Assembly: GCA_947497145.1 (NCBI GenBank)
Contig: CANMFQ010000002.1
Coordinates: forward strand, 186,001-250,000
DNA from: an uncultured Flavobacteriaceae bacterium
GTDB taxonomy: Bacteria > Bacteroidota > Bacteroidia > Flavobacteriales > Flavobacteriaceae
Direction of reading: 5' to 3'
Length of the DNA: 64,000 nucleotides
A program made the position numbers and the translations under genes. Under the pieces are notes generated by a model. The model did no database searches. It saw only the letters and a list, made by a program, of their open reading frames with translations, and was not told the origin of the DNA. Of the stretch, positions 1 to 64,000 are shown one piece after another (position 1 is the first letter of the stretch; each line of letters starts with the position of its first letter).

Positions 1-1
1 G

Positions 2-610
2 GGTATTGATAATGTAATGGCACTACGTGGTGATGCTATGCGTGAAGAAAAGTATTTTGTACCTGCCAAAGGAGGGCATTCATATGCGAGTGATTTGGTG
101 GCTCAGATTCAAAATTTGAATTGCGGAAAATATTTGCATGACGTTATTGAAACCAGCAATTGCGCAGATTTTTGTATTGGCGTAGCTGGTTACCCTGAAA
201 AGCATTTGGAAGCTCCCTCTTTAGTATCCGATTTAAAACGGTTGAAAGAAAAGGTAGATGCCGGTGCTGATTATGTGGTGACGCAGATGTTTTTTGATAA
301 CCAAAAGTATTTCGACTTTGTAAAAGAAGCAAGAGCCATTGGTATTGATATTCCTATTATTCCTGGTATAAAACCCATAGCTGTAAAGCGGCATTTGCAA
401 TTACTACCACAGGTATTTCGTATCGATTTACCACAAGATTTAATTGATGCTGTTGATGATTGTGCTACAAATAAAGAAGTGCGGCAAGTGGGCGTTGAAT
501 GGGCTATTCAGCAATCAAAAGAATTAAAGGCAGCAGGGGTGCCTGTTTTACACTACTATTCTATGGGTAAATCAGATAATATTAAAGCCATAGCTAAGGA
601 GTTGTTTTAA
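2..610 (+). CDS. metF: Methylenetetrahydrofolate reductase, C-terminal part (5' end outside window)
   Basis: Reduces 5,10-methylene-THF to 5-methyl-THF, the methyl donor for methionine synthesis; a cytoplasmic FAD-dependent TIM barrel. The frame is open from base 2, and the first residues read GIDNVMALRGDA, the conserved strand of MetF, so the ATG at 17 is internal and not the real start. Further family landmarks are the stretch DYVVTQMFFDN and the PIIPGIKPI motif. About 200 residues are present, roughly the last two thirds of the enzyme. A hairpin that looks like its terminator follows at 689. The upstream gene (often metH in this family) lies outside the window. Confidence 0.93.
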   Translation, partial: GIDNVMALRGDAMREEKYFVPAKGGHSYASDLVAQIQNLNCGKYLHDVIETSNCADFCIGVAGYPEKHLEAPSLVSDLKRLKEKVDAGADYVVTQMFFDNQKYFDFVKEARAIGIDIPIIPGIKPIAVKRHLQLLPQVFRIDLPQDLIDAVDDCATNKEVRQVGVEWAIQQSKELKAAGVPVLHYYSMGKSDNIKAIAKELF

Positions 611-688
611 TCTCAATCTTACTTAAAACCATATACTTCATTAGAAGATGGTATTGGGATTTACAGATGTAAAAAAGATGACATTTTG

Positions 689-740
689 CGAAATTCAGCA
701 TAGTTTGACTATTGCTGAATTTCGTATTTGTTTTTCTTCT
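689..740 (+). terminator. Probable terminator of metF
   Basis: An inverted repeat with arms 689-704 and 708-724 (CGAAATTCAGC pairing with GCTGAATTTCG, then a one-base bulge and ATAGT/ACTAT) is followed by the T-rich stretch TATTTGTTTTTC. It lies about 80 bases after the metF stop. The U-tract is imperfect, so termination may be partial. Confidence 0.55.
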
Positions 741-1123
741 GTAGTTACGTTGTTTTGATTCTAGTATTTAATTCAGTAATTCTTTCTTCAGCTTGGCACA
801 GGAAATAATAACTCCATAAAATATCCTTTATTCATTGATTTTAATTTCAATTCTAGTTTGAATTGAGTTTCTCATTTTTCTCTTATTTATGTCCAAAATT
901 CAGTAAATATTTGGAGCAAATTTTTGTTTAAAATAGGAGTTGTTTTTTTGATTGTACGTAAGGTGTTTTCTTAGGAAGGAATAACATTTGAATTTGAGAC
1001 ATGTCTATAGCTATTTCAACAACTAAATGAGAAAACATGTTTTTATAGCGTATAACATCCATAAAAAACACGCAACATAACTTCATTGTAAACTAAAGGT
1101 GAGTGTATAATATAAAGATTGTT
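741..1123. other. Non-coding gap between metF and the PagL-like gene
   Basis: AT-rich sequence without a convincing reading frame, RNA gene or repeat. The longest in-frame stretch starting with ATG near 1027 is only 17 codons. Its right end carries the putative promoter of the next gene. Confidence 0.4.
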
Positions 1124-1131
1124 TAATTTTG
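1124..1131 (+). promoter_or_regulatory. Bacteroidota -7 box very close to the start codon
   Basis: TAATTTTG fits the Bacteroidota -7 consensus TAnnTTTG exactly, but I see no TTG at the -33 position. Its last base is only six bases before the ATG at 1138, so if it is used the mRNA would have almost no 5' leader. Confidence 0.35.
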
Positions 1132-1137
1132 CCGCCA

Positions 1138-2232
1138 ATGAAGCTACGGGTATTACTGTTTAGTTTGTTTTTTACTTGTTTTAGTTTTGCACAAGAAGTC
1201 GCTAAACAAAACAATTATTCCTTTGAGGCAAGTCCGTTTCATGGTTTTATCATGTTACATAACCCTGATATTACGCATTTAATTACGGGGCATCCATCGG
1301 GCGTTATGTTGGGTTATAATCAAAAAACATACGGTGACAAAGACTGGCATCAGTGGTACAACTACCCAGATTATGGTTTTTCGTTTATTTACCAAAACAT
1401 GGGCAATCCTGTTTTGGGCAATCATTACGGGCTTTATGCACATTTTAATTTCTATTTTTTTAAAAGAAATGTGCAACTCCATATAGGGCATGGGTTGGCC
1501 TATAATACCAATCCATACGATAAAATCACTAATTTTCGTAATAATGCTTATGGGTCTGCTTTGTTGAGTTCTACTATTTTAAGATGGAATTTTAACAAAG
1601 AAAATATTTACAAAGGTTTAGGGCTTAAAGCTGGTGTTTCTATCATACATTATTCCAATGCTAGTACAAAAGCACCAAATACATCAACCAATACCATTGC
1701 TTTTAATGCGGGACTTACGTACACGTTTATACGAGAAGAAGAAACTTACATAAGAAGGGAGAAGGTTAAAATTACTGAGCCTTTGAGGTATAATTTGGCC
1801 TTTAGAGCCGGGATTAATGAGAGTGATGTAATTGGGTCTGGTAGGTTTCCTTTATATATTATTTCAGCTTATATAGATAAGCGTATAGGAAGAAAAAGTG
1901 CAATTCAATTTGGCGGAGATATCTTTTTTAGTAATTTTTTAAAAGAATTAATTCGGTATGAATCGGTCTCTTTTCCAGAGAAAAATGTAGCTCCCGATAC
2001 CGACTATAAAAGAGCAGGTTTATTTGTTGGGCATGAGCTTTTTATCAATAGGCTCAGTATTACTACTCAATTGGGGTATTATATATACAGTCCGTATGAT
2101 TTTGAAGGAAAGGTGTACAATCGTGTTGGTATGAAGTATTATATTAAGAAGAAATTGTTTGCTGAGGTTTCATTGAAATCACATGCGGCGGCTGCCGAAG
2201 CAGTAGCCTTTGGAATAGGAGTGCGGTTGTGA
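1138..2232 (+). CDS. PagL-like lipid A deacylase / acyloxyacyl hydrolase family outer-membrane protein
   Basis: Probably an outer-membrane beta-barrel that removes an acyl chain from lipid A. The 364-residue product starts with a signal peptide (cleavage near FAQ, residue 19) and shows alternating aromatic/glycine beta strands throughout. The H-x-S pair in IIHYSNAS (His171, Ser173), followed by PNTSTN, matches the HYSN..PN..N signature of PagL-like enzymes. A second barrel-like half follows to a C-terminal GIGVRL strand, as is usual for the long Bacteroidota versions. The ATG at 1138 is chosen over the upstream TTG at 1129 because it places the signal peptide directly at the start. Substrate is inferred from the family; another beta-barrel function is possible. 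Confidence 0.65.
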   Translation: MKLRVLLFSLFFTCFSFAQEVAKQNNYSFEASPFHGFIMLHNPDITHLITGHPSGVMLGYNQKTYGDKDWHQWYNYPDYGFSFIYQNMGNPVLGNHYGLYAHFNFYFFKRNVQLHIGHGLAYNTNPYDKITNFRNNAYGSALLSSTILRWNFNKENIYKGLGLKAGVSIIHYSNASTKAPNTSTNTIAFNAGLTYTFIREEETYIRREKVKITEPLRYNLAFRAGINESDVIGSGRFPLYIISAYIDKRIGRKSAIQFGGDIFFSNFLKELIRYESVSFPEKNVAPDTDYKRAGLFVGHELFINRLSITTQLGYYIYSPYDFEGKVYNRVGMKYYIKKKLFAEVSLKSHAAAAEAVAFGIGVRL

Positions 2233-2330
2233 TTTTGATAAAAGGTGCAAAAAGGAACAAATTTACTTTTGTGGGTATTTTTGACCCGATATTAGGAGGG
2301 TTGATACGAATAAACTGCAATAAAAAAGGA
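2231..2330. repeat. Degenerate intergenic element, copy A
   Basis: This gap shares a gapped similarity of about 60 bases with 15547-15612: both contain ATTTTGATA, then a purine-rich stretch, then ACAAATTTA and a GGG..TTT.TGAC..G....TAGG pattern. It begins at the stop of the PagL-like gene and ends before the GIN lipoprotein. I read it as a decayed copy of a dispersed intergenic repeat; a shared promoter region is the alternative. Confidence 0.4.
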
Positions 2331-2352
2331 TTAAAATAGTAGGCGTTAAAGC

Positions 2353-3114
2353 ATGATGAAATTAAAATACATAAGCATCTGTATCGGTATGTTGATTTTT
2401 TCAGCCTGTTCTTCAGAATCTGCACCAGACTGTTTTCAAAAAGCTGGTGAACTAGTACGTGATGAAGTTACCGTGGCAGAATTCACCAAAATTACCGTCT
2501 TTGAAAATGTAGGCTTGGTTTTAAAAGCAGGGGCAACCAGTAAAGTCGAAATTGAAACAGGTGCCTTTTTACGCAATGAGGTTACCGCAGTTGTTTCTGA
2601 TGGACGTTTGCTCCTAAAAGACACCAATGATTGTAATTACCTGCGACCATATGGTCTTACGAAAGTATACGTGACGGCCCCTAATATTACTGAAATACGC
2701 AGTAGTACGGGACTAAAAATTGAAAGTGATGGCGTTTTGACGTACCCCAGTCTACGTCTTCTAGTAGAAGATTTTAATAACCAAGAATCGGAGACTACTG
2801 ACGGAGAATTCGACTTAAATTTAGCTACAGATAGACTTAGTATTGTGGTTAATGGTGATGCCTATTTTCAACTTAGAGGGGAGACTAACAGCCTTAGTGT
2901 ATCAATAGCATCAGGTGATACACGTATTGTTGCTGATAACTTGGAGGCAAAAACGATACTTTTTGATCATAGAGGTTCAAATGATATTTTATGTAATCCA
3001 TCGGAAGAACTTAAGGGTAGGATACGTAGTACAGGAGATGTTATAAGTTTTCAAAGACCCGATATTGTTGAAGTAGAAGAGGTGTATAAAGGGCATTTAA
3101 TTTTTAGAAATTAA
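2353..3114 (+). CDS. Lipoprotein with GIN (DUF2807) beta-helix domain
   Basis: Encodes a 253-residue predicted lipoprotein: signal peptide with lipobox FSAC, lipidated Cys19. The body consists of short repeated beta strands with the GIN-domain pattern (F.KITVFENVGLVLKAG, then VYVTAPNITEIRSSTGLKIE, then a long right-handed helix-like region with SGD turns). GIN domains are widespread in Bacteroidota surface proteins, but the function is not established; adhesion has been suggested for the family. Two adjacent ATG codons (2353 and 2356) both fit. The next gene starts about 30 bases downstream on the same strand, so the two may be co-transcribed. Confidence 0.75.
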   Translation: MMKLKYISICIGMLIFSACSSESAPDCFQKAGELVRDEVTVAEFTKITVFENVGLVLKAGATSKVEIETGAFLRNEVTAVVSDGRLLLKDTNDCNYLRPYGLTKVYVTAPNITEIRSSTGLKIESDGVLTYPSLRLLVEDFNNQESETTDGEFDLNLATDRLSIVVNGDAYFQLRGETNSLSVSIASGDTRIVADNLEAKTILFDHRGSNDILCNPSEELKGRIRSTGDVISFQRPDIVEVEEVYKGHLIFRN

Positions 3115-3143
3115 ATGTTGAAGCCGTTTAATTATAAATTGAT

Positions 3144-4259
3144 TTGAAACCCATAACCCAATACCTTAAAGATTTTTTTGCCTTCAAGCGAACACTCGGT
3201 AATGATACCGAGTTAATTGGTATGGTTAAAGCCGATGCCTTGCTGAATACGTTAATCACCGAACAGAAGGTGCCAGGCATTGCCGTAACCGTATTAAAAG
3301 AAGGAAAAACCATCTTGCAAAAAGGGTATGGATACGCAGATTTGACACAAGAAATTCATGTAGACCCCATAAATACCTGTTTTAGGATAGCAAGTGTGTC
3401 AAAACCAATTGCTGCTACTGCCTTAGCAAAAATGGTAGCTGATGGACGTATAGATTTGGAGGCTTCTTTTTATGATTATGTACCCTATTATCCTAAAAAG
3501 AAATATGATTTTACATTGAGGCAGTTGGCAAGTCATACGGCAGGGATTAGAGGTTACCAAGGCACCGAATACGGACTCAATAAACCGTATTCCATAAAAG
3601 AGGGCATTGCTATTTTTAAGGATGATGAACTTCTTTTTAAACCTGGCACAGATTATTTGTACAATAGTTTTGATTGGGTGTTATTATCCCTCGCAATGCA
3701 AGAGGTGAGCGGTATTCCTTTTGAAGACTATGTATATGAAAATGTATTACAGCCTTTACAGATGACGCATACCATGGCAGAGGGAGGTAACCGTAATGAT
3801 GAGATTACTCAAAATGAGGATGCCGATTTAAGACCGCCAAACAGAGCAAAATTTTACTCAAAAAACAGGCGTGGTTTTCGTGATGCTATTCCTGTTAACA
3901 ATACCTATAAACTGGCTGGCGGAGGTTATTTGTCAACCACTGCAGATATTGCCAAATTCGGACAGGCAGTTTTAGAGGGTAACATACTCGATAAAACCCT
4001 AATGGAACCGTTTTTAACCTCGCAGACAATAGGTCAAACTAAAACTTATTACGGCCTTGGGTGGCAGGTAAGTGAAGATGCTAAAGGCAGGCCTTTTTAC
4101 GGGCATATAGGTAATGGAGTAGGTGGGTATTCCAATTTTTTTGTCTACCCCAAGCAGCAATTAGTTATTGCGATATTGATCAATTGTACCAACCCAAACG
4201 TGCAAGAAGAATTAGATGCCGTTATTGATGCGCTATGTTTACCTGATGATAGTGTGTAG
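3144..4259 (+). CDS. Class C beta-lactamase-like serine hydrolase
   Basis: A penicillin-binding-protein-like serine hydrolase of the beta-lactamase/D-aminopeptidase superfamily; substrate unknown. The S-x-x-K nucleophile motif is S84-V-S-K87, the tyrosine motif appears as Y173-N-S instead of the usual Y-S-N, and the third motif is H320-I-G. The start is uncertain: an in-frame stop lies at 3135, so the longest possible start is the TTG at 3144; the first ATG is at 3222 (residue 27), still ahead of the catalytic domain. Neither start gives a signal peptide or lipobox, unusual for this family in Bacteroidota, so the product looks cytoplasmic or the true N-terminus was lost. Converges with the gene at 4304. 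Confidence 0.8.
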   Translation: MKPITQYLKDFFAFKRTLGNDTELIGMVKADALLNTLITEQKVPGIAVTVLKEGKTILQKGYGYADLTQEIHVDPINTCFRIASVSKPIAATALAKMVADGRIDLEASFYDYVPYYPKKKYDFTLRQLASHTAGIRGYQGTEYGLNKPYSIKEGIAIFKDDELLFKPGTDYLYNSFDWVLLSLAMQEVSGIPFEDYVYENVLQPLQMTHTMAEGGNRNDEITQNEDADLRPPNRAKFYSKNRRGFRDAIPVNNTYKLAGGGYLSTTADIAKFGQAVLEGNILDKTLMEPFLTSQTIGQTKTYYGLGWQVSEDAKGRPFYGHIGNGVGGYSNFFVYPKQQLVIAILINCTNPNVQEELDAVIDALCLPDDSV

Positions 4260-4303
4260 TCAAAACTAACCTTACTGACAGTAGTGTCGGCTAAAATTAC
4301 CAT

Positions 4304-4936
4304 TTATTGTTTGAGTGTTTGATACTTTTTCATGTACATCTGTATGCCATATTCGGCACTAGAAACTACTTCTTTTTCTAAATGACCTACATGTGCTTTT
4401 GCTCCGTTCATTGATGCTTGGGCTAAAAATATGACGTCTACCTTATCAGCTATTTGCTTAATGTTTTTGGCAATAGATTGTTCGTATTTTTCTAAAGCAC
4501 CTTGCTCAAAATACGGCCATGATTTCGAACAGTCGCAACGTACTATTTCAATGTTTTTATGCAGCTTTTTAGCCGTTTTTTTTAGTAAATTTTCGCTGAT
4601 TTTTCGGGTAGAGTTTGCGGTAAAGGCAAGTGCTATTTTATTATAATGTTGCACCAAGTATTCGGCAATAGGTCGATCTATTCTATGAATAGTTTTGTCT
4701 TTGTCACTTTCTTCTCCGTAGGTAGAACAAGTGCAAATGAGCAACCTAGGTTTTTCTTGTTTTATGCGTTCTATTTCATTTTTAAAAGAAACGGAATCGG
4801 TTTGTCCGTCTGCCAATGCTGTTTTTAATAGGTTTTCATTCACATAGTGTTTGATAATCACATTTTTATCGTGCTTACGTACCAATTTTTCAAAGTTGTT
4901 AATATGAATTTCCGAAGTATGTAAAAACGCGATCAT
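4304..4936 (-). CDS. Asp/Glu racemase-superfamily-like protein
   Basis: A 210-residue cytoplasmic protein. The layout resembles the Asp/Glu/hydantoin racemase superfamily: an N-terminal strand MIAFLHTSEIH, a first cysteine loop LLICTCSTYGEE, an asparagine-containing FTANSTRK, and a second cysteine loop RCDCSKSW, consistent with a two-cysteine racemase fold. The exact substrate cannot be told. No signal peptide or membrane segment. It stands alone, convergent with the serine hydrolase and divergent from the amidohydrolase at 5086. Confidence in the coding call is high, in the function moderate. Confidence 0.6.
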   Translation of the reverse strand: MIAFLHTSEIHINNFEKLVRKHDKNVIIKHYVNENLLKTALADGQTDSVSFKNEIERIKQEKPRLLICTCSTYGEESDKDKTIHRIDRPIAEYLVQHYNKIALAFTANSTRKISENLLKKTAKKLHKNIEIVRCDCSKSWPYFEQGALEKYEQSIAKNIKQIADKVDVIFLAQASMNGAKAHVGHLEKEVVSSAEYGIQMYMKKYQTLKQ

Positions 4937-5085
4937 GTAGTGTTGAATTTTAAAGGGGTTAATTTAGGTTAAAAGTAAGGTGTAATCAAATAAGAACTAA
5001 AATAAATGGTGGTAGAGCTTACTTAAATTTTATTGACTAATTTAATGGGGTAAATAGAAAACTAATAAACTAAAGCCTGTTCCGC

Positions 5086-6183
5086 ATGAAAAATAGTATC
5101 ATTTTATTAATTGCATTAATAGGGTTGTTTGCTTGTAAGTCTGTTTCTGAAGAGAAGCCTAAGAAAGCTAGACAAGAGATGGCTCTAAATCAGCAATCGA
5201 TTAAAAAAATAGATGTGCATGCGCATTACAAATATGAAAGAGATTATTTGTCCAGTTTTTTTAAGAAATGGAATATGCAAGCCATATTGGTTGATGTTGC
5301 TATGTCAGATTCAAATGGAATTAAGCGGAGTTGGAATAATTATATGGAGCAACAAAGGGCACAGCCAGATTTATTTTTTCTTTGTTCTTCCTTGATAGGA
5401 GTGGGTATTGATGCACCTGATTTTGCAACCAAGGCAATTGCCCAAGTAGAAGAGGAGATTTCATCGGGTGCTACTATGGTAAAAGTGTGGAAGAATTTTG
5501 GAATGGTTACCAAAGATGCTTCGGGGAAGTTTATTCAAATAGATGATATGCGTTTGCAGCCCATTTGGGATTTTCTTGTTGATAGAAATATTCCCGTTAT
5601 GGCGCATATTGGAGAGCCGGTGCAAGCGTGGCGACCACTTGACGATCCTCATAACCCACATTATGGGTATTATACAGAGCATCCAGAGTATCATGCATAC
5701 CAGCACCCCGAAGTACCTACTTACGAAACGATAATTGCAGCACGCGATCGATGGATTGCAAACAACCCAAAGCTGAAAATTTTATGTGCTCATTTGGGTA
5801 GCATGGCGCATGATGTTGGCATGGTAGCGGAGCGATTGGATACATATCCAAATATTTATGTTGAGCCTGCGGCGAGGTTTGGAGACTTGGTGGGGCAAAA
5901 TTCTGAAAAAGTAAAAGCCTTTTTTGTAAAATATCAAGACCGTATTATGTTTGGTACAGACTATGGTACTTGGTATCCGAAGCATCAAAAAACGGTAGAA
6001 GAAATAGAACAAGAAAATCAAGAACTTGATGCGAGTTATGCGCTTTTATGGACGTATTTGAGTAGTGCAGATTCGGTTGCATTAAGAGGGCAAAAGAATA
6101 CGGGTTTAGCACTTCCTGTACCAGTTTTAAAAAAAATATATTACCAAAATGCGGTAAATTTTTTACAACTAGATAGCCAATAA
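5086..6183 (+). CDS. Amidohydrolase-family (PF04909-like) lipoprotein
   Basis: A 365-residue metal-dependent TIM-barrel hydrolase. The signal peptide has lipobox LFAC with lipidated Cys17, so it acts in the periplasm or on the outer membrane. The metal-binding H-x-H is His45-His47 in KIDVHAHY; further barrel landmarks are MAHIGEP, LKILCAHLGS and FGTDYG, the last supplying the conserved aspartate. The family includes decarboxylases and lactone hydrolases; the substrate is not evident. Followed by a repeat-containing gap, so probably a single-gene unit. Confidence 0.8.
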   Translation: MKNSIILLIALIGLFACKSVSEEKPKKARQEMALNQQSIKKIDVHAHYKYERDYLSSFFKKWNMQAILVDVAMSDSNGIKRSWNNYMEQQRAQPDLFFLCSSLIGVGIDAPDFATKAIAQVEEEISSGATMVKVWKNFGMVTKDASGKFIQIDDMRLQPIWDFLVDRNIPVMAHIGEPVQAWRPLDDPHNPHYGYYTEHPEYHAYQHPEVPTYETIIAARDRWIANNPKLKILCAHLGSMAHDVGMVAERLDTYPNIYVEPAARFGDLVGQNSEKVKAFFVKYQDRIMFGTDYGTWYPKHQKTVEEIEQENQELDASYALLWTYLSSADSVALRGQKNTGLALPVPVLKKIYYQNAVNFLQLDSQ

Positions 6184-6563
6184 TTCCATCTGACCCCCAT
6201 TTAGAAGCTATAACTCACATGTAACATTGAGTTTTACAATGATAGGAATATGAATACCGCTACGCCGCAAGGGCCGAGACCGCTTCGAGGCAAGAACAGG
6301 GACATTCAGATTCAAGAAATAAGAGGAAACAAGATTCAAGAAACATGAGTCAAGAATCAGGACTAATGGAAATCAATACCTATTGAAAACAAGTCAATTA
6401 GTACTATTTTTCACCAATGAAATTAATAACCAACAACGGTCAACTATAATAAGGGACATTCATTAGTCATGGCTCTTGATTCTTGAATCCATCTTCTCTT
6501 CTCAAACTATTGGAGATAAATGCAGCTATAAACCATAGTTCAGATTTAGGAGATTAACTTGTA
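6184..6563. other. Non-coding gap with repeat
   Basis: Holds the inverted-repeat element described at 6299-6500 and otherwise no reading frame or RNA that I can support. Confidence 0.4.
6299..6500. repeat. Imperfect inverted-repeat element (MITE-like)
   Basis: Arms at about 6333-6369 and 6460-6490 are imperfect inverted copies of each other (GATTCAAGAAACATGAGTC against the complement of GGCTCTTGATTCTTGAATC), about 90 bases apart. The 10-mer GGGACATTCA occurs directly at 6299-6308 and again at 6453-6462. The left arm recurs at 20049-20082. No transposase is present. Confidence 0.5.
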
Positions 6564-6594
6564 TTTGTTATATTCGTATGTGCATCAATTTTTG
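6564..6594 (+). promoter_or_regulatory. Putative promoter of the LuxR-type gene
   Basis: TTTG at 6564-6567 and AATTTTTG at 6587-6594 are separated by 19 bases, close to the Bacteroidota consensus TTTG-N19-21-TAnnTTTG with one mismatch in the -7 box. Transcription would begin only a few bases before the ATG at 6606. Confidence 0.4.
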
Positions 6595-6605
6595 AGTTAA
6601 ATAGG

Positions 6606-7607
6606 ATGAAAAAAGGGATATATTACCTGTTTTTTTTATGTAGTATGTTTGGTTTCGCTCAGTCGGCCATATCAGGATATATTCCTGTAGAAGATGCAAA
6701 TATGTCAAGGGAGGTTCATTTGACCCAAATTTCAGTTACAAATTTTACGGGAGATAAGTCTGCAGCAGCATTTAAATTAAAAAAGGCTATTGCAAGCGTC
6801 AAAGCAGATGCTAATGGCTTTTTTGAGTTTAAAAGAAACCTGCTTGCTGATAAAGATGCTATCTATAAAATACATGTGAACCGCTTTGAAAAGGCTTTGA
6901 AAGATACCGTTGTGGTAGAAGAATTGTTTTTGTTTTCTAAGCGAGATACTATTTATTTTAAAAAAAGTCCAATTCCTTTTAGCGACTATGTAAATACGAA
7001 TTCAGCCCATAAAGAATGGCAGAAATTATATGATTTTGAACAACAATTGCGGCAGACTACGCTAAAAAAGGAAGATTCACTTTCTATAGCGTATTTGGGA
7101 GATGTAAAAAGCTACACCAAAGATTCGTTAGAAATTTTAATGGTTAAATTAATAAGCATTAAGCAGCTTGATAATAAGGCATTGTTAGAAAAGGATATAG
7201 CTAAGAACCCTTCCTTTTATGTTGCATTTTTACAAGAACTAAAAGAGAGTGATATTAACCGCTCAGAGTACCTGTTTTTAGAAAATAAATTGGCTTTTTT
7301 AACTACAGAAGTAGCAGAAAGTAAGTATGCTGTTAGTAAAATAGTCAATTTTATTTTAGGACTTCTTATTGCAGCCTTAGTGTGTTTTGTCTTCATTCAA
7401 CGAAGAAGAAAGCGCAAGGCAATTCCTGAACTGAGTAAGCAAGAACATACTATACAACGGTTAATTCTTCAAGGAAAAACTAATAAAGAAATAGCTAATG
7501 AGCTTTTTATTAGTTTAAACACTGTAAAAACCCATATCACCAATATATACAGTAAGTTGCAGGTGTCGAACCGACAAGAACTACAACGGAAAATGCAAAA
7601 TTCATAG
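6606..7607 (+). CDS. Membrane-tethered LuxR/GerE-type transcription regulator
   Basis: A 333-residue protein with a signal peptide (to about residue 19), a periplasmic region of about 225 residues containing a carboxypeptidase-like beta segment (ISGYIPVED...ANGFFEFKRN) and an alpha-helical part, one transmembrane helix at 246-264 followed by RRRKRK, and a C-terminal LuxR-type helix-turn-helix at about 275-330 (LILQGKTNKEIANELFIS, then LNTVKTHITNIYSKL). The DNA-binding domain is cytoplasmic while the sensor part is periplasmic, so it should act as a one-component signal transducer. It has no receiver or kinase domain. The next gene follows 80 bases downstream on the same strand; target genes are unknown. 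Confidence 0.8.
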   Translation: MKKGIYYLFFLCSMFGFAQSAISGYIPVEDANMSREVHLTQISVTNFTGDKSAAAFKLKKAIASVKADANGFFEFKRNLLADKDAIYKIHVNRFEKALKDTVVVEELFLFSKRDTIYFKKSPIPFSDYVNTNSAHKEWQKLYDFEQQLRQTTLKKEDSLSIAYLGDVKSYTKDSLEILMVKLISIKQLDNKALLEKDIAKNPSFYVAFLQELKESDINRSEYLFLENKLAFLTTEVAESKYAVSKIVNFILGLLIAALVCFVFIQRRRKRKAIPELSKQEHTIQRLILQGKTNKEIANELFISLNTVKTHITNIYSKLQVSNRQELQRKMQNS

Positions 7608-7687
7608 GGGTACTAGTACCTAAATCAGACCCTTTATTCATATCCTTTTTTAATTTCTAAATAATCTTTGTGTAGAATCTAGCACAA

Positions 7688-10600
7688 ATGAGATTAGAGA
7701 CGTATCGTATTTGGAATATTTGGTTAGGATGGGCGGTTTTTGCTATTGCTCTTTGCGTATACAGCTGTACTGTAGAACCCACAGTTAGTTTTTGGGACTC
7801 GGGGGAGTTAATAGCAGCTTCTGCAAAATTGCAAGTAGCACACCCGCCAGGAGCACCATTGTTGCAAATGATAGGTGCTTTTTTTGCCCTTTTTGCTATC
7901 AATAACACGGAAATAGCATTCATGGTAAATTATGTGTCGGTAATAACCTCAGCTTTTACCATACTATTTTTGTTTTGGACAATTACAAATCTAGCTAAGA
8001 AGTTAATAGGTAAGGCAGCAGTACAAACTAAAGATTGTAATGTAATAGTATTGACTAGTGGGCTGGTGGGGGCTTTAACCTTTACATTTTCTGATAGTTT
8101 TTGGTTCAATGCTACAGAGACAGAGGTGTATTCAATGGCCAGTTTGATTATGGCTGTGCTCTTATGGTTGGGTTTGAAATGGACAGATAAACTGTATTGT
8201 GCAAGGGGAAACAAATGGCTATTACTTATTTCTTTTGTGGTAGGTCTTACTTTTGGAATTCAATTTATGGGTTTTCTAGCAATTCCGTCAATAGTGTTGT
8301 TGTATTATTTCAAAACCCATAAAAAGGTTACTATTATTAATTTTTTTATTGCCAATGTTGCGGCTGTTGCTGTTTTAATACTCGTTTTTAAATACACCTT
8401 AACCCTAGTGCTTAAACTTTTTGGATGGGGTGAAGTGTTTTTTGTGAATTCCTTTGGCTTACCTTTTAATACTGGTAGCTTTATTGTAGGTTTTACTTTG
8501 ATAGTATTTTTTTTCTTGGCATTGCGATATACTAAAAAAAGAGGATATCATATTGCAAATACATTGGTACTTTCTATTATGTTTTTAGTACTGGGGTTCT
8601 CTACGTGGCTAATGCTTCCTATTCGAGCAAATGCCAATGTAATCATCAATGAAAATAACCCCTCTGATGCCTTGTCGCTCTTAGGGTATTATAACAGAGA
8701 GCAGTACCCAAGTACCGACAGTCCTTTTTACGGAACATATTATTCTGATATGTTTGCCGATGATTATCCAGATAAAGACGACCGACCTAAATACGAGCGT
8801 AATGAAAAACTAGGTGTTTATGAGGTAATAAATAACTATAAAAAAGCAATACGTGGTTCAAATGAAAAGCATGTAGGTTGGCTGCCGCGTATGTGGTCTG
8901 ATACGAATGCTGAAAATTATATGCAATATTACGGTGTACTCGAATTTGAAATAAAACCAAAATATAGATCGAATCTTGATTTGAAAGAAGCGGTGAAAAA
9001 CATTCGTAATAAGCAAGGACAGGGTGAACTTACAGCTGCGCAATACATCCGTTTTTTGAAGAATATGAGTGACTATATTGATGTGCAACCACCAACGCTG
9101 TATCAAAACATAAAATTTATGTTGGATTTTCAGTTTGGCTATATGTATTGGCGTTATTTTATGTGGAATTTTGTTGGCAAATCCAATGATGAACAAGGGC
9201 AATTTGATGGTAATGGCGAGTGGATTAGTGGTATTGACATGGTCGATAATTTTCTAGTTGGTAATCAAGAAAATCTTCCCTCAGTTGTTTTAAAGAACAA
9301 AGGCCGAAATACGTATTTCTTTCTGCCTCTTTTGTTGGGGCTGGTAGGATTTGTATTTCAACTACAAAATAATTGGAAGCAGTTTTGGGTGTTGTTGGTG
9401 TTTTTTGTTTTTACGGGAATTGCCATTCAATTTTATACCAATCCGCCAATATTTCAAGTTCGGGAGCGTGATTATTCGTTGGTAGGCTCGTTTTATATCT
9501 TTTCTATTTGGATAGGCTTGGGGGTAAGCGGACTCTATAGTGGGTTACAAAAAAGTATGAAACCAAAATTTTTAGTGCCTATAGTCTGTATTATTTGCTT
9601 ATTGGCGGTACCAAGTGTAATGGCATATCAGAATTGGGATGACCATGACCGGTCAAATCGAAATTCTGCACTTACAATGGCTAAAGCGTATTTAGATTCG
9701 ACCCAGGAAAATAAAGGTGCTATTCTTTTTACTATTGGAGATATCGATACCTTTCCTTTATGGTATGCGCAGGAGATTGAAGGTTACCGTACTGATACCC
9801 GTGTTATTTGCTCAACCTATTTCGGGACTGATTGGTATGTTGACCAAATGAAACGCAGGGCGTATGAGAGCGCGCCCATTCCTTCTCAGTTAACCCATGA
9901 TTTATATCGCTACGGTTCTCGTGATGTTATTTATTATGCACAGCTTACAGATAAACGATGGTTGCTAAGTGATTTTATGAAATGGGTGGCAAGTAATCAA
10001 CCACAAACAAAGGTTAAAAGCCTAATGGAAAAGCAAGAACGCGATTTAAGTTCCTTTTCAGCGGCTTATTTGGATGCCGTTTTTTATCCAACCAATAAAA
10101 TTCGTATTCCCGTAAACAAGCAAAATGTATTGGATACGGGCTTGGTAAAAGTAGAAGACGCCGATGAGATTGTTGACTATATTGATGTTGATTTACCAGA
10201 AACAGGTATTTCAAAAGGCCAAATGATGATGTTAGATATCATTGCAAATAATGATTGGAAACGACCCATATATTTCTCAGGAGGTAGTTTTGAAGAGGCT
10301 GAATACATCTGGATGACCAGGTACTTGCAATTAGATGGACTGGTTTACAAATTGGTTCCTATTAAGACAGTATCAGACAGTACTTTTGAAAAAGGGAGAA
10401 TTGATACTGATTTGATGTTTGCTATAGTAAAAAAATGGGAATGGGGTAATTTGGGTAACCCAGATATTTATCACGATCCACAAACCAGAAAACAGGGAGG
10501 TGTGTCTTATCGCATCACTTTGGCTCGTTTACTGGAAAAGCTACTAGAAGAAAATAAATTAGAAAAGGCAACAGAGGTTATTGAAATGGCAATGACCAAT

Positions 10601-10912
10601 ATTCCTGTGGAGTTTTTTGGTTTTTATGCTTTTGTAGAGCCATTTTTAGACGGGTATTATAAAATTGGCAATCCGGAAAAGGCGATAGCGCTTTATCATA
10701 AGCTAAAGCTAATATATCAAGAAGAACTCACCTACTATGAAGGCTTATCTATTGATGCCCAATATGAGCATGTGGATGCAATTTTTTCAGCAATGCAAGG
10801 GTATCAAAGAATCATTGATATACTTCGTCGAAATAAAAATATTGAATTAGCAGAGCGAGAAACTTTGAGGTTTAATGAGTATGTAACTGGGTTTAATCAC
10901 TTCTTAGAGTGA
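7688..10912 (+). CDS. DUF2723 membrane protein, O-mannosyltransferase-like (GT117-type)
   Basis: A 1074-residue protein with about a dozen hydrophobic helices in the first two thirds and a soluble C-terminal region with helical repeats. The motif WDSGELIAASAKLQVAHPPG near residue 35 is the DUF2723 signature, with the acidic pair expected of GT-C enzymes using lipid-linked sugar donors. A later periplasmic part has GDIDTFPLWYAQEIEG. The family is nearly universal in Flavobacteriia and is thought to take part in O-glycosylation of secreted proteins; the donor and acceptor are not known from this sequence. Length is typical. Convergent with the GH95 gene. Confidence 0.85.
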   Translation: MRLETYRIWNIWLGWAVFAIALCVYSCTVEPTVSFWDSGELIAASAKLQVAHPPGAPLLQMIGAFFALFAINNTEIAFMVNYVSVITSAFTILFLFWTITNLAKKLIGKAAVQTKDCNVIVLTSGLVGALTFTFSDSFWFNATETEVYSMASLIMAVLLWLGLKWTDKLYCARGNKWLLLISFVVGLTFGIQFMGFLAIPSIVLLYYFKTHKKVTIINFFIANVAAVAVLILVFKYTLTLVLKLFGWGEVFFVNSFGLPFNTGSFIVGFTLIVFFFLALRYTKKRGYHIANTLVLSIMFLVLGFSTWLMLPIRANANVIINENNPSDALSLLGYYNREQYPSTDSPFYGTYYSDMFADDYPDKDDRPKYERNEKLGVYEVINNYKKAIRGSNEKHVGWLPRMWSDTNAENYMQYYGVLEFEIKPKYRSNLDLKEAVKNIRNKQGQGELTAAQYIRFLKNMSDYIDVQPPTLYQNIKFMLDFQFGYMYWRYFMWNFVGKSNDEQGQFDGNGEWISGIDMVDNFLVGNQENLPSVVLKNKGRNTYFFLPLLLGLVGFVFQLQNNWKQFWVLLVFFVFTGIAIQFYTNPPIFQVRERDYSLVGSFYIFSIWIGLGVSGLYSGLQKSMKPKFLVPIVCIICLLAVPSVMAYQNWDDHDRSNRNSALTMAKAYLDSTQENKGAILFTIGDIDTFPLWYAQEIEGYRTDTRVICSTYFGTDWYVDQMKRRAYESAPIPSQLTHDLYRYGSRDVIYYAQLTDKRWLLSDFMKWVASNQPQTKVKSLMEKQERDLSSFSAAYLDAVFYPTNKIRIPVNKQNVLDTGLVKVEDADEIVDYIDVDLPETGISKGQMMMLDIIANNDWKRPIYFSGGSFEEAEYIWMTRYLQLDGLVYKLVPIKTVSDSTFEKGRIDTDLMFAIVKKWEWGNLGNPDIYHDPQTRKQGGVSYRITLARLLEKLLEENKLEKATEVIEMAMTNIPVEFFGFYAFVEPFLDGYYKIGNPEKAIALYHKLKLIYQEELTYYEGLSIDAQYEHVDAIFSAMQGYQRIIDILRRNKNIELAERETLRFNEYVTGFNHFLE

Positions 10913-11002
10913 TATACACCTGTCGCTTTGAACTTGGAGCTTTAAGTCTATTTTTTGACACTATTCAATTAATTGTGTAAGTTAAATGACAAAGGTACAT
11001 GG

Positions 11003-13420
11003 CTATAACTCCAACGCATAACTTTCCCCTTTTTCAGTAGCTAGGTTAATTTTTTTATCACCATAGCGAATATTGGCGGTGTTTCCAGTTTTTGAATACA
11101 AGCTAGCTTTTGCTAGTTTTCCTTTGCGCCAAGACATGGTGATTTCAAAACCACCTCTTGTACAAACGCCGCTGATATCCCCATCTTTCCATGTTGATGG
11201 TAGTGCGGGTAATAAAACAATTTCATCACCATGACTTTGTATAAGCATTTCTGCAATGCCAGCAGTACCACCTAAATTTCCATCGATCTGAAAAATGGTT
11301 GGTGGGTGTAGGTCTAATAAATTAAGAGAGGTGTGTTTTCGTATTAATTCGGTAATTTGCTCTTTGGCTTTATCACCTTCTTGTAGGCGCGCATAAAAAT
11401 TAATCATCCAACCACGACTCCATCCTGTTTGGCCTTGGTCATTAGAAATGCGCCTGTCAATGGTTTTTTTTGCCGCTTCAAAAAGTGCTGGTGTTTGGGG
11501 TGTAATTTGACTTGAGGGATACAAGGCATACATATGTGAAACATGTCGATGTCCTATTTCTGTTTCTTCATAATCTTCGTACCATTCTTGAATAGTACCA
11601 TTTTTGCCAATTTTTATTGGTGGTAATTTTTTAATCGCTTCAGAAATTTCACGACTTAAAGCTGTTTTAATACCTAGCACTTTTTCCATTTTTAAACAGC
11701 TGGTAAAAACATCTCTAATAATTTGAATATCTATGGAAGCCGCTACAGTATTCCGTATTCTTTTTCCCGTTTTAGTATCAATATAAGTGTTTTCGGGGGA
11801 GTAGGAGGGAGCTGTTACCAGTTCACCATGTTCATTTTCTTTTAAAAAATCAAGAATGAATTTTGCCGAACCACTTAAAATAGGATAAGCCGTTTCTTTA
11901 AGATACGTTTTGTCTTGCGTAAATTGATAGTGACGCCATAAAAACATAGACATCCACGAGCCTGCTAGTGGAAAGCAATACCCGTTATCTACCTGCGACC
12001 GTGGATATGAACCACTAGCAGTTGTGCGTCCAAAGGGGTTAGATACATGATGCGCCATCCACCCATCAGAATCTAAAAATGCTGAAGCCGTGACTTCGCC
12101 TTTTTTTGCTAATTGTGTTAAAAATATCGTAAGTGGTTCGGTGGTTTCGCTTAAATTACAAAGGTCAGCGGGCCAATAATTCATTTGTAAATTAATATTT
12201 AAATGAAAATCAGACTCCCAAGCTGCCCAGAGCTCTTTGTTCCAGATACCTTGTAAATTGGCAGGAAGTACAGAGTTTCCGCCTGAACTAGAAAGTAATA
12301 AATACCTGCCGTATTGAAAAAATAGTTCAGTTAAATGCTTGTCTTCCGCGATGTTTTTAAGATTTTCTAAACGAACATCAGTAGGGATGGTGTCTTGCGT
12401 ATTTGTTGTAATATCAAAATGCATCCTATCCATCATGCTACTGTGGTAGTCTATATGTGCCTTTTTTATACTGTCATACGCTACTGAAGTTGCTTGTTTT
12501 ACCGCTGTTTCAGTGAGCGTTAATGGATTTATGGTACGGTCAAAATTCATTGTATTGATATTATAATCTGTCGCCAATGAGGTTAATACCGTAAATTCGT
12601 TAGAATTTGTGATTTTTAAGGTGTTCGCTGTTGATGTTACTTCTCCCGAAGTATTTTTTATGGCAATATTGGCTGCAAATTTTAAATGATAGCCCCCTTT
12701 TCCTGAGCCTCCAGAGTTATCATCATAGCCGTTGGGGTCGTCAAAAATTTGTCCATCTACAATCAGGTTATTATTTTTTGTAGCTTGTTTAATATCAACG
12801 GGTCTGTCAAATGAAATTTCACCACTAACCGTTTCGTTATCCATACTTTTGAAATGATATACCAAACAATTATATTTTTTAGACACAAACGATTCTCTTT
12901 TAAATCGCTTGCCGTCAATGGTATAGGTGGTAGTGTGAATTCCGGTATGTAGGTTTAAACTACGTTGGTAATTTTGAGGCTTGCTATGGTTTTTAAAAGC
13001 AATAAATAAATCGCCAAATGTTTGGTAAGACCGTATGGAGGTTGGGGAAACAGCTAAGTGTTTTAAACCATAATTTAAGGCTTCTTCAAACTGCCCGTTT
13101 AAATTTAATTCTTGAAATTTGGCATAATGCTCTTTAGCATTTTCTGGTATAGGGTCTTCAGGGCAACCTCCCCAAAGACTCTCTTCGTTTAGTTGTAGTT
13201 TTTCTTTTGCTACGTCACCAAAAACCATGGCGCCAATTTTTCCGTTGCCAATTGGTAATGCCTCAAACCAGTCTTTTGCCGCTTGTTTGTACCATAGCCT
13301 ATTATCATTTTCAGTTGTTCTTTCTTCTTGCTTTGAAGTAGTGCAGCTTGCTAAAAGGCATCCAATCAGTAAAGCAATAAGGGGTTTGATTTTTTTTGTA
13401 TTGAATAGGGCAATGGTCAT
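11003..13420 (-). CDS. Glycoside hydrolase family 95 (alpha-L-fucosidase-like) lipoprotein
   Basis: An 805-residue enzyme with lipobox LLASC (lipidated Cys26), so probably in the periplasm or on the cell surface. Family landmarks are the N-terminal WYKQAAKDWFEALPIGNGKIGAMVFG and QLNEESLWGG, the central (alpha/alpha)6 barrel with WESDFHLNINLQMNYWPADLCNL, and the C-terminal HPPTIFQIDGNLGGTAGIAEML. GH95 members remove alpha-L-fucose or L-galactose from polysaccharides, fitting a bacterium feeding on algal or host glycans. It stands without a SusC/SusD pair or other carbohydrate-active genes, so it is not part of a classic utilisation locus here. Confidence 0.9.
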   Translation of the reverse strand: MTIALFNTKKIKPLIALLIGCLLASCTTSKQEERTTENDNRLWYKQAAKDWFEALPIGNGKIGAMVFGDVAKEKLQLNEESLWGGCPEDPIPENAKEHYAKFQELNLNGQFEEALNYGLKHLAVSPTSIRSYQTFGDLFIAFKNHSKPQNYQRSLNLHTGIHTTTYTIDGKRFKRESFVSKKYNCLVYHFKSMDNETVSGEISFDRPVDIKQATKNNNLIVDGQIFDDPNGYDDNSGGSGKGGYHLKFAANIAIKNTSGEVTSTANTLKITNSNEFTVLTSLATDYNINTMNFDRTINPLTLTETAVKQATSVAYDSIKKAHIDYHSSMMDRMHFDITTNTQDTIPTDVRLENLKNIAEDKHLTELFFQYGRYLLLSSSGGNSVLPANLQGIWNKELWAAWESDFHLNINLQMNYWPADLCNLSETTEPLTIFLTQLAKKGEVTASAFLDSDGWMAHHVSNPFGRTTASGSYPRSQVDNGYCFPLAGSWMSMFLWRHYQFTQDKTYLKETAYPILSGSAKFILDFLKENEHGELVTAPSYSPENTYIDTKTGKRIRNTVAASIDIQIIRDVFTSCLKMEKVLGIKTALSREISEAIKKLPPIKIGKNGTIQEWYEDYEETEIGHRHVSHMYALYPSSQITPQTPALFEAAKKTIDRRISNDQGQTGWSRGWMINFYARLQEGDKAKEQITELIRKHTSLNLLDLHPPTIFQIDGNLGGTAGIAEMLIQSHGDEIVLLPALPSTWKDGDISGVCTRGGFEITMSWRKGKLAKASLYSKTGNTANIRYGDKKINLATEKGESYALEL

Positions 13421-13486
13421 TTTTAATGAATTATCGAAGAGCTTGGTTAAAATAAAAAGGTAGTATACAATGCAGATTACAATTAG

Positions 13487-13765
13487 TTAGTCTTGATGGT
13501 CTGCTTCTTCTTTGTTTTTGTTGTATTTGGTGTAAGCAATTTTTTTTGCATCTAAGATAGCGTAAAACCTTCGGTGCGATATTTTTAAATCTTTGGTTAT
13601 TTCACGTACTTTTTTCTTTCCTTTTTTATAGAGGGTTATGTTTTTGTTTACTTTTTTATTGAAGTAATACTGGTTTAGTTTTTCAACTACTTGTAATTCT
13701 GTGAGGTTGGTCTCAGAGGCATAGCTTTCTAAAGCAGACTTTACCATTGATAAGTTAGTTTTCAT
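13487..13765 (-). CDS. Small hypothetical protein with HTH-like segment
   Basis: A 92-residue, lysine-rich protein of unrecognised family with no signal peptide or membrane segment. The segment REITKDLKISHRRFYAILDAKKI looks like a helix-turn-helix, which with the high positive charge could mean nucleic-acid binding; this is inference only. It starts at a clean ATG and is separate from its neighbours, with gaps of about 65 and 195 bases. Confidence 0.55.
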   Translation of the reverse strand: MKTNLSMVKSALESYASETNLTELQVVEKLNQYYFNKKVNKNITLYKKGKKKVREITKDLKISHRRFYAILDAKKIAYTKYNKNKEEADHQD

Positions 13766-13960
13766 ACGTGTTGTTTTAATACCTTACATCAGTATATGCT
13801 ATGATGTTTTTTAGGATAAAATAGATTTTTGAATGCAAAAAGTGTTTAAAGTTAGTAAATGAAAAACAAATATAAAATCCTATCAGATTTTAAAAGGTAG
13901 TCAAATCATAATAGTATAAAGCTGCCATCTTATTATTCACATTTTTTAGTCGCATCACGC

Positions 13961-14728
13961 TTATTCGTAGGTAAGTCTTAATTGGGTTCCCCAATCATAA
14001 GTTATTAAAGTGGGGTACAGGTCTAAATTATACCTGTATTTGGTTACGCAAGAATAACATGATGGGTCTATAGCGCCTGTGTAATCTGCGAAATTTGATC
14101 TGATTATATTATTTTCACTCCAGTTAATAGGGTTTGAAACATAAATGGGAATATTTTTTTTATAATTAATTTTGTTGTCATAAGAGTATAAAGTTTCATG
14201 CCTCAACCTTCCTTCGTCGTCGTAATATGCACTCTTTTCAATGTTTTTGTTATTCCAGTAGTATTTTTCATTAGAAATATATTCAGCTTGGTCAACATTA
14301 TAGGTTTTCTTTTCAGTAAGCTTGTTTTCACTTGAATATTCAAATTCGTAAATTAAAGATAATGTCAGGCTATCTTCTGGGTACGGTGTGAAGTTATAAA
14401 TGGCTTTAATAGAGCCATTTTGATTGTAAGAAATAGAATCTCTAGCAGCTACTGTGTTGTCATTAATGGAGTGTGTAGTATATTCTAATAGTCTTCCATT
14501 GTTGTATTCAATTTGGAACCTACTTCCTGATACATAAAAGTCTTCAACTCTAGTAATAAGGTCATCTTCATTATATGAAAATAATACCTTCCAATTGTCA
14601 ATGGCTTTGCTACCTTTTTTGTAGTCAATTGAAATGAGCTTTGAGCCATGTGCGTCATCAAAAACAACTTCTTTTGAGCAAGAAAAAAATAGTAGTAAAT
14701 AGCATAAAATTAGAAGTGCATTTTTCAT
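13961..14728 (-). CDS. Hypothetical lipoprotein with RHS/YD-like repeats
   Basis: A 255-residue predicted lipoprotein (lipobox FFSC, Cys17 or near). The body is made of repeated short strands of the form FSYNEDDLITRVEDF, ISYNQNGSIKAIYNF, FEYSSENKLTEKKTY, YYWNNKNIEKSAYYDDEGRL, reminiscent of the extended beta structure of YD/RHS-type and DUF4595-like proteins of Bacteroidota. Cysteines near the C-terminus (DPSCYSC) may form a disulphide. Function unknown. Confidence 0.6.
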   Translation of the reverse strand: MKNALLILCYLLLFFSCSKEVVFDDAHGSKLISIDYKKGSKAIDNWKVLFSYNEDDLITRVEDFYVSGSRFQIEYNNGRLLEYTTHSINDNTVAARDSISYNQNGSIKAIYNFTPYPEDSLTLSLIYEFEYSSENKLTEKKTYNVDQAEYISNEKYYWNNKNIEKSAYYDDEGRLRHETLYSYDNKINYKKNIPIYVSNPINWSENNIIRSNFADYTGAIDPSCYSCVTKYRYNLDLYPTLITYDWGTQLRLTYE

Positions 14729-14802
14729 TTTATTTATAAGATGTATTGATTTTAAATGGGTTGCGTAAACGAGAAGCTAGTTGATTTACAAAAGCTCTTA
14801 TC

Positions 14803-15354
14803 TCATCTATATGACTGTTTGTTAGAAGTTTTTTTTCTTTCTTTTTGTATGATATTATCAATAAATGCGTTGGTATTCAATTCTTTCAAGGCAGCATATA
14901 GTTTTTTGTTCTGATTGGCTTTTTTTGCTAGTTCATATTTCATGGTTTGATATTGCAATCTTGCTGAATCATCATTTCGTAAAAAATTACGCATCAATAA
15001 GTGTCTTTGTAATGGTTCACTATTCTTTAAACAAACATACAGATGATGACTAATGGTGTCTAAAATTGGGTGCGATGTTTTTTTATTTCGTTTAAAAACT
15101 TCTCTATTTTCAATTCCTTGGTTTCCGTTATGATAATAGCCAATTTTTAGCAGTCCTGATTTAATTTTTTCAAAATCAGATTCATTATCGTAGCTAATAT
15201 CGATGTCTATAATTGGTTTTGCATCTAAATTGGGCACAGCTGTACTTCCTATATGTTCAATTTGGTATTCGAATCCCGTTAGGTTGTTTTCAATTGCGCC
15301 TTTTAGTTTTGCGAAATATAAAATCCAATTTGAGGTGTATTTTTCTAGTAGCAT
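14803..15354 (-). CDS. GrpB family protein (nucleotidyltransferase fold)
   Basis: A 183-residue cytoplasmic protein. The GrpB/UPF0157 signature is present: IEHIGSTAVPNLDAKPIIDIDI near residues 33-53, with the G-S and two aspartates of a nucleotidyltransferase-like site, then HHLYVCLKNSEPLQRHLLMRNFLR. The family is linked to dephospho-CoA kinase in some bacteria, but no CoA-pathway gene is adjacent. The start at a clean ATG gives the normal family length. Confidence 0.85.
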   Translation of the reverse strand: MLLEKYTSNWILYFAKLKGAIENNLTGFEYQIEHIGSTAVPNLDAKPIIDIDISYDNESDFEKIKSGLLKIGYYHNGNQGIENREVFKRNKKTSHPILDTISHHLYVCLKNSEPLQRHLLMRNFLRNDDSARLQYQTMKYELAKKANQNKKLYAALKELNTNAFIDNIIQKERKKTSNKQSYR

Positions 15355-15702
15355 AGCTTGATTAAATACTTTTTTTACGGAAAGCCCGAGTAAGATGTAA
15401 CTTTAGAATATCTAATTTACTTTTTTTTAATGGTATCCCAAAATAAAGCCTATATGTATAGTTGTCTTGAATAGCACATTAAAACGGTACTTGTTTTCCA
15501 CTAGGTAGTATCTGGTTTGAACAGCTCAATTTTTGTAATTTGAATTATTTTGATAGAAAAGATGGAAAAAGAAACAAATTTATTATTTGGGCGTTTCTGA
15601 CTAGGTGCTAGGTATCACAAAAACACACAAAAACGAAAAAAAATGCTCGTAAAAGGTGATTTTTAAATTTAATTCTTACATTAGCGCAAGTTTAAGTGCA
15701 AT
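15355..15702. other. Non-coding gap upstream of the pheA leader
   Basis: Contains the degenerate element copy B and, at 15677-15684, TACATTAG, a one-mismatch version of the Bacteroidota -7 box that could start the leader transcript. No -33 TTG is clear; GTG at 15656 is the nearest match. Nothing else is recognisable. Confidence 0.35.
15547..15620. repeat. Degenerate intergenic element, copy B
   Basis: Similar to 2231-2300 (see copy A), sharing ATTTTGATA, AAAAAG.AACAAATTTA and the GGG..TTT.TGAC core. It lies in the gap upstream of the pheA leader. No open reading frame runs through it. Confidence 0.4.
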
Positions 15703-15774
15703 ATGATTAAGCAATATTTTTATAACAGATTTTTTTTCTACTTCTTTTTTGAGAGAGGTACGGGACTGTTGTGA
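15703..15774 (+). CDS. Phe/Tyr-rich leader peptide of the aromatic amino acid operon
   Basis: A 23-codon frame starting at ATG 15703 and ending at TGA 15772. Codons 5-7 read Y-F-Y and codons 10-16 read F-F-F-Y-F-F-F, giving seven Phe and three Tyr codons among 23. It is followed by an antiterminator/terminator pair and pheA. This is the composition expected of an attenuation leader peptide whose translation senses charged tRNA-Phe and tRNA-Tyr, and the operon downstream makes exactly those two amino acids. The peptide itself probably has no function. The aromatic run alone could arise from T-rich DNA, but the correct frame, in-frame stop and paired hairpins argue against chance. Confidence 0.82.
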   Translation: MIKQYFYNRFFFYFFFERGTGLL

Positions 15775-15808
15775 TGTATTGAAAACATATAAACAATTGA
15801 AGTCCCGT
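15760..15808 (+). promoter_or_regulatory. Antiterminator helix of the pheA attenuator
   Basis: ACGGGACT at 15760-15767 is perfectly complementary to AGTCCCGT at 15801-15808. Those same bases form the 5' arm of the terminator, so the two structures exclude each other. A second short pairing, TTGT 15769-15772 with ACAA 15793-15796, would extend the helix. The left arm lies within codons 20-22 of the leader peptide: a ribosome reaching the stop covers it (terminator forms), one stalled on Phe/Tyr codons upstream leaves it free. Confidence 0.75.
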
Positions 15809-15829
15809 TTTAAACGGGGCTTTTTTTTT
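15801..15829 (+). terminator. Attenuator terminator upstream of pheA
   Basis: AGTCCCGTT (15801-15809) pairs with AACGGGGCT (15813-15821), a 9-bp stem with one G-U pair and a TTA loop, followed directly by eight T (15822-15829). It ends about 30 bases before the pheA ATG and far downstream of the previous gene, which is on the other strand, so its only plausible role is premature termination. Confidence 0.85.
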
Positions 15830-15857
15830 GCCCTTGCTTTTTAAAAAGAAGAAGAAA

Positions 15858-16685
15858 ATGAGTGCTAAAATAGCCATACAAGGAATAAAAGGATCTAACC
15901 ATCATCAGGTGGCTAAAGATTTTTATGGTGATAACATTGAGCTAGTTGAGTGTATGTCTTTTGACTACCTAGTGCAACAATTATTAAATGGTACAGCCGA
16001 CAAGGGTATTATGGCTATTGAAAATTCTATTGCAGGTTCTATTATTCCCAATTACGCCTTAGTGTCTTCTAATAACCTGCGTATTATTGGAGAGTATTAT
16101 CTCAATATACATCACAATTTAATGTTGCTTAAAGGGCAAACTATTGATGATATTGAAGAGGTACGATCGCATCCGATGGCTTTATTACAATGCAAAGAAT
16201 TTTTTCGTGCATATCCACATATTAAATTGGTAGAAGATGTTGATACCGCAGAGACGGCAAAATGCATACAAGAGCAAAAATTAAAGCATGTAGGAGCAAT
16301 TGCACCTTATGTGGCTGCCGAATTATATGACTTGAACATCGTAGCGGCAGAGATACAAACCATTAAGAATAATGCCACACGATTTATCATTGTAAAAACA
16401 AAAAATAAAGAACTTCCTAAAACGGAAATAAATAAGGCATCTGTACGGTTTGTAACCGATCATAAACGGGGTAGTTTGGCTACAGTGCTTAATGTTATGA
16501 GTGATTGCAATATGAATTTAACCAAAATACAAAGTCTCCCTATTATTGAGACGCCATGGAAATATGCCTTCTTTGTTGATATAACTTTTGAGGTATATGC
16601 AGATTTTGACAAGGCAAAAGCATTGTTGAACATCATGTTGGAAGACTTTAAAGTATTGGGTGAGTATAAAAATGGCAGATTATGA
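15858..16685 (+). CDS. pheA: Prephenate dehydratase (monofunctional, with ACT domain)
   Basis: Converts prephenate to phenylpyruvate in phenylalanine synthesis. The 275-residue protein has the two-lobed PDT domain (IQGIKGSNHHQVAKDFY, GIMAIENSIAGS, and the catalytic T-R-F in NNATRFIIV) and a C-terminal ACT domain (TDHKRGSLATVLNVM, then LTKIQSLP) for feedback by Phe. No chorismate mutase domain is attached; that activity is fused to the DAHP synthase at the end of the operon. The ATG at 15858 is chosen because the longer reading frame starts at a TTG inside the attenuator U-tract. It overlaps the aminotransferase by 4 bases (ATGA), indicating translational coupling. Confidence 0.93.
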   Translation: MSAKIAIQGIKGSNHHQVAKDFYGDNIELVECMSFDYLVQQLLNGTADKGIMAIENSIAGSIIPNYALVSSNNLRIIGEYYLNIHHNLMLLKGQTIDDIEEVRSHPMALLQCKEFFRAYPHIKLVEDVDTAETAKCIQEQKLKHVGAIAPYVAAELYDLNIVAAEIQTIKNNATRFIIVKTKNKELPKTEINKASVRFVTDHKRGSLATVLNVMSDCNMNLTKIQSLPIIETPWKYAFFVDITFEVYADFDKAKALLNIMLEDFKVLGEYKNGRL

Positions 16686-17827
16686 TTCAAACCGCAAAAA
16701 GATTAGAAACAGTTCAGGAATACTACTTCTCTAAAAAACTTAGGGAAGTACGCGGATTAATAGCAAAGGGGCGCCCTGTGATAAATATGGGCATAGGTAG
16801 CCCAGATTTGGCACCTGCCGATACGGTAATTAAAGCAATTCAAAATGCGGTTACTGATGCAGGAGCCCACCAATATCAAAGTTATCAAGGCTTACCCGAG
16901 CTTCGGGAGGCTATAGCCGATTTTTACACTTCAAAATTTGATGTTGCTGCTGATGCAGCTACTGAGATTTTGCCTTTAATGGGGTCAAAAGAAGGTATTA
17001 TGCACATCAGTATGGCTTTTTTAAATGAAGGCGATGGGGTGCTAATTCCCAATCCAGGATACCCTACCTATACTTCGGTTAGTAAATTGGTGGGAGCAAA
17101 ACCTTTGTATTATGACTTACATGAAGATATGGGGTGGTTTCCTGATTTAGCATTGTTGGAAGAAGAAGATTTGTCTGCTGTAAAATTAATGTGGGTAAGT
17201 TATCCACATATGCCTACGGGGGCTATGGCTACCAAGGGGCAAATGGAAAAGTTGGTGGCGTTCGCAAAACGCAATGATATACTATTGGTTAATGACAATC
17301 CGTATAGTTTTGTTTTGAACGAAAATCCAAGGAGTATTTTGAGTATTGACGGGGCTAAAGAGGTGGCTTTAGAGCTTAATTCTTTGAGCAAAACCTTCAA
17401 TATGGCGGGTTGGCGTGTAGGTATGGTTTTAGGAAGTGCTGCACATATAACAGCCATCTTAAAAGTAAAGAGTAATATGGATTCAGGAATGTTCTATGGC
17501 ATTCAAAAAGGAGCTATAGCAGCTTTAAAAAGTCCGCAAGCATGGTTTGATGATTTAAATGCCGTGTATGAAAAGCGAAGGGCATTAATTTTTGAGTTAG
17601 CCGATAAACTAGGATGTGTTTATGATACTACAGCTGTAGGTATGTTTGTTTGGGCAAAGTTACCCAACGGAGTGCCATCAGCTGAAAAATTTATAGATGA
17701 TGTTCTATATGATAAAGATATTTTTATAACCCCAGGAACAATTTTTGGTAGTAACGGTGAAGGTTATATCCGATTTTCATTGTGTGTCACAGAAACCAAA
17801 ATTAAAGAAGCCATAGCAAGGTTTTAA
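16682..17827 (+). CDS. Class I/II pyridoxal-phosphate aminotransferase (probable aromatic aminotransferase)
   Basis: A 381-residue fold-type I aminotransferase. It shows the substrate-binding N-terminal region (INMGIGSPDLAPAD), the NPGYPTY loop, the aspartate-tyrosine region NDNPYSF, and the PLP lysine in SLSKTFNMAGWR. Its place between pheA and tyrA suggests that it transaminates phenylpyruvate and 4-hydroxyphenylpyruvate (last step of Phe and Tyr synthesis); this is inferred from context, since the sequence resembles the broad aspartate/LL-diaminopimelate aminotransferase group. It starts within the pheA stop codon. Confidence 0.9.
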   Translation: MIQTAKRLETVQEYYFSKKLREVRGLIAKGRPVINMGIGSPDLAPADTVIKAIQNAVTDAGAHQYQSYQGLPELREAIADFYTSKFDVAADAATEILPLMGSKEGIMHISMAFLNEGDGVLIPNPGYPTYTSVSKLVGAKPLYYDLHEDMGWFPDLALLEEEDLSAVKLMWVSYPHMPTGAMATKGQMEKLVAFAKRNDILLVNDNPYSFVLNENPRSILSIDGAKEVALELNSLSKTFNMAGWRVGMVLGSAAHITAILKVKSNMDSGMFYGIQKGAIAALKSPQAWFDDLNAVYEKRRALIFELADKLGCVYDTTAVGMFVWAKLPNGVPSAEKFIDDVLYDKDIFITPGTIFGSNGEGYIRFSLCVTETKIKEAIARF

Positions 17828-17850
17828 GTAAGAAACAGTAAGATAATAAG

Positions 17851-18714
17851 ATGAACGTATTTGTAATCGGTATCGGGTTAATAGGAGGGTCAATGGCCAA
17901 AGATATTAAGCGAATTTCGCCTGATACTAAAATTTATGGCATTGATACCAACCCAGCACATGTAGATGAGGCTTTGACTTTGCAGTTGATTGATGAGAAA
18001 GCAAGCTATGATGATTTACCACTTGCTGATTTGGTGATCGTTACCGTGCCTGTAGATGTTATGCTTACTGAGCTTCCTAAAATATTAGATCTCGTTCATG
18101 ATAATTGTGTGGTGTTTGATGGGGGGTCAACAAAACATCAAATTTGTAAAGTGCTAGCAGACCATCCAAAGCGCAGAAACTATTTAGCATGCCACCCCAT
18201 AGCGGGAACAGAATTTTCGGGCCCTGCTGCTGCCATCGAAAACTTGTACAAAGGCAAAACTAATATTATTTGTGAGGTAGAAAAAACAGCTTTTAAATTA
18301 CAAGAAAGAGCTTTAGAATTGTTTCAAAAAATGGGCATGCGTATTCGGTATATGAATCCAGAGGCGCATGATAAGCACATTGCTTATGTATCACATTTGT
18401 CACACATCAGCTCTTTTATGTTAGGAAAGACGGTTATTGAGAAAGAGAAAAATGAACGTGATATTTTTGACATGGCAGGATCAGGTTTTGAGAGCACTGT
18501 GCGTTTGGCAAAAAGTTCACCAGCCATGTGGACACCCATATTTCAGCAGAACAAAAATAATGTGGTAGAGACCTTAGAAGAATACATTCAAAACCTAGAA
18601 GCGTTTAAAGAAATGCTCTTGTCTGATGATTATAAGGGTATTTATAATGAAATGGACAGTACAAATAAAATAAAGGAGATTTTAAATGGTATACCGCTTA
18701 ATGAGAAAATATAA
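17851..18714 (+). CDS. tyrA: Prephenate dehydrogenase
   Basis: Oxidatively decarboxylates prephenate to 4-hydroxyphenylpyruvate for tyrosine synthesis. The N-terminal Rossmann fold begins at once with VIGIGLIGGSMAKDI; the prephenate-site region includes CHPIAGTEFSGP and the HDKHIAYVSHLSH motif with conserved histidines. At 287 residues it is monofunctional, without chorismate mutase or ACT domains, and starts 23 bases after the aminotransferase. Confidence 0.93.
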   Translation: MNVFVIGIGLIGGSMAKDIKRISPDTKIYGIDTNPAHVDEALTLQLIDEKASYDDLPLADLVIVTVPVDVMLTELPKILDLVHDNCVVFDGGSTKHQICKVLADHPKRRNYLACHPIAGTEFSGPAAAIENLYKGKTNIICEVEKTAFKLQERALELFQKMGMRIRYMNPEAHDKHIAYVSHLSHISSFMLGKTVIEKEKNERDIFDMAGSGFESTVRLAKSSPAMWTPIFQQNKNNVVETLEEYIQNLEAFKEMLLSDDYKGIYNEMDSTNKIKEILNGIPLNEKI

Positions 18715-18814
18715 TTAAAAAACTAGGAATGAAGAGCATGGTGCTTTTGAGCCTTAGATTACGTATTTATAAATAAGAATTAAAACAATAGAAATACAAT
18801 AAAACCAAAAAGTA

Positions 18815-19897
18815 ATGGAGAATACAAAAGAAATGAGAACATGGTTGGATGATATGGGTTTAGATCATCCACTAGTAATAGCAGGGCCATGTAGTGCAGA
18901 AACAGAAGAGCAAGTATTGGGTATTGCACATGCATTGAAAGATACTGATGTAAACTACTACCGTGCAGGAATTTGGAAGCCAAGAACACGTCCAGGGAAT
19001 TTTGAAGGCGTAGGCGCTTTAGGATTAAAATGGTTGCAAAAGGTTAAAGAAGAAACGGGATTAAAAACCGCTACAGAGGTAGCAAACAAAGCACACGTTG
19101 AGTTGGCTTTAGAGCATGACGTAGATTTACTGTGGATTGGTGCGCGTTCAACCGTTAGTCCATTTATTATGCAAGAATTGGCAGATGCTTTAGAGGGTAC
19201 TGATAAAATTGTATTGGTAAAAAACCCTGTAAATCCTGATTTAGCTTTATGGTTAGGTGGTATCGAACGTTTGCACACGGCTGGTATTAAAAAATTGGGT
19301 GCTATTCATAGAGGATTTTCTACTTACGAAAAATCAAAATACAGAAACATACCAGAATGGCAATTGGCTATTGAATTTCAGAATAAATTCCCCGATTTAC
19401 CTTTAATTAATGATCCATCACATATTACAGGTAAACGTGATATGATTTTTGATGTGTCTCAAACTGCATTGGATTTAAATTTTGATGGTTTAATGATTGA
19501 AACACACCATGACCCTGATAACGCTTGGAGTGATGCTGCTCAGCAGGTAACGCCATCACGTTTGGTTCAGATTATGGATGATTTAAAAATTAGAAAAGAG
19601 TCTGATCCTGAGGCGGAGTTCAACAGTCAGTTGAGTAATTTAAGAGCACAAATTGATGTTATTGATAATCAATTGCTTGATACCTTAGGTAAGCGTATGA
19701 AAGTTTCTGATGGTATTGGCGCATTAAAAAAGCAGCGTAATGTTGCCGTTTTACAATCGAGCCGTTGGAATGAGATTTTAGGAAAAATGATTCTAGAAGG
19801 AGAAACTAAAGGACTTAGCGAAGAGTTTGTACTCCGTATGTTCAAAGCTATTCACCAAGAGTCAATTAACCATCAAGAGAAGGTTTTAAAAGCGTAA
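18815..19897 (+). CDS. DAHP synthase fused to chorismate mutase (type II)
   Basis: Bifunctional 360-residue enzyme. Residues about 10-265 form a type I-beta DAHP synthase barrel (VIAGPCSAETEEQV, AGIWKPRTRPGNFEG, INDPSHITGKRD), which makes the first intermediate of the shikimate pathway from PEP and erythrose 4-phosphate. Residues about 270-360 form an AroQ chorismate mutase (LSNLRAQIDVIDNQLLDTLGKRM, VLQSSRWNEIL, LRMFKAIHQESINHQ), which makes prephenate for the PheA and TyrA encoded upstream. The operon thus holds the entry step and the whole Phe/Tyr branch. A strong terminator follows. Confidence 0.94.
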   Translation: MENTKEMRTWLDDMGLDHPLVIAGPCSAETEEQVLGIAHALKDTDVNYYRAGIWKPRTRPGNFEGVGALGLKWLQKVKEETGLKTATEVANKAHVELALEHDVDLLWIGARSTVSPFIMQELADALEGTDKIVLVKNPVNPDLALWLGGIERLHTAGIKKLGAIHRGFSTYEKSKYRNIPEWQLAIEFQNKFPDLPLINDPSHITGKRDMIFDVSQTALDLNFDGLMIETHHDPDNAWSDAAQQVTPSRLVQIMDDLKIRKESDPEAEFNSQLSNLRAQIDVIDNQLLDTLGKRMKVSDGIGALKKQRNVAVLQSSRWNEILGKMILEGETKGLSEEFVLRMFKAIHQESINHQEKVLKA

Positions 19898-19929
19898 GTA
19901 GTACTACTGCCTTTAAGGGCCAAATTAAA

Positions 19930-19963
19930 AACCCATCGTCATTTAGTGATGATGGGTTTTTTT
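19930..19963 (+). terminator. Terminator of the aromatic amino acid operon
   Basis: AACCCATCGTCA (19930-19941) pairs with TGATGATGGGTT (19947-19958) with one G-U pair and a 5-base loop; a run of T follows. It lies about 30 bases after the DAHP synthase stop. Confidence 0.85.
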
Positions 19964-20045
19964 GATTTTTGCAAGTTGTTAAACCCGTGTGTTAAAACAT
20001 TGTTTTACTGTATTGCATAGTTGTTGGCTATACGAGAGAGAGGAG

Positions 20046-20082
20046 AGAAGATTCAAGAAACAAGAGCCAAGAAACAGGACTG
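20046..20082. repeat. Third copy of the TTCAAGAAACAAGAG repeat
   Basis: AAGATTCAAGAAACAAGAG, then CCAAGAAACAGGACT, matches the left arm of the element at 6333-6363 with about three mismatches in 34 bases. Only one arm is present here. It sits in the gap between two convergent operons. Confidence 0.5.
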
Positions 20083-20183
20083 ATAAAGTCTCGGTATTTT
20101 GCTCTTTTTTCTTCCAGCGCAGCGGTCTTTAACCCAGGTAGACACTCCATAGTGTCATAAATCGGCTTAAAGCATTGTTGCTG

Positions 20184-22805
20184 TTAGCTAGTCGCCTTTT
20201 TATTCTTCGTAAGCAACCGTTTTATCTCATTCAATTTCATCAAGGCTTCAACGGGCGTAAGTGTATTGATGTCTAAATGGGTTATTTCTTCTTTAATTTG
20301 TTCCAAAAGGGGGTCGTCTAAATTAAAAAAGCTGAGTTGCATTTCATTTTGAGCCGCATTAAGGTTGTCGGTCAGCTCTTCGTTAGAATGTGATTTCTCA
20401 AGCTTTTTAAGAATTTTATTCGCCTTTGAAATTACAGGCTGCGGCATGCCAGCCATTTTGGCAACATGTATTCCAAAACTGTGCTCACTGCCTCCTTCGG
20501 TCAATTTGCGTAGAAAAAGTACATTGTCTTTTAATTCCTTTACAGATACATTATAGTTTTTAATGCGTTCAAAAGTAGTAGACATCTCATTCAATTCATG
20601 GTAGTGGGTTGCAAACAGGGTTTTTGCACGTGCCGGGTGCTCGTGTAAATATTCTGATATAGCCCAAGCAATTGAAATACCATCATAGGTGCTGGTGCCC
20701 CTGCCTATTTCATCTAAAAGTACCAAGCTACGCTCAGAAAGATTATTTAAGATGGAGGCCGTTTCATTCATTTCAACCATAAAAGTTGATTCGCCCATAG
20801 AGATGTTGTCGCTAGCACCTACACGGGTGAAAATTTTGTCTACATAGCCAATTTTGGCTGATTCGGCTGGTACAAAACTTCCCATTTGTGCCAATAGAAC
20901 AATAAGGGCAGTTTGCCGTAAAATAGCCGATTTACCACTCATATTAGGCCCTGTAATCATTATAATTTGCTGGTTGTCTCTATTTAAGATAACATCATTA
21001 GCAATATAAGCTTCACCCAAGGGCAATTGTTTTTCAATAACAGGATGTCGACCATTTATAATCGCTATTTCTGTTGAGTCATTCATGCTGGGGGCAGCAT
21101 AATTATTCTCTTTGGCTAATTGCGTGAACCCACAGAGGCAATCGAGTTGGGCAATTTGATAAGCATTATTTTGAACCGGTGTAATGTACTCTTGCATCCA
21201 TACCACCAACTGCGAAAACAATTGTTGTTCTAGGCTTAAGATACGCTCTTCGGCACCCAGTATTTTGTGTTCGTATTCTTTGAGCTCTTCCGTGATGTAT
21301 CGCTCAGCGTTTACCAAAGTTTGTTTGCGTATCCACTCTTCTGGTACTTTGTCTTTATGCGTGTTGCGTACTTCAATATAATAGCCAAAAACGTTGTTTG
21401 AAGCTATTTTTAGCGAGGTGATACCTGTGCGTTCCGTTTCACGCTCAAGCATTTTGTTTAGATAATCTTTACCAGAAAAAGCCAATAATCGCAGTTCGTC
21501 TAACTCTTCTGAGTAACCGTCGGCAATGGTTTTGCCTTTAGGAATATGAACAGGCGCTTCTTCATTAAGCATTTCTTTAATCTTAGCACGTAGCAAATCG
21601 CAGTTGTGAAGTTGATCAGCAATGAGTTGCAGGGCTTCATTCTTGCTATGTGCGGTTAGCTGCTTAATGGGTAATATGGCTTCCAACGAATTTTTAAGTT
21701 GAATAACCTCTTTTGGGTTTATTTTTCCGGTAGCGACTTTTGAAATTAGACGCTCCAAATCACCCATTTGTTTTATGTTGTGTTGTAACTTTATTAGCGT
21801 TTCTTCTTCACTGATTAAATGAGAAATAACCTCATGACGTCGTCTTATCTTTTCAATATTTTTTAAAGGAAGCGCCAGCCAGCGTTTTAATAATCGGCCA
21901 CCCATGGGCGAAATGGTCTTGTCAATAATATCAAGTAGCGTTACCGCATTGAGGTTTGTTGAATGATAGAGCTCTAGGTTTCTAATGGTGAAACGATCCA
22001 TCCAAATGTGTTCTTCTTCGGCTATGCGTTTAAGGGTGTTGATATGTTGTAAACGCTGGTGTTGCGTTTCTGAGAGATAATGCAAAACTACCCCTGAGGC
22101 AATAATACCATGTTGTAAATGTGCAACACCAAAACCTTTTAATGTTTTTGTTTTAAAATGGTTGGTAAGCGTTTCAAGGGTATAGTCTTCTTGAAAAACC
22201 CAATCTTCCACAAAAAAAGTATGAAACTGAGTTCCAAAAGTGTCTAAAAATTCTTTTTTATGGGCTTTTGATACCAAAACTTCATTGGGTGCTAAGTTTT
22301 GAAGCAGTTTGTCTATTTGCTCTTCATTGCCTTCTGCTGTTAAAAACTCACCTGTTGAAATATCAACAAAAGAAACCCCGATGAATTTTCGACCAAAATG
22401 GACAGCGCATAAAAAATTATTGGTCTTGGCATGAAGAATATCATCATTCATAGCTACCCCTGGCGTAACCAATTCTGTAACCCCACGTTTTACAATAGTC
22501 TTAGTCATTTTGGGGTCTTCCAATTGGTCACAAATAGCAACGCGTTGCCCAGCTTTAACAAGTTTTGGTAAATAGGTGTTTAATGAATGGTGTGGAAAAC
22601 CAGCCAGTTCAGTACGATCACCCCCGTTGTTTCTATGGGTAAGGATAATACCGAGAATTTTAGAGGCCTTTACTGCATCCTCGCCAAAAGTTTCATAAAA
22701 ATCACCCACACGAAATAACAACAGCGCATCAGGATATTTGGTCTTGATGGTGTTATACTGTTGCATTAAAGGCGTAACTTTTTTCTTTTTTGCCGCTTTT
22801 TTCAA
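20184..22805 (-). CDS. mutS: DNA mismatch repair protein MutS
   Basis: Recognises mismatches and starts repair. The 873-residue protein has the mismatch-binding F-Y-E motif ([16 protein letters not shown]), connector and lever domains, and the C-terminal ATPase with Walker [10 protein letters not shown] and Walker [17 protein letters not shown], followed by ATHYHEL and the helix-turn-helix C-terminus. The start is a TTG at 22805, because an in-frame stop lies just upstream and the next ATG (22766) would remove the K-rich segment before TPLMQQY that Bacteroidota MutS proteins usually carry. Either start leaves the mismatch-binding domain intact. Confidence 0.96.
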
Positions 22806-22845
22806 ATCGTTTTTTTTTGTTTATCAACTATCAAAACGAATGTAC

Positions 22846-22853
22846 TATTTTTG
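22846..22853 (+). promoter_or_regulatory. Bacteroidota -7 box upstream of the TrmH-type gene
   Basis: TATTTTTG fits TAnnTTTG exactly. TTTG at 22816-22819 is 26 bases upstream, too far for the normal spacing, so only the -7 part is supported. The gene starts at 22983. Confidence 0.3.
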
Positions 22854-22982
22854 CCGTGGAAACCACAGTTTTGTTAATATGTTGGGGATAAGTTTTTGGC
22901 TTTGTAACTGTTGTCAAAGGCAAAAAAGGAGACAAAGAAACTCGGGTTTTAGTGTGGAAGGAGTATAAATATCAAATGAAGG

Positions 22983-23513
22983 ATGCGAAAATTAAAAAAT
23001 GAAGAGCTAGTTCGCTTGGATGTTGATGCATTTAAGAAAGTAGCTAAAACACCTATTGTAATTGTATTAGACAATATTCGTAGTTTAAATAACATTGGTT
23101 CCGTGTTTAGAACTGCTGATGCTTTTTTGATAGAAAAAATTCACTTGTGTGGTATAACTGCTGTACCGCCACACAAAGATATTCGGAAAACAGCACTTGG
23201 GGCTACAGAAAGTGTTTCGTGGCAATATCATGAGCATACCTTAGATGTAATTACGAGCTACAATGAAAAAGGGTATGAAACCATAGCAGTTGAGCAGGCC
23301 GAAAATGCAACGATGTTACATGATTTTGTTGCTACAAACGATAAGAAATATGTGTTGGTTTTTGGTAATGAAGTAAAAGGGGTAAGCCAAGATGTGGTAG
23401 ATGTTTGTACAGAAGTAGTAGAGATACCGCAATTTGGCACGAAACATTCTTTAAATATTTCTGTGAGTGCGGGAGTGGTTGTTTGGCATTTGTGGGCAAA
23501 ATTAAACCAATAA
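22983..23513 (+). CDS. TrmH/SpoU family RNA 2'-O-methyltransferase
   Basis: A 176-residue SPOUT methyltransferase, without the extra N-terminal substrate-binding domain of longer relatives. The three SPOUT motifs are visible: IVLDNIRSLNNIGSVFRTADAF (motif 1, with the catalytic-region N and R), YVLVFGNEVKGVSQDVVD (motif 2) and IPQFGTKHSLNISVSAGVVVWHL (motif 3, cofactor-binding knot). It probably methylates a ribose in tRNA or rRNA; the target cannot be told. Divergent from mutS. Confidence 0.9.
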   Translation: MRKLKNEELVRLDVDAFKKVAKTPIVIVLDNIRSLNNIGSVFRTADAFLIEKIHLCGITAVPPHKDIRKTALGATESVSWQYHEHTLDVITSYNEKGYETIAVEQAENATMLHDFVATNDKKYVLVFGNEVKGVSQDVVDVCTEVVEIPQFGTKHSLNISVSAGVVVWHLWAKLNQ

Positions 23514-23533
23514 AAAAGCCCGATAAACGGGCT
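23512..23533 (-). terminator. Small GC-rich terminator, best read on the minus strand
   Basis: AGCCCG (23517-23522) and CGGGCT (23528-23533) form a 6-bp stem with a 5-base loop. On the minus strand it is followed by TTTTTTA, as expected for the folK-dnk transcript that ends at 23668. It overlaps the stop codon of the TrmH-type gene on the other strand. Confidence 0.6.
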
Positions 23534-23667
23534 AATATATAGTTTGAGTTAGTAAGTTCAAAACTGGTGTTTTGATTTAAGAGATAGTAAAAAAAGACTG
23601 TTTTTATAAATCTTAAAGGGCTAATTACGTAAAACTATCTGTTTTGTGCAACATTTTCGAAGAAAAA

Positions 23668-24813
23668 CTAAAAAGGAAGGTGCACTGCAAATTTTATAAT
23701 CTTATTAATAATAGTTTGGTAATCTTCTTCTCTTTTTACAAAATCTAAATCACCAAGATCAATAATTAGATTGTTTTGTTCGGGGTAACTGCGTATAAAA
23801 TTAAAATAGCCGGCATTGATTTCTTCAAGATATGTTGTGCTTATATTTTGCTCAAAATCTCTTCCTCGTTGTTTTATGTTTTCTAACAATCTTTCAGGGC
23901 TTTGATAGAGGTATACATATATATTAGGCTTTTTTACTTCCTTATACATTAAGTGAAATAACTTTTTGTAGAGAATAAATTCTTCCTTTTGAAGCGTAAT
24001 TTTAGCAAAAATCAATGATTTGTATATGTCGTAATCACTCACCATAAAACTTTTGAAAAGATCGTATTGTGAGGTGTCGTCTGTAAATTGCTGGTAGCGA
24101 TCAGCCAAAAATGACATTTCTAAAGGAAAGGCATATCTATGTTGATCTTCGTAAAATTTAGGTAGAAAAGGGTTGTCTTCAAAACGTTCAAGAACTAATT
24201 TGCCATTAAAATCAGCAGCTATTTTATTGGCTAAAGTTGTTTTTCCTGCACCTATATTTCCTTCAACAGCAATAAAATTGATGTTGGCAAAAAAATCGGA
24301 TTTATTCTTAAATAATCGAAATTTGGTTTTTGTTAAATCTCCTTTATCTCTGCATTCTTGAAATATGTTACGGGTGTCTTTGTTGTAAATAGGATGGTAA
24401 AACTGTGGAGCAATATCAGCCAAAGGTTTTAGTACAAACTTGCGTGCTGTTAACTTTGGATGTGGAATTACTAAATGTTTAGTATTGTATACTTCTTTAC
24501 CATAATAGAGGATGTCAATATCAATTGGGCGAGAGCTGTACCCTTCTTTTTCATAACGTACTCTCCCTAATTGCGTTTCAATGTCAAGTAACAGCTGCAA
24601 TAACAGTTGCGGGTTGTGTTTTGTTTCTAATGAAAGGCAAATGTTAAAAAAATCGGACGCCTCAAACCCCCAAGAGGCACTTTGATAAACAGGTGATATT
24701 TTTATGATATTACCTACCGTGTTTTGTATAGCGAAAATAGCATCTTGAAGATTACCTAATTTATCGCCTAAATTACTACCTAATGATAAGTATACTGTTT
24801 GCCCTTTTTCCAT
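23668..24813 (-). CDS. folK: HPPK (FolK) fused to deoxynucleoside kinase
   Basis: A 381-residue bifunctional protein. Residues 5-160 are 6-hydroxymethyl-7,8-dihydropterin pyrophosphokinase (VYLSLGSNLGDKLGNL, SRPIDIDIL, LVIPHPKL), a folate-synthesis enzyme. Residues 178-381 are a deoxyadenosine/deoxyguanosine-type kinase with P-loop GNIGAGKTT (185-193), the LERFEDNPFL segment and R-x-R LID residues (KQRGRDFE). The joining segment is about 15 residues with no stop or frameshift. ATG 24813 is chosen over the longer frame (to 24861) because the HPPK strand then starts at residue 7. The same fusion is known in other Bacteroidota. Confidence 0.92.
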   Translation of the reverse strand: MEKGQTVYLSLGSNLGDKLGNLQDAIFAIQNTVGNIIKISPVYQSASWGFEASDFFNICLSLETKHNPQLLLQLLLDIETQLGRVRYEKEGYSSRPIDIDILYYGKEVYNTKHLVIPHPKLTARKFVLKPLADIAPQFYHPIYNKDTRNIFQECRDKGDLTKTKFRLFKNKSDFFANINFIAVEGNIGAGKTTLANKIAADFNGKLVLERFEDNPFLPKFYEDQHRYAFPLEMSFLADRYQQFTDDTSQYDLFKSFMVSDYDIYKSLIFAKITLQKEEFILYKKLFHLMYKEVKKPNIYVYLYQSPERLLENIKQRGRDFEQNISTTYLEEINAGYFNFIRSYPEQNNLIIDLGDLDFVKREEDYQTIINKIIKFAVHLPF

Positions 24814-25370
24814 GAAATCTAAACAAAGTAAGCAAAACAAAATCATATGAATTGCAATCATAATATTTTTTTTAGGCTTTTATTGTGCTGATTTTTCTGT
24901 TACGAAAAATTAACTAGCCAATTGAATAGCTTTCTTAATCTTTATGATTATTTTGCATCTTGATAATCAGTAATTTATGTCTTTTTTGTTTAGTTGTAAT
25001 GTGTTTTTAATGCGCCTTAAAAAAACGATATGGATGTCATACATCTTGTTAGAAGGTACTGTTTTTTATTGACGCAAATTCCTACAATTGATTTATTTTT
25101 AAGTAGTAGAACTTTCCTTGTAGTTTACTTTTTTTGTGTGTTCGTATCTTGATATCGCCCTGCTTTTGTATTTTTAGTTATTTTCTTTTGTTTGCCAAAA
25201 AACTTGTACATCATTAGCTTCGCGATGATTTTCTTTAATATGGGTAGTAAAAAATGACTACGGAAGAAAAGGAAGGGGTGATTATGGGTGGAGTATGTGG
25301 CATTTTTTATAGTTTAAATACGAATATTTTAAAAAAGCACTTTCTAAATTAAAAGTCAATACCAGTTCAT
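24814..25370. other. Long non-coding gap between folK-dnk and sppA
   Basis: About 560 AT-rich bases between divergent genes. I see no reading frame of convincing length, tRNA, or strong hairpin; a weak inverted repeat ATCAT..ATGAT lies near 25211-25230. It probably holds the two divergent promoters. Confidence 0.35.
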
Positions 25371-25378
25371 TATCTTTG
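25371..25378 (+). promoter_or_regulatory. -7 box of the sppA promoter
   Basis: TATCTTTG fits TAnnTTTG exactly; TTA at 25349-25351, 19 bases upstream, is a one-mismatch -33 box. The ATG follows 25 bases after the box. Confidence 0.5.
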
Positions 25379-25403
25379 ACGAACATTTATAATATTTTAA
25401 TTC

Positions 25404-27164
25404 ATGAATTTTTTACGTAATCTTTTGGCAGCCATTATTGGTTGTCTTGTTGCCTTCGGTATTATTTTCGTTATGTTTTTTGTTTTTGCAAGCTTACTAA
25501 GTGGCGCTGATGATGCAATTGTAGTCAAAAATAAGTCTGTATTAGAGTTACAATTGAAACTGCCTATTAATGATTATGTCGGTGGAGCTACAGATGACCC
25601 CTTTGCTGAGTTTTTTGATAAATCGCAAGGTTTGGACGAAATTTTAGATGCTATAGCAGTAGCAAAAGAAGATGATGATATTGAGGGAATTAGCATTAAT
25701 AATAATTTTCTTTTGGCAGGTTTAGCGCAAACTCAAGTGATTCGCAGAGCATTAGAAGACTTTAAAAGTGAGGGTAAATTTGTTTACGCTTATGCAGATT
25801 TTTATACCCAGAAAGATTACTACTTGGCAAGTGTTGCCGATTCTATATTTTTAAATCCAGTGGGAGCACTAGATTTTAGAGGCTTGTCTTCTGAGGTGCT
25901 TTTCTTTAAAGATCTTCAAGAAAAGACTGGGGTGAAGATGGAGGTAATAAGACATGGAAAATACAAAAGTGCTGTAGAGCCTTATTTGTCTAATGAAATG
26001 AGTGAGGCAAACAGAACCCAAATACAAGAGCTAATAGGATCGTTGTGGAATGTAATGATCGATGAGATTGCTGAGGGGAGAAAATTGTCAACGCAAGAAT
26101 TAAATGTAATTGCAGATACCTTAGGAGGAAGAACACCAGATTATGCAAAAAAAACCGGACTTATTGATGCGGTTGTATTTTATGATCAATATGAGCAAAG
26201 TTTAAAACAAGCTTTAGATCTTTCTAATGATGATGATTTAAACGTTGTCGTGGTAGATGATTATGTACGTCGGTCAAATAAAAGAGCTAAAAAATCAGGA
26301 AAGGATAAGATAGCGGTAATTTTTGCTCAAGGTGAAATTATTTATGGTGAAGGTGGTCCAACGATGATAGGGCAGGGCGTTATGAATGAGGCTATTCAAA
26401 AAGCAAAGAATGATGATGCCGTTAAGGCTATTGTACTACGGGTGAATTCTCCTGGCGGAAGTGCCTTGTCATCTGATATTATTTGGCGTGAACTAGAATT
26501 GGCAAAAGAAAAGAAACCAGTAATCGTTTCTATGGGTAATGTAGCAGCTTCTGGTGGGTACTACATTGCAGCAGGAGCCGATAAAATATTTGCTGAACCT
26601 ACCACCATTACGGGTTCAATTGGTGTGTTTGGGGTAGTGCCAAACGTGACAGAGTTGGCCAAGGATATTGGTATTAATGCAGAGCAGGTAGGTACTAATA
26701 AAAATTCGGTAGAGTATTCGTTGTTTGAGCCTATGAGCAACACCTTTAGAAGTGCTGTTCAAGAAGGTGTTGAAGACACCTATAATACCTTTTTACAACG
26801 GGTAGCAGAAGGTAGGGGTAAGACCATTGCAGAAGTTGATAGTATGGCTCAAGGACGAGTATGGAGTGGGGTTGATGCACAGCGGATTGGTCTTGTTGAT
26901 GCCTTAGGTGATTTGGATGATGCTATTGAAGCGGCGGCTGAAATGGCAGAATTGAATGCGTATGCCATAAAGAAATTACCACGATACAAAACAGGATTGG
27001 AAAAAATATTAGAAGATATGGAGGGTGTCAGCATGCAGGCTAAGGGTGAAATTATTAAACAAGAAATAGGCGTAGAAGCGTATACTATTCTAAATCAAGT
27101 AAAAACAACGTTTGAGCAAAAAGGTATTCAGGCCAGAATGCCTTTTGTTTTAAATATAAAATAA
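25404..27164 (+). CDS. sppA: Signal peptide peptidase SppA (long, 67K type)
   Basis: A 586-residue membrane-anchored serine protease that degrades leftover signal peptides. One N-terminal transmembrane helix (about 8-32) is followed by two tandem ClpP-like domains. The catalytic lysine is in the N-terminal domain (VIRHGKYKSAVEPYL) and the nucleophilic serine in the C-terminal domain (GNVAASGGYYIA), as in the E. coli-type enzyme. Length and domain order are normal for the family. Next to folK-dnk in the opposite direction. Confidence 0.93.
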   Translation: MNFLRNLLAAIIGCLVAFGIIFVMFFVFASLLSGADDAIVVKNKSVLELQLKLPINDYVGGATDDPFAEFFDKSQGLDEILDAIAVAKEDDDIEGISINNNFLLAGLAQTQVIRRALEDFKSEGKFVYAYADFYTQKDYYLASVADSIFLNPVGALDFRGLSSEVLFFKDLQEKTGVKMEVIRHGKYKSAVEPYLSNEMSEANRTQIQELIGSLWNVMIDEIAEGRKLSTQELNVIADTLGGRTPDYAKKTGLIDAVVFYDQYEQSLKQALDLSNDDDLNVVVVDDYVRRSNKRAKKSGKDKIAVIFAQGEIIYGEGGPTMIGQGVMNEAIQKAKNDDAVKAIVLRVNSPGGSALSSDIIWRELELAKEKKPVIVSMGNVAASGGYYIAAGADKIFAEPTTITGSIGVFGVVPNVTELAKDIGINAEQVGTNKNSVEYSLFEPMSNTFRSAVQEGVEDTYNTFLQRVAEGRGKTIAEVDSMAQGRVWSGVDAQRIGLVDALGDLDDAIEAAAEMAELNAYAIKKLPRYKTGLEKILEDMEGVSMQAKGEIIKQEIGVEAYTILNQVKTTFEQKGIQARMPFVLNIK

Positions 27165-27219
27165 GTACGCTTTAAGTGTTGCACACCATAGGTGTGTTTA
27201 ACTTTAGTAGACTAGTTAA

Positions 27220-27930
27220 ATGACCATAAAAGACAAACAATTAGCTGATCAAATATACCGCTATCTTGGGGCTTTATTTATTACGTCATTGGTGGTGTCA
27301 AATTTGATATTTCAAAAGTTTTTTTATTGGAATCCTTTTGGTGATGTCACTGTTTTTGGGTCTTCTCTTTTTATAGTTTCGGTGGGTATTTTGCCCTATC
27401 CGCTTACTTTTTTAATTACCGATTTGGTTTCTGAAATTTATGGAAGAAAAAAGGCCAATCAAATGGTTACAACCGGTATTGTTGCATCACTATTTTCAAT
27501 GGCAATTATTTTAGTGGCAGATCTTGCTCCCGCTATTCCGGGTTCTAAAATTGATGACGAAACTTTTACAAAGGTATTTGCACTTTCTCCTCTGGGGGTT
27601 TTAGCATCAATGATTGCTTATCTTTTTGCACAGTATATTGATATTTCAATCTATCATTTTTGGAAAAAATTAACCCATGGTAAACAGCTATGGCTACGCA
27701 ATAATTTTTCTACATTTCTGTCACAATTTATTGACTCTTTTACAGTCATTTTACTACTCACTCTTTTTGATGTTTTTACCTGGGATATGTTTTGGGGATT
27801 GGTTGTGAGTGCCTTTCTTTTCAAGGTACTGGTAGCTGTCTTAGACACGCCTTTTCTGTATTTTTTTGTCTATCTCTTCAGAAGGCGGTTCAAGCTTGCT
27901 CTTGATGAAGAAATAAAGTTAGCTGTTTAA
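27220..27930 (+). CDS. Queuosine precursor transporter (YhhQ/VUT family)
   Basis: A 236-residue protein with six predicted membrane helices. The YhhQ/VUT family signature appears as SNLIFQKFF, YPLTFLITDLVSEIYGRKKAN (conserved acidic D..E), and LWLRNNFSTFLSQFIDSFTVILL in the second half. The family imports queuine or preQ1-type precursors for tRNA modification; which one is used cannot be told. It lies 55 bases after sppA and shortly before the AsmA-like gene on the same strand. Confidence 0.85.
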   Translation: MTIKDKQLADQIYRYLGALFITSLVVSNLIFQKFFYWNPFGDVTVFGSSLFIVSVGILPYPLTFLITDLVSEIYGRKKANQMVTTGIVASLFSMAIILVADLAPAIPGSKIDDETFTKVFALSPLGVLASMIAYLFAQYIDISIYHFWKKLTHGKQLWLRNNFSTFLSQFIDSFTVILLLTLFDVFTWDMFWGLVVSAFLFKVLVAVLDTPFLYFFVYLFRRRFKLALDEEIKLAV

Positions 27931-27984
27931 AGAATATTCTTGCCTTCTTTTAGTTATGTATATAGTGTATTACACGTTTGTATT

Positions 27985-30723
27985 ATGGGAAAAAAAATAG
28001 TGAAAATTATCGGGATTATTTTGTTGTTGTGCGTTGCTGTTTTAGTAGCTGCTCCATTCTTTTTGGAGGCTAAAATTGAAACGCTAATTCGAAATAATGT
28101 AAACAATAATGTAAATGCTACATTTGATTTTGAATCGGCTAGTTTAAGTCTAATCAAAAGCTTTCCAAATGCTTCATTAAGCATAGAAGAGGTAACTTTA
28201 GTAAATAAAGCTCCTTTTGAAGGTGATACCTTGTTTGCTGCTAAAGATTTGAGTTTGACACTCGGTATAGCTGAGTTGTTTAAAGCCGGCGACGAACCTA
28301 TTGGTGTGAAGGACTTGAGTGTTGATGGTGCTAATATTCATGTGATCGTCAATAAAGAAGAGGTGGCAAACTATGAAATAGGAAAGGATGATGGGAATTC
28401 AGAGGAACCTTCTACAGAAGAATCGGATGGTGGGTTTACCCTGGACTTACAATCGTATGAGATTACCAATTCTAAGGTGGTTTATGATGATAGAGCAGCT
28501 AAGGTGTATTTAGATGTTTCTGATATTCAACACAATGGTACCGGAGACCTTTCTGCAACTACCTCAGAGCTTGATACAGCTACTGAAGCTGTTGTTAGTT
28601 TCACTTTGGATAGTACCAATTATTTGAACAAGAATCCTATTAAATTAGATGCCGTAATTGGTGTTGATTTAAAAGCGGATAAGTATACTTTTCTTAAAAA
28701 TGAAGCCTTAATTAATAAATTACCTTTAGTCTTTGACGGTTTTGTGAAGGTGAATGAGCATAGTCAAGATATTGACCTTAGTTTTAAAACCCCATCTTCA
28801 GATTTTAAGAATTTTTTAGCGGTAATACCAGAGGTCTATGCTAAGAATATCGAAGATGTAAAAACTACAGGTGATTTTAAGGTTGAAGGTAGGTTTAATG
28901 GAGTGGTTGATGAAACACATATTCCAAAGTTTGATATAAAAATACGTTCAAATAATGCGTCTTTTAAATATGCTGATTTGCCAAAGACAGTACGCAATGT
29001 GTTTATTGATGTAGATGCAGTAAATAGCTCTGGCATAGTGGAAGAAACTTATGTAGCTATCAAGAAATTATCTTTTATGATTGATGAAGATAAATTTAAT
29101 ATGGTTGCCACGCTTAAAAATTTGTTAGGTAATACCAAGGTGAATGCAGCTATTGATGGACGAATGAATTTGGCTAATATTGAAAAAGCCTATCCAGTTC
29201 CTGCTGATTTAGATTTGAAAGGAATTTTGACAGCCGATGTAAAAACAGTTTTTGATATGGCGTCTATTGAAAAAAATCAATACGAAAACACGAATACAAC
29301 AGGCACCATGAGTTTAAGTGACTTTGAGTACGCTTCAGCTGAAATGCCACAGCCTGTAAAGTTGAGCAATACTGCGGTAACATTTAATTCAAAGACAGTG
29401 CGTCTTAATTCGTTGAATGGTACAACAGGAAAAACAGACTTTGATGCAACAGGAACCATTGATAATTTGCTAGGGTTCATGTTTAATGACGAAAAAGTAG
29501 CAGGTAATTTTAATTTGAATTCAAATACGTTTGCGCTGAACGATTTTATGGTAGCAGACGAATCTGCGGTAGCTGATAAGGACGATTCTTCTCAGGGAGA
29601 TACAACGGGAACAACTGAAGAGAAAATTAAAATCCCTTCTTTTCTTGATGCTACTATACACGCCAAAGCAAATACTGTTTTGTATGATGATTTGGTTTTG
29701 AAAGATGTAAATGGAGATCTTAAAATAAAAGATGAGAAAGCTATTTTAAGTGATATGACTACGACAATTTTTGGAGGTAAAATGGCCTTTGATGGTGAAG
29801 TTTCTACAAAGAATGAAACACCTACTTTCGCCATGAAATTAGGAATGAGTCAATTGCGAATAGGAGAAACTTTTAAGTCGTTAGCGCTTTTAAAATCATT
29901 GGCGCCAATAGCTGGGGTGCTTAAAGGAAAACTTGATTCAGATATAGCCTTGTCTGGCGCTTTAACTGATGATTTAACTCCTGATTTGCTTACTCTTAGT
30001 GGTGATATGTTAGCGAAAGTAATGACTAATGAAGTAGATGCGTCTTCTGCTCCTATGTTAACCGCGTTGGCAGGAAAACTTGATTTTTTAGACCTCAAGA
30101 AGCTCGATTTGAAAGATTTGGTGACTAGGTTGTCGTTTAAAGATGGCGTAGTACAGGTGAAACCATTTACCGTTAACTATCAAGATATAGCCATTGAAGT
30201 TGATGGTAGTCACACGTTTGATAAAAAGCTTAACTATAAAGCAAAAATGGAGGTGCCCGCGAAATACTTAGGTAGTGAAGTGAATGAATTAGTGGGTAAA
30301 TTGGATGAAAAAGAACTAGAAAATCTCACCATTCCTGTAGTGGCAAATATAGGAGGTGATTTTGAAAACCCAAAAGTTAGTACAGATATGACTTCGGGCG
30401 TTAAAACATTAACCTCTAGGTTGATTGAGATACAAAAGCAAAAATTAATCAATAAGGGAAAAGATAAGGCTAACGATTTATTGGGTGATATTCTGGGTAA
30501 TAAGGATAATAAAAAGGATGACGATAAAAATGGTGATCCAACCAAGAATTCAGGTGAAGAGGCTGTTAAAGGTATTCTTAACGATGTTTTAGGAGGTAAT
30601 AAAAAAGATGCCGCTACAGCCGAAAAAGATACGGTTCCTGCTAAGAAAGAGGATGCTGTAAAAGAAAAAGCAAAAGATATTTTAGGCGGCTTATTTGGGA
30701 AAAAGAAAAAGAACGAAAAGTAA
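27985..30723 (+). CDS. AsmA-family inner-membrane/periplasmic protein
   Basis: A 912-residue protein with an N-terminal transmembrane helix (about 7-27) followed by the AsmA N-terminal signature IETLIRNNVNNNVNATFDFESASLSLIKSFPNASLSIEEVTLVNK, here as separate matching segments, and a long beta-rich periplasmic body as in lipid-transport repeating beta-groove proteins. The C-terminus (about 820-912) is low-complexity and rich in Lys and Asp with repeated D-I-L-G-G/N and KK motifs. ATG 27985 is used because it begins directly before the membrane helix; the longer frame from 27940 adds an unlikely lead. A role in outer-membrane lipid homeostasis is inferred from the family. Confidence 0.8.
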   Translation: MGKKIVKIIGIILLLCVAVLVAAPFFLEAKIETLIRNNVNNNVNATFDFESASLSLIKSFPNASLSIEEVTLVNKAPFEGDTLFAAKDLSLTLGIAELFKAGDEPIGVKDLSVDGANIHVIVNKEEVANYEIGKDDGNSEEPSTEESDGGFTLDLQSYEITNSKVVYDDRAAKVYLDVSDIQHNGTGDLSATTSELDTATEAVVSFTLDSTNYLNKNPIKLDAVIGVDLKADKYTFLKNEALINKLPLVFDGFVKVNEHSQDIDLSFKTPSSDFKNFLAVIPEVYAKNIEDVKTTGDFKVEGRFNGVVDETHIPKFDIKIRSNNASFKYADLPKTVRNVFIDVDAVNSSGIVEETYVAIKKLSFMIDEDKFNMVATLKNLLGNTKVNAAIDGRMNLANIEKAYPVPADLDLKGILTADVKTVFDMASIEKNQYENTNTTGTMSLSDFEYASAEMPQPVKLSNTAVTFNSKTVRLNSLNGTTGKTDFDATGTIDNLLGFMFNDEKVAGNFNLNSNTFALNDFMVADESAVADKDDSSQGDTTGTTEEKIKIPSFLDATIHAKANTVLYDDLVLKDVNGDLKIKDEKAILSDMTTTIFGGKMAFDGEVSTKNETPTFAMKLGMSQLRIGETFKSLALLKSLAPIAGVLKGKLDSDIALSGALTDDLTPDLLTLSGDMLAKVMTNEVDASSAPMLTALAGKLDFLDLKKLDLKDLVTRLSFKDGVVQVKPFTVNYQDIAIEVDGSHTFDKKLNYKAKMEVPAKYLGSEVNELVGKLDEKELENLTIPVVANIGGDFENPKVSTDMTSGVKTLTSRLIEIQKQKLINKGKDKANDLLGDILGNKDNKKDDDKNGDPTKNSGEEAVKGILNDVLGGNKKDAATAEKDTVPAKKEDAVKEKAKDILGGLFGKKKKNEK

Positions 30724-30839
30724 ATAGAGGACAGCAGCTACTTAGTAATACGATCTGTTTTTTGTCAGAAACTATTGGTCATACTGTAAAAATGCGGGTT
30801 ATAAAATGATGGGAGTATAAATACTACAACCCTGCATGA

Positions 30840-30886
30840 AACAGGACTAAAGACAAAGTCATTTTGTCTTAGTCCTGTTTTTTTTG
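30840..30886 (+). terminator. Strong terminator after the AsmA-like gene
   Basis: Arms 30840-30857 (AACAGGACTAA, bulged A, GACAAA) and 30863-30879 (TTTGTCTTAGTCCTGTT) form a 17-bp stem with a 5-base loop, followed by a T-run to 30886. A weaker hairpin (ATGCGGGTT/AACCCTGCAT, 30792-30837) precedes it. Confidence 0.88.
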
Positions 30887-30982
30887 ACGTTTGACTCTTC
30901 AGTCTTCACTGTTTTCTTCGCTGGTTAGTGGCTATGCCGAACAGTAAAAAGTGTCTGTTATTATAGGTAGAAAAAACATAAT

Positions 30983-31777
30983 TTAATGAATGCCAATACC
31001 TACGTAGTACCCTTCATTACTTCTAATATTAAATACAGTATTGTCTTCAAAGATGAGATATTGTCCCTTTATTCCTTTTAAAACCCCTTCAAAATGAGGT
31101 GTTTTGTCTAAGTTTAAGCTTTTTACCTTTTCGGGGTATTTGATGACGGGAAAATGCAAATGGGTAGCCGTGTTGTTTTCAATAAAGTATTGTGCAGCTT
31201 CTGTAGGAATGTATTGTTTTAGTTTATTGCGCCATTCGATAAGATTTCCATCTTCTACCGCATTGGTTAGCATTTTACGCCAATTGGTTTTGTCACCAAC
31301 GTGATTTTTTAGCGCAACTTCCGTAATCCCTGCCAAATATCGGTTGGGTACTTCAACAATTTCAATAGCTTCATGGGCCCCTTGGTCTATCCATCGGGTA
31401 GGTACTTGTGCTTTGCGGGTCACACCTACTTTGATATTGCTTGAATTTGCTAAATACACAATATGAGGCTGTAGTTGTACTTTTTTCTCATAGGCTAAAT
31501 CACGATCTTCTTTGTCTAAATGCGCCGTACTAAGTTCAGGGCGCATAATCCAATCACCTGCTGATGGTATTTCAAAAAAACAATTTTTGCAAAAACCTTG
31601 ACGGTATATAGGTCTTTCATTACCGCAATTCAAGCATTGATGTTTAATTAAATTGATTTTTAAAGTTTTGTTAAGCACCTGATTTACATTGAGAAAATCA
31701 TCTTTAAAAACCATGTAATATTGAATTGGGTTTCCAATTTCGGTTTGCATTTTTTGTAATACACCTTCGTACTGCAT
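30983..31777 (-). CDS. DUF2797 protein with zinc-binding motif and GIY-YIG-like segment
   Basis: A 264-residue cytoplasmic protein of the DUF2797 family. A four-cysteine zinc site is formed by C-x2-C in HQCLNCGNE and C-x2-C in GFCKNCFF (residues about 47-68). The middle reads IVYLANSSNIKVGVTRKAQVPTRWIDQGA, then ITEVALKNHVGDKTNW: the order VY..IKVGVT..R..E recalls a GIY-YIG nuclease core, which I infer from pattern only. Function unknown. Divergent from the GH3 gene with about 215 bases between them. Confidence 0.75.
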   Translation of the reverse strand: MQYEGVLQKMQTEIGNPIQYYMVFKDDFLNVNQVLNKTLKINLIKHQCLNCGNERPIYRQGFCKNCFFEIPSAGDWIMRPELSTAHLDKEDRDLAYEKKVQLQPHIVYLANSSNIKVGVTRKAQVPTRWIDQGAHEAIEIVEVPNRYLAGITEVALKNHVGDKTNWRKMLTNAVEDGNLIEWRNKLKQYIPTEAAQYFIENNTATHLHFPVIKYPEKVKSLNLDKTPHFEGVLKGIKGQYLIFEDNTVFNIRSNEGYYVGIGIH

Positions 31778-31994
31778 GTTGACTTTTTGGTATTGTAAAA
31801 TTATGATAATTCGCAGCGCGCGAACGGGTCATAATATGCTTAATTAGAGTTAAAATTTCTTGTGATATATCAAAAAGGCAATGGAATTAATTCTATTTTA
31901 AGATGTGTAATAAGAATTAAGAAAAAAGAGCCAATAATCTATTTGAAAATAACAAGTTTAAAGGCTAAATTTAGCCCTGCCAAAGATACAGAAA

Positions 31995-33512
31995 ATGTAT
32001 ATACCTTTATTTAATTCCATCGCCTCTTGGTTACTTAAAAAACGTTATCATCAGATAGAACTTTTTTTAAAGTACCCTGCTGAAGTGCAAGAAGAGGTAT
32101 TATTTCAATTAGTATATATAGCCAAAGGTACAGAAATAGGAAAGCGGTATGAATTTGATACCATTACAACGTATAATGCGTTTAGAGAGCGATTGCCTAT
32201 TGTGTCTTATGAAGATATAGAACCCATGATTGAACGCACTAGAAGCGGTGAGCAGAATGTTTTTTGGCCGACTTCAATCAAATGGTTTGCCAAAAGTAGT
32301 GGTACTACCAATGCGAAAAGTAAGTTTATACCTGTAAGTGAAGAGGCGCTAGAAGATTGTCACTATAACTCTGGTAAGGATTTACTCTGTTTATATTTGA
32401 ATAACAATGAAAATTCACAACTTTTTACGGGTAAGAGTTTGCGTTTAGGTGGTAGTAAGCAGTTGTACGAAGATAAAGGGTCTTTCTTTGGTGATCTATC
32501 TGCTATTTTAATTGATAATATGCCGCTTTGGGCAGAATTTAGTAGTACGCCAAGTAGTAAAGTTTCTTTAATGAGTGAATGGGAAAGTAAACTTACTGCA
32601 ATTATTAAGGAGAGTACACAAGAAAATGTAACCAGTTTGGCAGGTGTTCCCTCATGGATGCTAGTGCTTTTAAATAATGTTGTTGAAACCACTGGTAAAG
32701 ACCATTTATTTCAGGTTTGGGAAAATCTTGAAGTATACTTTCACGGAGGTGTAAGTTTCAAACCTTACGTAGAGCAATATCAAAATTTATTACCTCGGAA
32801 AGATTTTAAATACTATGAAATTTATAATGCTTCCGAAGGTTTTTTTGCTATTCAAGACAGAAATAATGCCGATGATTTATTATTGATGTTAGATTACGGA
32901 ATTTTCTATGAGTTTATTCCTATGGATGTTTATGATGACGAAGAATCGCAGGCTATTCCTTTGTGGGAGGTGCAAACCAATGTCAATTATGCTATTATTA
33001 TAACGACCAATGCAGGTTTATGGCGTTATAAAATTGGAGATACAGTGCGCTTTACTTCCTTAAATCCGTATCGTATTAAAGTTACAGGGCGTACAAAACA
33101 TCATATTAATGTTTTTGGGGAAGAGTTAATTATTGAAAATGCCGAAGAAGCCTTAAAAAGTGTTTGTAAAAAAACTGGAGCCGAAATCAAAGATTATACG
33201 GCGGGACCTATTTTTATGGCGGGAAAAGAAAAAGGCGCTCATGAATGGATTATTGAATTCAGAACACCACCAGAGAAGATTGATTATTTTACAGAGTTTT
33301 TAGACAATGCGCTGAAATCGTTGAATTCAGATTATGAAGCCAAACGCTACAATAATATCACCTTGAAAATGCCTGCTGTTCACGTGGCACGTGAGAATCT
33401 GTTTTATGATTGGTTAAAGTCTAAAGGTAAGTTAGGAGGGCAACATAAAATTCCAAGACTGTCTAATAAAAGAGATTATGTGGAAGAGTTGCTTCGGATG
33501 AATGGTGAGTAG
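31995..33512 (+). CDS. GH3 family acyl-acid-amido synthetase-like protein
   Basis: A 505-residue adenylate-forming enzyme of the GH3 family, first known from plant auxin responses. Landmarks are the ATP-binding loop WFAKSSGTTNAKSKFIP (about 96-112), the YFHGG and YNASEGFFAIQD segments, the Y-x-I-G-D motif WRYKIGDTVRF, and VTGRTKHHINVFGEELI. Plant members conjugate amino acids to acyl acids; the substrate of the Bacteroidota members is not established. A single-gene unit. Confidence 0.88.
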   Translation: MYIPLFNSIASWLLKKRYHQIELFLKYPAEVQEEVLFQLVYIAKGTEIGKRYEFDTITTYNAFRERLPIVSYEDIEPMIERTRSGEQNVFWPTSIKWFAKSSGTTNAKSKFIPVSEEALEDCHYNSGKDLLCLYLNNNENSQLFTGKSLRLGGSKQLYEDKGSFFGDLSAILIDNMPLWAEFSSTPSSKVSLMSEWESKLTAIIKESTQENVTSLAGVPSWMLVLLNNVVETTGKDHLFQVWENLEVYFHGGVSFKPYVEQYQNLLPRKDFKYYEIYNASEGFFAIQDRNNADDLLLMLDYGIFYEFIPMDVYDDEESQAIPLWEVQTNVNYAIIITTNAGLWRYKIGDTVRFTSLNPYRIKVTGRTKHHINVFGEELIIENAEEALKSVCKKTGAEIKDYTAGPIFMAGKEKGAHEWIIEFRTPPEKIDYFTEFLDNALKSLNSDYEAKRYNNITLKMPAVHVARENLFYDWLKSKGKLGGQHKIPRLSNKRDYVEELLRMNGE

Positions 33513-33629
33513 GTGAAAAGAAGGGGTAATGCGTGGTGTTACACTAATAATGGATTGTCTTGACTTTACTATTTTCTTTTTTAAACTATTGGCTTTGAAG
33601 TTCCTGTTGAGATTTTAAAGGGGAATAGA

Positions 33630-33869
33630 TTAAGCCATTTTAGCTTTGTTCTTTTTAGTAGCGAAAGACAATGCTTTTTTAACTCTAGAGTTAGCGAACT
33701 TGTATAAACGAGCAACCTCATTTTTAGTTTCTATAGTTACGTCTTCTTTTACAGTAGCAGTAGTGTTAGTCATTTCAACAGTGTCAACTTTTACCTCTTC
33801 AGTAGCGTTTTGTGCTTGAGCTGCTACTGAAATAAAAAGAACAAAAATTAAAGTTGCGATAGTTTTCAT
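33630..33869 (-). CDS. Small secreted protein, tandem copy 1
   Basis: A 79-residue protein with a signal peptide (predicted cleavage after A-Q-A near residue 19), an acidic threonine/glutamate-rich middle (ATEEVKVDTVEMTNTTATVK) and a basic C-terminus (RVKKALSFATKKNKAKMA). The start is the ATG at 33869: it gives the signal peptide, and all three copies are aligned from here. Family unrecognised. It differs from copy 2 at five positions and from copy 3 at three. A 22-base perfect palindrome sits 6 bases upstream of the start. Confidence 0.75.
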   Translation of the reverse strand: MKTIATLIFVLFISVAAQAQNATEEVKVDTVEMTNTTATVKEDVTIETKNEVARLYKFANSRVKKALSFATKKNKAKMA

Positions 33870-33875
33870 GACTTG

Positions 33876-33897
33876 ACGTTTTATATATATAAAACGT
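33876..33897 (-). promoter_or_regulatory. Perfect palindrome upstream of copy 1
   Basis: A 22-base perfect palindrome with arms ACGTTTTA and TAAAACGT around TATATA ends 6 bases before the ATG. It could be an operator or, in RNA, a hairpin next to the ribosome site. A further hairpin (CCCTGT..ACAGGG) lies just beyond it. The same element is upstream of copies 2 and 3. Confidence 0.6.
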
Positions 33898-34366
33898 GTT
33901 AGGCCCTGTTTTACAGGGTTTGGCTTCGCTGAACGACAGCAAAAATTCGTTAAAAGTACCAAGTATGGATTAAGTGTAAAATAGCACCGATAAACGACCA
34001 AAGGGCTAAAATCACTTCATCGAAAAAATCTGTCGTTAAACCGTAAGAAGTGTTTTTGTCCTTGTATGAAAGGAGGCGATTTATAGTAATATTAGAAGGA
34101 GGTACAATGTTATTAAAAGAACAGTTGCTATTGAGAGCCGTCTTGTTCTTTCATATCAGATGTAATACATCTTCAAAAAGCGTAGTTATTTGATTTTATG
34201 TTTTGGACTAGTATAGTTTGTGTCTTGGAACTAGGGTAGAAAGAAAGACATCGTCTAGTATATAAAGACACTGCTAATTTAAAAAGGATATGTTTTTATG
34301 AAAGAGAGACTAAAGGGAAATGGTTTTGGACAATGTTGACTGCGGATGTTTTACTTGTTTTGTCGA

Positions 34367-34606
34367 TTAAGCCATTTTAGCTTTGTTCTTTTTAGTAGCG
34401 AAAGACAATGCTTTTTTAATTCTAGAGTTAGCGAACTTGTATAAACGAGCAACCTCATTGTTAGTTTCTATAGTTACGTCTTCTTTTTCAGTAGCAGTAG
34501 TGCTAGTCATTTCAACAGTGTCAACTTTTACCTCTTCAGTAGCGTTTTGTGCTTGAGCTGCTAGAGAGATAAAAAGAACAAAAATTAAAGTTGCGATAGT
34601 TTTCAT
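34367..34606 (-). CDS. Small secreted protein, tandem copy 2
   Basis: A 79-residue paralogue of the genes at 33630 and 35094; it differs from copy 3 at two residues (L15/V15, I63/V63) and from copy 1 at five. It has the same signal peptide, acidic middle and basic C-terminus. ATG 34606 gives the aligned start. No known family is recognised. Confidence 0.75.
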   Translation of the reverse strand: MKTIATLIFVLFISLAAQAQNATEEVKVDTVEMTSTTATEKEDVTIETNNEVARLYKFANSRIKKALSFATKKNKAKMA

Positions 34607-34612
34607 GACTTG

Positions 34613-34636
34613 ACGTTTTATATATATATAAAACGT
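34613..34636 (-). promoter_or_regulatory. Perfect palindrome upstream of copy 2 (two bases longer)
   Basis: As for copy 1, but with one extra TA in the centre (24 bases), so the symmetry is kept despite the length change. It ends 6 bases before the ATG at 34606. Confidence 0.6.
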
Positions 34637-35093
34637 GTTAGGCCTTGTTTTACAGGGTTTGGCTTCGCTGAACGACCGCAAAAATTCGTTAAAAGTACCA
34701 AGTATGGATTAAGTGTAAAATAGCACCGATAAACGACCAAAGGGCTAAAATCACTTTATCGAAAAAATGTGTCGTTAAACCGTAAGAAGCGTTTTTGTCC
34801 TTGTATGAAAGGAGGCTATCCACAGTAATATTAGAAGGAGGTACAATGTTATTAAAAGAACAGTTGCTATTGAGAGTCGTCTTGTTCTTTCATATCAGCT
34901 CTGATACACCTTCAAATACAACTAGCCTAAGAATACGTTATTTAATTTTATGTTTTGGAACTAGTATAGAAAGAAAGACATAGTCTAGTATGTAAGGACA
35001 GAGTTAATTTAAAGATTGGTTTTTATGAAAGAGAGACTAAAGAGAAATGGTTTTGGACAATGTTTACTACGGATGTTTTACTTGTTTTGTTGA

Positions 35094-35333
35094 TTAAGCC
35101 ATTTTAGCTTTATTCTTTTTAGTAGCGAAAGACAATGCTTTTTTAACTCTAGAGTTAGCGAACTTGTACAAACGAGCAACCTCATTGTTAGTTTCTATAG
35201 TTACGTCTTCTTTTTCAGTAGCAGTAGTGCTAGTCATTTCAACAGTATCAACTTTTACCTCTTCAGTAGCGTTTTGTGCTTGAGCTGCTACTGAGATAAA
35301 AAGAACAAAAATTAAAGTTGCGATAGTTTTCAT
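35094..35333 (-). CDS. Small secreted protein, tandem copy 3
   Basis: A 79-residue paralogue; same architecture as copies 1 and 2 and the same aligned ATG (35333). It has no similar gap on its upstream side beyond 35506, so it marks the end of the array. Confidence 0.75.
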   Translation of the reverse strand: MKTIATLIFVLFISVAAQAQNATEEVKVDTVEMTSTTATEKEDVTIETNNEVARLYKFANSRVKKALSFATKKNKAKMA

Positions 35334-35339
35334 GACTTG

Positions 35340-35361
35340 ACGTTTTATATATATAAAACGT
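35340..35361 (-). promoter_or_regulatory. Perfect palindrome upstream of copy 3
   Basis: Identical in length and symmetry to that of copy 1, ending 6 bases before the ATG at 35333. The neighbouring CCCTGT hairpin is broken in this copy. Confidence 0.6.
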
Positions 35362-35506
35362 GGTAGGCCTTGTTTTGAGGGGTTTGGCTTCGCTGAACGA
35401 CCGCAAAAATTCGTTAAAAGTACCAAGCATGGATTAAGTGTAAAATAGCACCGATAAACGACCAAAGGGCTAAAATCACTTCATCGAAAAAATGTGTCGT
35501 TAAACC

Positions 35507-35911
35507 TAAATGGTGAATTTGAACCAGGTTAAGAAGCGAATAAATTTTCAAACGCATAAAGCGAATTATTTCGTCGCAATGAGTTTTTGTTTCGTGTTTA
35601 AAGTATTGGTGTAACTATGAAACTTATAATAGAAATGAAAAGGAAGAGTGTGTGCATTGCTACTAGCTTGAGCTTTTTGAGGAGTTTTATTAATAGTGCA
35701 AAGCACTTCATTTGAGATAATTATGCTAATAATTGTTGATTTGGTAAGATATTTAATACCTTATCCACCTTGTTGTGTTGTTGATTTTGTTAAAAAAAGG
35801 GACTACGTCGAGGTTTTACTTCATATAAACAAATAAATGAGGTACTATGTCTTTATAATGATGAAATTGCTTCTATAATCAAGCTAAACGCTTATTTAAC
35901 CATTAAAAATT
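35507..35911. other. Non-coding gap before the alpha/beta hydrolase
   Basis: About 400 AT-rich bases. A 32-codon frame at about 35617 has no support. I see no RNA gene, repeat or clear promoter box. Confidence 0.35.
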
Positions 35912-36478
35912 ATGTCCGAAAAACTAGTGATACTCTCCGATATGTGGGGGGCTAAAAAAGGAATGTGGATAACCTCTTACCTTGGATATTTACAACAATA
36001 TTTTGAGATTACTTATTATGATATTCAGCAACTATCTAATTTAGATGTTGCTGTACAAACTACCGATAACGTTCATAGGGCGTTTGTGGAAGGAGGTATA
36101 GATGTAGCTGTTGCGCATTTACTAAAGAAAGAAAAAGAACCTGCTCATTATCTAGGGTTTAGTATGGGAGGTACCATTGCTTGGAAAGCAGGTTTAAAAG
36201 GCTTGCCAATGAAATCTTTGTACGCCGTTTCTTCTACCAGAGTCAGAGCTGAAGTTGAAAAACCAGACTGCGATACAACGACCTTGTTTGGAGATAAAGA
36301 TGTATACCGTCCAGCATTAAGTTGGTACGATAAAGTAGGGGTGAAACCGCAATTAATAAAGGGGTTTGGACATACAATGTACAACGATGACCATATTATA
36401 AATAAAGTGTCTTTAGACTTGTTGCATTTAGTAACCAAGCCAAAAGAAGTAAAAAAGTCATACGTTAAAATAGCATAG
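35912..36478 (+). CDS. Small alpha/beta-hydrolase-fold protein
   Basis: A 188-residue cytoplasmic protein. The nucleophile elbow G-F-S-M-G (LGFSMGGTIAWKAG) and a late histidine in KGFGHTMYNDDH fit a catalytic serine and histidine; the acidic residue is probably in LFGDKDVY. It is shorter than most family members because it lacks a cap domain. Substrate unknown. Convergent with clpX; the two share a bidirectional terminator. Confidence 0.75.
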   Translation: MSEKLVILSDMWGAKKGMWITSYLGYLQQYFEITYYDIQQLSNLDVAVQTTDNVHRAFVEGGIDVAVAHLLKKEKEPAHYLGFSMGGTIAWKAGLKGLPMKSLYAVSSTRVRAEVEKPDCDTTTLFGDKDVYRPALSWYDKVGVKPQLIKGFGHTMYNDDHIINKVSLDLLHLVTKPKEVKKSYVKIA

Positions 36479-36614
36479 TGAATATCAAACGTTTTTGATT
36501 AGTTGACAATCTACGTTAAATCCAACAAAGAATATATGATAAAATAATACGCTGATTAAATTTTAAACCAACAAAATAGCTCCTTACTATAGTTATAGTA
36601 TTGGTGTGCGATTT

Positions 36615-36655
36615 AAAAAACTAAAAGCAGTCTAAGAGACTGCTTTTAGTTTTTT
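36615..36655. terminator. Bidirectional terminator shared with the end of clpX
   Basis: CTAAAAGCAGTCT (36621-36633) pairs perfectly with AGACTGCTTTTAG (36637-36649) around an AAG loop, flanked by A-run and T-run so that both strands end in a U-tract. The clpX stop codon (36632-36634) and its last codons lie inside the stem. Confidence 0.88.
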
Positions 36656-37867
36656 TATAGTTTCATAAGAGAGTTTCTCTTCTGCATAAGGTTTGGTAAC
36701 CTTAAATTCTTTTTCGCTGCTACTTGGTAGTTCAAACATGGCATCTGTAAATATGGCTTCACATAAAGAGCGTAAACCTCTTGCGCCTAGTTTATATTCA
36801 ATTGCTTTCTTTACAATATAATCAAGAGCTTGATCTGTGATGGTGAATTTAATGTCATCCATTAAAAACAATTTCTCATACTGCTTGATAATTGCATTTT
36901 TCGGTTCAGTAAGAATTGCACGTAATGTTTTCTCATCAAGAGGATTCATATGTGTGAGAACCGGTAACCTACCAATGATTTCAGGAATTAAACCAAAATC
37001 TTTTAAATCTTTTGGAATAATGTACTGTAAAATATTGTCTTGGTCAAGGTTTTCATCTGCTTTTGAAGCGCTATATCCCACGGCTTGCATGTTCAAACGC
37101 TTGGTAATGGCACGTTCTATACCATCAAACGCACCCCCAGCAATAAAGAGTATGTTTTCGGTATTTACTTCTATAAATTTTTGATCAGGATGTTTTCTTC
37201 CTCCTTTAGGTGGTACGTTTACCATCGTGCCTTCTAAAAGTTTTAAAAGACCTTGTTGCACACCCTCCCCAGATACGTCTCTGGTGATAGAAGGGTTGTC
37301 GCTCTTACGCGCTATTTTGTCAATCTCATCTATAAAAACGATACCGCGTTCGGCTTTTTCTAAATTGTAATCAGCAGCTTGTAACAAACGTGTTAATATA
37401 CTTTCTACATCTTCACCAACATAACCAGCTTCGGTTAAAACAGTAGCATCTACAATGGCTAAAGGTACGTTGAGCATGCGGGCAATGGTTTTTGCCATTA
37501 AGGTTTTACCAGTACCTGTTTGGCCAACCATGATGATATTACTCTTTTGAATTTCAATATCATCTTCTTTTGAATTTGGTTGCAATAATCGTTTATAGTG
37601 ATTATACACTGCCACAGACATTACCTTTTTTGTGCGTTCTTGACCAATAATAAAAGTGTCAAGAAACTCCTTAATTTCTAAGGGTTTTTTTAAAACAAGT
37701 TCAGAAGAAAGGTCGTTTGTTTTTGTTTGTTTAGATTCTTCGGCAACAATGCCGTGAGCTTGCTCAATACAACGATCACATATATGTGCATCAAGACCAG
37801 CAATCAACAGATTGGTTTCTGGTTTTTTTCGTCCACAAAATGAGCATTCTAAATTTTCTTTTGCCAT
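36632..37867 (-). CDS. clpX: ATP-dependent Clp protease ATP-binding subunit ClpX
   Basis: Unfolds proteins and feeds them to ClpP. The 411-residue protein starts with the zinc domain (Cys8, Cys11, Cys30, Cys33), followed by the AAA+ core with Walker A GQTGTGKT and Walker [11 protein letters not shown], then the pore and sensor regions ([30 protein letters not shown]). It lies 98 bases downstream of clpP on the same strand. Normal family length. Confidence 0.97.
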
Positions 37868-37965
37868 TATTTAAGCTGTCTTTACCCCATATTAACGGGA
37901 AAAAATGGATTTTGGTTTACTACTAGTGTAATTAGTAGTTGTTAATTTTAGTAATTAAGTCGGAG

Positions 37966-38646
37966 CTACTCTTTATCTCTTACTAAAATTTCGTCGATCA
38001 TGCCATATTTTTTGGCTTCATCTGCTTTCATCCAATAATCCCTATCACTATCATCGGTTACTTTGTCAAAAGATTGGCCCGAATGATTGGCGATAATATG
38101 GTATAGTTCTTCTTTTAATTTTAAGATTTCGCGGGCTGTAATTTCAATATCACTTGCTTGACCTTGAGCGCCGCCCATAGGCTGGTGTATCATTACTCTA
38201 GAATGCGTAAGTCCGCTTCTTTTTCCTTTTTCTCCAGCACATAAAAGCACAGCACCCATTGAGGCAGCCATACCAGTACATATAGTAGCAACATCGGGTT
38301 TTATAAATTGCATGGTGTCATATATGCCAAGACCAGCATAAACACTTCCTCCTGGAGAGTTGATATAAATTTGAATGTCTTTAGAGGCGTCGGCACTTTC
38401 TAAAAACAATAATTGTGCTTGTACAATATTAGCAACTTGGTCATTTATGCCTGTGCCTAGAAAGATGATGCGATCCATCATTAAACGAGAGAAAACGTCC
38501 ATAGCAATGGCGTTTAACTGACGTTCTTCAATAATATTGGGGGTCATATTTGTAGGATACATGCTACTCATTATTTTATCGTAGTACATGCTATTAATCC
38601 CCTGATGATTTATTGCGTAATTCTTGAATTCTTTTCCGTAATCCAT
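37966..38646 (-). CDS. clpP: ATP-dependent Clp protease proteolytic subunit
   Basis: A 226-residue serine peptidase. The catalytic triad is Ser129 (GMAASMGAVL), His154 (VMIHQPMGG) and Asp204 (SDRDYWM). The N-terminal extension before the folded core is longer than in E. coli, as is common in Bacteroidota. It lies between tig and clpX, separated from tig by an apparent terminator. Confidence 0.97.
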   Translation of the reverse strand: MDYGKEFKNYAINHQGINSMYYDKIMSSMYPTNMTPNIIEERQLNAIAMDVFSRLMMDRIIFLGTGINDQVANIVQAQLLFLESADASKDIQIYINSPGGSVYAGLGIYDTMQFIKPDVATICTGMAASMGAVLLCAGEKGKRSGLTHSRVMIHQPMGGAQGQASDIEITAREILKLKEELYHIIANHSGQSFDKVTDDSDRDYWMKADEAKKYGMIDEILVRDKE

Positions 38647-38670
38647 GTGTTTTGATTCAGTTTTTTAGAC

Positions 38671-38703
38671 AAAAAAGGTGCCGAGATATACTTTCTCGGC
38701 ACC
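38671..38703 (-). terminator. Terminator between tig and clpP
   Basis: GGTGCCGAGA (38677-38686) and TCTCGGCACC (38694-38703) form a 10-bp stem with a 7-base loop; on the minus strand it is followed by TTTTTT. It would end the tig transcript or reduce read-through into clpP. Confidence 0.85.
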
Positions 38704-38729
38704 GTAAAGATACTTATTATTTAGGAAAA

Positions 38730-40049
38730 TTATTCGTAAACTTCTGATATGAATTTCTCGTAGGTTACCTCTTTAGTTTTTAAATTGGCTTTTTCCTTAT
38801 AAAGTGCTAACAATTTTTCGCTCATTAATTGCTCTGAGAGACGCTTAACTTCGTCTTGATTACTCATTACTCTTGCTGCGATATTGTCTAATTCTTCTTC
38901 TTGAGGATTTAATTGGCCGTATTGTGCCATTTGAGATTTAATAAAGCCTTTGGTGAATTCTTTTAGTTCTTCAAAATTAATCTCAATATTATTATCCTTA
39001 ATAATTTTTCCTTCAATCAATTGGTAACGAAGACCTTTTTCTGATTTTTCATAAGCGTCAGTTGCCTCTTCATCAGTAAGTGGGTTTTCTCCTGTCATTT
39101 GAATCCACTTTGTTAAGAAATCTGTAGGAAGGTCAAACTTCGTGTTTTCAATGAAATATTCTGTAATGTCGTTTAGTAATTTTTGGTCAGACTGTTGCTC
39201 AAATTGTTTTTCAGAATCTTCTTTGATTCTGTCTTTCAATTCTTCTTCTGTTTTTATAACGTCTGGACCAAATAGTTTATCAAAAAGCTCTTGGTTTAAC
39301 TCGGCCAGTTCTCTTTCATTGATTTCGGTAATTGTAAAAGATACATCAATGGCTAATTTCTCAGCTTTATCAGCAGAAATACCTAAAACACTTGTAAGGT
39401 AGTTATCTTCTTTAAAAAGACCTTTTGTGTTTAGGGTAACAGTATCACCAACTTTTTTTCCTAATAGCTCATCACCTTTTTTACCTTTGAACATGCTGAA
39501 ATCTAAGGTAGAAGTGTTTTCTATTTCGGCTTCTTCGTTTTTGAAAACACCAGTAATTTCATCTTTTTTGCTAACCTCAGTCTTACTTACAAGTTTTCCG
39601 TATTGTTTTTGAATACGTTCTACTTGCTCGTCTACCATTTTTTTGTCAGCAACAATTTTATAATGTGTAATCGGTTTTTTAGTGTCTAATGAAACCTCAA
39701 AACTTGGCGCTAAACCTAGTTCAAATTCAAAAGCAAAATCTTCAGTGTCCCAATCAAAATTATCTTGTTGTTTTGGTAACGGATTTCCTAAAACGTCTAA
39801 TTTTTCTTCAGTAAGATACGTATTAAGGTTGTCTTGTATTAGCTTGTTTACTTCGTCAACCAAAACAGCTTTTCCGTATTGCTTTTTGATTAAGCCTATA
39901 GGTACTTGACCTTTTCTGAAGCCTGGTATATTGGCTTGTTTTTTGTAATCTTTAAGAACGCTATCTACTTTTTCTTGATAATCATCTTTAGTAATAGCTA
40001 CAGTTAAAACTGCATTTAATTCATCTATCTGCTCTTTGGTAATATTCAT
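38730..40049 (-). CDS. tig: Trigger factor (ribosome-associated chaperone and peptidyl-prolyl isomerase)
   Basis: A 439-residue ribosome-bound chaperone. The N-terminal ribosome-binding region ends in the signature IPGFRKGQVPIGLIKKQYGKAVLVDEV, here as partial matches (GFRKG loop at about residues 40-45), then a divergent FKBP-like domain and the long helical C-terminus. The protein is at the top of the clpP-clpX cluster, as in many bacteria. A canonical promoter lies upstream. Confidence 0.94.
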   Translation of the reverse strand: MNITKEQIDELNAVLTVAITKDDYQEKVDSVLKDYKKQANIPGFRKGQVPIGLIKKQYGKAVLVDEVNKLIQDNLNTYLTEEKLDVLGNPLPKQQDNFDWDTEDFAFEFELGLAPSFEVSLDTKKPITHYKIVADKKMVDEQVERIQKQYGKLVSKTEVSKKDEITGVFKNEEAEIENTSTLDFSMFKGKKGDELLGKKVGDTVTLNTKGLFKEDNYLTSVLGISADKAEKLAIDVSFTITEINERELAELNQELFDKLFGPDVIKTEEELKDRIKEDSEKQFEQQSDQKLLNDITEYFIENTKFDLPTDFLTKWIQMTGENPLTDEEATDAYEKSEKGLRYQLIEGKIIKDNNIEINFEELKEFTKGFIKSQMAQYGQLNPQEEELDNIAARVMSNQDEVKRLSEQLMSEKLLALYKEKANLKTKEVTYEKFISEVYE

Positions 40050-40080
40050 TGCCTACTTCTTTTTGCTTTTTTACGGGATG

Positions 40081-40111
40081 CAAAAGTAATATAATTTAAG
40101 CATCCTACCAA
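40081..40111 (-). promoter_or_regulatory. Canonical Bacteroidota promoter of tig
   Basis: On the minus strand TTG (40111-40109) and TACTTTTG (40088-40081) are separated by exactly 20 bases, a full match to TTG-N20-TAnnTTTG. Transcription should begin around 40075, about 25 bases before the ATG. Confidence 0.7.
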
Positions 40112-40142
40112 GTTTTTAAATGGCTGGCAGACAACAGATTTG

Positions 40143-40493
40143 TTATCCTTTTTTATCTTCTTTAAGCAAAGAGAATAAGATTGACTGTAAAAAAGAGAGT
40201 AAGAGACTGAAAATTAATGCCCATAGCCAACCGTTAACACTAAAGCCTGTTATGAAATAATCGGCAAGCATTATAATGATGGCGTTGATAAAGAGCAGAA
40301 AAAGACCAAAAGTTATAATGGTAACAGGTAGTGTTAAAATAACTAATATTGGTTTTACTAAGAAATTCAGCAAGCTTAGCGCTACCGCAACAAGTAGTGC
40401 GGTAACAAAAGAGTCTACAGAAACATTGGGTAAAACGTTTGCTAAAATGATTACAGCAAGAGCGCTTAAGAGGAGTCTTATGATGAATTTCAT
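40143..40493 (-). CDS. Phage holin family 4 (YvlD-like) small membrane protein
   Basis: A 116-residue protein with four hydrophobic helices. The pattern SLLNFLVKPILVILTLPVTIITFGLFLLFINAIIIML is typical of the YvlD/holin-4 family, here as overlapping segments. Despite the family name there is no prophage nearby, and the family is common in chromosomes with unknown function. It probably is a stand-alone gene. Confidence 0.8.
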   Translation of the reverse strand: MKFIIRLLLSALAVIILANVLPNVSVDSFVTALLVAVALSLLNFLVKPILVILTLPVTIITFGLFLLFINAIIIMLADYFITGFSVNGWLWALIFSLLLSFLQSILFSLLKEDKKG

Positions 40494-40587
40494 AGATATT
40501 GTTTTTTAGTTGTGATAAGATATTAAAAAAAAATGATAGTAAGCTTGATGTTTTTGGAGCAATTTGTTGCGCCATAGCTATACATTT

Positions 40588-41361
40588 TTACGGTTTTAAA
40601 AACTGCATTGATTTTTCGTAAAATGCTTTTGGGTTTTCTGCATGCAGCCAGTGTCCTGCATTGGGGATGGTGTCAATGCTGGCATTGGGAAAATGTTTTT
40701 TGATAAGGTCGTAATCGGCTTCCGAGATGTATTCTGAGCGGCTTCCTCTTAAAAAAAGTGTAGGGCCATTGAATGAAGCTGAGCCACTTATGTTTTCGCC
40801 AATCTCTTCCATTTTCGTGCTTAATACAGGTAGGTTAAAGCGAAAACCAAGCTTTCCTTTCTCTATCCAATATAAATTTTTAAGTAAGAATTGACGAGTG
40901 CCATAATCAGAAACGTAGTTTGCTAGTGCTTTATCAGCTTCTCCTCTTGATGAAATTTCATTAAAATCTAATGCCGATAATCCTGTGATGATTTCGTGGT
41001 GATGCGGCGGGTAGAATTTTGGAGCGATATCAGCAACAATTAATTTTTCGGTCAAATCAGGAAAGTCGCAAGCAAATTGCATGGCTGTTTTTCCACCCAT
41101 AGAGTGCCCGATAATGGCACTTTTTTCTAGCGTATGATGCACGAGGTATGCTTTTAAATCATTGGCTAAAAGCTCGTAATTAAAGGCATTGCTTTGAAAG
41201 CTTCTTCCGTGATTACGTTGGTCTACAAGGTGTACTTCAAAACCATTTGCTGCATATTGATTGCCTAATGATTTCCAATTGTCTGACATGCCTAAAAAGC
41301 CATGTAATATTACAAGGGGTTCGCCTGTGCCAATAATTTTTGAATGGAGTATGGGGTTCAT
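40588..41361 (-). CDS. Alpha/beta hydrolase (YbfF-like esterase)
   Basis: A 257-residue protein with oxyanion loop LHGFLGMSDNW, nucleophile elbow GHSMGGKTAM, and terminal His in PNAGHWLHAENP. The family resembles YbfF-type acyl esterases. ATG 41361 is chosen since the family starts with a short strand before the HGF loop; the longer frame runs into pdxJ. It overlaps pdxJ by 4 bases (ATGA), so the two are coupled. Confidence 0.85.
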   Translation of the reverse strand: MNPILHSKIIGTGEPLVILHGFLGMSDNWKSLGNQYAANGFEVHLVDQRNHGRSFQSNAFNYELLANDLKAYLVHHTLEKSAIIGHSMGGKTAMQFACDFPDLTEKLIVADIAPKFYPPHHHEIITGLSALDFNEISSRGEADKALANYVSDYGTRQFLLKNLYWIEKGKLGFRFNLPVLSTKMEEIGENISGSASFNGPTLFLRGSRSEYISEADYDLIKKHFPNASIDTIPNAGHWLHAENPKAFYEKSMQFLKP

Positions 41362-42071
41362 TTTAATTTGTTTAAATACATGTTTACCACATTGTCTAGC
41401 CCTAAATAAAGTGATTCGCAAATTAGGGCATGTCCGATAGAAACTTCGAGTAGTCCCGGTATGTTTTCTTTGAAATATTGAATATTATCAAGGCTAAGGT
41501 CATGGCCTGCATTGATGCCTAGTTCTAGGGTGTTTGCTATTTTGGCAGCATCAATAAATGGTTGTATGCCTTTTTCTTTTTCTTTGTCATATGATTTGGC
41601 ATAGCTTTCTGTGTAAAGTTCAATGCGATCTGTGCCAGTTTTTGCGGCACCTTCAACCATTTTGTTGTCAGCATTTACAAAAATCGACGTTCGTATGCCG
41701 TTTTGTTTGAATGTAGTGATGACTTCTTTTAAGAAGGCTTCATGAGTAATAGTGTCCCATCCAGCGTTTGATGTAATAGCGTCAACGGCATCGGGTACTA
41801 AGGTGACTTGGGTGGGTTTGGTTTCTAATACCAAATCAATAAATTTAGGATTCGGATTACCTTCAATATTGAATTCAGTAGTTACTATTTTTGTTAAATC
41901 ACGCGCATCTTGATATCGTATATGCCGCTCGTCAGGTCGTGGGTGAATGGTGATGCCTTGTGCGCCAAATTTCTCAATATCGGCGGCTGCTTTTAATAAG
42001 TTGGGAGTGTTTCCGCCACGGGCATTTCGTAAGGTGGCGATTTTGTTTATGTTGACACTTAATTTAGTCAT
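41358..42071 (-). CDS. pdxJ: Pyridoxine 5'-phosphate synthase
   Basis: Joins 3-amino-1-hydroxyacetone 1-phosphate with deoxyxylulose 5-phosphate in vitamin B6 synthesis. The 237-residue TIM barrel starts with LSVNINKIATLRNARGGNTPNL (the first strand and phosphate-binding region), then TIHPRPDERHI, and ends with HALICESLYLGLDNVV. ATG 42071 gives the normal start; the longer frame adds 13 unsupported residues. Confidence 0.95.
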   Translation of the reverse strand: MTKLSVNINKIATLRNARGGNTPNLLKAAADIEKFGAQGITIHPRPDERHIRYQDARDLTKIVTTEFNIEGNPNPKFIDLVLETKPTQVTLVPDAVDAITSNAGWDTITHEAFLKEVITTFKQNGIRTSIFVNADNKMVEGAAKTGTDRIELYTESYAKSYDKEKEKGIQPFIDAAKIANTLELGINAGHDLSLDNIQYFKENIPGLLEVSIGHALICESLYLGLDNVVNMYLNKLK

Positions 42072-42172
42072 TCGTTTAAAGTATAAATTAGTTCGATGAA
42101 TTAACTGCAAAAATACAAATTAGGCATGCCTTTTGACATATTTAATTAGTAATTTGCAGCATATTTTTAACT

Positions 42173-42829
42173 ATGGATATTCAAGATTGTATTTTAACCA
42201 CGCTACCCGTTTTTGAGGTGAGCAATTCTTTAAAAAAGGTAATTCATTTTTTTAAGAATAGCACATTTTCGCATATTGCTGTGGTAGACAATGGAAAGTT
42301 TTTGGGTGTTTTAAGTGAAATGGACCTTGAAAATTTTGAGGAAAACAAAAAAATTGAAGACTATCGTTATAATTTAGAAGGTTTTTTTGCACTTAAAGAT
42401 GCCAACTGGTTAGATGTGTTAGAGATATTTGCACGTAACGAAGCTAATTTATTACCCATATTAAATGATACTGAAAATGTGATTGGGTATTATGATTTGA
42501 GTGATGTGGTAAAGGTCTTTATTGATACGCCTTTTTTTACAGAACCTGGTGGTATTTTGGTAGTAGCGAAAGGAGTTAAAGATTATTCTTTTAGTGAAAT
42601 TGCTCAGATAGTGGAGAGTAATAATACAAGATTGATAGGTGCGTTTATTACAGGTGCTCAAAATGATGTTGTTCAAATAACGGTTAAAATAGGGACTTCA
42701 AACCTAAATGAAATTATTCAATCTTTTAGGCGATATGGGTATCATATATTATTTGGGAATAACGATGATCAATTTCTACATGATTTGAAACAGCGTTCAG
42801 ATTATTTAGATAAATATCTTAATGTTTAA
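42173..42829 (+). CDS. CBS-domain protein
   Basis: A 218-residue cytoplasmic protein with a tandem pair of CBS motifs: residues 1-60 (VSNSLKKVIHFFKNSTFSHIAVVDNGKFLGVLSEMDL in segments) and 65-120 (NWLDVLEIFARNEANLLPILNDTENVIGYYDL). Residues 125-218 resemble an ACT-like ligand domain. CBS pairs bind adenosyl ligands. It lies immediately upstream of nadK, 6 bases from its ATG, as in other Flavobacteria, which suggests regulation by nucleotide or NAD status. Confidence 0.82.
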   Translation: MDIQDCILTTLPVFEVSNSLKKVIHFFKNSTFSHIAVVDNGKFLGVLSEMDLENFEENKKIEDYRYNLEGFFALKDANWLDVLEIFARNEANLLPILNDTENVIGYYDLSDVVKVFIDTPFFTEPGGILVVAKGVKDYSFSEIAQIVESNNTRLIGAFITGAQNDVVQITVKIGTSNLNEIIQSFRRYGYHILFGNNDDQFLHDLKQRSDYLDKYLNV

Positions 42830-42835
42830 GTGTGT

Positions 42836-43717
42836 ATGAAAGTTGCTATCTACGGTCAAACTTATCAAGACAATGCTTTAGCTTATGTAATTGAGCTTTT
42901 GGACGAACTTCAAAATGAAAACGCTGAAATCGCTATAGAAAAGGATTTTTACGAACTCTTAGGTCAGCATTATAAGGTGGCGGATTATAATGTTTTTACT
43001 GAAGCGGTTGGCTTGGACGATTCTTTTGATATGTTTGTGAGCTTTGGTGGAGATGGTACCATATTAAGAGCAACCACCTACGTGAGAGATACGGGTATAC
43101 CTATTGTTGGGGTAAATACCGGACGTTTAGGCTTTTTGTCTACTTTCAAGAAAGAAGATGTTCGTAAAGTGGTGCAAGAATTTGTAAAAGGTGATTACGC
43201 CATTGTTGAGCGAAGTCTTGTTGAAGTCAATGCAGATAGTGAGATTGAAAAATTTGGCGCTTTAAACTTTGCCTTGAATGAGGTGACCGTAAGTAGAAAA
43301 GATACCACTTCGATGATTACCGTAGAGACGTATTTAAATGATGAGTATTTAACCTCCTATTGGGCAGATGGTTTAATAATATCAACGCCAACAGGGTCAA
43401 CAGGGTATTCGTTAAGTTGTGGTGGGCCAGTAATTGTTCCAACTGCAAAGTCGTTAGTGTTGACGCCGATTGCACCGCATAACTTAAATGCACGTCCTTT
43501 GGTGATTTCTGATGATACAATCATACGCCTGAAAGTATCAGGGCGAGAAGAAAATCATTTGGTTTCATTAGATTCTAGGATTGCGTCGGTAGAAAATGGA
43601 AAAGAATTGAAAATTAATAAAGCTCGTTTTACTATAAAGTTAATAGAGTATACTTCTGAAAGTTTTTTAAAAACACTACGAAATAAACTATTGTGGGGAG
43701 AGGATAAGCGCAATTGA
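42836..43717 (+). CDS. nadK: NAD kinase
   Basis: Phosphorylates NAD to NADP. The 293-residue protein has the G-G-D-G motif (VSFGGDGTILRA), the VNTGRLGFLSTF segment, and the T-P-T-G-S-T-G-Y-S-L-S-C-G-G-P strand of the diacylglycerol kinase-like fold. The ATG at 42836 is preferred over a GTG six bases upstream (two codons longer). Six bases separate the CBS gene from this ATG. Confidence 0.95.
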   Translation: MKVAIYGQTYQDNALAYVIELLDELQNENAEIAIEKDFYELLGQHYKVADYNVFTEAVGLDDSFDMFVSFGGDGTILRATTYVRDTGIPIVGVNTGRLGFLSTFKKEDVRKVVQEFVKGDYAIVERSLVEVNADSEIEKFGALNFALNEVTVSRKDTTSMITVETYLNDEYLTSYWADGLIISTPTGSTGYSLSCGGPVIVPTAKSLVLTPIAPHNLNARPLVISDDTIIRLKVSGREENHLVSLDSRIASVENGKELKINKARFTIKLIEYTSESFLKTLRNKLLWGEDKRN

Positions 43718-43831
43718 GTATCTTATAAAACAATAAATACCCTCAAAACCTGTTTATCAAGTGAGAACAGTATCATAATAATGGTGTGGCTAAATTCTTT
43801 GCGCATTATTGTTGGAAAATTTTAAGTATTT

Positions 43832-44530
43832 ATGATTAGATATTTTTTATTGATTCTACTTTTTGCGTGTACTACGCTAAGTGCGCAAACTTATGAAATT
43901 GGAATTTTTGCCGGTGGAGCCAATAATATTGGAGATGTTGGAAGAACCACTTTTATTATGCCTTCAGACTATGCTGTAGGTGGCTTATTTAAATGGAATA
44001 AAAGCAAGCGCTATGCTTGGCGTGCTAGTGTTATCTATGGTAATTTTGTTGCAGATGATGCTAAATCTAGTATTGCGTCAAGACAAGAAAGAGGGTATAA
44101 GTTGCATAATTCTGTTTTAGAAGCCTCTGCCGGATTGGAGTTTAATTTTGCTGAGTACAATTTGCATAAATTGGGCCCTGCTTTTACACCTTATTTGTAT
44201 ACAGGTTTAACCTATTTTAGGTACGATTACAATTATTTTGTGGCTGGCGAATTAGAGGAAGATTTTGATCAACGCGATGGTTCAATTGCTATTCCTATGA
44301 CGATAGGTTTTAAATATCGTATTAGTCAGTTTTTTATTCTTGGAGCTGAAATTGGAGCTAGATATACGTTTACTGATAATTTAGATGGTAGTAATCCTGA
44401 AAAATCTAATATCTCCACTCAAATTAATCCTAGATTTGGTAATATTTTTGACGACGACTGGTACGTTTTCTCAGGAATAACCCTCACATATACCTTTGGA
44501 AGAAAACTCTGCACTGATTGTTTTGAGTGA
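43832..44530 (+). CDS. DUF6089 outer-membrane beta-barrel protein
   Basis: A 232-residue protein with signal peptide (cleavage near SAQ, about residue 19) and a small barrel with alternating strands (YEIGIFAGGANNIGDVG, AVGGLFKWNKSKRYAWR, FTPYLYTGLTYFRYDYNY, FFILGAEIGARYTF). It lies in the usual family position between nadK and uppS. Function unknown; a link to envelope assembly is suggested by its neighbours. Confidence 0.8.
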   Translation: MIRYFLLILLFACTTLSAQTYEIGIFAGGANNIGDVGRTTFIMPSDYAVGGLFKWNKSKRYAWRASVIYGNFVADDAKSSIASRQERGYKLHNSVLEASAGLEFNFAEYNLHKLGPAFTPYLYTGLTYFRYDYNYFVAGELEEDFDQRDGSIAIPMTIGFKYRISQFFILGAEIGARYTFTDNLDGSNPEKSNISTQINPRFGNIFDDDWYVFSGITLTYTFGRKLCTDCFE

Positions 44531-44846
44531 TAAAAGGTGTTTTTCTCTTTTGTTGCAAGAGAGTGCTAATGCGGTTTACTTCAATAATGGAGGTTTTTTT
44601 CTATTTTATGTGTTCCAAATGCTACTACTTTCTTAAACTTCCTATAAAATAAAATACTTTACAGCCTTCTTTACTCCTACATCTGTCTAGCAAACACAAT
44701 TGTATTGATATAATACAAGTCAGAAATCTATCCTTATATTTGCACAGCTTTAAATTTAGATTTTTGAAACTGTCAATGGCAGCGGCGAAAATATTAGTAA
44801 AGGTTAATTCATTTTTAGAGCTATTAAATTGTAATTCAAACTATAC
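44531..44846. other. Non-coding gap before uppS
   Basis: Contains a -7 box, TATATTTG at 44735-44742, without a -33 TTG at the right distance, and otherwise no feature that I can support. Confidence 0.35.
44735..44742 (+). promoter_or_regulatory. -7 box upstream of uppS
   Basis: TATATTTG fits TAnnTTTG; the transcript would start about 100 bases ahead of the uppS ATG. Confidence 0.4.
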
Positions 44847-45587
44847 ATGAGTACTATTGATGATATTGCCAGTGAAAACCTTCCGCGTCATATTGCTATT
44901 ATAATGGATGGTAATGGGCGTTGGGCTAAGCAGCAGGGTAAAATGCGAGTTTTTGGGCATGAAAACGGGGTTAAGACGGTTAGGCGAACTGTAGAAGATT
45001 GTGTTAAATTGAAATTAGAATACCTTACCTTATATACATTCTCTACTGAAAATTGGAAAAGACCTAAAATAGAAATCGATACATTGATGCGTTTATTGGT
45101 GTCTTCGCTTAAAAAAGAACTTAAAACTTTCTTAAAAAATAACGTTCGTCTCAATACTATTGGTGATATAGCTTCTTTGCCTTCAAAGGCGCATAAAGAG
45201 CTTCTCGAAGTTATGGAAAAAACTAAGGAAAATACAGGTATGACTTTGACTTTGGCACTTAGTTATGGTGCAAGAGAAGAGCTTAAAAATGCCATACAGC
45301 AGATAAGCGTCAAAGTTAAAAATAATATAATTTCTCCTGAAAATATTGACGAAACCATTATTAATACTCATCTTTACACGCACGATTTGCCAGATGTAGA
45401 TTTGCTTATTCGTACTAGTGGCGAACATAGAATTAGCAATTTTTTACTTTGGCAAATAGCATACGCAGAATTATATTTTATTGATGTATTTTGGCCAGAT
45501 TTTAGCGAAGAGCATTTAGTAAAAGCCATCAAAAATTACCAGAACAGAGAACGAAGATTTGGAAAAACTAGCGAACAACTTAACTAG
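44847..45587 (+). CDS. uppS: Undecaprenyl diphosphate synthase (cis-isoprenyl transferase)
   Basis: Builds the C55 lipid carrier for peptidoglycan and surface glycans. The 246-residue protein has the catalytic HIAIIMDGNGRWAKQQGK region (diphosphate site), HENGVKTVRRTVEDC, the substrate tunnel segment YLTLYTFSTENWKRP, and the C-terminal DLLIRTSGEHRISNFLLWQIAYAELYF, given here as partial matches. The stop is four bases before the bamA ATG, so the genes are coupled. Confidence 0.95.
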   Translation: MSTIDDIASENLPRHIAIIMDGNGRWAKQQGKMRVFGHENGVKTVRRTVEDCVKLKLEYLTLYTFSTENWKRPKIEIDTLMRLLVSSLKKELKTFLKNNVRLNTIGDIASLPSKAHKELLEVMEKTKENTGMTLTLALSYGAREELKNAIQQISVKVKNNIISPENIDETIINTHLYTHDLPDVDLLIRTSGEHRISNFLLWQIAYAELYFIDVFWPDFSEEHLVKAIKNYQNRERRFGKTSEQLN

Positions 45588-45591
45588 CGGT

Positions 45592-48204
45592 ATGAAAAGA
45601 TTCATATCACTTCAATTTTTATTATCCCTCCCATTATTTTTTATTACTGCAATTTCGGTGGCACAAGGTGTCTCCTATGATGAAGGGAAAAAATATATAC
45701 TTGGTGGTTTAGAAGTAACGGGACTTAAAAGTTATAATGAACAAACGGTAAAAACCTATACAGGTTTGAGAGAGGGGCAACCCATAACCATACCGGGTGA
45801 TCAAATTAGTGCTGTAATAAACAAATTATGGGGCTTAGAGCTGTTTACAAACCTTGAGTTTTATATCACCAACATAGAAGGTGATAATATATTCTTAGAA
45901 CTTGCAGTAGAAGAGCGGCCTACCTTATCTGAGGTGGTGGTTACTGGTATCAAAAAAAGAAAAGAAGATGAAATTCTTAAGGATACTGATTTAAAAAAAG
46001 GGAAAAAAATAACCGAAAGTCTTATCGCAAATACCCGAAATTATCTTCAAAATAAATACAAAAAGAAGGGTTTTTTAAATACAAAAGTAAATATCAATAC
46101 CTATAAAGATACGTCACAAACAAATGCTGAACGTATGGTTATTAATATTCGAAAAGGTAATAAGGTTAAAATAAATGATGTTCTTTTTGAAGGAAATGAA
46201 CAATTGCCTGCAAAAAAACTACGTAAGGCACTTAAAAAAACAAAGAAAAAGCGATTTGGACGTTTTTGGAAAGCATCAAAATATATAGAAGAAGATTATA
46301 AAAATGACCTAGGTCTTTTAATTGATAAATATGCTGAAAATGGTTATCGTGATGCAAGAGTGTTGTCAGATACCATAATGAAGGTTGATGAAAATACTAT
46401 TGATCTTAAGATAAAGGTTGAAGAGGGCAACAAGTACTACTTTGGAGATATTGATTTTGTTGGTAATACCGTATATACTGATAGACAATTACATCGTTTG
46501 TTGGGTATAAAAAAAGGGGATACTTATAATGGTGTTTTGCTTAGAGAGCGTATAGCTGATGACTCTAAACCAGATGCATTAGATATTACCAATGCCTACC
46601 AAAATAACGGCTATCTTTTTTCAAGTATAAATCCAGTTGAAATTTCTGCTGAAAATGATACGATCAACTTTGAAATAAGAATTATTGAAGGTAAAGAAAC
46701 CTTTTTAGATCATGTTGTTGTAACAGGTAATGATAAGACTAATGACCATGTAATTTTTAGAGAGTTACGTACACGTCCTGGTCAAAAATATAATAAATCT
46801 GATATCATTAGAAGTATTCGTGAGTTGGGTCAATTAGGCTTTTTTGATGCAGAACAAATTAAACCCGATATTCAAAACCCTAACCCTAATGAAGGTACGG
46901 TAGATTTAGCCTATAGTTTAGTGGAGTCAGGTTCTAGTCAAATAGAATTACAAGGTGGCTACGGTGGCGGTGGTTTTATTGGTACATTAGGCCTTTCTTT
47001 TAATAACTTCTCTATTGGTAATTTATTTAATAAAGAGGCATACAGGCCTGTACCTTCTGGTGATGGCCAAACGTTTGCCGTGCGCTTGCAGGCAAGTAGA
47101 ACCTTTAGGGTATATAGCTTAAATTTTTCTGAGCCTTGGTTGGGTGGCAAAAAGCCCGTACGTTTTAATTTGTCGGTTTCAAGAACACAACAATTTGGAG
47201 TTACAAGAGATGATAGGGGGAGATTTCAACCGAATAAAGATCAACAATTCTCCATTACTGGGGTAACTGCTGGTTTGGCAAAAAGGGTGCGATGGCCTGA
47301 TGATTATTTTACTATTTCACATTCTTTGGGGTATCAGTTGTATAATTTTAAAAACTATAATATTGGCTTGTTCAATTTTGGTAATGGAAAATCTAACTCT
47401 ATAGCGTACACCTTAGGTATTTCAAGAAATGCTATTGATGGAGGGCGTATTTTCCCTAGAGGAGGTTCCAATTTTGAAATTACAGCTAAGTTTACTCCAC
47501 CATATTCGTTATTTAGTAACAAGGATTTTAAAGGTTATAAGGAAGAAAGTGAACGACTTAATTTGAAAAAAGCTGAAGAAGGTGGCCTTAGTGTTTCAGA
47601 TACAGAAATTTTAGAGGAGGCAGATCAAGAACGTTTTCGTTGGTTAGAGTATTACAAACTTAAATTTAAAGGCGATTGGTATACGACCTTGTTGGGTAGT
47701 GCAGATAAATCTTTAGTATTACGTACCAATGCAGAATTTGGTTTCTTGGGTAGTTACAATACAGATGTTGGTAATGTGCCTTTTGAGCGATTTTTTGTAG
47801 GTGGTGATGGACTAAGTAACTTTACATTAGATGGTAGAGATATTGTACAGCTTAGAGGGTATGATAATCAGTCATTGACACCCTTAGACCCTGTTTCTGG
47901 GCAGGCTGAAGGTGGTTTGATTTATAATAAATTTTCACTAGAGCTTAGGTATCCGCTTACTTTAAAGCCGTCTGCATCTATTTACGGACTAACTTTTTTA
48001 GAAGCTGGTAACGCTTTCAACAATTTTCAGGACTTTAATCCGTTTCAATTAAAACGATCGGCTGGAGTGGGGCTTCGTATTTTTATGCCGGCATTTGGTT
48101 TATTGGGTATTGACTTTGGGTATGGCTTTGATTCAGACCTTAGATCGGGCTCAGTAGGACCGCACGGATGGGAAACACACTTCATTATTGGCCAACAGTT
48201 TTAA
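45592..48204 (+). CDS. bamA: Outer-membrane protein assembly factor BamA
   Basis: The central component of the beta-barrel assembly machine. The 870-residue protein has a signal peptide (to about FFITAISVAQG), five POTRA domains (about 30-430, e.g. LGGLEVTGLKSYNEQTV and YYFGDIDFVGNTVYTDRQLHRLLGI), and a C-terminal 16-stranded barrel (from about 460). ATG 45592 is used because it begins the signal peptide; the longer frame starts at a TTG inside uppS. The terminal strand ends in FIIGQQF, with the usual C-terminal Phe. Confidence 0.94.
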   Translation: MKRFISLQFLLSLPLFFITAISVAQGVSYDEGKKYILGGLEVTGLKSYNEQTVKTYTGLREGQPITIPGDQISAVINKLWGLELFTNLEFYITNIEGDNIFLELAVEERPTLSEVVVTGIKKRKEDEILKDTDLKKGKKITESLIANTRNYLQNKYKKKGFLNTKVNINTYKDTSQTNAERMVINIRKGNKVKINDVLFEGNEQLPAKKLRKALKKTKKKRFGRFWKASKYIEEDYKNDLGLLIDKYAENGYRDARVLSDTIMKVDENTIDLKIKVEEGNKYYFGDIDFVGNTVYTDRQLHRLLGIKKGDTYNGVLLRERIADDSKPDALDITNAYQNNGYLFSSINPVEISAENDTINFEIRIIEGKETFLDHVVVTGNDKTNDHVIFRELRTRPGQKYNKSDIIRSIRELGQLGFFDAEQIKPDIQNPNPNEGTVDLAYSLVESGSSQIELQGGYGGGGFIGTLGLSFNNFSIGNLFNKEAYRPVPSGDGQTFAVRLQASRTFRVYSLNFSEPWLGGKKPVRFNLSVSRTQQFGVTRDDRGRFQPNKDQQFSITGVTAGLAKRVRWPDDYFTISHSLGYQLYNFKNYNIGLFNFGNGKSNSIAYTLGISRNAIDGGRIFPRGGSNFEITAKFTPPYSLFSNKDFKGYKEESERLNLKKAEEGGLSVSDTEILEEADQERFRWLEYYKLKFKGDWYTTLLGSADKSLVLRTNAEFGFLGSYNTDVGNVPFERFFVGGDGLSNFTLDGRDIVQLRGYDNQSLTPLDPVSGQAEGGLIYNKFSLELRYPLTLKPSASIYGLTFLEAGNAFNNFQDFNPFQLKRSAGVGLRIFMPAFGLLGIDFGYGFDSDLRSGSVGPHGWETHFIIGQQF

Positions 48205-48297
48205 TTTAAGGGCATCGTAACAAAATCTAAACCATTAGCTTTAAAAGTTTTAGTATTTTTGGCACGATATTTTCTATTGGATAAAACGAAATCAGAA

Positions 48298-49119
48298 ATG
48301 AAAGTAAAAGTAAAAGTTCTTGTCGTATTGAGTATCGCACTGTTTGCAGTAAATAGCTTCGCTCAGCGAGGTGTTCGAATTGCATATGTTGATATGGAGT
48401 ATATTTTGGAAAATGTAGAAGAGTACCGTGCAGCTACCGAACAGTTAGAAGCCAAGGTGCAAAAGTGGAAAGTTCAAATTGAGCAAAAATTGAAAACCGT
48501 TGATCAAATGAAAAAGGATCTAATGGCGGAGAAAGTTTTGTTGACAGATGAATTGATTGCAGAGCGGGAAGAAGAAATTCAAATTCTTGAAAAAGAGATA
48601 ATTGAATATCAGCAAGGGAGATTTGGTCCACAGGGTGATTTGGTGTTGCAGAAGCAGCAATTAATACAGCCTATCCAAGACCAAGTTTTTAATGAGGTGC
48701 AGAAAATAGGAGTGAATAAAAAGTATGATTTTATTTTCGATAAATCTGCAGATGTTGTAATGTTGTATTCTCAAAAAAGACACGACATTAGTGATATCAT
48801 ATTGCGAAGTATAGCACGAACAAGAAAGGTAAGTGCGCCCAAGAAAAAAGCTTCAAAGAAAATGAAGTTTGAAGACGATGATGATACACCAGTGGAAGCT
48901 GAAATGAGCGATGCGCTAAAGGAACGAAAAAATAAGGCAACCGAAGTTCAAAATGCTAGAGCAAAAAGTATTGAAGAACGAAAAGCAGCACAATTGAAAC
49001 TTCGTGAGGATCGTAAAAAAGCGTACATGGAAAGAAGAAAAAAATTGTTAGAAGAACGCGAAGCTAAAAAGAAGGCAAAGCAGAAGGAAGCTGAAACAAA
49101 TAACGAATCAAATAATTAA
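48298..49119 (+). CDS. Skp/OmpH-type periplasmic chaperone, copy 1 (with basic tail)
   Basis: A 273-residue protein with signal peptide (cleavage near SFAQ, about residue 23), the conserved OmpH start IAYVDMEYILENVEEY, a helical tentacle region, and KYDFIFDKSADVVML. The C-terminal 80 residues are a charged tail rich in Lys, Arg and Glu (AKSIEERKAAQLKLREDRKK), longer than in E. coli Skp. It should carry unfolded barrel proteins to BamA encoded just upstream. ATG 48298 starts the signal peptide; the longer frame adds 13 residues. Confidence 0.9.
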   Translation: MKVKVKVLVVLSIALFAVNSFAQRGVRIAYVDMEYILENVEEYRAATEQLEAKVQKWKVQIEQKLKTVDQMKKDLMAEKVLLTDELIAEREEEIQILEKEIIEYQQGRFGPQGDLVLQKQQLIQPIQDQVFNEVQKIGVNKKYDFIFDKSADVVMLYSQKRHDISDIILRSIARTRKVSAPKKKASKKMKFEDDDDTPVEAEMSDALKERKNKATEVQNARAKSIEERKAAQLKLREDRKKAYMERRKKLLEEREAKKKAKQKEAETNNESNN

Positions 49120-49166
49120 CAATAATAACTAACATTATTTAACACTCAAATTTTAAATTTAAACTC

Positions 49167-49676
49167 ATGAAACAAGTAAAGAAAATAGCTGTAGCTCTAG
49201 TTTTGTTCGTAGCAGCCTCAAGTTTTGTAAATGCACAGAGTAAAATAGCGCATATTGATGTACAGAAACTATTATCTGAAATGCCCGAAATGAAATCTGC
49301 CGAGTCAGAGTTAAAAAAGCTTTCAGAAACATATCAAGCAGATATACAGGCTTCAATGACAGAGTTGCGTAATAAGTTTCAGCAATACAATAGTGAAGCT
49401 GCGAGCAAGTCTAAGGAAGAAAATGATAAAAGAGCTACTGAATTACAAGCTTTTGAAAAAAACATAGGTGAGGCACAGCAGGCAGCACAACAAGAGATAC
49501 AAAAAAAGCAAGCAGAATTGTTCGCTCCTATCTCAGAAAAAGCAAAAGCTGCAATTGAAAAAGTTGCTGCCGCTCAAGGTTTTGATTATGTTGTAGATGC
49601 GCAACCAGGTGGAGGCTTAATCGTTGCTAAGGGTAAAGATTTGCTAGCCGAGGTGAAAAAGGAATTAGGATTCTAA
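49167..49676 (+). CDS. Skp/OmpH-type periplasmic chaperone, copy 2
   Basis: A 169-residue member of the same family, with signal peptide (NAQ, about residue 23), IAHIDVQKLLSEMPEMKSAE, the coiled helices to about residue 115, and GFDYVVDAQPGGGLIVAKG, without the charged tail of copy 1. It is the last gene of the uppS-bamA-ompH-ompH unit. Confidence 0.92.
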   Translation: MKQVKKIAVALVLFVAASSFVNAQSKIAHIDVQKLLSEMPEMKSAESELKKLSETYQADIQASMTELRNKFQQYNSEAASKSKEENDKRATELQAFEKNIGEAQQAAQQEIQKKQAELFAPISEKAKAAIEKVAAAQGFDYVVDAQPGGGLIVAKGKDLLAEVKKELGF

Positions 49677-49704
49677 GAATTTTTACATCAAATAATACTA
49701 TCAA

Positions 49705-49733
49705 AAACATCCGCCAATTGGTGGATGTTTTTT
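49705..49733. terminator. Terminator after the second ompH gene
   Basis: AACATCC (49706-49712) with GGATGTT (49723-49729) flanks an inner G.U pair and CC/GG around AATT; the + strand ends in a T-run. The end of the GT2 gene on the minus strand (49735) lies close by, so the hairpin may serve both directions. Confidence 0.8.
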
Positions 49734-49734
49734 G

Positions 49735-50586
49735 TTATAAAAACTTTTTCTTCATGTTTTTCCAGCGTAAACTTCTGATAAACTTACCTTCCTTTTCGTT
49801 TACTAAAAATGGTACTTGCTCTTTTTTAGCTGTATAGTAGCCTTGTAAGTTTGCAAAAAATACCTTCCAATTTTTATTTTTTAAAGCCATTTTTAAAGAG
49901 GCAATAAGTGTAATGCAAATGCCATAGCGCATGATATACATGGCTTTTCCTTGCATTAGCTTTGCTTTTTTGTTGTAGGCATGCCCTGTTGGGCGTAAGT
50001 GCTTTACTCTTAAGTTGTCATCTGTGTAAATTTTATAACCATGGTATTGTGCAAGAAGTTCATCTACCGTATCCCACCCTATGGCATTTTTTAATCCGCC
50101 GATAGCATCAAAACAAAGCCTTGTATAGGCTTTAAATGCTCCGCGAACATGATTTTTGTTCATGGGGTGATTGAGTTTCCAATCCCCATTAGCGTCTTGT
50201 TCGTATGCAAAACCTCCCGCAATACCTACATCGGGGTTTTTAGAAAAAATAGCTGCTATCTGCTCAAAATAATTTGCTGGTAATATAATGTCAGCATCTA
50301 GTTTTACAATAAAATCATAGTTACTATCTAAGCTACTTAAGCCTTTGTTGAAAGCGTTGATGACTTTGCTGCCTGGTAAGTGTTCAGTAGATGACTGTGT
50401 GCTTAATTTAGTGATTGCAGGGTTGCGGTCAGAAAAGGAATCTATAATCCTTTCTGTGCCATCTGTAGAGTTGTCATTGACAATAATAATTTTTGCAGGT
50501 GCTAAGGTTTGAGTAGATAAAGAATGTAGTGTTTGTTCTATAAATCCTGCTTCGTTATGAGCTGGTATGATGATATAGTATCTCAT
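49735..50586 (-). CDS. Family 2 glycosyltransferase
   Basis: A 283-residue GT-A enzyme with the nucleotide-sugar site YIIIPAHNEAGFIEQTLHSL, IVNDNSTDGT, and the D-x-D-like KLDADIILP, followed by a C-terminal acceptor part (DDNLRVKHLRPTG). Donor sugar and acceptor are not evident. It follows the FkbM gene by 9 bases, forming a probable two-gene surface-glycan unit. Confidence 0.88.
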   Translation of the reverse strand: MRYYIIIPAHNEAGFIEQTLHSLSTQTLAPAKIIIVNDNSTDGTERIIDSFSDRNPAITKLSTQSSTEHLPGSKVINAFNKGLSSLDSNYDFIVKLDADIILPANYFEQIAAIFSKNPDVGIAGGFAYEQDANGDWKLNHPMNKNHVRGAFKAYTRLCFDAIGGLKNAIGWDTVDELLAQYHGYKIYTDDNLRVKHLRPTGHAYNKKAKLMQGKAMYIMRYGICITLIASLKMALKNKNWKVFFANLQGYYTAKKEQVPFLVNEKEGKFIRSLRWKNMKKKFL

Positions 50587-50595
50587 ATTTGGCTA

Positions 50596-51504
50596 TTATT
50601 CGGCTAAAAATTCTTTTACCAAATGAGCTTTTGATTTAGGAACAAAAAAACAGTTGCGAACTCCATTGTCTGTCTTTCGTTGTATGGTATTGACCTTTTT
50701 TAGGCCATTCGCTACATGGTTGTACAGTTCGTAATTTAAATCTAAGAAGAAAGACTCCAGCTCTTTCTCAATGGTGTTAAAGAGCGTTTCGCAAATTACG
50801 ATGGGTTTGTGTTTTGCAATAGCTGCTTTGCCTGAGCATAAAATAGCATGTTCTGTACCTTCGGTATCTATTTTTATGAGGTCAACGTCATGCAGATCAT
50901 GTGAATCAATAAATTCATTTAAGGTCACGGCATTTACCGTGTTTTTAACAAAATTCCGTGATGTTTTTTTTGTACCTGCATTACCTTCTCCAGCGAGATT
51001 GTATTTTAAGTAACGGTATTTTACATTTGCTACTTCATAAAAGTCAATGGCTCCTGTTTCATTAGAAAGAGCTATGTCTACATGTGTAATGTTTTTTTTA
51101 AAGTTATTTATAATGATATTCTCTTTTAGGTAGTATTTTGGACCCGCGGCAGGTTCAAATGCATACGCTTTTATTTGCGGATTTGCTTTTACAGCCAATA
51201 AGGAATAGTAGCCAATATTTGAACCGATATCTAAAAATGTGTGGTGTTGTTTGGCTAGTTTTTCAAAAATTTCAGAATATTCAAATTTTTTATACCCATT
51301 CCAAAATAGTAGTTGTGTTAAATAGCTTGTTTGGTTGGTACGCATTCTTAATGCTCCAGAATCGGTATTTAAAGTAATTGCTCCTGAAGGGGGTATGCGA
51401 AGTTTTGTAGGTAGAATGGGTTGGAGCAACCGGTTGATATTTCTAAGAACAAAATTGATGTTTTTTTGATATATAATTTTATAAATAATTTGTGGTACAC
51501 TCAT
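50596..51504 (-). CDS. FkbM family methyltransferase
   Basis: A 302-residue SAM-dependent methyltransferase. The SAM-binding loop is FLDIGSNIGYYSLLAVKANP with AFEPAAGPKYYLKENI; the later DVDLIKIDTEGTEHAIL is the FkbM family signature. It may modify a sugar or lipid made by the neighbouring glycosyltransferase; the substrate is not known. Confidence 0.85.
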   Translation of the reverse strand: MSVPQIIYKIIYQKNINFVLRNINRLLQPILPTKLRIPPSGAITLNTDSGALRMRTNQTSYLTQLLFWNGYKKFEYSEIFEKLAKQHHTFLDIGSNIGYYSLLAVKANPQIKAYAFEPAAGPKYYLKENIIINNFKKNITHVDIALSNETGAIDFYEVANVKYRYLKYNLAGEGNAGTKKTSRNFVKNTVNAVTLNEFIDSHDLHDVDLIKIDTEGTEHAILCSGKAAIAKHKPIVICETLFNTIEKELESFFLDLNYELYNHVANGLKKVNTIQRKTDNGVRNCFFVPKSKAHLVKEFLAE

Positions 51505-51730
51505 CAGTCTTACAGTTTACAAGATGTAAATATCATTAATTCTTTCCTAGTATTTACAATTATGGGCTAATAGGTGCGTAAAGTTACGAAGTATTAGATA
51601 TGTATGAACTAATTTTAGAAGCAGATGTGTCGTTTAGACGCTTTGTCTATCACTAACCATAATTTATTTAAAATTTAAAGATGGCTATTAATTTAAAGTT
51701 GTGAGCATGTGTCGTCATGCAAGTGAAGTT

Positions 51731-52789
51731 TTAAACCTTGTACACTATGGCATTGACATTCATACCAGCACCAACACTTGCGAACATGATGACATCATCT
51801 TTTTTAATTTCTTGATTGTGAATTTTTCCGTGTCGAACCATATCTAATAGGGTGGGTATGGTAGCAACAGAGCTGTTTCCTAATTTTTCAATATTCATTG
51901 GCATGATGTTCTTTGGCATTTCCATGTTGTACAGCTCGTAGAATCGTTTAATAATGGCTTCATCCATTTTTTCATTAGCTTGATGAATGAATATTTTTTT
52001 TATGGCTGTGATGTCAATACCACTTTGCTCTAGGCAGTCATGCATCGCCTGTGGAACCTGGGTAACAGCAAATTCGTATATTTTTCTCCCCAGCATTTTA
52101 ATGTATTTTGTGCTTTGATCTGGGATATTTTTAAAAGATGTACCGTAAAACAAAAAATAGGCTTCTTCATTGGCGTAGGTGGCACTTGCGTGGGATAAAA
52201 TTTGCCCTTTATCAGTAGTGGCTTCAATTATTGAGGCTCCCGCACCGTCAGCAAATATCATAGAATCTCGGTCGTATGGGTCAACAATTCTTGATAAGGT
52301 TTCTGCACCAATAACCAAGCATTTTTTGGCAATACCACTTTTAATAAATGCATTGGCTTGAATAACACCTTCAATCCATCCAGGGCAGCCAAAAAGTACA
52401 TCGTAAGCCACACATTTTGGATTGTTAATGCCTAAATTGTGTTTTACACGGCTAGCTAAACTTGGTAACATGTCACCTTGGTTTTCGCCATGGCTAACAT
52501 CACCAAAATTGTGAGCCACTATAATGTAATCTATTTCTTCTTTGTTAATTTTTGCATTGGCAATAGCTTTTTTTGCAGCAAATGAAGCAATGTCAGAGGT
52601 GTTTAGATTATTGGCAGCGTAGCGTCTTTCACTAATGCCTGTTATTGCTTTAAATTTTTTAATTATTATAGCATTGTTATGTTCGAAAGGAGAACCATCA
52701 GCATTCAAGAATTCTTTTTCTTCAAAATGGTTATTCTCTATTACTAATTTTGGTAAATAGCTTCCTGTTCCTGTTATTCCAATATGCAT
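51731..52789 (-). CDS. 3-oxoacyl-ACP synthase III (KASIII)-like protein
   Basis: A 352-residue thiolase-fold condensing enzyme. The catalytic triad is complete: Cys135 (LFGCPGWIEG), His269 (IFIHQANEKM), Asn305 (KLGNSSVATIP). It could start fatty-acid synthesis like FabH or act on a special acyl chain; a second FabH is common in Flavobacteria, so the gene symbol is left open. Its gap to gcvP holds the gcvP terminator. Confidence 0.88.
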   Translation of the reverse strand: MHIGITGTGSYLPKLVIENNHFEEKEFLNADGSPFEHNNAIIIKKFKAITGISERRYAANNLNTSDIASFAAKKAIANAKINKEEIDYIIVAHNFGDVSHGENQGDMLPSLASRVKHNLGINNPKCVAYDVLFGCPGWIEGVIQANAFIKSGIAKKCLVIGAETLSRIVDPYDRDSMIFADGAGASIIEATTDKGQILSHASATYANEEAYFLFYGTSFKNIPDQSTKYIKMLGRKIYEFAVTQVPQAMHDCLEQSGIDITAIKKIFIHQANEKMDEAIIKRFYELYNMEMPKNIMPMNIEKLGNSSVATIPTLLDMVRHGKIHNQEIKKDDVIMFASVGAGMNVNAIVYKV

Positions 52790-52896
52790 TATGCGAGGTT
52801 TGTTAATGGTGTAAACATAGTTTTTTTTATGCTATGCGGGCTGATTTTGATTTTTGTATTACGATGGTCAATAGTACTATTCGATTGAGTAGGGAA

Positions 52897-52929
52897 TAAA
52901 AAAAGCCTTTCTGGATTTTCAGAAAGGCT
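52897..52929 (-). terminator. Terminator of gcvP
   Basis: AGCCTTTCTG (52904-52913) pairs perfectly with CAGAAAGGCT (52920-52929) around a 6-base loop; on the minus strand it ends in TTTTTTT. It lies 23 bases after the gcvP stop. Confidence 0.9.
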
Positions 52930-52952
52930 GTGAGTTGCTGTCTTTATTGTCT

Positions 52953-55805
52953 TTACATTACTTCTTCATAAGCTTCAATCGGTGCGCAGGTGCAAATTAG
53001 ATTACGGTCGCCATAGGCATCATCAACACGCCTTACCGAAGGCCAAAATTTATTCTCTGAAATATGCGGAAGCGGAAAAGCTGCTTGTTGTCTGCTGTAC
53101 GGAAATGCCCAAGAATCATGAGTTACCATATCCATAGTATGTGGTGCATTTTTTAAAATATTATCAGTATTTTCTATGGTTGATACATCAATTTCGGCTC
53201 TAATAGAAATCATAGCTTCACAGAAACGGTCTAATTCTGCAAGGCTTTCACTTTCTGTAGGTTCAATCATCATGGTGCCCGCTACAGGAAAAGATACTGT
53301 TGGTGCATGAAAACCATAATCCATCAAACGCTTTGCGATATCAGTAACTTCAATGCCTTTTTGTTTGAAAGGCCTGCAATCTATAATCATTTCATGAGCA
53401 GCTCTACCTTTTTCACCAGTATATAATACATCGTATTTGCCTTCCAAGCGATGTTTAATATAATTGGCATTTAATATGGCAATTTCGGTGGAATGTTTTA
53501 ATCCGCTTTCGCCTAACATTTTTATGTAAGCATAAGAAATTAAACACACCAAGGCGCTTCCCCATGGTGCTGCTGAAATTGCGGTTATAGCATGCTCTCC
53601 TCCAGTTGGAATAACGGGATTTCCGGGCAGAAAGGGTGCTAATTGTGGTGCTACACAAATAGGACCAACGCCAGGGCCTCCACCGCCATGCGGAATAGCA
53701 AATGTTTTATGTAAATTGAGGTGGCATACATCGGCACCAATAGTAGCCGGATTTGTTAAGCCAACTTGAGCATTCATATTTGCACCATCCATATATACTT
53801 GTCCGCCATGGTCATGTATTAGTTTGGTGATGTGTTTGATAGAAGATTCAAAAACACCGTGCGTTGATGGGTATGTGACCATTAATGCGGCTAGGTTTTC
53901 GGTATGAAGTAGTACTTTTTCTTCTAAATCGGCTACATCAATATTTCCTTTTTCGTCTGTTTTCGTTACTACCACCTTCATGCCGGCCATAACTGCTGAG
54001 GCAGGGTTGGTGCCATGTGCCGAGGCAGGAATAATGCATATATTTCGGTGTCCTTCATTTCGAGATTCATGGTAAGCTCTAATGGCCATTAAACCAGCGT
54101 ATTCTCCTTGAGCGCCAGAGTTTGGTTGTAACGAAGTATCAGAAAAACCAGTAATAATGCTAAGGTCTTTGGCTAATTCTTTTAAAATAATTTGATAGCC
54201 TTCTGCTTGTTCTACGGGAACGAAAGGATGAATATTACTCCATTTAGCCATGCTTAAAGGGAGCATTTCAGAAGCTGCATTTAATTTCATTGTACAGCTA
54301 CCTAAAGAAATCATTGAGTGATTTAATGAAAGGTCTTTTCGCTCTAGTTTCTTAATATAGCGCATCAATGCTGTTTCAGAATGATACGTATTAAACACAG
54401 CGTTTTCTAAGAAAGTTGAAGTTCGTTGTACGTTACCGCTAATGGTTGTGTTATTGCTCAATGCTGTAACAGATGACACTTTTGCACCTATCCCTTCAGA
54501 AAAAATAGCGACAATTTGTTGCACGTCTTCTAAAGAGGTTGCTTCGTTGATAGCAATCGATATCGTTTCGTCATCAACATACAAGAAATTGACCTCATGT
54601 TTTTCAGCAATAGGCTTTATTGCGGCTGCATTAGCCTTTACAGTAATGGTATCAAAATATGATGAATTTACTTGTGCTATGCCTAGTTTTTCGAGGTGGT
54701 TTGCTAAGGTAACTGCGGTTTTATGTATGTTGTTGGCAATGTATTTTAAACCTTTAGGCCCATGGTATACTGCATACATGCCAGCCATCACGGCTAGTAG
54801 TACTTGAGCAGTACAAATGTTGGAGGTGGCTTTATCTCTTTTAATGTGTTGTTCTCTAGTTTGCAATGCCATACGCAATGCAGGTTTGCCATCGGTGTCT
54901 TTAGTGACGCCAATAATGCGTCCTGGAATACTTCTTTTAAAGGCTTCTTTTGTTGCGAAAAATGCAGCGTGAGGTCCTCCGTATCCTAACGGAATACCAA
55001 AACGCTGTGTTGTGCCTACAACAACATCAACACCAATGTCACCTGGAGGTGTTAACAACACTAAACTCATAATATCAGCAGCAACGGCAACTTTTATATT
55101 GTTGGCTTTGGCCTTTATGACAAAATCTTCATAATCATGTACTTGTCCGTATTTGCCAGGGTATTGTAAAATGGCGCCGTAAAAATCGTTACCAAAGTTA
55201 AAATCTTCATGGTTTCCTATTACCAATTCAATACCTAATGGTGTTGAACGTGTTTTAAGTAGCGATAATGTTTGTGGTAGTATTTCTTCCGAAACAAAGA
55301 ATTTTAGAATACCATTTTTTTTCTGTTCACGACTTCTAACATCATAGAGCATGGTCATCGCTTCGGCAGCGGCGGTACTTTCGTCTAATAACGAAGCATT
55401 TGCCAATTCCATCCCTGTAAGGTCGGTTATTAGGGTTTGAAAATTAAGTAAAGCTTCTAGTCGACCTTGCGCGATTTCTGCTTGATAGGGCGTGTAAGCA
55501 GTATACCATCCCGGATTTTCAAGAATATTTCTTTTGATAACAGAAGGTGTTAAACTCTCATGGTATCCTAAACCAATATATGATTTATAAACTTTATTCT
55601 TATCAGCCAGTTGTTGAATATGAGTAAGAAACTTGTGTTCACTCATGGCAGCTTCTAAAGCTAGCGGTTGTTTCAGGCGGATATCATCAGGAATTGTTTC
55701 AAAAATTAATTGTTCCAGATTTTCAACTTTTACCGTATTCAGCATGTGTTGAAGATCTTCTTCTCTAATGCCGATATGACGAGATGCAAACACGTCTGTT
55801 TTCAT
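52953..55805 (-). CDS. gcvP: Glycine dehydrogenase (decarboxylating), P-protein
   Basis: The PLP-dependent component of the glycine cleavage system. The single chain of 950 residues covers both halves of the enzyme, as in most Bacteroidota. Landmarks are FASRHIGIREEDL at the N-terminus, the YTPYQAEIAQGRLEALLN segment, and the PLP lysine in HLNLHKTFAIPHGGGGPG near residue 700. ATG 55805 is used; the longer frame begins with a TTG 15 bases earlier. No gcvT or gcvH is adjacent. Confidence 0.96.
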   Translation of the reverse strand: MKTDVFASRHIGIREEDLQHMLNTVKVENLEQLIFETIPDDIRLKQPLALEAAMSEHKFLTHIQQLADKNKVYKSYIGLGYHESLTPSVIKRNILENPGWYTAYTPYQAEIAQGRLEALLNFQTLITDLTGMELANASLLDESTAAAEAMTMLYDVRSREQKKNGILKFFVSEEILPQTLSLLKTRSTPLGIELVIGNHEDFNFGNDFYGAILQYPGKYGQVHDYEDFVIKAKANNIKVAVAADIMSLVLLTPPGDIGVDVVVGTTQRFGIPLGYGGPHAAFFATKEAFKRSIPGRIIGVTKDTDGKPALRMALQTREQHIKRDKATSNICTAQVLLAVMAGMYAVYHGPKGLKYIANNIHKTAVTLANHLEKLGIAQVNSSYFDTITVKANAAAIKPIAEKHEVNFLYVDDETISIAINEATSLEDVQQIVAIFSEGIGAKVSSVTALSNNTTISGNVQRTSTFLENAVFNTYHSETALMRYIKKLERKDLSLNHSMISLGSCTMKLNAASEMLPLSMAKWSNIHPFVPVEQAEGYQIILKELAKDLSIITGFSDTSLQPNSGAQGEYAGLMAIRAYHESRNEGHRNICIIPASAHGTNPASAVMAGMKVVVTKTDEKGNIDVADLEEKVLLHTENLAALMVTYPSTHGVFESSIKHITKLIHDHGGQVYMDGANMNAQVGLTNPATIGADVCHLNLHKTFAIPHGGGGPGVGPICVAPQLAPFLPGNPVIPTGGEHAITAISAAPWGSALVCLISYAYIKMLGESGLKHSTEIAILNANYIKHRLEGKYDVLYTGEKGRAAHEMIIDCRPFKQKGIEVTDIAKRLMDYGFHAPTVSFPVAGTMMIEPTESESLAELDRFCEAMISIRAEIDVSTIENTDNILKNAPHTMDMVTHDSWAFPYSRQQAAFPLPHISENKFWPSVRRVDDAYGDRNLICTCAPIEAYEEVM

Positions 55806-55830
55806 AGAATAAGTATTCAAATTAGTGGCG

Positions 55831-55838
55831 CAAAATTA
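55831..55838 (-). promoter_or_regulatory. -7 box of gcvP
   Basis: On the minus strand TAATTTTG fits TAnnTTTG exactly; the -33 box is not evident. Transcription would begin about 20 bases before the ATG at 55805, which leaves no room for a glycine riboswitch in the leader. Confidence 0.45.
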
Positions 55839-55935
55839 ATGATTAATTATATCTAATTAATGGTTTTATTTTTATGACTGTTAAAAGTTTTTAACTAAAT
55901 TATACGTTATATGTACAAAAGTTGTTTTTTATCTT

Positions 55936-56790
55936 ATGAAGCTGTTGCAACGTATTTTTGATTTTTATTTAGATGCTAGTATACATGTTGCGTTAGCAAT
56001 TGTATCATTGGTACATATTACCTCTTTTGTTTTGCAAATTACCCTTGATGAGCATTTGTTATGGTTCCTTTTTTTTGGTTCAATAGTTTGCTACAATTTT
56101 GTGAAATATGGTGTGGAGGCTAAAAAGTATATTTGGGTAATACACAGCTATCATAAAGAAATTCAATTATTTAGTTTTTTGGCGATGGGAGTGGCCGTTT
56201 ATCATGCGTTTTTTTTAAATATGAAGACGTTTGTAGCTATCGGATGGCTTATTTTATTAACTGGTTTGTATGCTTTACCAGTATTGCCTAAAGCTAAAAA
56301 TTTAAGGAGTTGGGGTGGGCTTAAAATATTTATTGTGGCAATAGTTTGGGCTGGCGCTACGGTGATACTTCCTGTGCTTTCTGATGATTGTTTGATAACT
56401 ACCGATGTAGTTATTGAAAGTATACAGCGCTTTATTTTGGTGTTCATTTTGCTCATACCTTTTGAGATAAGAGATCTCGCTTACGATGAACCCGGTTTAA
56501 ACACCTTACCACAACGATACGGGGTGGCTAAAACTAAAATTTTTGGTGGCTTTGCTACAATGGTCTTTTTTATCCTCACTTTTTTAAAAAAGGATCTTTC
56601 AGTTTTTGAGTTGATTTTAAAAGGCCTATTGTTTTTAGGTTTGGGCTTTTTAATGTTAGGAACCACAAAAAGACAATCGCGTTATTTTGCGTCTTTTTGG
56701 GTAGAAAGTATTCCTATTCTATGGTGGCAATTGGGGATAGCACTATTGCAGTATTTTACTGTTTTTGCTGCAATTGCTCCTTCATTTTAG
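55936..56790 (+). CDS. UbiA-like membrane protein (prenyltransferase fold)
   Basis: A 284-residue protein with seven or more predicted membrane helices. The second half carries a UbiA-like motif: EIRDLAYDEPGLNTLPQRYG matches the second Asp-rich and G..TLP..G signature. The first motif, normally N-D-x-x-D-x-x-x-D, is degenerate here (CYNFVKYGVE), lacking most of its aspartates. So the usual Mg-dependent prenyl transfer is doubtful. The 3' end overlaps the convergent anti-sigma gene by 35 bases. Confidence 0.65.
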   Translation: MKLLQRIFDFYLDASIHVALAIVSLVHITSFVLQITLDEHLLWFLFFGSIVCYNFVKYGVEAKKYIWVIHSYHKEIQLFSFLAMGVAVYHAFFLNMKTFVAIGWLILLTGLYALPVLPKAKNLRSWGGLKIFIVAIVWAGATVILPVLSDDCLITTDVVIESIQRFILVFILLIPFEIRDLAYDEPGLNTLPQRYGVAKTKIFGGFATMVFFILTFLKKDLSVFELILKGLLFLGLGFLMLGTTKRQSRYFASFWVESIPILWWQLGIALLQYFTVFAAIAPSF

Positions 56791-56983
56791 CCTTGTCACT
56801 TTCTGAAAGTGAACTTATTTGCGCTTTTTGACAAAGCGCAGTGAACTGGGTATTTTTTTTAGAATGTTTCGCACAGGTTTTGCAAATCCATAGATGGTAT
56901 TTAAGTTTCAACTTTTCTATGAAAGTTGCTTCTTTATACTGTGCTTTATTACAAATTGTGGTAGCTTTTTCGCAAGAAATCAT
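56756..56983 (-). CDS. Very small zinc-finger anti-sigma-like protein
   Basis: A 75-residue cytoplasmic protein without a membrane helix. The H-x3-C-x2-C pattern (His30, Cys34, Cys37) with two earlier cysteines (Cys4, Cys11) is that of a zinc-finger (zf-HC2/ZAS) anti-sigma domain. It follows an ECF sigma gene by 3 bases and should bind it. It lacks the usual transmembrane and sensor parts, so it probably acts as a soluble anti-sigma. Confidence 0.65.
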   Translation of the reverse strand: MISCEKATTICNKAQYKEATFIEKLKLKYHLWICKTCAKHSKKNTQFTALCQKAQISSLSESDKAKMKEQLQQKQ

Positions 56984-56986
56984 ATT

Positions 56987-57541
56987 TTAAAACCAATTAT
57001 CGTTAAGGCATCCCATCAGCGCTGTTCGTGCACGATGAATCATCACCCATAGGTTTGACGGATTAATTGCTAATTCATTACAAATATCTTCAGTACTTAT
57101 TCCTTGAATCGTTTTCATTTTAAAAACTTGCGCCTGTTTTTGGGGTAATTTTGAAATGCAAGCGTGTATGGCTAAGCCTAATTCTTCATTCTCAATGGGA
57201 CTATTTTCTAAGGTGCTAAAGGGGTCTGCAACCTGTTCTTCCATCCAATCACCCTCTGCATCACTAGCCGAGCTGTAAGACATGCGTACTTCGGCTTTAC
57301 CTTTATTAGAGTTTATTTTTCGATAATAATCAATAACTTTACGTTTTAAAATAGCAATAAGCCAAGTGCGTTCTGCTGCATCGCCTTTGTAGTTTTTTGC
57401 TGATTTTAAGCCAGCAAAAAAGGTTTCTTGAACTAAATCTTTAGCAATTTCGGCATCACTAACGCGTGTTATGGCATAGTTGAAAAGGTAGTCTGCGTAA
57501 GCGTCTACCCATGTGTCTGGATGAAGTTGATGTGCTGTCAT
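56987..57541 (-). CDS. ECF-type RNA polymerase sigma factor
   Basis: A 184-residue sigma-70 group IV factor. Region 2 (YLFNYAITRVSDAEIAKDLVQETFF) and region 4 (LPQKQAQVFKMKTIQGISTEDICNEL, then LWVMIHRARTALMGCL) are intact, with no region 3. ATG 57541 is chosen; the longer frame starts at a TTG 21 bases upstream. The adjacent small zinc-finger gene is the probable anti-sigma, making a two-gene stress module. Target genes are unknown. Confidence 0.9.
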   Translation of the reverse strand: MTAHQLHPDTWVDAYADYLFNYAITRVSDAEIAKDLVQETFFAGLKSAKNYKGDAAERTWLIAILKRKVIDYYRKINSNKGKAEVRMSYSSASDAEGDWMEEQVADPFSTLENSPIENEELGLAIHACISKLPQKQAQVFKMKTIQGISTEDICNELAINPSNLWVMIHRARTALMGCLNDNWF

Positions 57542-57634
57542 TTGTTGCGTGTATGGTTTCAAATATAATAGATTTTAAGGTGTTTTTCCTATATATAGTA
57601 AGAAAAACACTACATTAAATACATTTACTTGCTT

Positions 57635-57985
57635 ATGAAACGTTTTTTTTTAGTTTTTATGGTGTTTGTTTTGAGCTGTGCCCAAAGTAAAACAAAACCT
57701 ATCACAGAATTTTCACAGAATGATATCAATGATGCGATATTAATAGATGTACGAACTCCTGAAGAGTATGCTTTGGGGCATATTGATAATGCAATAAATA
57801 TCAATTTCTTTGATCAAAATTTTGTAAAGCAAATAGCCACTGTTGATACAAGTAAAACAGTTTATTTGTATTGTAAAAAGGGGGGTAGAAGTGCCAAAGC
57901 TGCTACACTTTTAGATTCTTTAGGGTATAAGAATGTAATTGATTTAGCAGGAGGGTATGATGCCTGGGTTTCAAAAAACAAGTAA
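57635..57985 (+). CDS. Rhodanese-domain lipoprotein
   Basis: A 116-residue single-domain rhodanese. The signal peptide has lipobox VLSC (lipidated Cys15). The active-site loop is C80-K-K-G-G-R (YLYCKKGGRSAKAA), and the domain also has DVRTPEEYALGHI. It may transfer sulfur or bind thiols in the periplasm. ATG 57635 starts the signal peptide; the longer frame adds two residues from a TTG. Divergent from the sigma factor gene. Confidence 0.88.
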   Translation: MKRFFLVFMVFVLSCAQSKTKPITEFSQNDINDAILIDVRTPEEYALGHIDNAININFFDQNFVKQIATVDTSKTVYLYCKKGGRSAKAATLLDSLGYKNVIDLAGGYDAWVSKNK

Positions 57986-57999
57986 CGCTATAGTGCTTT

Positions 58000-58031
58000 A
58001 TACTCCTGCCGTTATAAAATGACAGGAGTAT
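58000..58031. other. Hairpin between rhodanese and oligopeptidase genes
   Basis: TACTCCTG (58001-58008) pairs with CAGGAGTA (58023-58030), with one further A-T pair. Neither strand continues into a T-run, so it is a stem of unknown role rather than a clear terminator, between convergent genes. Confidence 0.45.
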
Positions 58032-58051
58032 TATACTGAGCATCTTGTGTT

Positions 58052-60079
58052 TTAATTAGCACTTAATAAGCCTGCACGTTCCAGCAAAGCCGCTACTTTT
58101 GGTTCAGCTCCACGAAATCTTTTATACAAAACCATGGGATTTTCGGTACCACCCTTAGAAAGCACATGCTCTTTAAATTTGTTGGCAACTTCTTTATTGA
58201 AAATTCCGTGTTCTTTGAAGTATGCAAAGGCATCGGCATCTAAAACTTCAGCCCATTTGTAACTGTAATATCCTGAAGAGTAGCCTCCCTGAAAAATGTG
58301 GGCAAATGCGGTGCTCATACACGTCTCTGGTGTGTCTGGATACAAATTTGTTTCTGCAAATGCGTTGTTTTCATAAGCTTTTACATCACTAATATCAGAA
58401 GGATCACAGGCGTGCCAAGCCATATCTAAAAGTCCAAAACTTATTTGACGCAATGTCGCCATACCTTCTTGAAAGGTAGCAGAAGCTTTTATTTTTTGAA
58501 TTAATTCCATAGGAATCACCTCACCCGTTTCATAATGTTTGGCAAAGAGTTCTAAGGCTTCTTTTTCGTAGCACCAGTTTTCCATAACTTGACTGGGTAG
58601 CTCAACAAAATCCCAATAAACTGATGTACCCGATAGGCTAGGGTAGTTAGTATTTGCTAACATGCCATGTAAACCATGACCAAACTCATGAAATAAAGTG
58701 GTTACCTCATTAAAGGTGAGTAACGAAGGCTTTGTTGCTGTTGAAGGCGTAAAATTGCATACATTGGAAATGTGCGGCCGTACATTTTCTCCGTTTCTTT
58801 TGTATTGTGATTTAAACGAAGTCATCCAAGCGCCACCACGTTTTCCTGCTCTTGGGTGAAAATCGGCATAAAAAACAGCAATAAAGTTTTTGTCTGCATC
58901 GTAAACACGATAGGTTTTTACCTCTTCATGATATTTTTCAATATCGTTTACTTCTTCAAACTGTAAATCGAACAACTTTTCTGCTACTTTAAAAACGCCA
59001 TCAATTACATTTTCAAGTTTAAAATAGGGTTTTAATTGCTCGTCGTCTAGGTCAAATAATTGTTGTTTTAATTTTTCAGCATAATAACTCCCATCCCATT
59101 TTTGCAATTGGTCTATACCATCAAGAGATTTTGCAAAATCTTCCAGCTGTTTAAACTCGCGCTCAGCTGCTGGTTTTGCTTTTTCAAGAAGCTCATTCAA
59201 AAATGAACGGACTTTTTCTGGAGTTTCTGCCATGCGTTCTTCCAATACAAAATGAGCATGCGTAGGGTACCCCAAAAGATTGGCGCGCTCATGACGTAAT
59301 TTTGCAATTTTTAAAACGTTTTCTTGGTTGTCTAAGTCGTTGCCTTTAAATGCTTTGCTGCCAAATGCTAAGGAGAGCTCTTTACGAAGTTCTCTATTCT
59401 TAGCATATTTCATGAATGGAATATAACTAGGATAATCTAATGTGAGTAGCCAACCTCCATCTTTACCTTTTGCTTTTGCCAATTGCGCTGCAGCTTCTTT
59501 GGCGCCATCAGGTAAACCGTCAAGGTCATCTTCATTGGTAATGTGTTTTTCGTATGTATTTGTTTCAGCAAGGATATTTTCTCCGAATTTCAATTTTAGT
59601 TTTGATAGCTCGGCATCTATTTCACGTAGACGTTGTTTTTTGTTATCGGGTAAGTTTGCCCCATTACGACTAAAACTCTTGTAGCGTTTTTCAAGTAAAG
59701 TTTGCTGCTCTGTAGATAGGTTTAAGGCTTCTCTTTGGGTATAAACCGATTTAATGCGCTCAAAAAGTGCTTCATTCAGGGTGATGTCATTACCAAATTC
59801 TGAAAGTAATGGAGAAATTTCTTGTGCTATTTTTTGTATTTCTTCATTGGTCTCAGCCGAATTTAAATTAAAGAAAACACTCGAAATTCTATCTAACTGC
59901 TGCCCAGAAAATTCTAAAGCCTCAATGGTGTTTTCAAAAGTGGGTGCTGCTTCATTTGAGGTAATAGCATCGATTTCTGCTCGTGCATCTTCCATAGCTT
60001 TTAAAAAAGCGGGCTTGAAGTGCTCATTTTTAATTTTTGAAAATGGGGCGGTATCAAATGACGTTAAAAGTGGATTCAT
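58052..60079 (-). CDS. M3 family metallopeptidase (oligopeptidase A / Dcp-like)
   Basis: A 675-residue cytoplasmic zinc peptidase that degrades short peptides. The zinc motif is HEFGH (TLFHEFGHGLHGML) with a downstream glutamate in the VELPSQVMENW helix. The start NPLLTSFDTAPFSKI and the tail match the oligopeptidase A/Dcp group; it has no signal peptide. Normal family length. Confidence 0.93.
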   Translation of the reverse strand: MNPLLTSFDTAPFSKIKNEHFKPAFLKAMEDARAEIDAITSNEAAPTFENTIEALEFSGQQLDRISSVFFNLNSAETNEEIQKIAQEISPLLSEFGNDITLNEALFERIKSVYTQREALNLSTEQQTLLEKRYKSFSRNGANLPDNKKQRLREIDAELSKLKLKFGENILAETNTYEKHITNEDDLDGLPDGAKEAAAQLAKAKGKDGGWLLTLDYPSYIPFMKYAKNRELRKELSLAFGSKAFKGNDLDNQENVLKIAKLRHERANLLGYPTHAHFVLEERMAETPEKVRSFLNELLEKAKPAAEREFKQLEDFAKSLDGIDQLQKWDGSYYAEKLKQQLFDLDDEQLKPYFKLENVIDGVFKVAEKLFDLQFEEVNDIEKYHEEVKTYRVYDADKNFIAVFYADFHPRAGKRGGAWMTSFKSQYKRNGENVRPHISNVCNFTPSTATKPSLLTFNEVTTLFHEFGHGLHGMLANTNYPSLSGTSVYWDFVELPSQVMENWCYEKEALELFAKHYETGEVIPMELIQKIKASATFQEGMATLRQISFGLLDMAWHACDPSDISDVKAYENNAFAETNLYPDTPETCMSTAFAHIFQGGYSSGYYSYKWAEVLDADAFAYFKEHGIFNKEVANKFKEHVLSKGGTENPMVLYKRFRGAEPKVAALLERAGLLSAN

Positions 60080-60196
60080 AAGGTAGTGCTTCTTTGTTCG
60101 TTTCTAATATTTTAATTGGTGTTAGCTTGGAAACATTCAAATTGTAAAAATTCATCTGCTTGCTACTAGGTATTAAATACCTATTTCAAAGTGTTA

Positions 60197-60685
60197 TTAC
60201 TTTCGCTGTACTTCTTTTGCGCCGTCAATTACTTTTTGTTTTAATCCTTCTTTATACAGTATTATTTTATCTAAAACACACTTATCAGAAGAGCCAATGA
60301 TTTGTGCTGCAAGAATACCAGCGTTTTTTGCGCCATTTAGCGCAACTGTGGCAACGGGTACGCCACCTGGCATTTGAAGAATAGAAAGTACAGAATCCCA
60401 TCCATCAATAGAATTGCTGCTTTTTACAGGAACACCAATAACGGGCAAAGGCGTCATTGCAGCTACCATACCAGGTAGGTGTGCTGCACCACCAGCACCA
60501 GCAATAATTACAGTGTATCCATTGGTGTGTGCATGTTTACTGAAATCAAATAATTTTTCGGGCGTTCTATGTGCCGATACAATATCAACGTCAACTTCAA
60601 TATCAAAGCCTTTTAGAATATCAATGGCATCTTGCATTACGGGTAGGTCGCTTGTGCTTCCCATTACTACGGCTACTTTACTCAT
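60197..60685 (-). CDS. purE: N5-carboxyaminoimidazole ribonucleotide mutase
   Basis: Rearranges N5-CAIR to CAIR in purine synthesis. The 162-residue class I PurE has the start VAVVMGSTSDLPVM, the SAHRTPEKLFDF segment with the conserved His, and GAGGAAHLPGMVA. It is directly downstream of purK (2 bases between) and forms an operon with it. Confidence 0.96.
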   Translation of the reverse strand: MSKVAVVMGSTSDLPVMQDAIDILKGFDIEVDVDIVSAHRTPEKLFDFSKHAHTNGYTVIIAGAGGAAHLPGMVAAMTPLPVIGVPVKSSNSIDGWDSVLSILQMPGGVPVATVALNGAKNAGILAAQIIGSSDKCVLDKIILYKEGLKQKVIDGAKEVQRK

Positions 60686-60687
60686 AT

Positions 60688-61860
60688 TTATTTACTAATT
60701 ACTTTTATAGTTTCTTTTACTTTTTGTGCAATTTTTCGGGCTTCAGTAATATCTTCGTTAACAATAGTTACATGTCCCATCTTTCTAAAAGGGCGGGTTT
60801 GTTTTTTTCCGTAGATATGTGGTGTTACGCCTGGCATAGCCATAATCTTTTCCATGTTTTTGTACACAACATCACCCGTATGCCCCTCTGCGCCAACCAA
60901 ATTTACCATAATACCGGCAAGCTTACTAGCTGTATTACCCAGGGGTAGGTTTAATATAGCCCTAATATGTTGCTCAAATTGGTTGGTGTAACTTGCTTCA
61001 ATACTATAATGACCACTATTGTGGGGTCTTGGTGCTACTTCGTTAATCAATATGTCATCGTCTTCGGTTTGAAACATTTCAACTGCTAAAATGCCAATAT
61101 GACCTATTTGTTGCGAAACTGCTAATGCTATTTTTTGTGCTTTTTTTGCAACTTGTGTATCAATTCTTGCAGGACAAATTACATACTCTACTTGGTTGGC
61201 TTCGGGGTGAAACTCCATTTCAACAGCAGGGTAAGTAACCACATCTCCATTGGGGTTGCGAACAACTATGACAGCAAGCTCATTTTTAAATGGAATCATT
61301 TTTTCAGCAATACATTCACCTTTGGGTAAGCCGTCTAAATCACTTAGTGAGCGAATTACTTTTACTCCTTGTCCATCATAGCCAAATTGCGCCGCTTTCC
61401 ACACAAACGGAAATTCAAGCCCTCCGTTTTCAATACTATCCTTAATTTCACTTGCATAGGCAAAACGTGAAAAGCTTGCTGTAGGTATTTGATGGTCTGT
61501 ATAGAATAATTTTTGAGTCGCTTTATTTTGAATAATACGTAATGCCTTAGTAGGAGGGTATACGTTAACACCTTCTTCTTCCAATTTTTCTAAAGCATCA
61601 AGGTTTACATTTTCGATTTCGATGGTAAGTACATCTACTTTTTTGCCAAAGTTGTAAACAGTATCATAATCCATTAAACTGCCTAAAACAAATTCATCGC
61701 AAGCAATGCGACTGGGTGCTTCTTCTGAGGCTTCTAAAACTTTGGTGTGTATATCAAATTTGCGCGTTTCGTACAAGAGCATTTTACCCAATTGTCCGCC
61801 GCCTAATATGCCTAATTTAAAGTTTGAAGAAAAATAGTTCTTTATATCTGTAGTTGCCAT
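60688..61860 (-). CDS. purK: N5-carboxyaminoimidazole ribonucleotide synthase
   Basis: An ATP-grasp ligase of 390 residues that carboxylates AIR; it works with PurE. It starts with LGILGGGQLGKMLLYE and shows the ATP-grasp segments FPFVWKAAQFGYDGQGVKV and ILINEVAPRPHNSGHYSIEA. ATG 61860 is used; the longer frame adds 18 hydrophobic residues that look like no part of the family. The promoter at 61878 is close. Confidence 0.95.
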   Translation of the reverse strand: MATTDIKNYFSSNFKLGILGGGQLGKMLLYETRKFDIHTKVLEASEEAPSRIACDEFVLGSLMDYDTVYNFGKKVDVLTIEIENVNLDALEKLEEEGVNVYPPTKALRIIQNKATQKLFYTDHQIPTASFSRFAYASEIKDSIENGGLEFPFVWKAAQFGYDGQGVKVIRSLSDLDGLPKGECIAEKMIPFKNELAVIVVRNPNGDVVTYPAVEMEFHPEANQVEYVICPARIDTQVAKKAQKIALAVSQQIGHIGILAVEMFQTEDDDILINEVAPRPHNSGHYSIEASYTNQFEQHIRAILNLPLGNTASKLAGIMVNLVGAEGHTGDVVYKNMEKIMAMPGVTPHIYGKKQTRPFRKMGHVTIVNEDITEARKIAQKVKETIKVISK

Positions 61861-61877
61861 AGGTTTTATTCTAACAA

Positions 61878-61908
61878 CAAAAATACATCGAAATACTAAA
61901 ACCATCAG
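61878..61908 (-). promoter_or_regulatory. Putative promoter of purK-purE
   Basis: On the minus strand TATTTTTG (61885-61878) fits the -7 box, and CTG (61908-61906) sits 20 bases upstream, one mismatch from TTG. Divergent from the -7 box at 61939. Confidence 0.5.
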
Positions 61909-61938
61909 TGTCAAAGCGAAAAAGCGAAATCAAAATGG

Positions 61939-61946
61939 TATATTTG
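61939..61946 (+). promoter_or_regulatory. -7 box of the HPRT-Adk gene
   Basis: TATATTTG fits TAnnTTTG; no -33 TTG. The ATG at 61969 follows 22 bases after the box. Confidence 0.45.
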
Positions 61947-61968
61947 CCCCTTGCTAAAATTAAAGTAA

Positions 61969-63072
61969 ATGCGATTACACGACAAATCATTTGTACCTTA
62001 TCTTTCTGAGGCTGAAATAATGACAGCGGTGAAGCAAGTGGCAAATGCTATTGCCCAAGATTATAAAAATGAAACGCCTATTTTTATTGGAGTACTTAAT
62101 GGTGCATTTATGTTCGTTGCTGATTTTTTAAAAGCATATCAACATCCTTGTGAAGTTTCTTTTATTAAATTGAGTTCATACCAAGGCTTGACTTCAACAG
62201 GTATTGTAGAAACACTTTTAGATGTGCCTGAAAATTTGGATGGTAGAAGTGTCATAATTTTAGAAGATATTATTGATACAGGAAGAACCTTACAGAAATT
62301 GGTTCACCTGTTTGCTGATAAAAATGTAAAAGAATTTAAGATAGCCACCCTTTTCTACAAATCTTCGGTGTATAACGGCGAGTATAAAGTAGATTATTTT
62401 GGCATGGAAATTCCTGATAGGTTTATAGTGGGTTACGGCCTTGACTATAATGAGTTGGGAAGAAATTTAAAAGAAGTATATCAATTAAAGCAACCACATA
62501 TGATTAATCTTGTTTTATTCGGAAAACCAGGTGCTGGTAAAGGTACACAAGCCGAATTTTTAAAAGAAAAATACAACCTTAAACACATTTCTACTGGAGA
62601 TGTGTTTAGATACAATATAAAGAATAACACTGCATTGGGTACCTTGGCCAAATCGTATATTGATAAAGGTGATTTGGTGCCAGATGAGGTAACCATAAAA
62701 ATGCTGCAAGATGAGGTAGAGAAAAATTCGGAGGCAAGTGGTTTTATTTTTGATGGATTTCCTCGTACTACTGCCCAAGCAGAAGCTTTAGATGCCTTTT
62801 TAGCCACAAAAGACATGAAAATTAATGCCACTATCGCACTAGATGCTAATGATGAGGTATTAATACAGCGTCTTTTAGAAAGAGGGAAAGTAAGCGGACG
62901 GTCTGATGACCAAGATGAGAACAAGATTCGAAATCGTTTTGAAGAGTATAATTTAAAAACAGCACCACTTAAAGACTTCTATGAAGCGCAAGGTAAGTTT
63001 CATAGCGTAAATGGTATTGGTGCTATTGATGAAATTACAGCACGTTTGGCTAAAGTCATAGAAGAACTGTAG
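61969..63072 (+). CDS. adk: Hypoxanthine phosphoribosyltransferase fused to adenylate kinase
   Basis: A 367-residue fusion. Residues 1-175 form an HPRT-like phosphoribosyltransferase with the PRPP loop EDIIDTGRT (99-107) and VGYGLDYNELGRN. Residues 178-367 form a short-LID adenylate kinase: P-loop GKPGAGKGT (185-193), GFIFDGFPRTTAQAEAL and RGKVSGRSDD, with no zinc LID. The junction is QLKQPHMIN, with Met178 where a separate adk would begin. Both halves look catalytically intact and would link purine salvage with AMP phosphorylation. In related bacteria the two genes are adjacent, so the fusion is probably a lost stop codon. Obg follows, as in other Flavobacteria. Confidence 0.93.
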   Translation: MRLHDKSFVPYLSEAEIMTAVKQVANAIAQDYKNETPIFIGVLNGAFMFVADFLKAYQHPCEVSFIKLSSYQGLTSTGIVETLLDVPENLDGRSVIILEDIIDTGRTLQKLVHLFADKNVKEFKIATLFYKSSVYNGEYKVDYFGMEIPDRFIVGYGLDYNELGRNLKEVYQLKQPHMINLVLFGKPGAGKGTQAEFLKEKYNLKHISTGDVFRYNIKNNTALGTLAKSYIDKGDLVPDEVTIKMLQDEVEKNSEASGFIFDGFPRTTAQAEALDAFLATKDMKINATIALDANDEVLIQRLLERGKVSGRSDDQDENKIRNRFEEYNLKTAPLKDFYEAQGKFHSVNGIGAIDEITARLAKVIEEL

Positions 63073-63240
63073 TTCTGATATGTTTTTCATGTAAAAACTA
63101 AAAAGCTTGAGATGGAAATGCGTTTTAAAAAATTGCATTAAAACAGCTCAAAAATTAGTTTTACGAATAAATTAAGCACTTTATTTTAGCACTGTGGCGT
63201 TAAACAACTAAGATATTGCTGTAAATACAACTTCTTTAAT

Positions 63241-64000
63241 ATGACTGAGGGTAATTTTGTAGATTATGTAAGAGTGTTTTTGACTTCTGGAAAAGGAGGC
63301 AAGGGTTCTGTGCATTTACATCGTGAAAAATATATTACCAAAGGAGGTCCTGATGGTGGTGATGGAGGACGTGGAGGTCATGTTATTCTTAGAGGCAATC
63401 AAAATCTATGGACATTGGTCACCTTTAAGTATAAAAAGCATTTTAAAGCAGGCCATGGAGAGCATGGTTCAAAAAGTAGAAGTACAGGAGCTGATGGTGA
63501 AGATGTGTATTTAGATGTTCCCTTAGGTACAATAGTGAAGGATGCTGAAACCAATGAAGTTCTTTTTGAAATTACCGAACATAACGAAGAAAAAATCATC
63601 TTAGAAGGTGGTATGGGTGGCCGTGGTAATTGGCATTTTAAATCGCCCACAAATCAAACTCCAAGATATGCACAACCGGGAGTTGATGGGCAGGAGCGTG
63701 ATTTTATTTTAGAGCTAAAAATTTTAGCCGATGTAGGTTTAGTTGGTTTTCCTAATGCGGGTAAATCTACCTTATTATCAGTTATAACTTCTGCAAAGCC
63801 TAAAATTGCCGATTATGAATTTACAACACTTAAACCAAATTTAGGTATTGTTGAATATCGTGATTTTCAAAGTTTTGTTATGGCCGATATCCCGGGTATT
63901 ATTGAAGGCGCTGCTGAGGGTAAGGGATTAGGGCATTATTTCTTACGGCATATAGAACGAAATGCCACACTTTTGTTTCTTATTGCCGCCGATAGTAAAG
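63241..64000 (+). CDS. obg: Obg family GTPase, 5' part (3' end outside window)
   Basis: A ribosome-associated GTPase. About 253 residues are present. The glycine-rich Obg fold is clear ([34 protein letters not shown], then [24 protein letters not shown]), followed by the G domain with P-loop [11 protein letters not shown], switch G-3 [16 protein letters not shown], and the HIERNATLL strand. ATG 63241 fits the family start [11 protein letters not shown]. Transcribed away from adk, 168 bases after it. The remaining G motifs lie outside the window. Confidence 0.95.

Follow-up and report, generated by a model that had tools for sequence, protein, structure and literature searches.

The pheA operon in the window, that is, the whole 64,000-nucleotide stretch of DNA analysed here from an uncultured Flavobacteriaceae bacterium, is very probably controlled by ribosome-mediated transcription attenuation, judging from its sequence and from what is conserved in relatives. 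Upstream of pheA lies a 23-codon ORF with seven Phe and three Tyr codons, whose codons 20–22 contain an octamer (segment 2) exactly complementary to a second octamer (segment 3) that also serves the intrinsic terminator following the ORF (Table 1). The sequence-only reading had described this frame with its TGA stop, the exact complementarity and the location of the left antiterminator arm in codons 20–22, all of which were found as described; the T-run comprises nine T rather than the eight it had counted, and the pheA ATG stands 28 nt 3′ of it.

Table 1. Features of the pheA leader region and of the genes downstream in the window (alignment A1, see text).
Feature	Position	Strand	Basis
Probable −7 promoter element TACATTAG, with one mismatch to the Bacteroidota TAnnTTTG type	15677..15684	+	
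Leader peptide ORF MIKQYFYNRFFFYFFFERGTGLL, ATG start, TGA stop	15703..15774	+	Dense ORF in 102/107 family genomes; coding-type substitutions
Control codons 5–16, Tyr/Phe run, aromatic 10/12	15715..15750	+	Sequence; alignment A1
Possible protector hairpin 1:2	15724..15770	+	Minimum free energy fold
Segment 2, antiterminator left arm ACGGGACT, codons 20–22	15760..15767	+	Exact complement of segment 3; covariation
Intrinsic terminator hairpin (3:4) with T-run 15821–15829	15799..15829	+	Sequence, alignment, terminator scan
Segment 3 AGTCCCGT, antiterminator right arm and part of terminator 5′ arm	15801..15808	+	Complementarity, covariation
pheA, prephenate dehydratase	15858..16685	+	Best NCBIfam NF008865, 185 bits, under cut-off 219
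PLP-dependent aminotransferase	16682..17827	+	NCBIfam aminotransferase/PLP-enzyme models
tyrA, prephenate dehydrogenase	17851..18714	+	NF006307, 392.9 bits, above cut-off 295
DAHP synthase–chorismate mutase fusion	18815..19897	+	Models on both parts, all under cut-offs

The scan of 15400–15900 returned this hairpin as its sole terminator-like site (shuffles, mean 0.3). Its stem has 11 pairs with G–T allowed, five of them G–C, and the region 15690–15830 folds at −37.7 kcal/mol (z = −5.0), a value equalled by none of 200 shuffles. The possible protector hairpin would comprise the pairings 15724–15728/15766–15770 and 15740–15746/15753–15759. Neither this hairpin nor the −7-like element had been mentioned in the sequence-only reading. 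A sigma-70 promoter scan of 15400–15900 gave no sites. In 98 of 103 loci, the 50 nt preceding the leader ATG contain the motif TAnnTTnG, at varying positions; of 1020 windows of 50 nt drawn at random from the same loci, 87 contain it. The Bacteroidota −7 consensus is given as TAnnTTTG in PMC9723704. In 81 of the 103 loci the leader start codon has an A at −3. According to the abstract of PMC6847099, A at −3 is an initiation determinant in F. johnsoniae, and Bacteroidota mRNAs are without Shine–Dalgarno sequences.

The downstream genes are those that had been named from the sequence, with tyrA alone passing its NCBIfam cut-off. For pheA the search began at codon 2. The aminotransferase gene matched 70 families, the best 25 of which were aminotransferase and related PLP-enzyme models, none above cut-off. 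In the fusion gene, DAHP synthase models aligned with residues 13–260 and chorismate mutase models with about 270–357.

The sequence-only reading had proposed to look for a conserved Phe/Tyr-rich frame in related genomes, and such a frame is indeed kept. Defining a dense leader as an ORF of 10–45 codons upstream of pheA with at least seven Phe, Tyr or Trp codons within 12 codons, we found one in 102 of the 107 Flavobacteriaceae genomes with a pheA match (120 were searched, and the 13 without a match are uninformative). The reverse complements gave one in 3 of 107 cases, and dinucleotide shuffles in 16 of 535. Of 197 genomes of the class searched, 57 had a pheA match and 140 were uninformative; all 50 matching genomes outside the family were examined, and 27 of them carried a dense leader, against 1 of 50 reverse complements and 3 of 250 shuffles. 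The other 23 lacked one at this threshold, and at a looser limit of six in 12 codons 32 of the 50 have one. Among close relatives (80 pheA loci; PheA identity, 77–84%), 79 have an ATG-initiated ORF of 15–27 codons with at least eight aromatic residues, the exception (L049) being a sequence that ends 159 nt upstream of pheA and in which no leader start is seen. These close-relative loci and the whole-genome loci partly look like the same organisms, and the genome counts are those of the whole-genome set alone.

The gene order of the window recurs in 65 of 77 own-family loci that have a leader and about 4 kb of downstream DNA. In other families it is found in 13 of the 27 loci with a leader, five more having the same genes in a different order, and in 4 of the 23 without one. 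The five leaderless family genomes are L087, L122, L155, L161 and L176; where downstream DNA suffices, three of four keep the operon genes, with aminotransferase, tyrA and DAHP synthase retained in L122, L161 and L176, and none of them seen in L155. In family f13, none of the seven pheA-matching genomes (L204, L205, L208, L209, L211, L215 and L227) has a dense leader, and downstream in these loci stand an aminotransferase gene and tyrA, with no DAHP synthase match in the stretch fetched. A phylum-wide search of 148 genomes gave 128 with a match, 95 of these outside the class; among the 23 out-of-class loci examined (20 spread over families, together with L337, L341 and L342), two, L341 and L342, have a dense leader at the limit of at least seven in 12. 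Their PheA scores lie far above those of most out-of-class matches, as does that of L337, which is without a dense leader. In L341 and L342, the operon and leader look as if they had moved together.

Phe and Tyr occur in every one of the 102 family leaders and of 25 leaders from other families (among L191–L230), and Trp, absent from the leader of the window, occurs in 72 of the 102 and 7 of the 25. Because of Trp in 72 family leaders, the family-level signal is, going by codon content, broader than Phe and Tyr. Apart from the aromatic content the peptides differ widely, although among close relatives the peptide is kept (alignment A1). When 72 nearest-neighbour pairs of 23-codon leaders were compared over codons 5–16, the single-base changes comprised 62 that were synonymous, 28 from one aromatic residue to another and 19 others (codons differing at more than one base, 42 in all, were left out of the count), where uniform expectation would be 14.5, 7 and 78.5%. 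The frame thus varies in the manner of the coding frame that it had been taken for, and the substitution pattern suggests that the leader is translated. A frame arising by chance from T-rich DNA was ruled out by the shuffles, the reverse complements and the substitution classes. These data also bear on the reading that the attenuator is controlled by a riboswitch or a protein and that T-rich DNA has given rise to the Phe/Tyr-rich frame incidentally. The region is indeed T-rich, shuffling the upstream DNA still yields a dense frame at the rate given above, and the conservation of both RNA pairings (see below) would suit such an element. We nevertheless consider it very unlikely, since the codon changes are mainly synonymous or aromatic-to-aromatic, the Trp codons of the family leaders are not products of T-runs, and an Rfam scan of the whole window, with T-box, riboswitch and Bacteroid-trp (RF01692) models included, found no family at gathering score.

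Ribosome-mediated attenuation requires mutually exclusive pairings of segment 3, and their covariation, which the earlier reading had put forward as a check, was observed for antiterminator and terminator alike. In alignment A1 (the window and 68 of 82 sequences, 14 being omitted, namely L081 and others nearly identical by look), giving 69 aligned leaders, paired cells make up 92.4% for the antiterminator 2:3, where five of eight pairs show two-sided change, and 92.9% for the terminator 3:4, where seven of ten do; in each case, the covariation score was matched by none of 500 shuffles. Within 2:3, pairing is weakest at the outermost position, which is unpaired in 28 of the 69. Compensatory cases include L025, with CGGAACT facing AGTTCCG and a change of Gly to Glu in the peptide, and L030, with CAGGACT facing AGTCCTG. 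For the protector 1:2, 93.6% of cells are paired, the covariation is 0.152 against 0.142 in shuffles and two-sided change is found in four cells, values that are confounded by the coding overlap. An antiterminator stretch of at least 6 bp is present in 70 of 77 loci dereplicated from 208 (of 211 records; excluded were L081, which repeats the window locus, and L219 and L225, which have a dense frame and no terminator passing score). Over these 77 loci the own arms scored 17.59, against 13.30 for permuted arms (sd, 0.30; maximum, 14.16; 1000 permutations), in a test that, like the shuffles, takes no account of the tree and in which dereplication reduces relatedness, some of it remaining. Locus by locus, the own arms were better than at least 90% of foreign arms in 34 of 77, because the arm sequence is common to many lineages.

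The same pairings speak against the possibility that the short ORF works on translation or mRNA decay through coupling between leader and pheA, and not on termination. The leader is co-directional with pheA and close to it, and leader genes have been proposed to raise downstream expression (PMC4833913). This mechanism is nonetheless highly improbable in our judgement, given that, by our own scoring, all 102 family loci with a leader have a hairpin and T-run after it, and that segment 3 covaries with both of its partners.

The attenuation reading further predicts where the switch arm should lie relative to the control codons. Of 71 loci with at least 6 bp (L081, a repeat of the window locus, being omitted here and from the folding below), 64 have segment 2 starting 7–14 nt past the last aromatic codon; the median is 10. 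With shuffled arms at a looser threshold of 5 bp, a start in this range was seen in 143 of 999. The distance from the last aromatic codon to the arm has an sd of 2.4 nt, against 8.0 nt for that from the arm to the stop codon. The front of a ribosome lies about 10 nt from its A-site codon, and the measurements support the placing of segment 2 at about the point that a stalled ribosome would reach with its front edge. Least probable of all is an ordinary terminator preceded by a leader that encodes a functional small protein: a hairpin that only terminates would call for no attenuation, and close relatives do share the peptide, but the complementarity of the 3′ codons of the leader to segment 3 tracks the terminator arm across lineages, the arm keeps its steady distance from the last aromatic codon, the peptides vary widely outside their aromatic content, and the first ORF of 80 aa or more to be met upstream (14803–15354) is on the opposite strand.

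Folding with the ribosome footprint masked likewise agreed with attenuation by a stalled ribosome. With the 3′ arm of the terminator not yet made, upstream pairing of segment 3 averaged 0.76 for a ribosome stalled in mid-run (above 0.5 in 101 of 102 loci) and 0.70 for one stalled at the last aromatic codon (95 of 102), against 0.03 for one at the stop codon (0 of 102). In this model, the ribosome position acts as a switch as long as the 3′ terminator arm does not exist. The stalling logic of the sequence-only reading is thus supported, with the arm at the ruler distance from the aromatic run and with 2:3 blocked by the ribosome at the stop codon. In the full transcript at equilibrium, the terminator was favoured on average in every ribosome state, with a mean of 0.89 when the ribosome stalls at the last aromatic codon (0.94 in the window) and 0.73 when it stalls in mid-run; in the window itself, a mid-run stall favoured 2:3 (0.60 vs 0.16). 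Because the full-transcript equilibrium favours the terminator, the modelled antitermination must be kinetic, occurring during transcription. In ribosome-free RNA that does not yet include the 3′ arm, upstream pairing of segment 3 stands at 0.58, and the protector hairpin 1:2 therefore does not clearly enforce termination.

Attenuation in the window would then proceed as follows. RNA polymerase would begin shortly 5′ of the leader ATG, and a ribosome behind it would translate the aromatic peptide. When charged tRNA-Phe or tRNA-Tyr is scarce, the ribosome would stall in codons 5–16; in relatives with a Trp codon, scarcity of tRNA-Trp may perhaps stall it likewise. A stall would leave segment 2 free to capture segment 3 before the 3′ arm of the terminator is made, and with 2:3 formed, transcription would continue into pheA, the aminotransferase gene, tyrA and the DAHP synthase–chorismate mutase gene. 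With ample aromatic amino acids, the ribosome would reach the stop codon and cover segment 2, so that 3:4 would pair and terminate transcription. What happens in the cell is presumably decided by translation and stalling, and control by charged tRNA-Phe and tRNA-Tyr is what the codons of this leader point to; we infer both the action of the switch during transcription and which tRNAs would count.

Leader-like ORFs stand before other amino-acid genes of the same genome. A His-run leader (MRNQNTHHHFYYCAQAR) lies 156 to 102 nt before hisG (L231, contig C7) and a Trp-run leader (MQIRNTNTWWWNNSRQLS) 218 to 161 nt before trpE (L232, contig C11), each followed, by eye, by a terminator-like hairpin. 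A search of 40 family genomes gave 37 hisG and 39 trpE matches, and, in counts made without a shuffle control on 30 loci each, at least three His within seven codons were found before hisG in 29 of 30 and three Trp within seven codons before trpE in 29 of 30. A brief look at the antiterminator arms of the own-genome his and trp leaders gave 7 and 5 bp, on which no claim is built. In this genome only, a candidate Thr/Ile leader (MMITRLFYITNSCIATTATTTPLG; L238, contig C11, positions 455–529) precedes the aspartokinase/homoserine dehydrogenase gene (thrA), and we take it to be reminiscent of E. coli thrL; a candidate Ile/Val-rich leader (MVKKIVTIVIKILIIPSVG; L234, contig C24), also in this genome only, lies 329 to 269 nt before ilvD and is followed by a long inverted repeat.

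Among the closest known counterparts is the pheL–pheA attenuator of E. coli K-12, which works by leader-peptide attenuation and likewise has a Phe-rich leader peptide, a hairpin with a T-run, and pheA downstream. By our own reading, the left arm begins about 9 nt past the last Phe codon in E. coli pheL and about 14 nt in trpL, to be compared with the median of 10 in leaders of the window type. The two systems differ in that pheL has Phe and no Tyr, whereas the leader here combines Phe with Tyr, and in many relatives with Trp; in that the E. coli leader precedes pheA alone, with tyrA convergent, whereas a four-gene aromatic operon follows here; and in that chorismate mutase is fused to PheA in E. 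coli and to DAHP synthase here.

Within the same phylum, Rfam includes Bacteroid-trp (RF01692, ‘Bacteroidete tryptophan peptide leader RNA’), also a leader-peptide RNA, which differs from the pheA leader in its Trp codons and its trp operon. It appears in Table 1 of PMC2864571 and is placed 5′ of the F. psychrophilum trp operon in PMC6414381. The own-genome trp leader reached 44.6 bits against RF01692 (E = 0.014), just short of its gathering score, which is 49; L081, a pheA leader locus, gave no match to this family up to E = 1, and its leader region scored 24.7 bits (E = 0.29) against Trp_leader (RF00513), below the gathering score of 41. The available part of a 2021 study of F. psychrophilum (PMC9723704) speaks of ‘strong clues’ that amino-acid operons are attenuated through leader peptides, and of a 5′ element at pheA (and hisG) that is conserved in other Flavobacteriaceae and without an Rfam hit. 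To go by that part of the text, the pheA element is probably the same as the one described here; peptide, pairing and covariation were not found in the account compared. In the B. thetaiotaomicron transcriptome, short ORFs reminiscent of leader peptides are mentioned (PMC7366714). Our literature search, in which subscription papers and preprints are thinly covered, found no peptide with pairings for a Bacteroidota pheA leader, and one search on transcription–translation coupling in Bacteroidota gave a single paper, which dealt with a different subject. The suggestion of the sequence-only reading that this may be a new example therefore holds only in part, since for leader-peptide attenuation in the phylum Bacteroid-trp in Rfam and the clues in the F. 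psychrophilum text (PMC9723704), with its conserved 5′ element at pheA, came earlier. What the present result adds is the peptide, the pairings, the covariation, the ruler and the taxonomic range; it adds no new principle.

On balance, we think it more likely than not that leader-peptide attenuation is general for amino-acid operons across Bacteroidia, and that in many members a single pheA leader combines the signals of all three aromatic amino acids at a joint Phe/Tyr/DAHP operon, beside the near-constant His-run leaders at hisG and Trp-run leaders at trpE in Flavobacteriaceae and the candidate Thr and Ile/Val leaders. A two- or three-aromatic leader on a joint operon contrasts with the Phe-only pheL of E. 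coli, and the ruler that separates the switch arm from the control codons gives sharp predictions for ribosome stalling. If this reading is true, the first ribosome would load fast without a Shine–Dalgarno sequence and keep up with RNA polymerase on the leaders, and the pheA operon would have moved between classes along with its attenuator. For annotation, such leaders mark the starts of pheA, hisG and trpE operons in Flavobacteriaceae, and, again if true, they would offer a natural, conserved test bed for transcription–translation coupling in a phylum whose mRNAs are without Shine–Dalgarno sequences.
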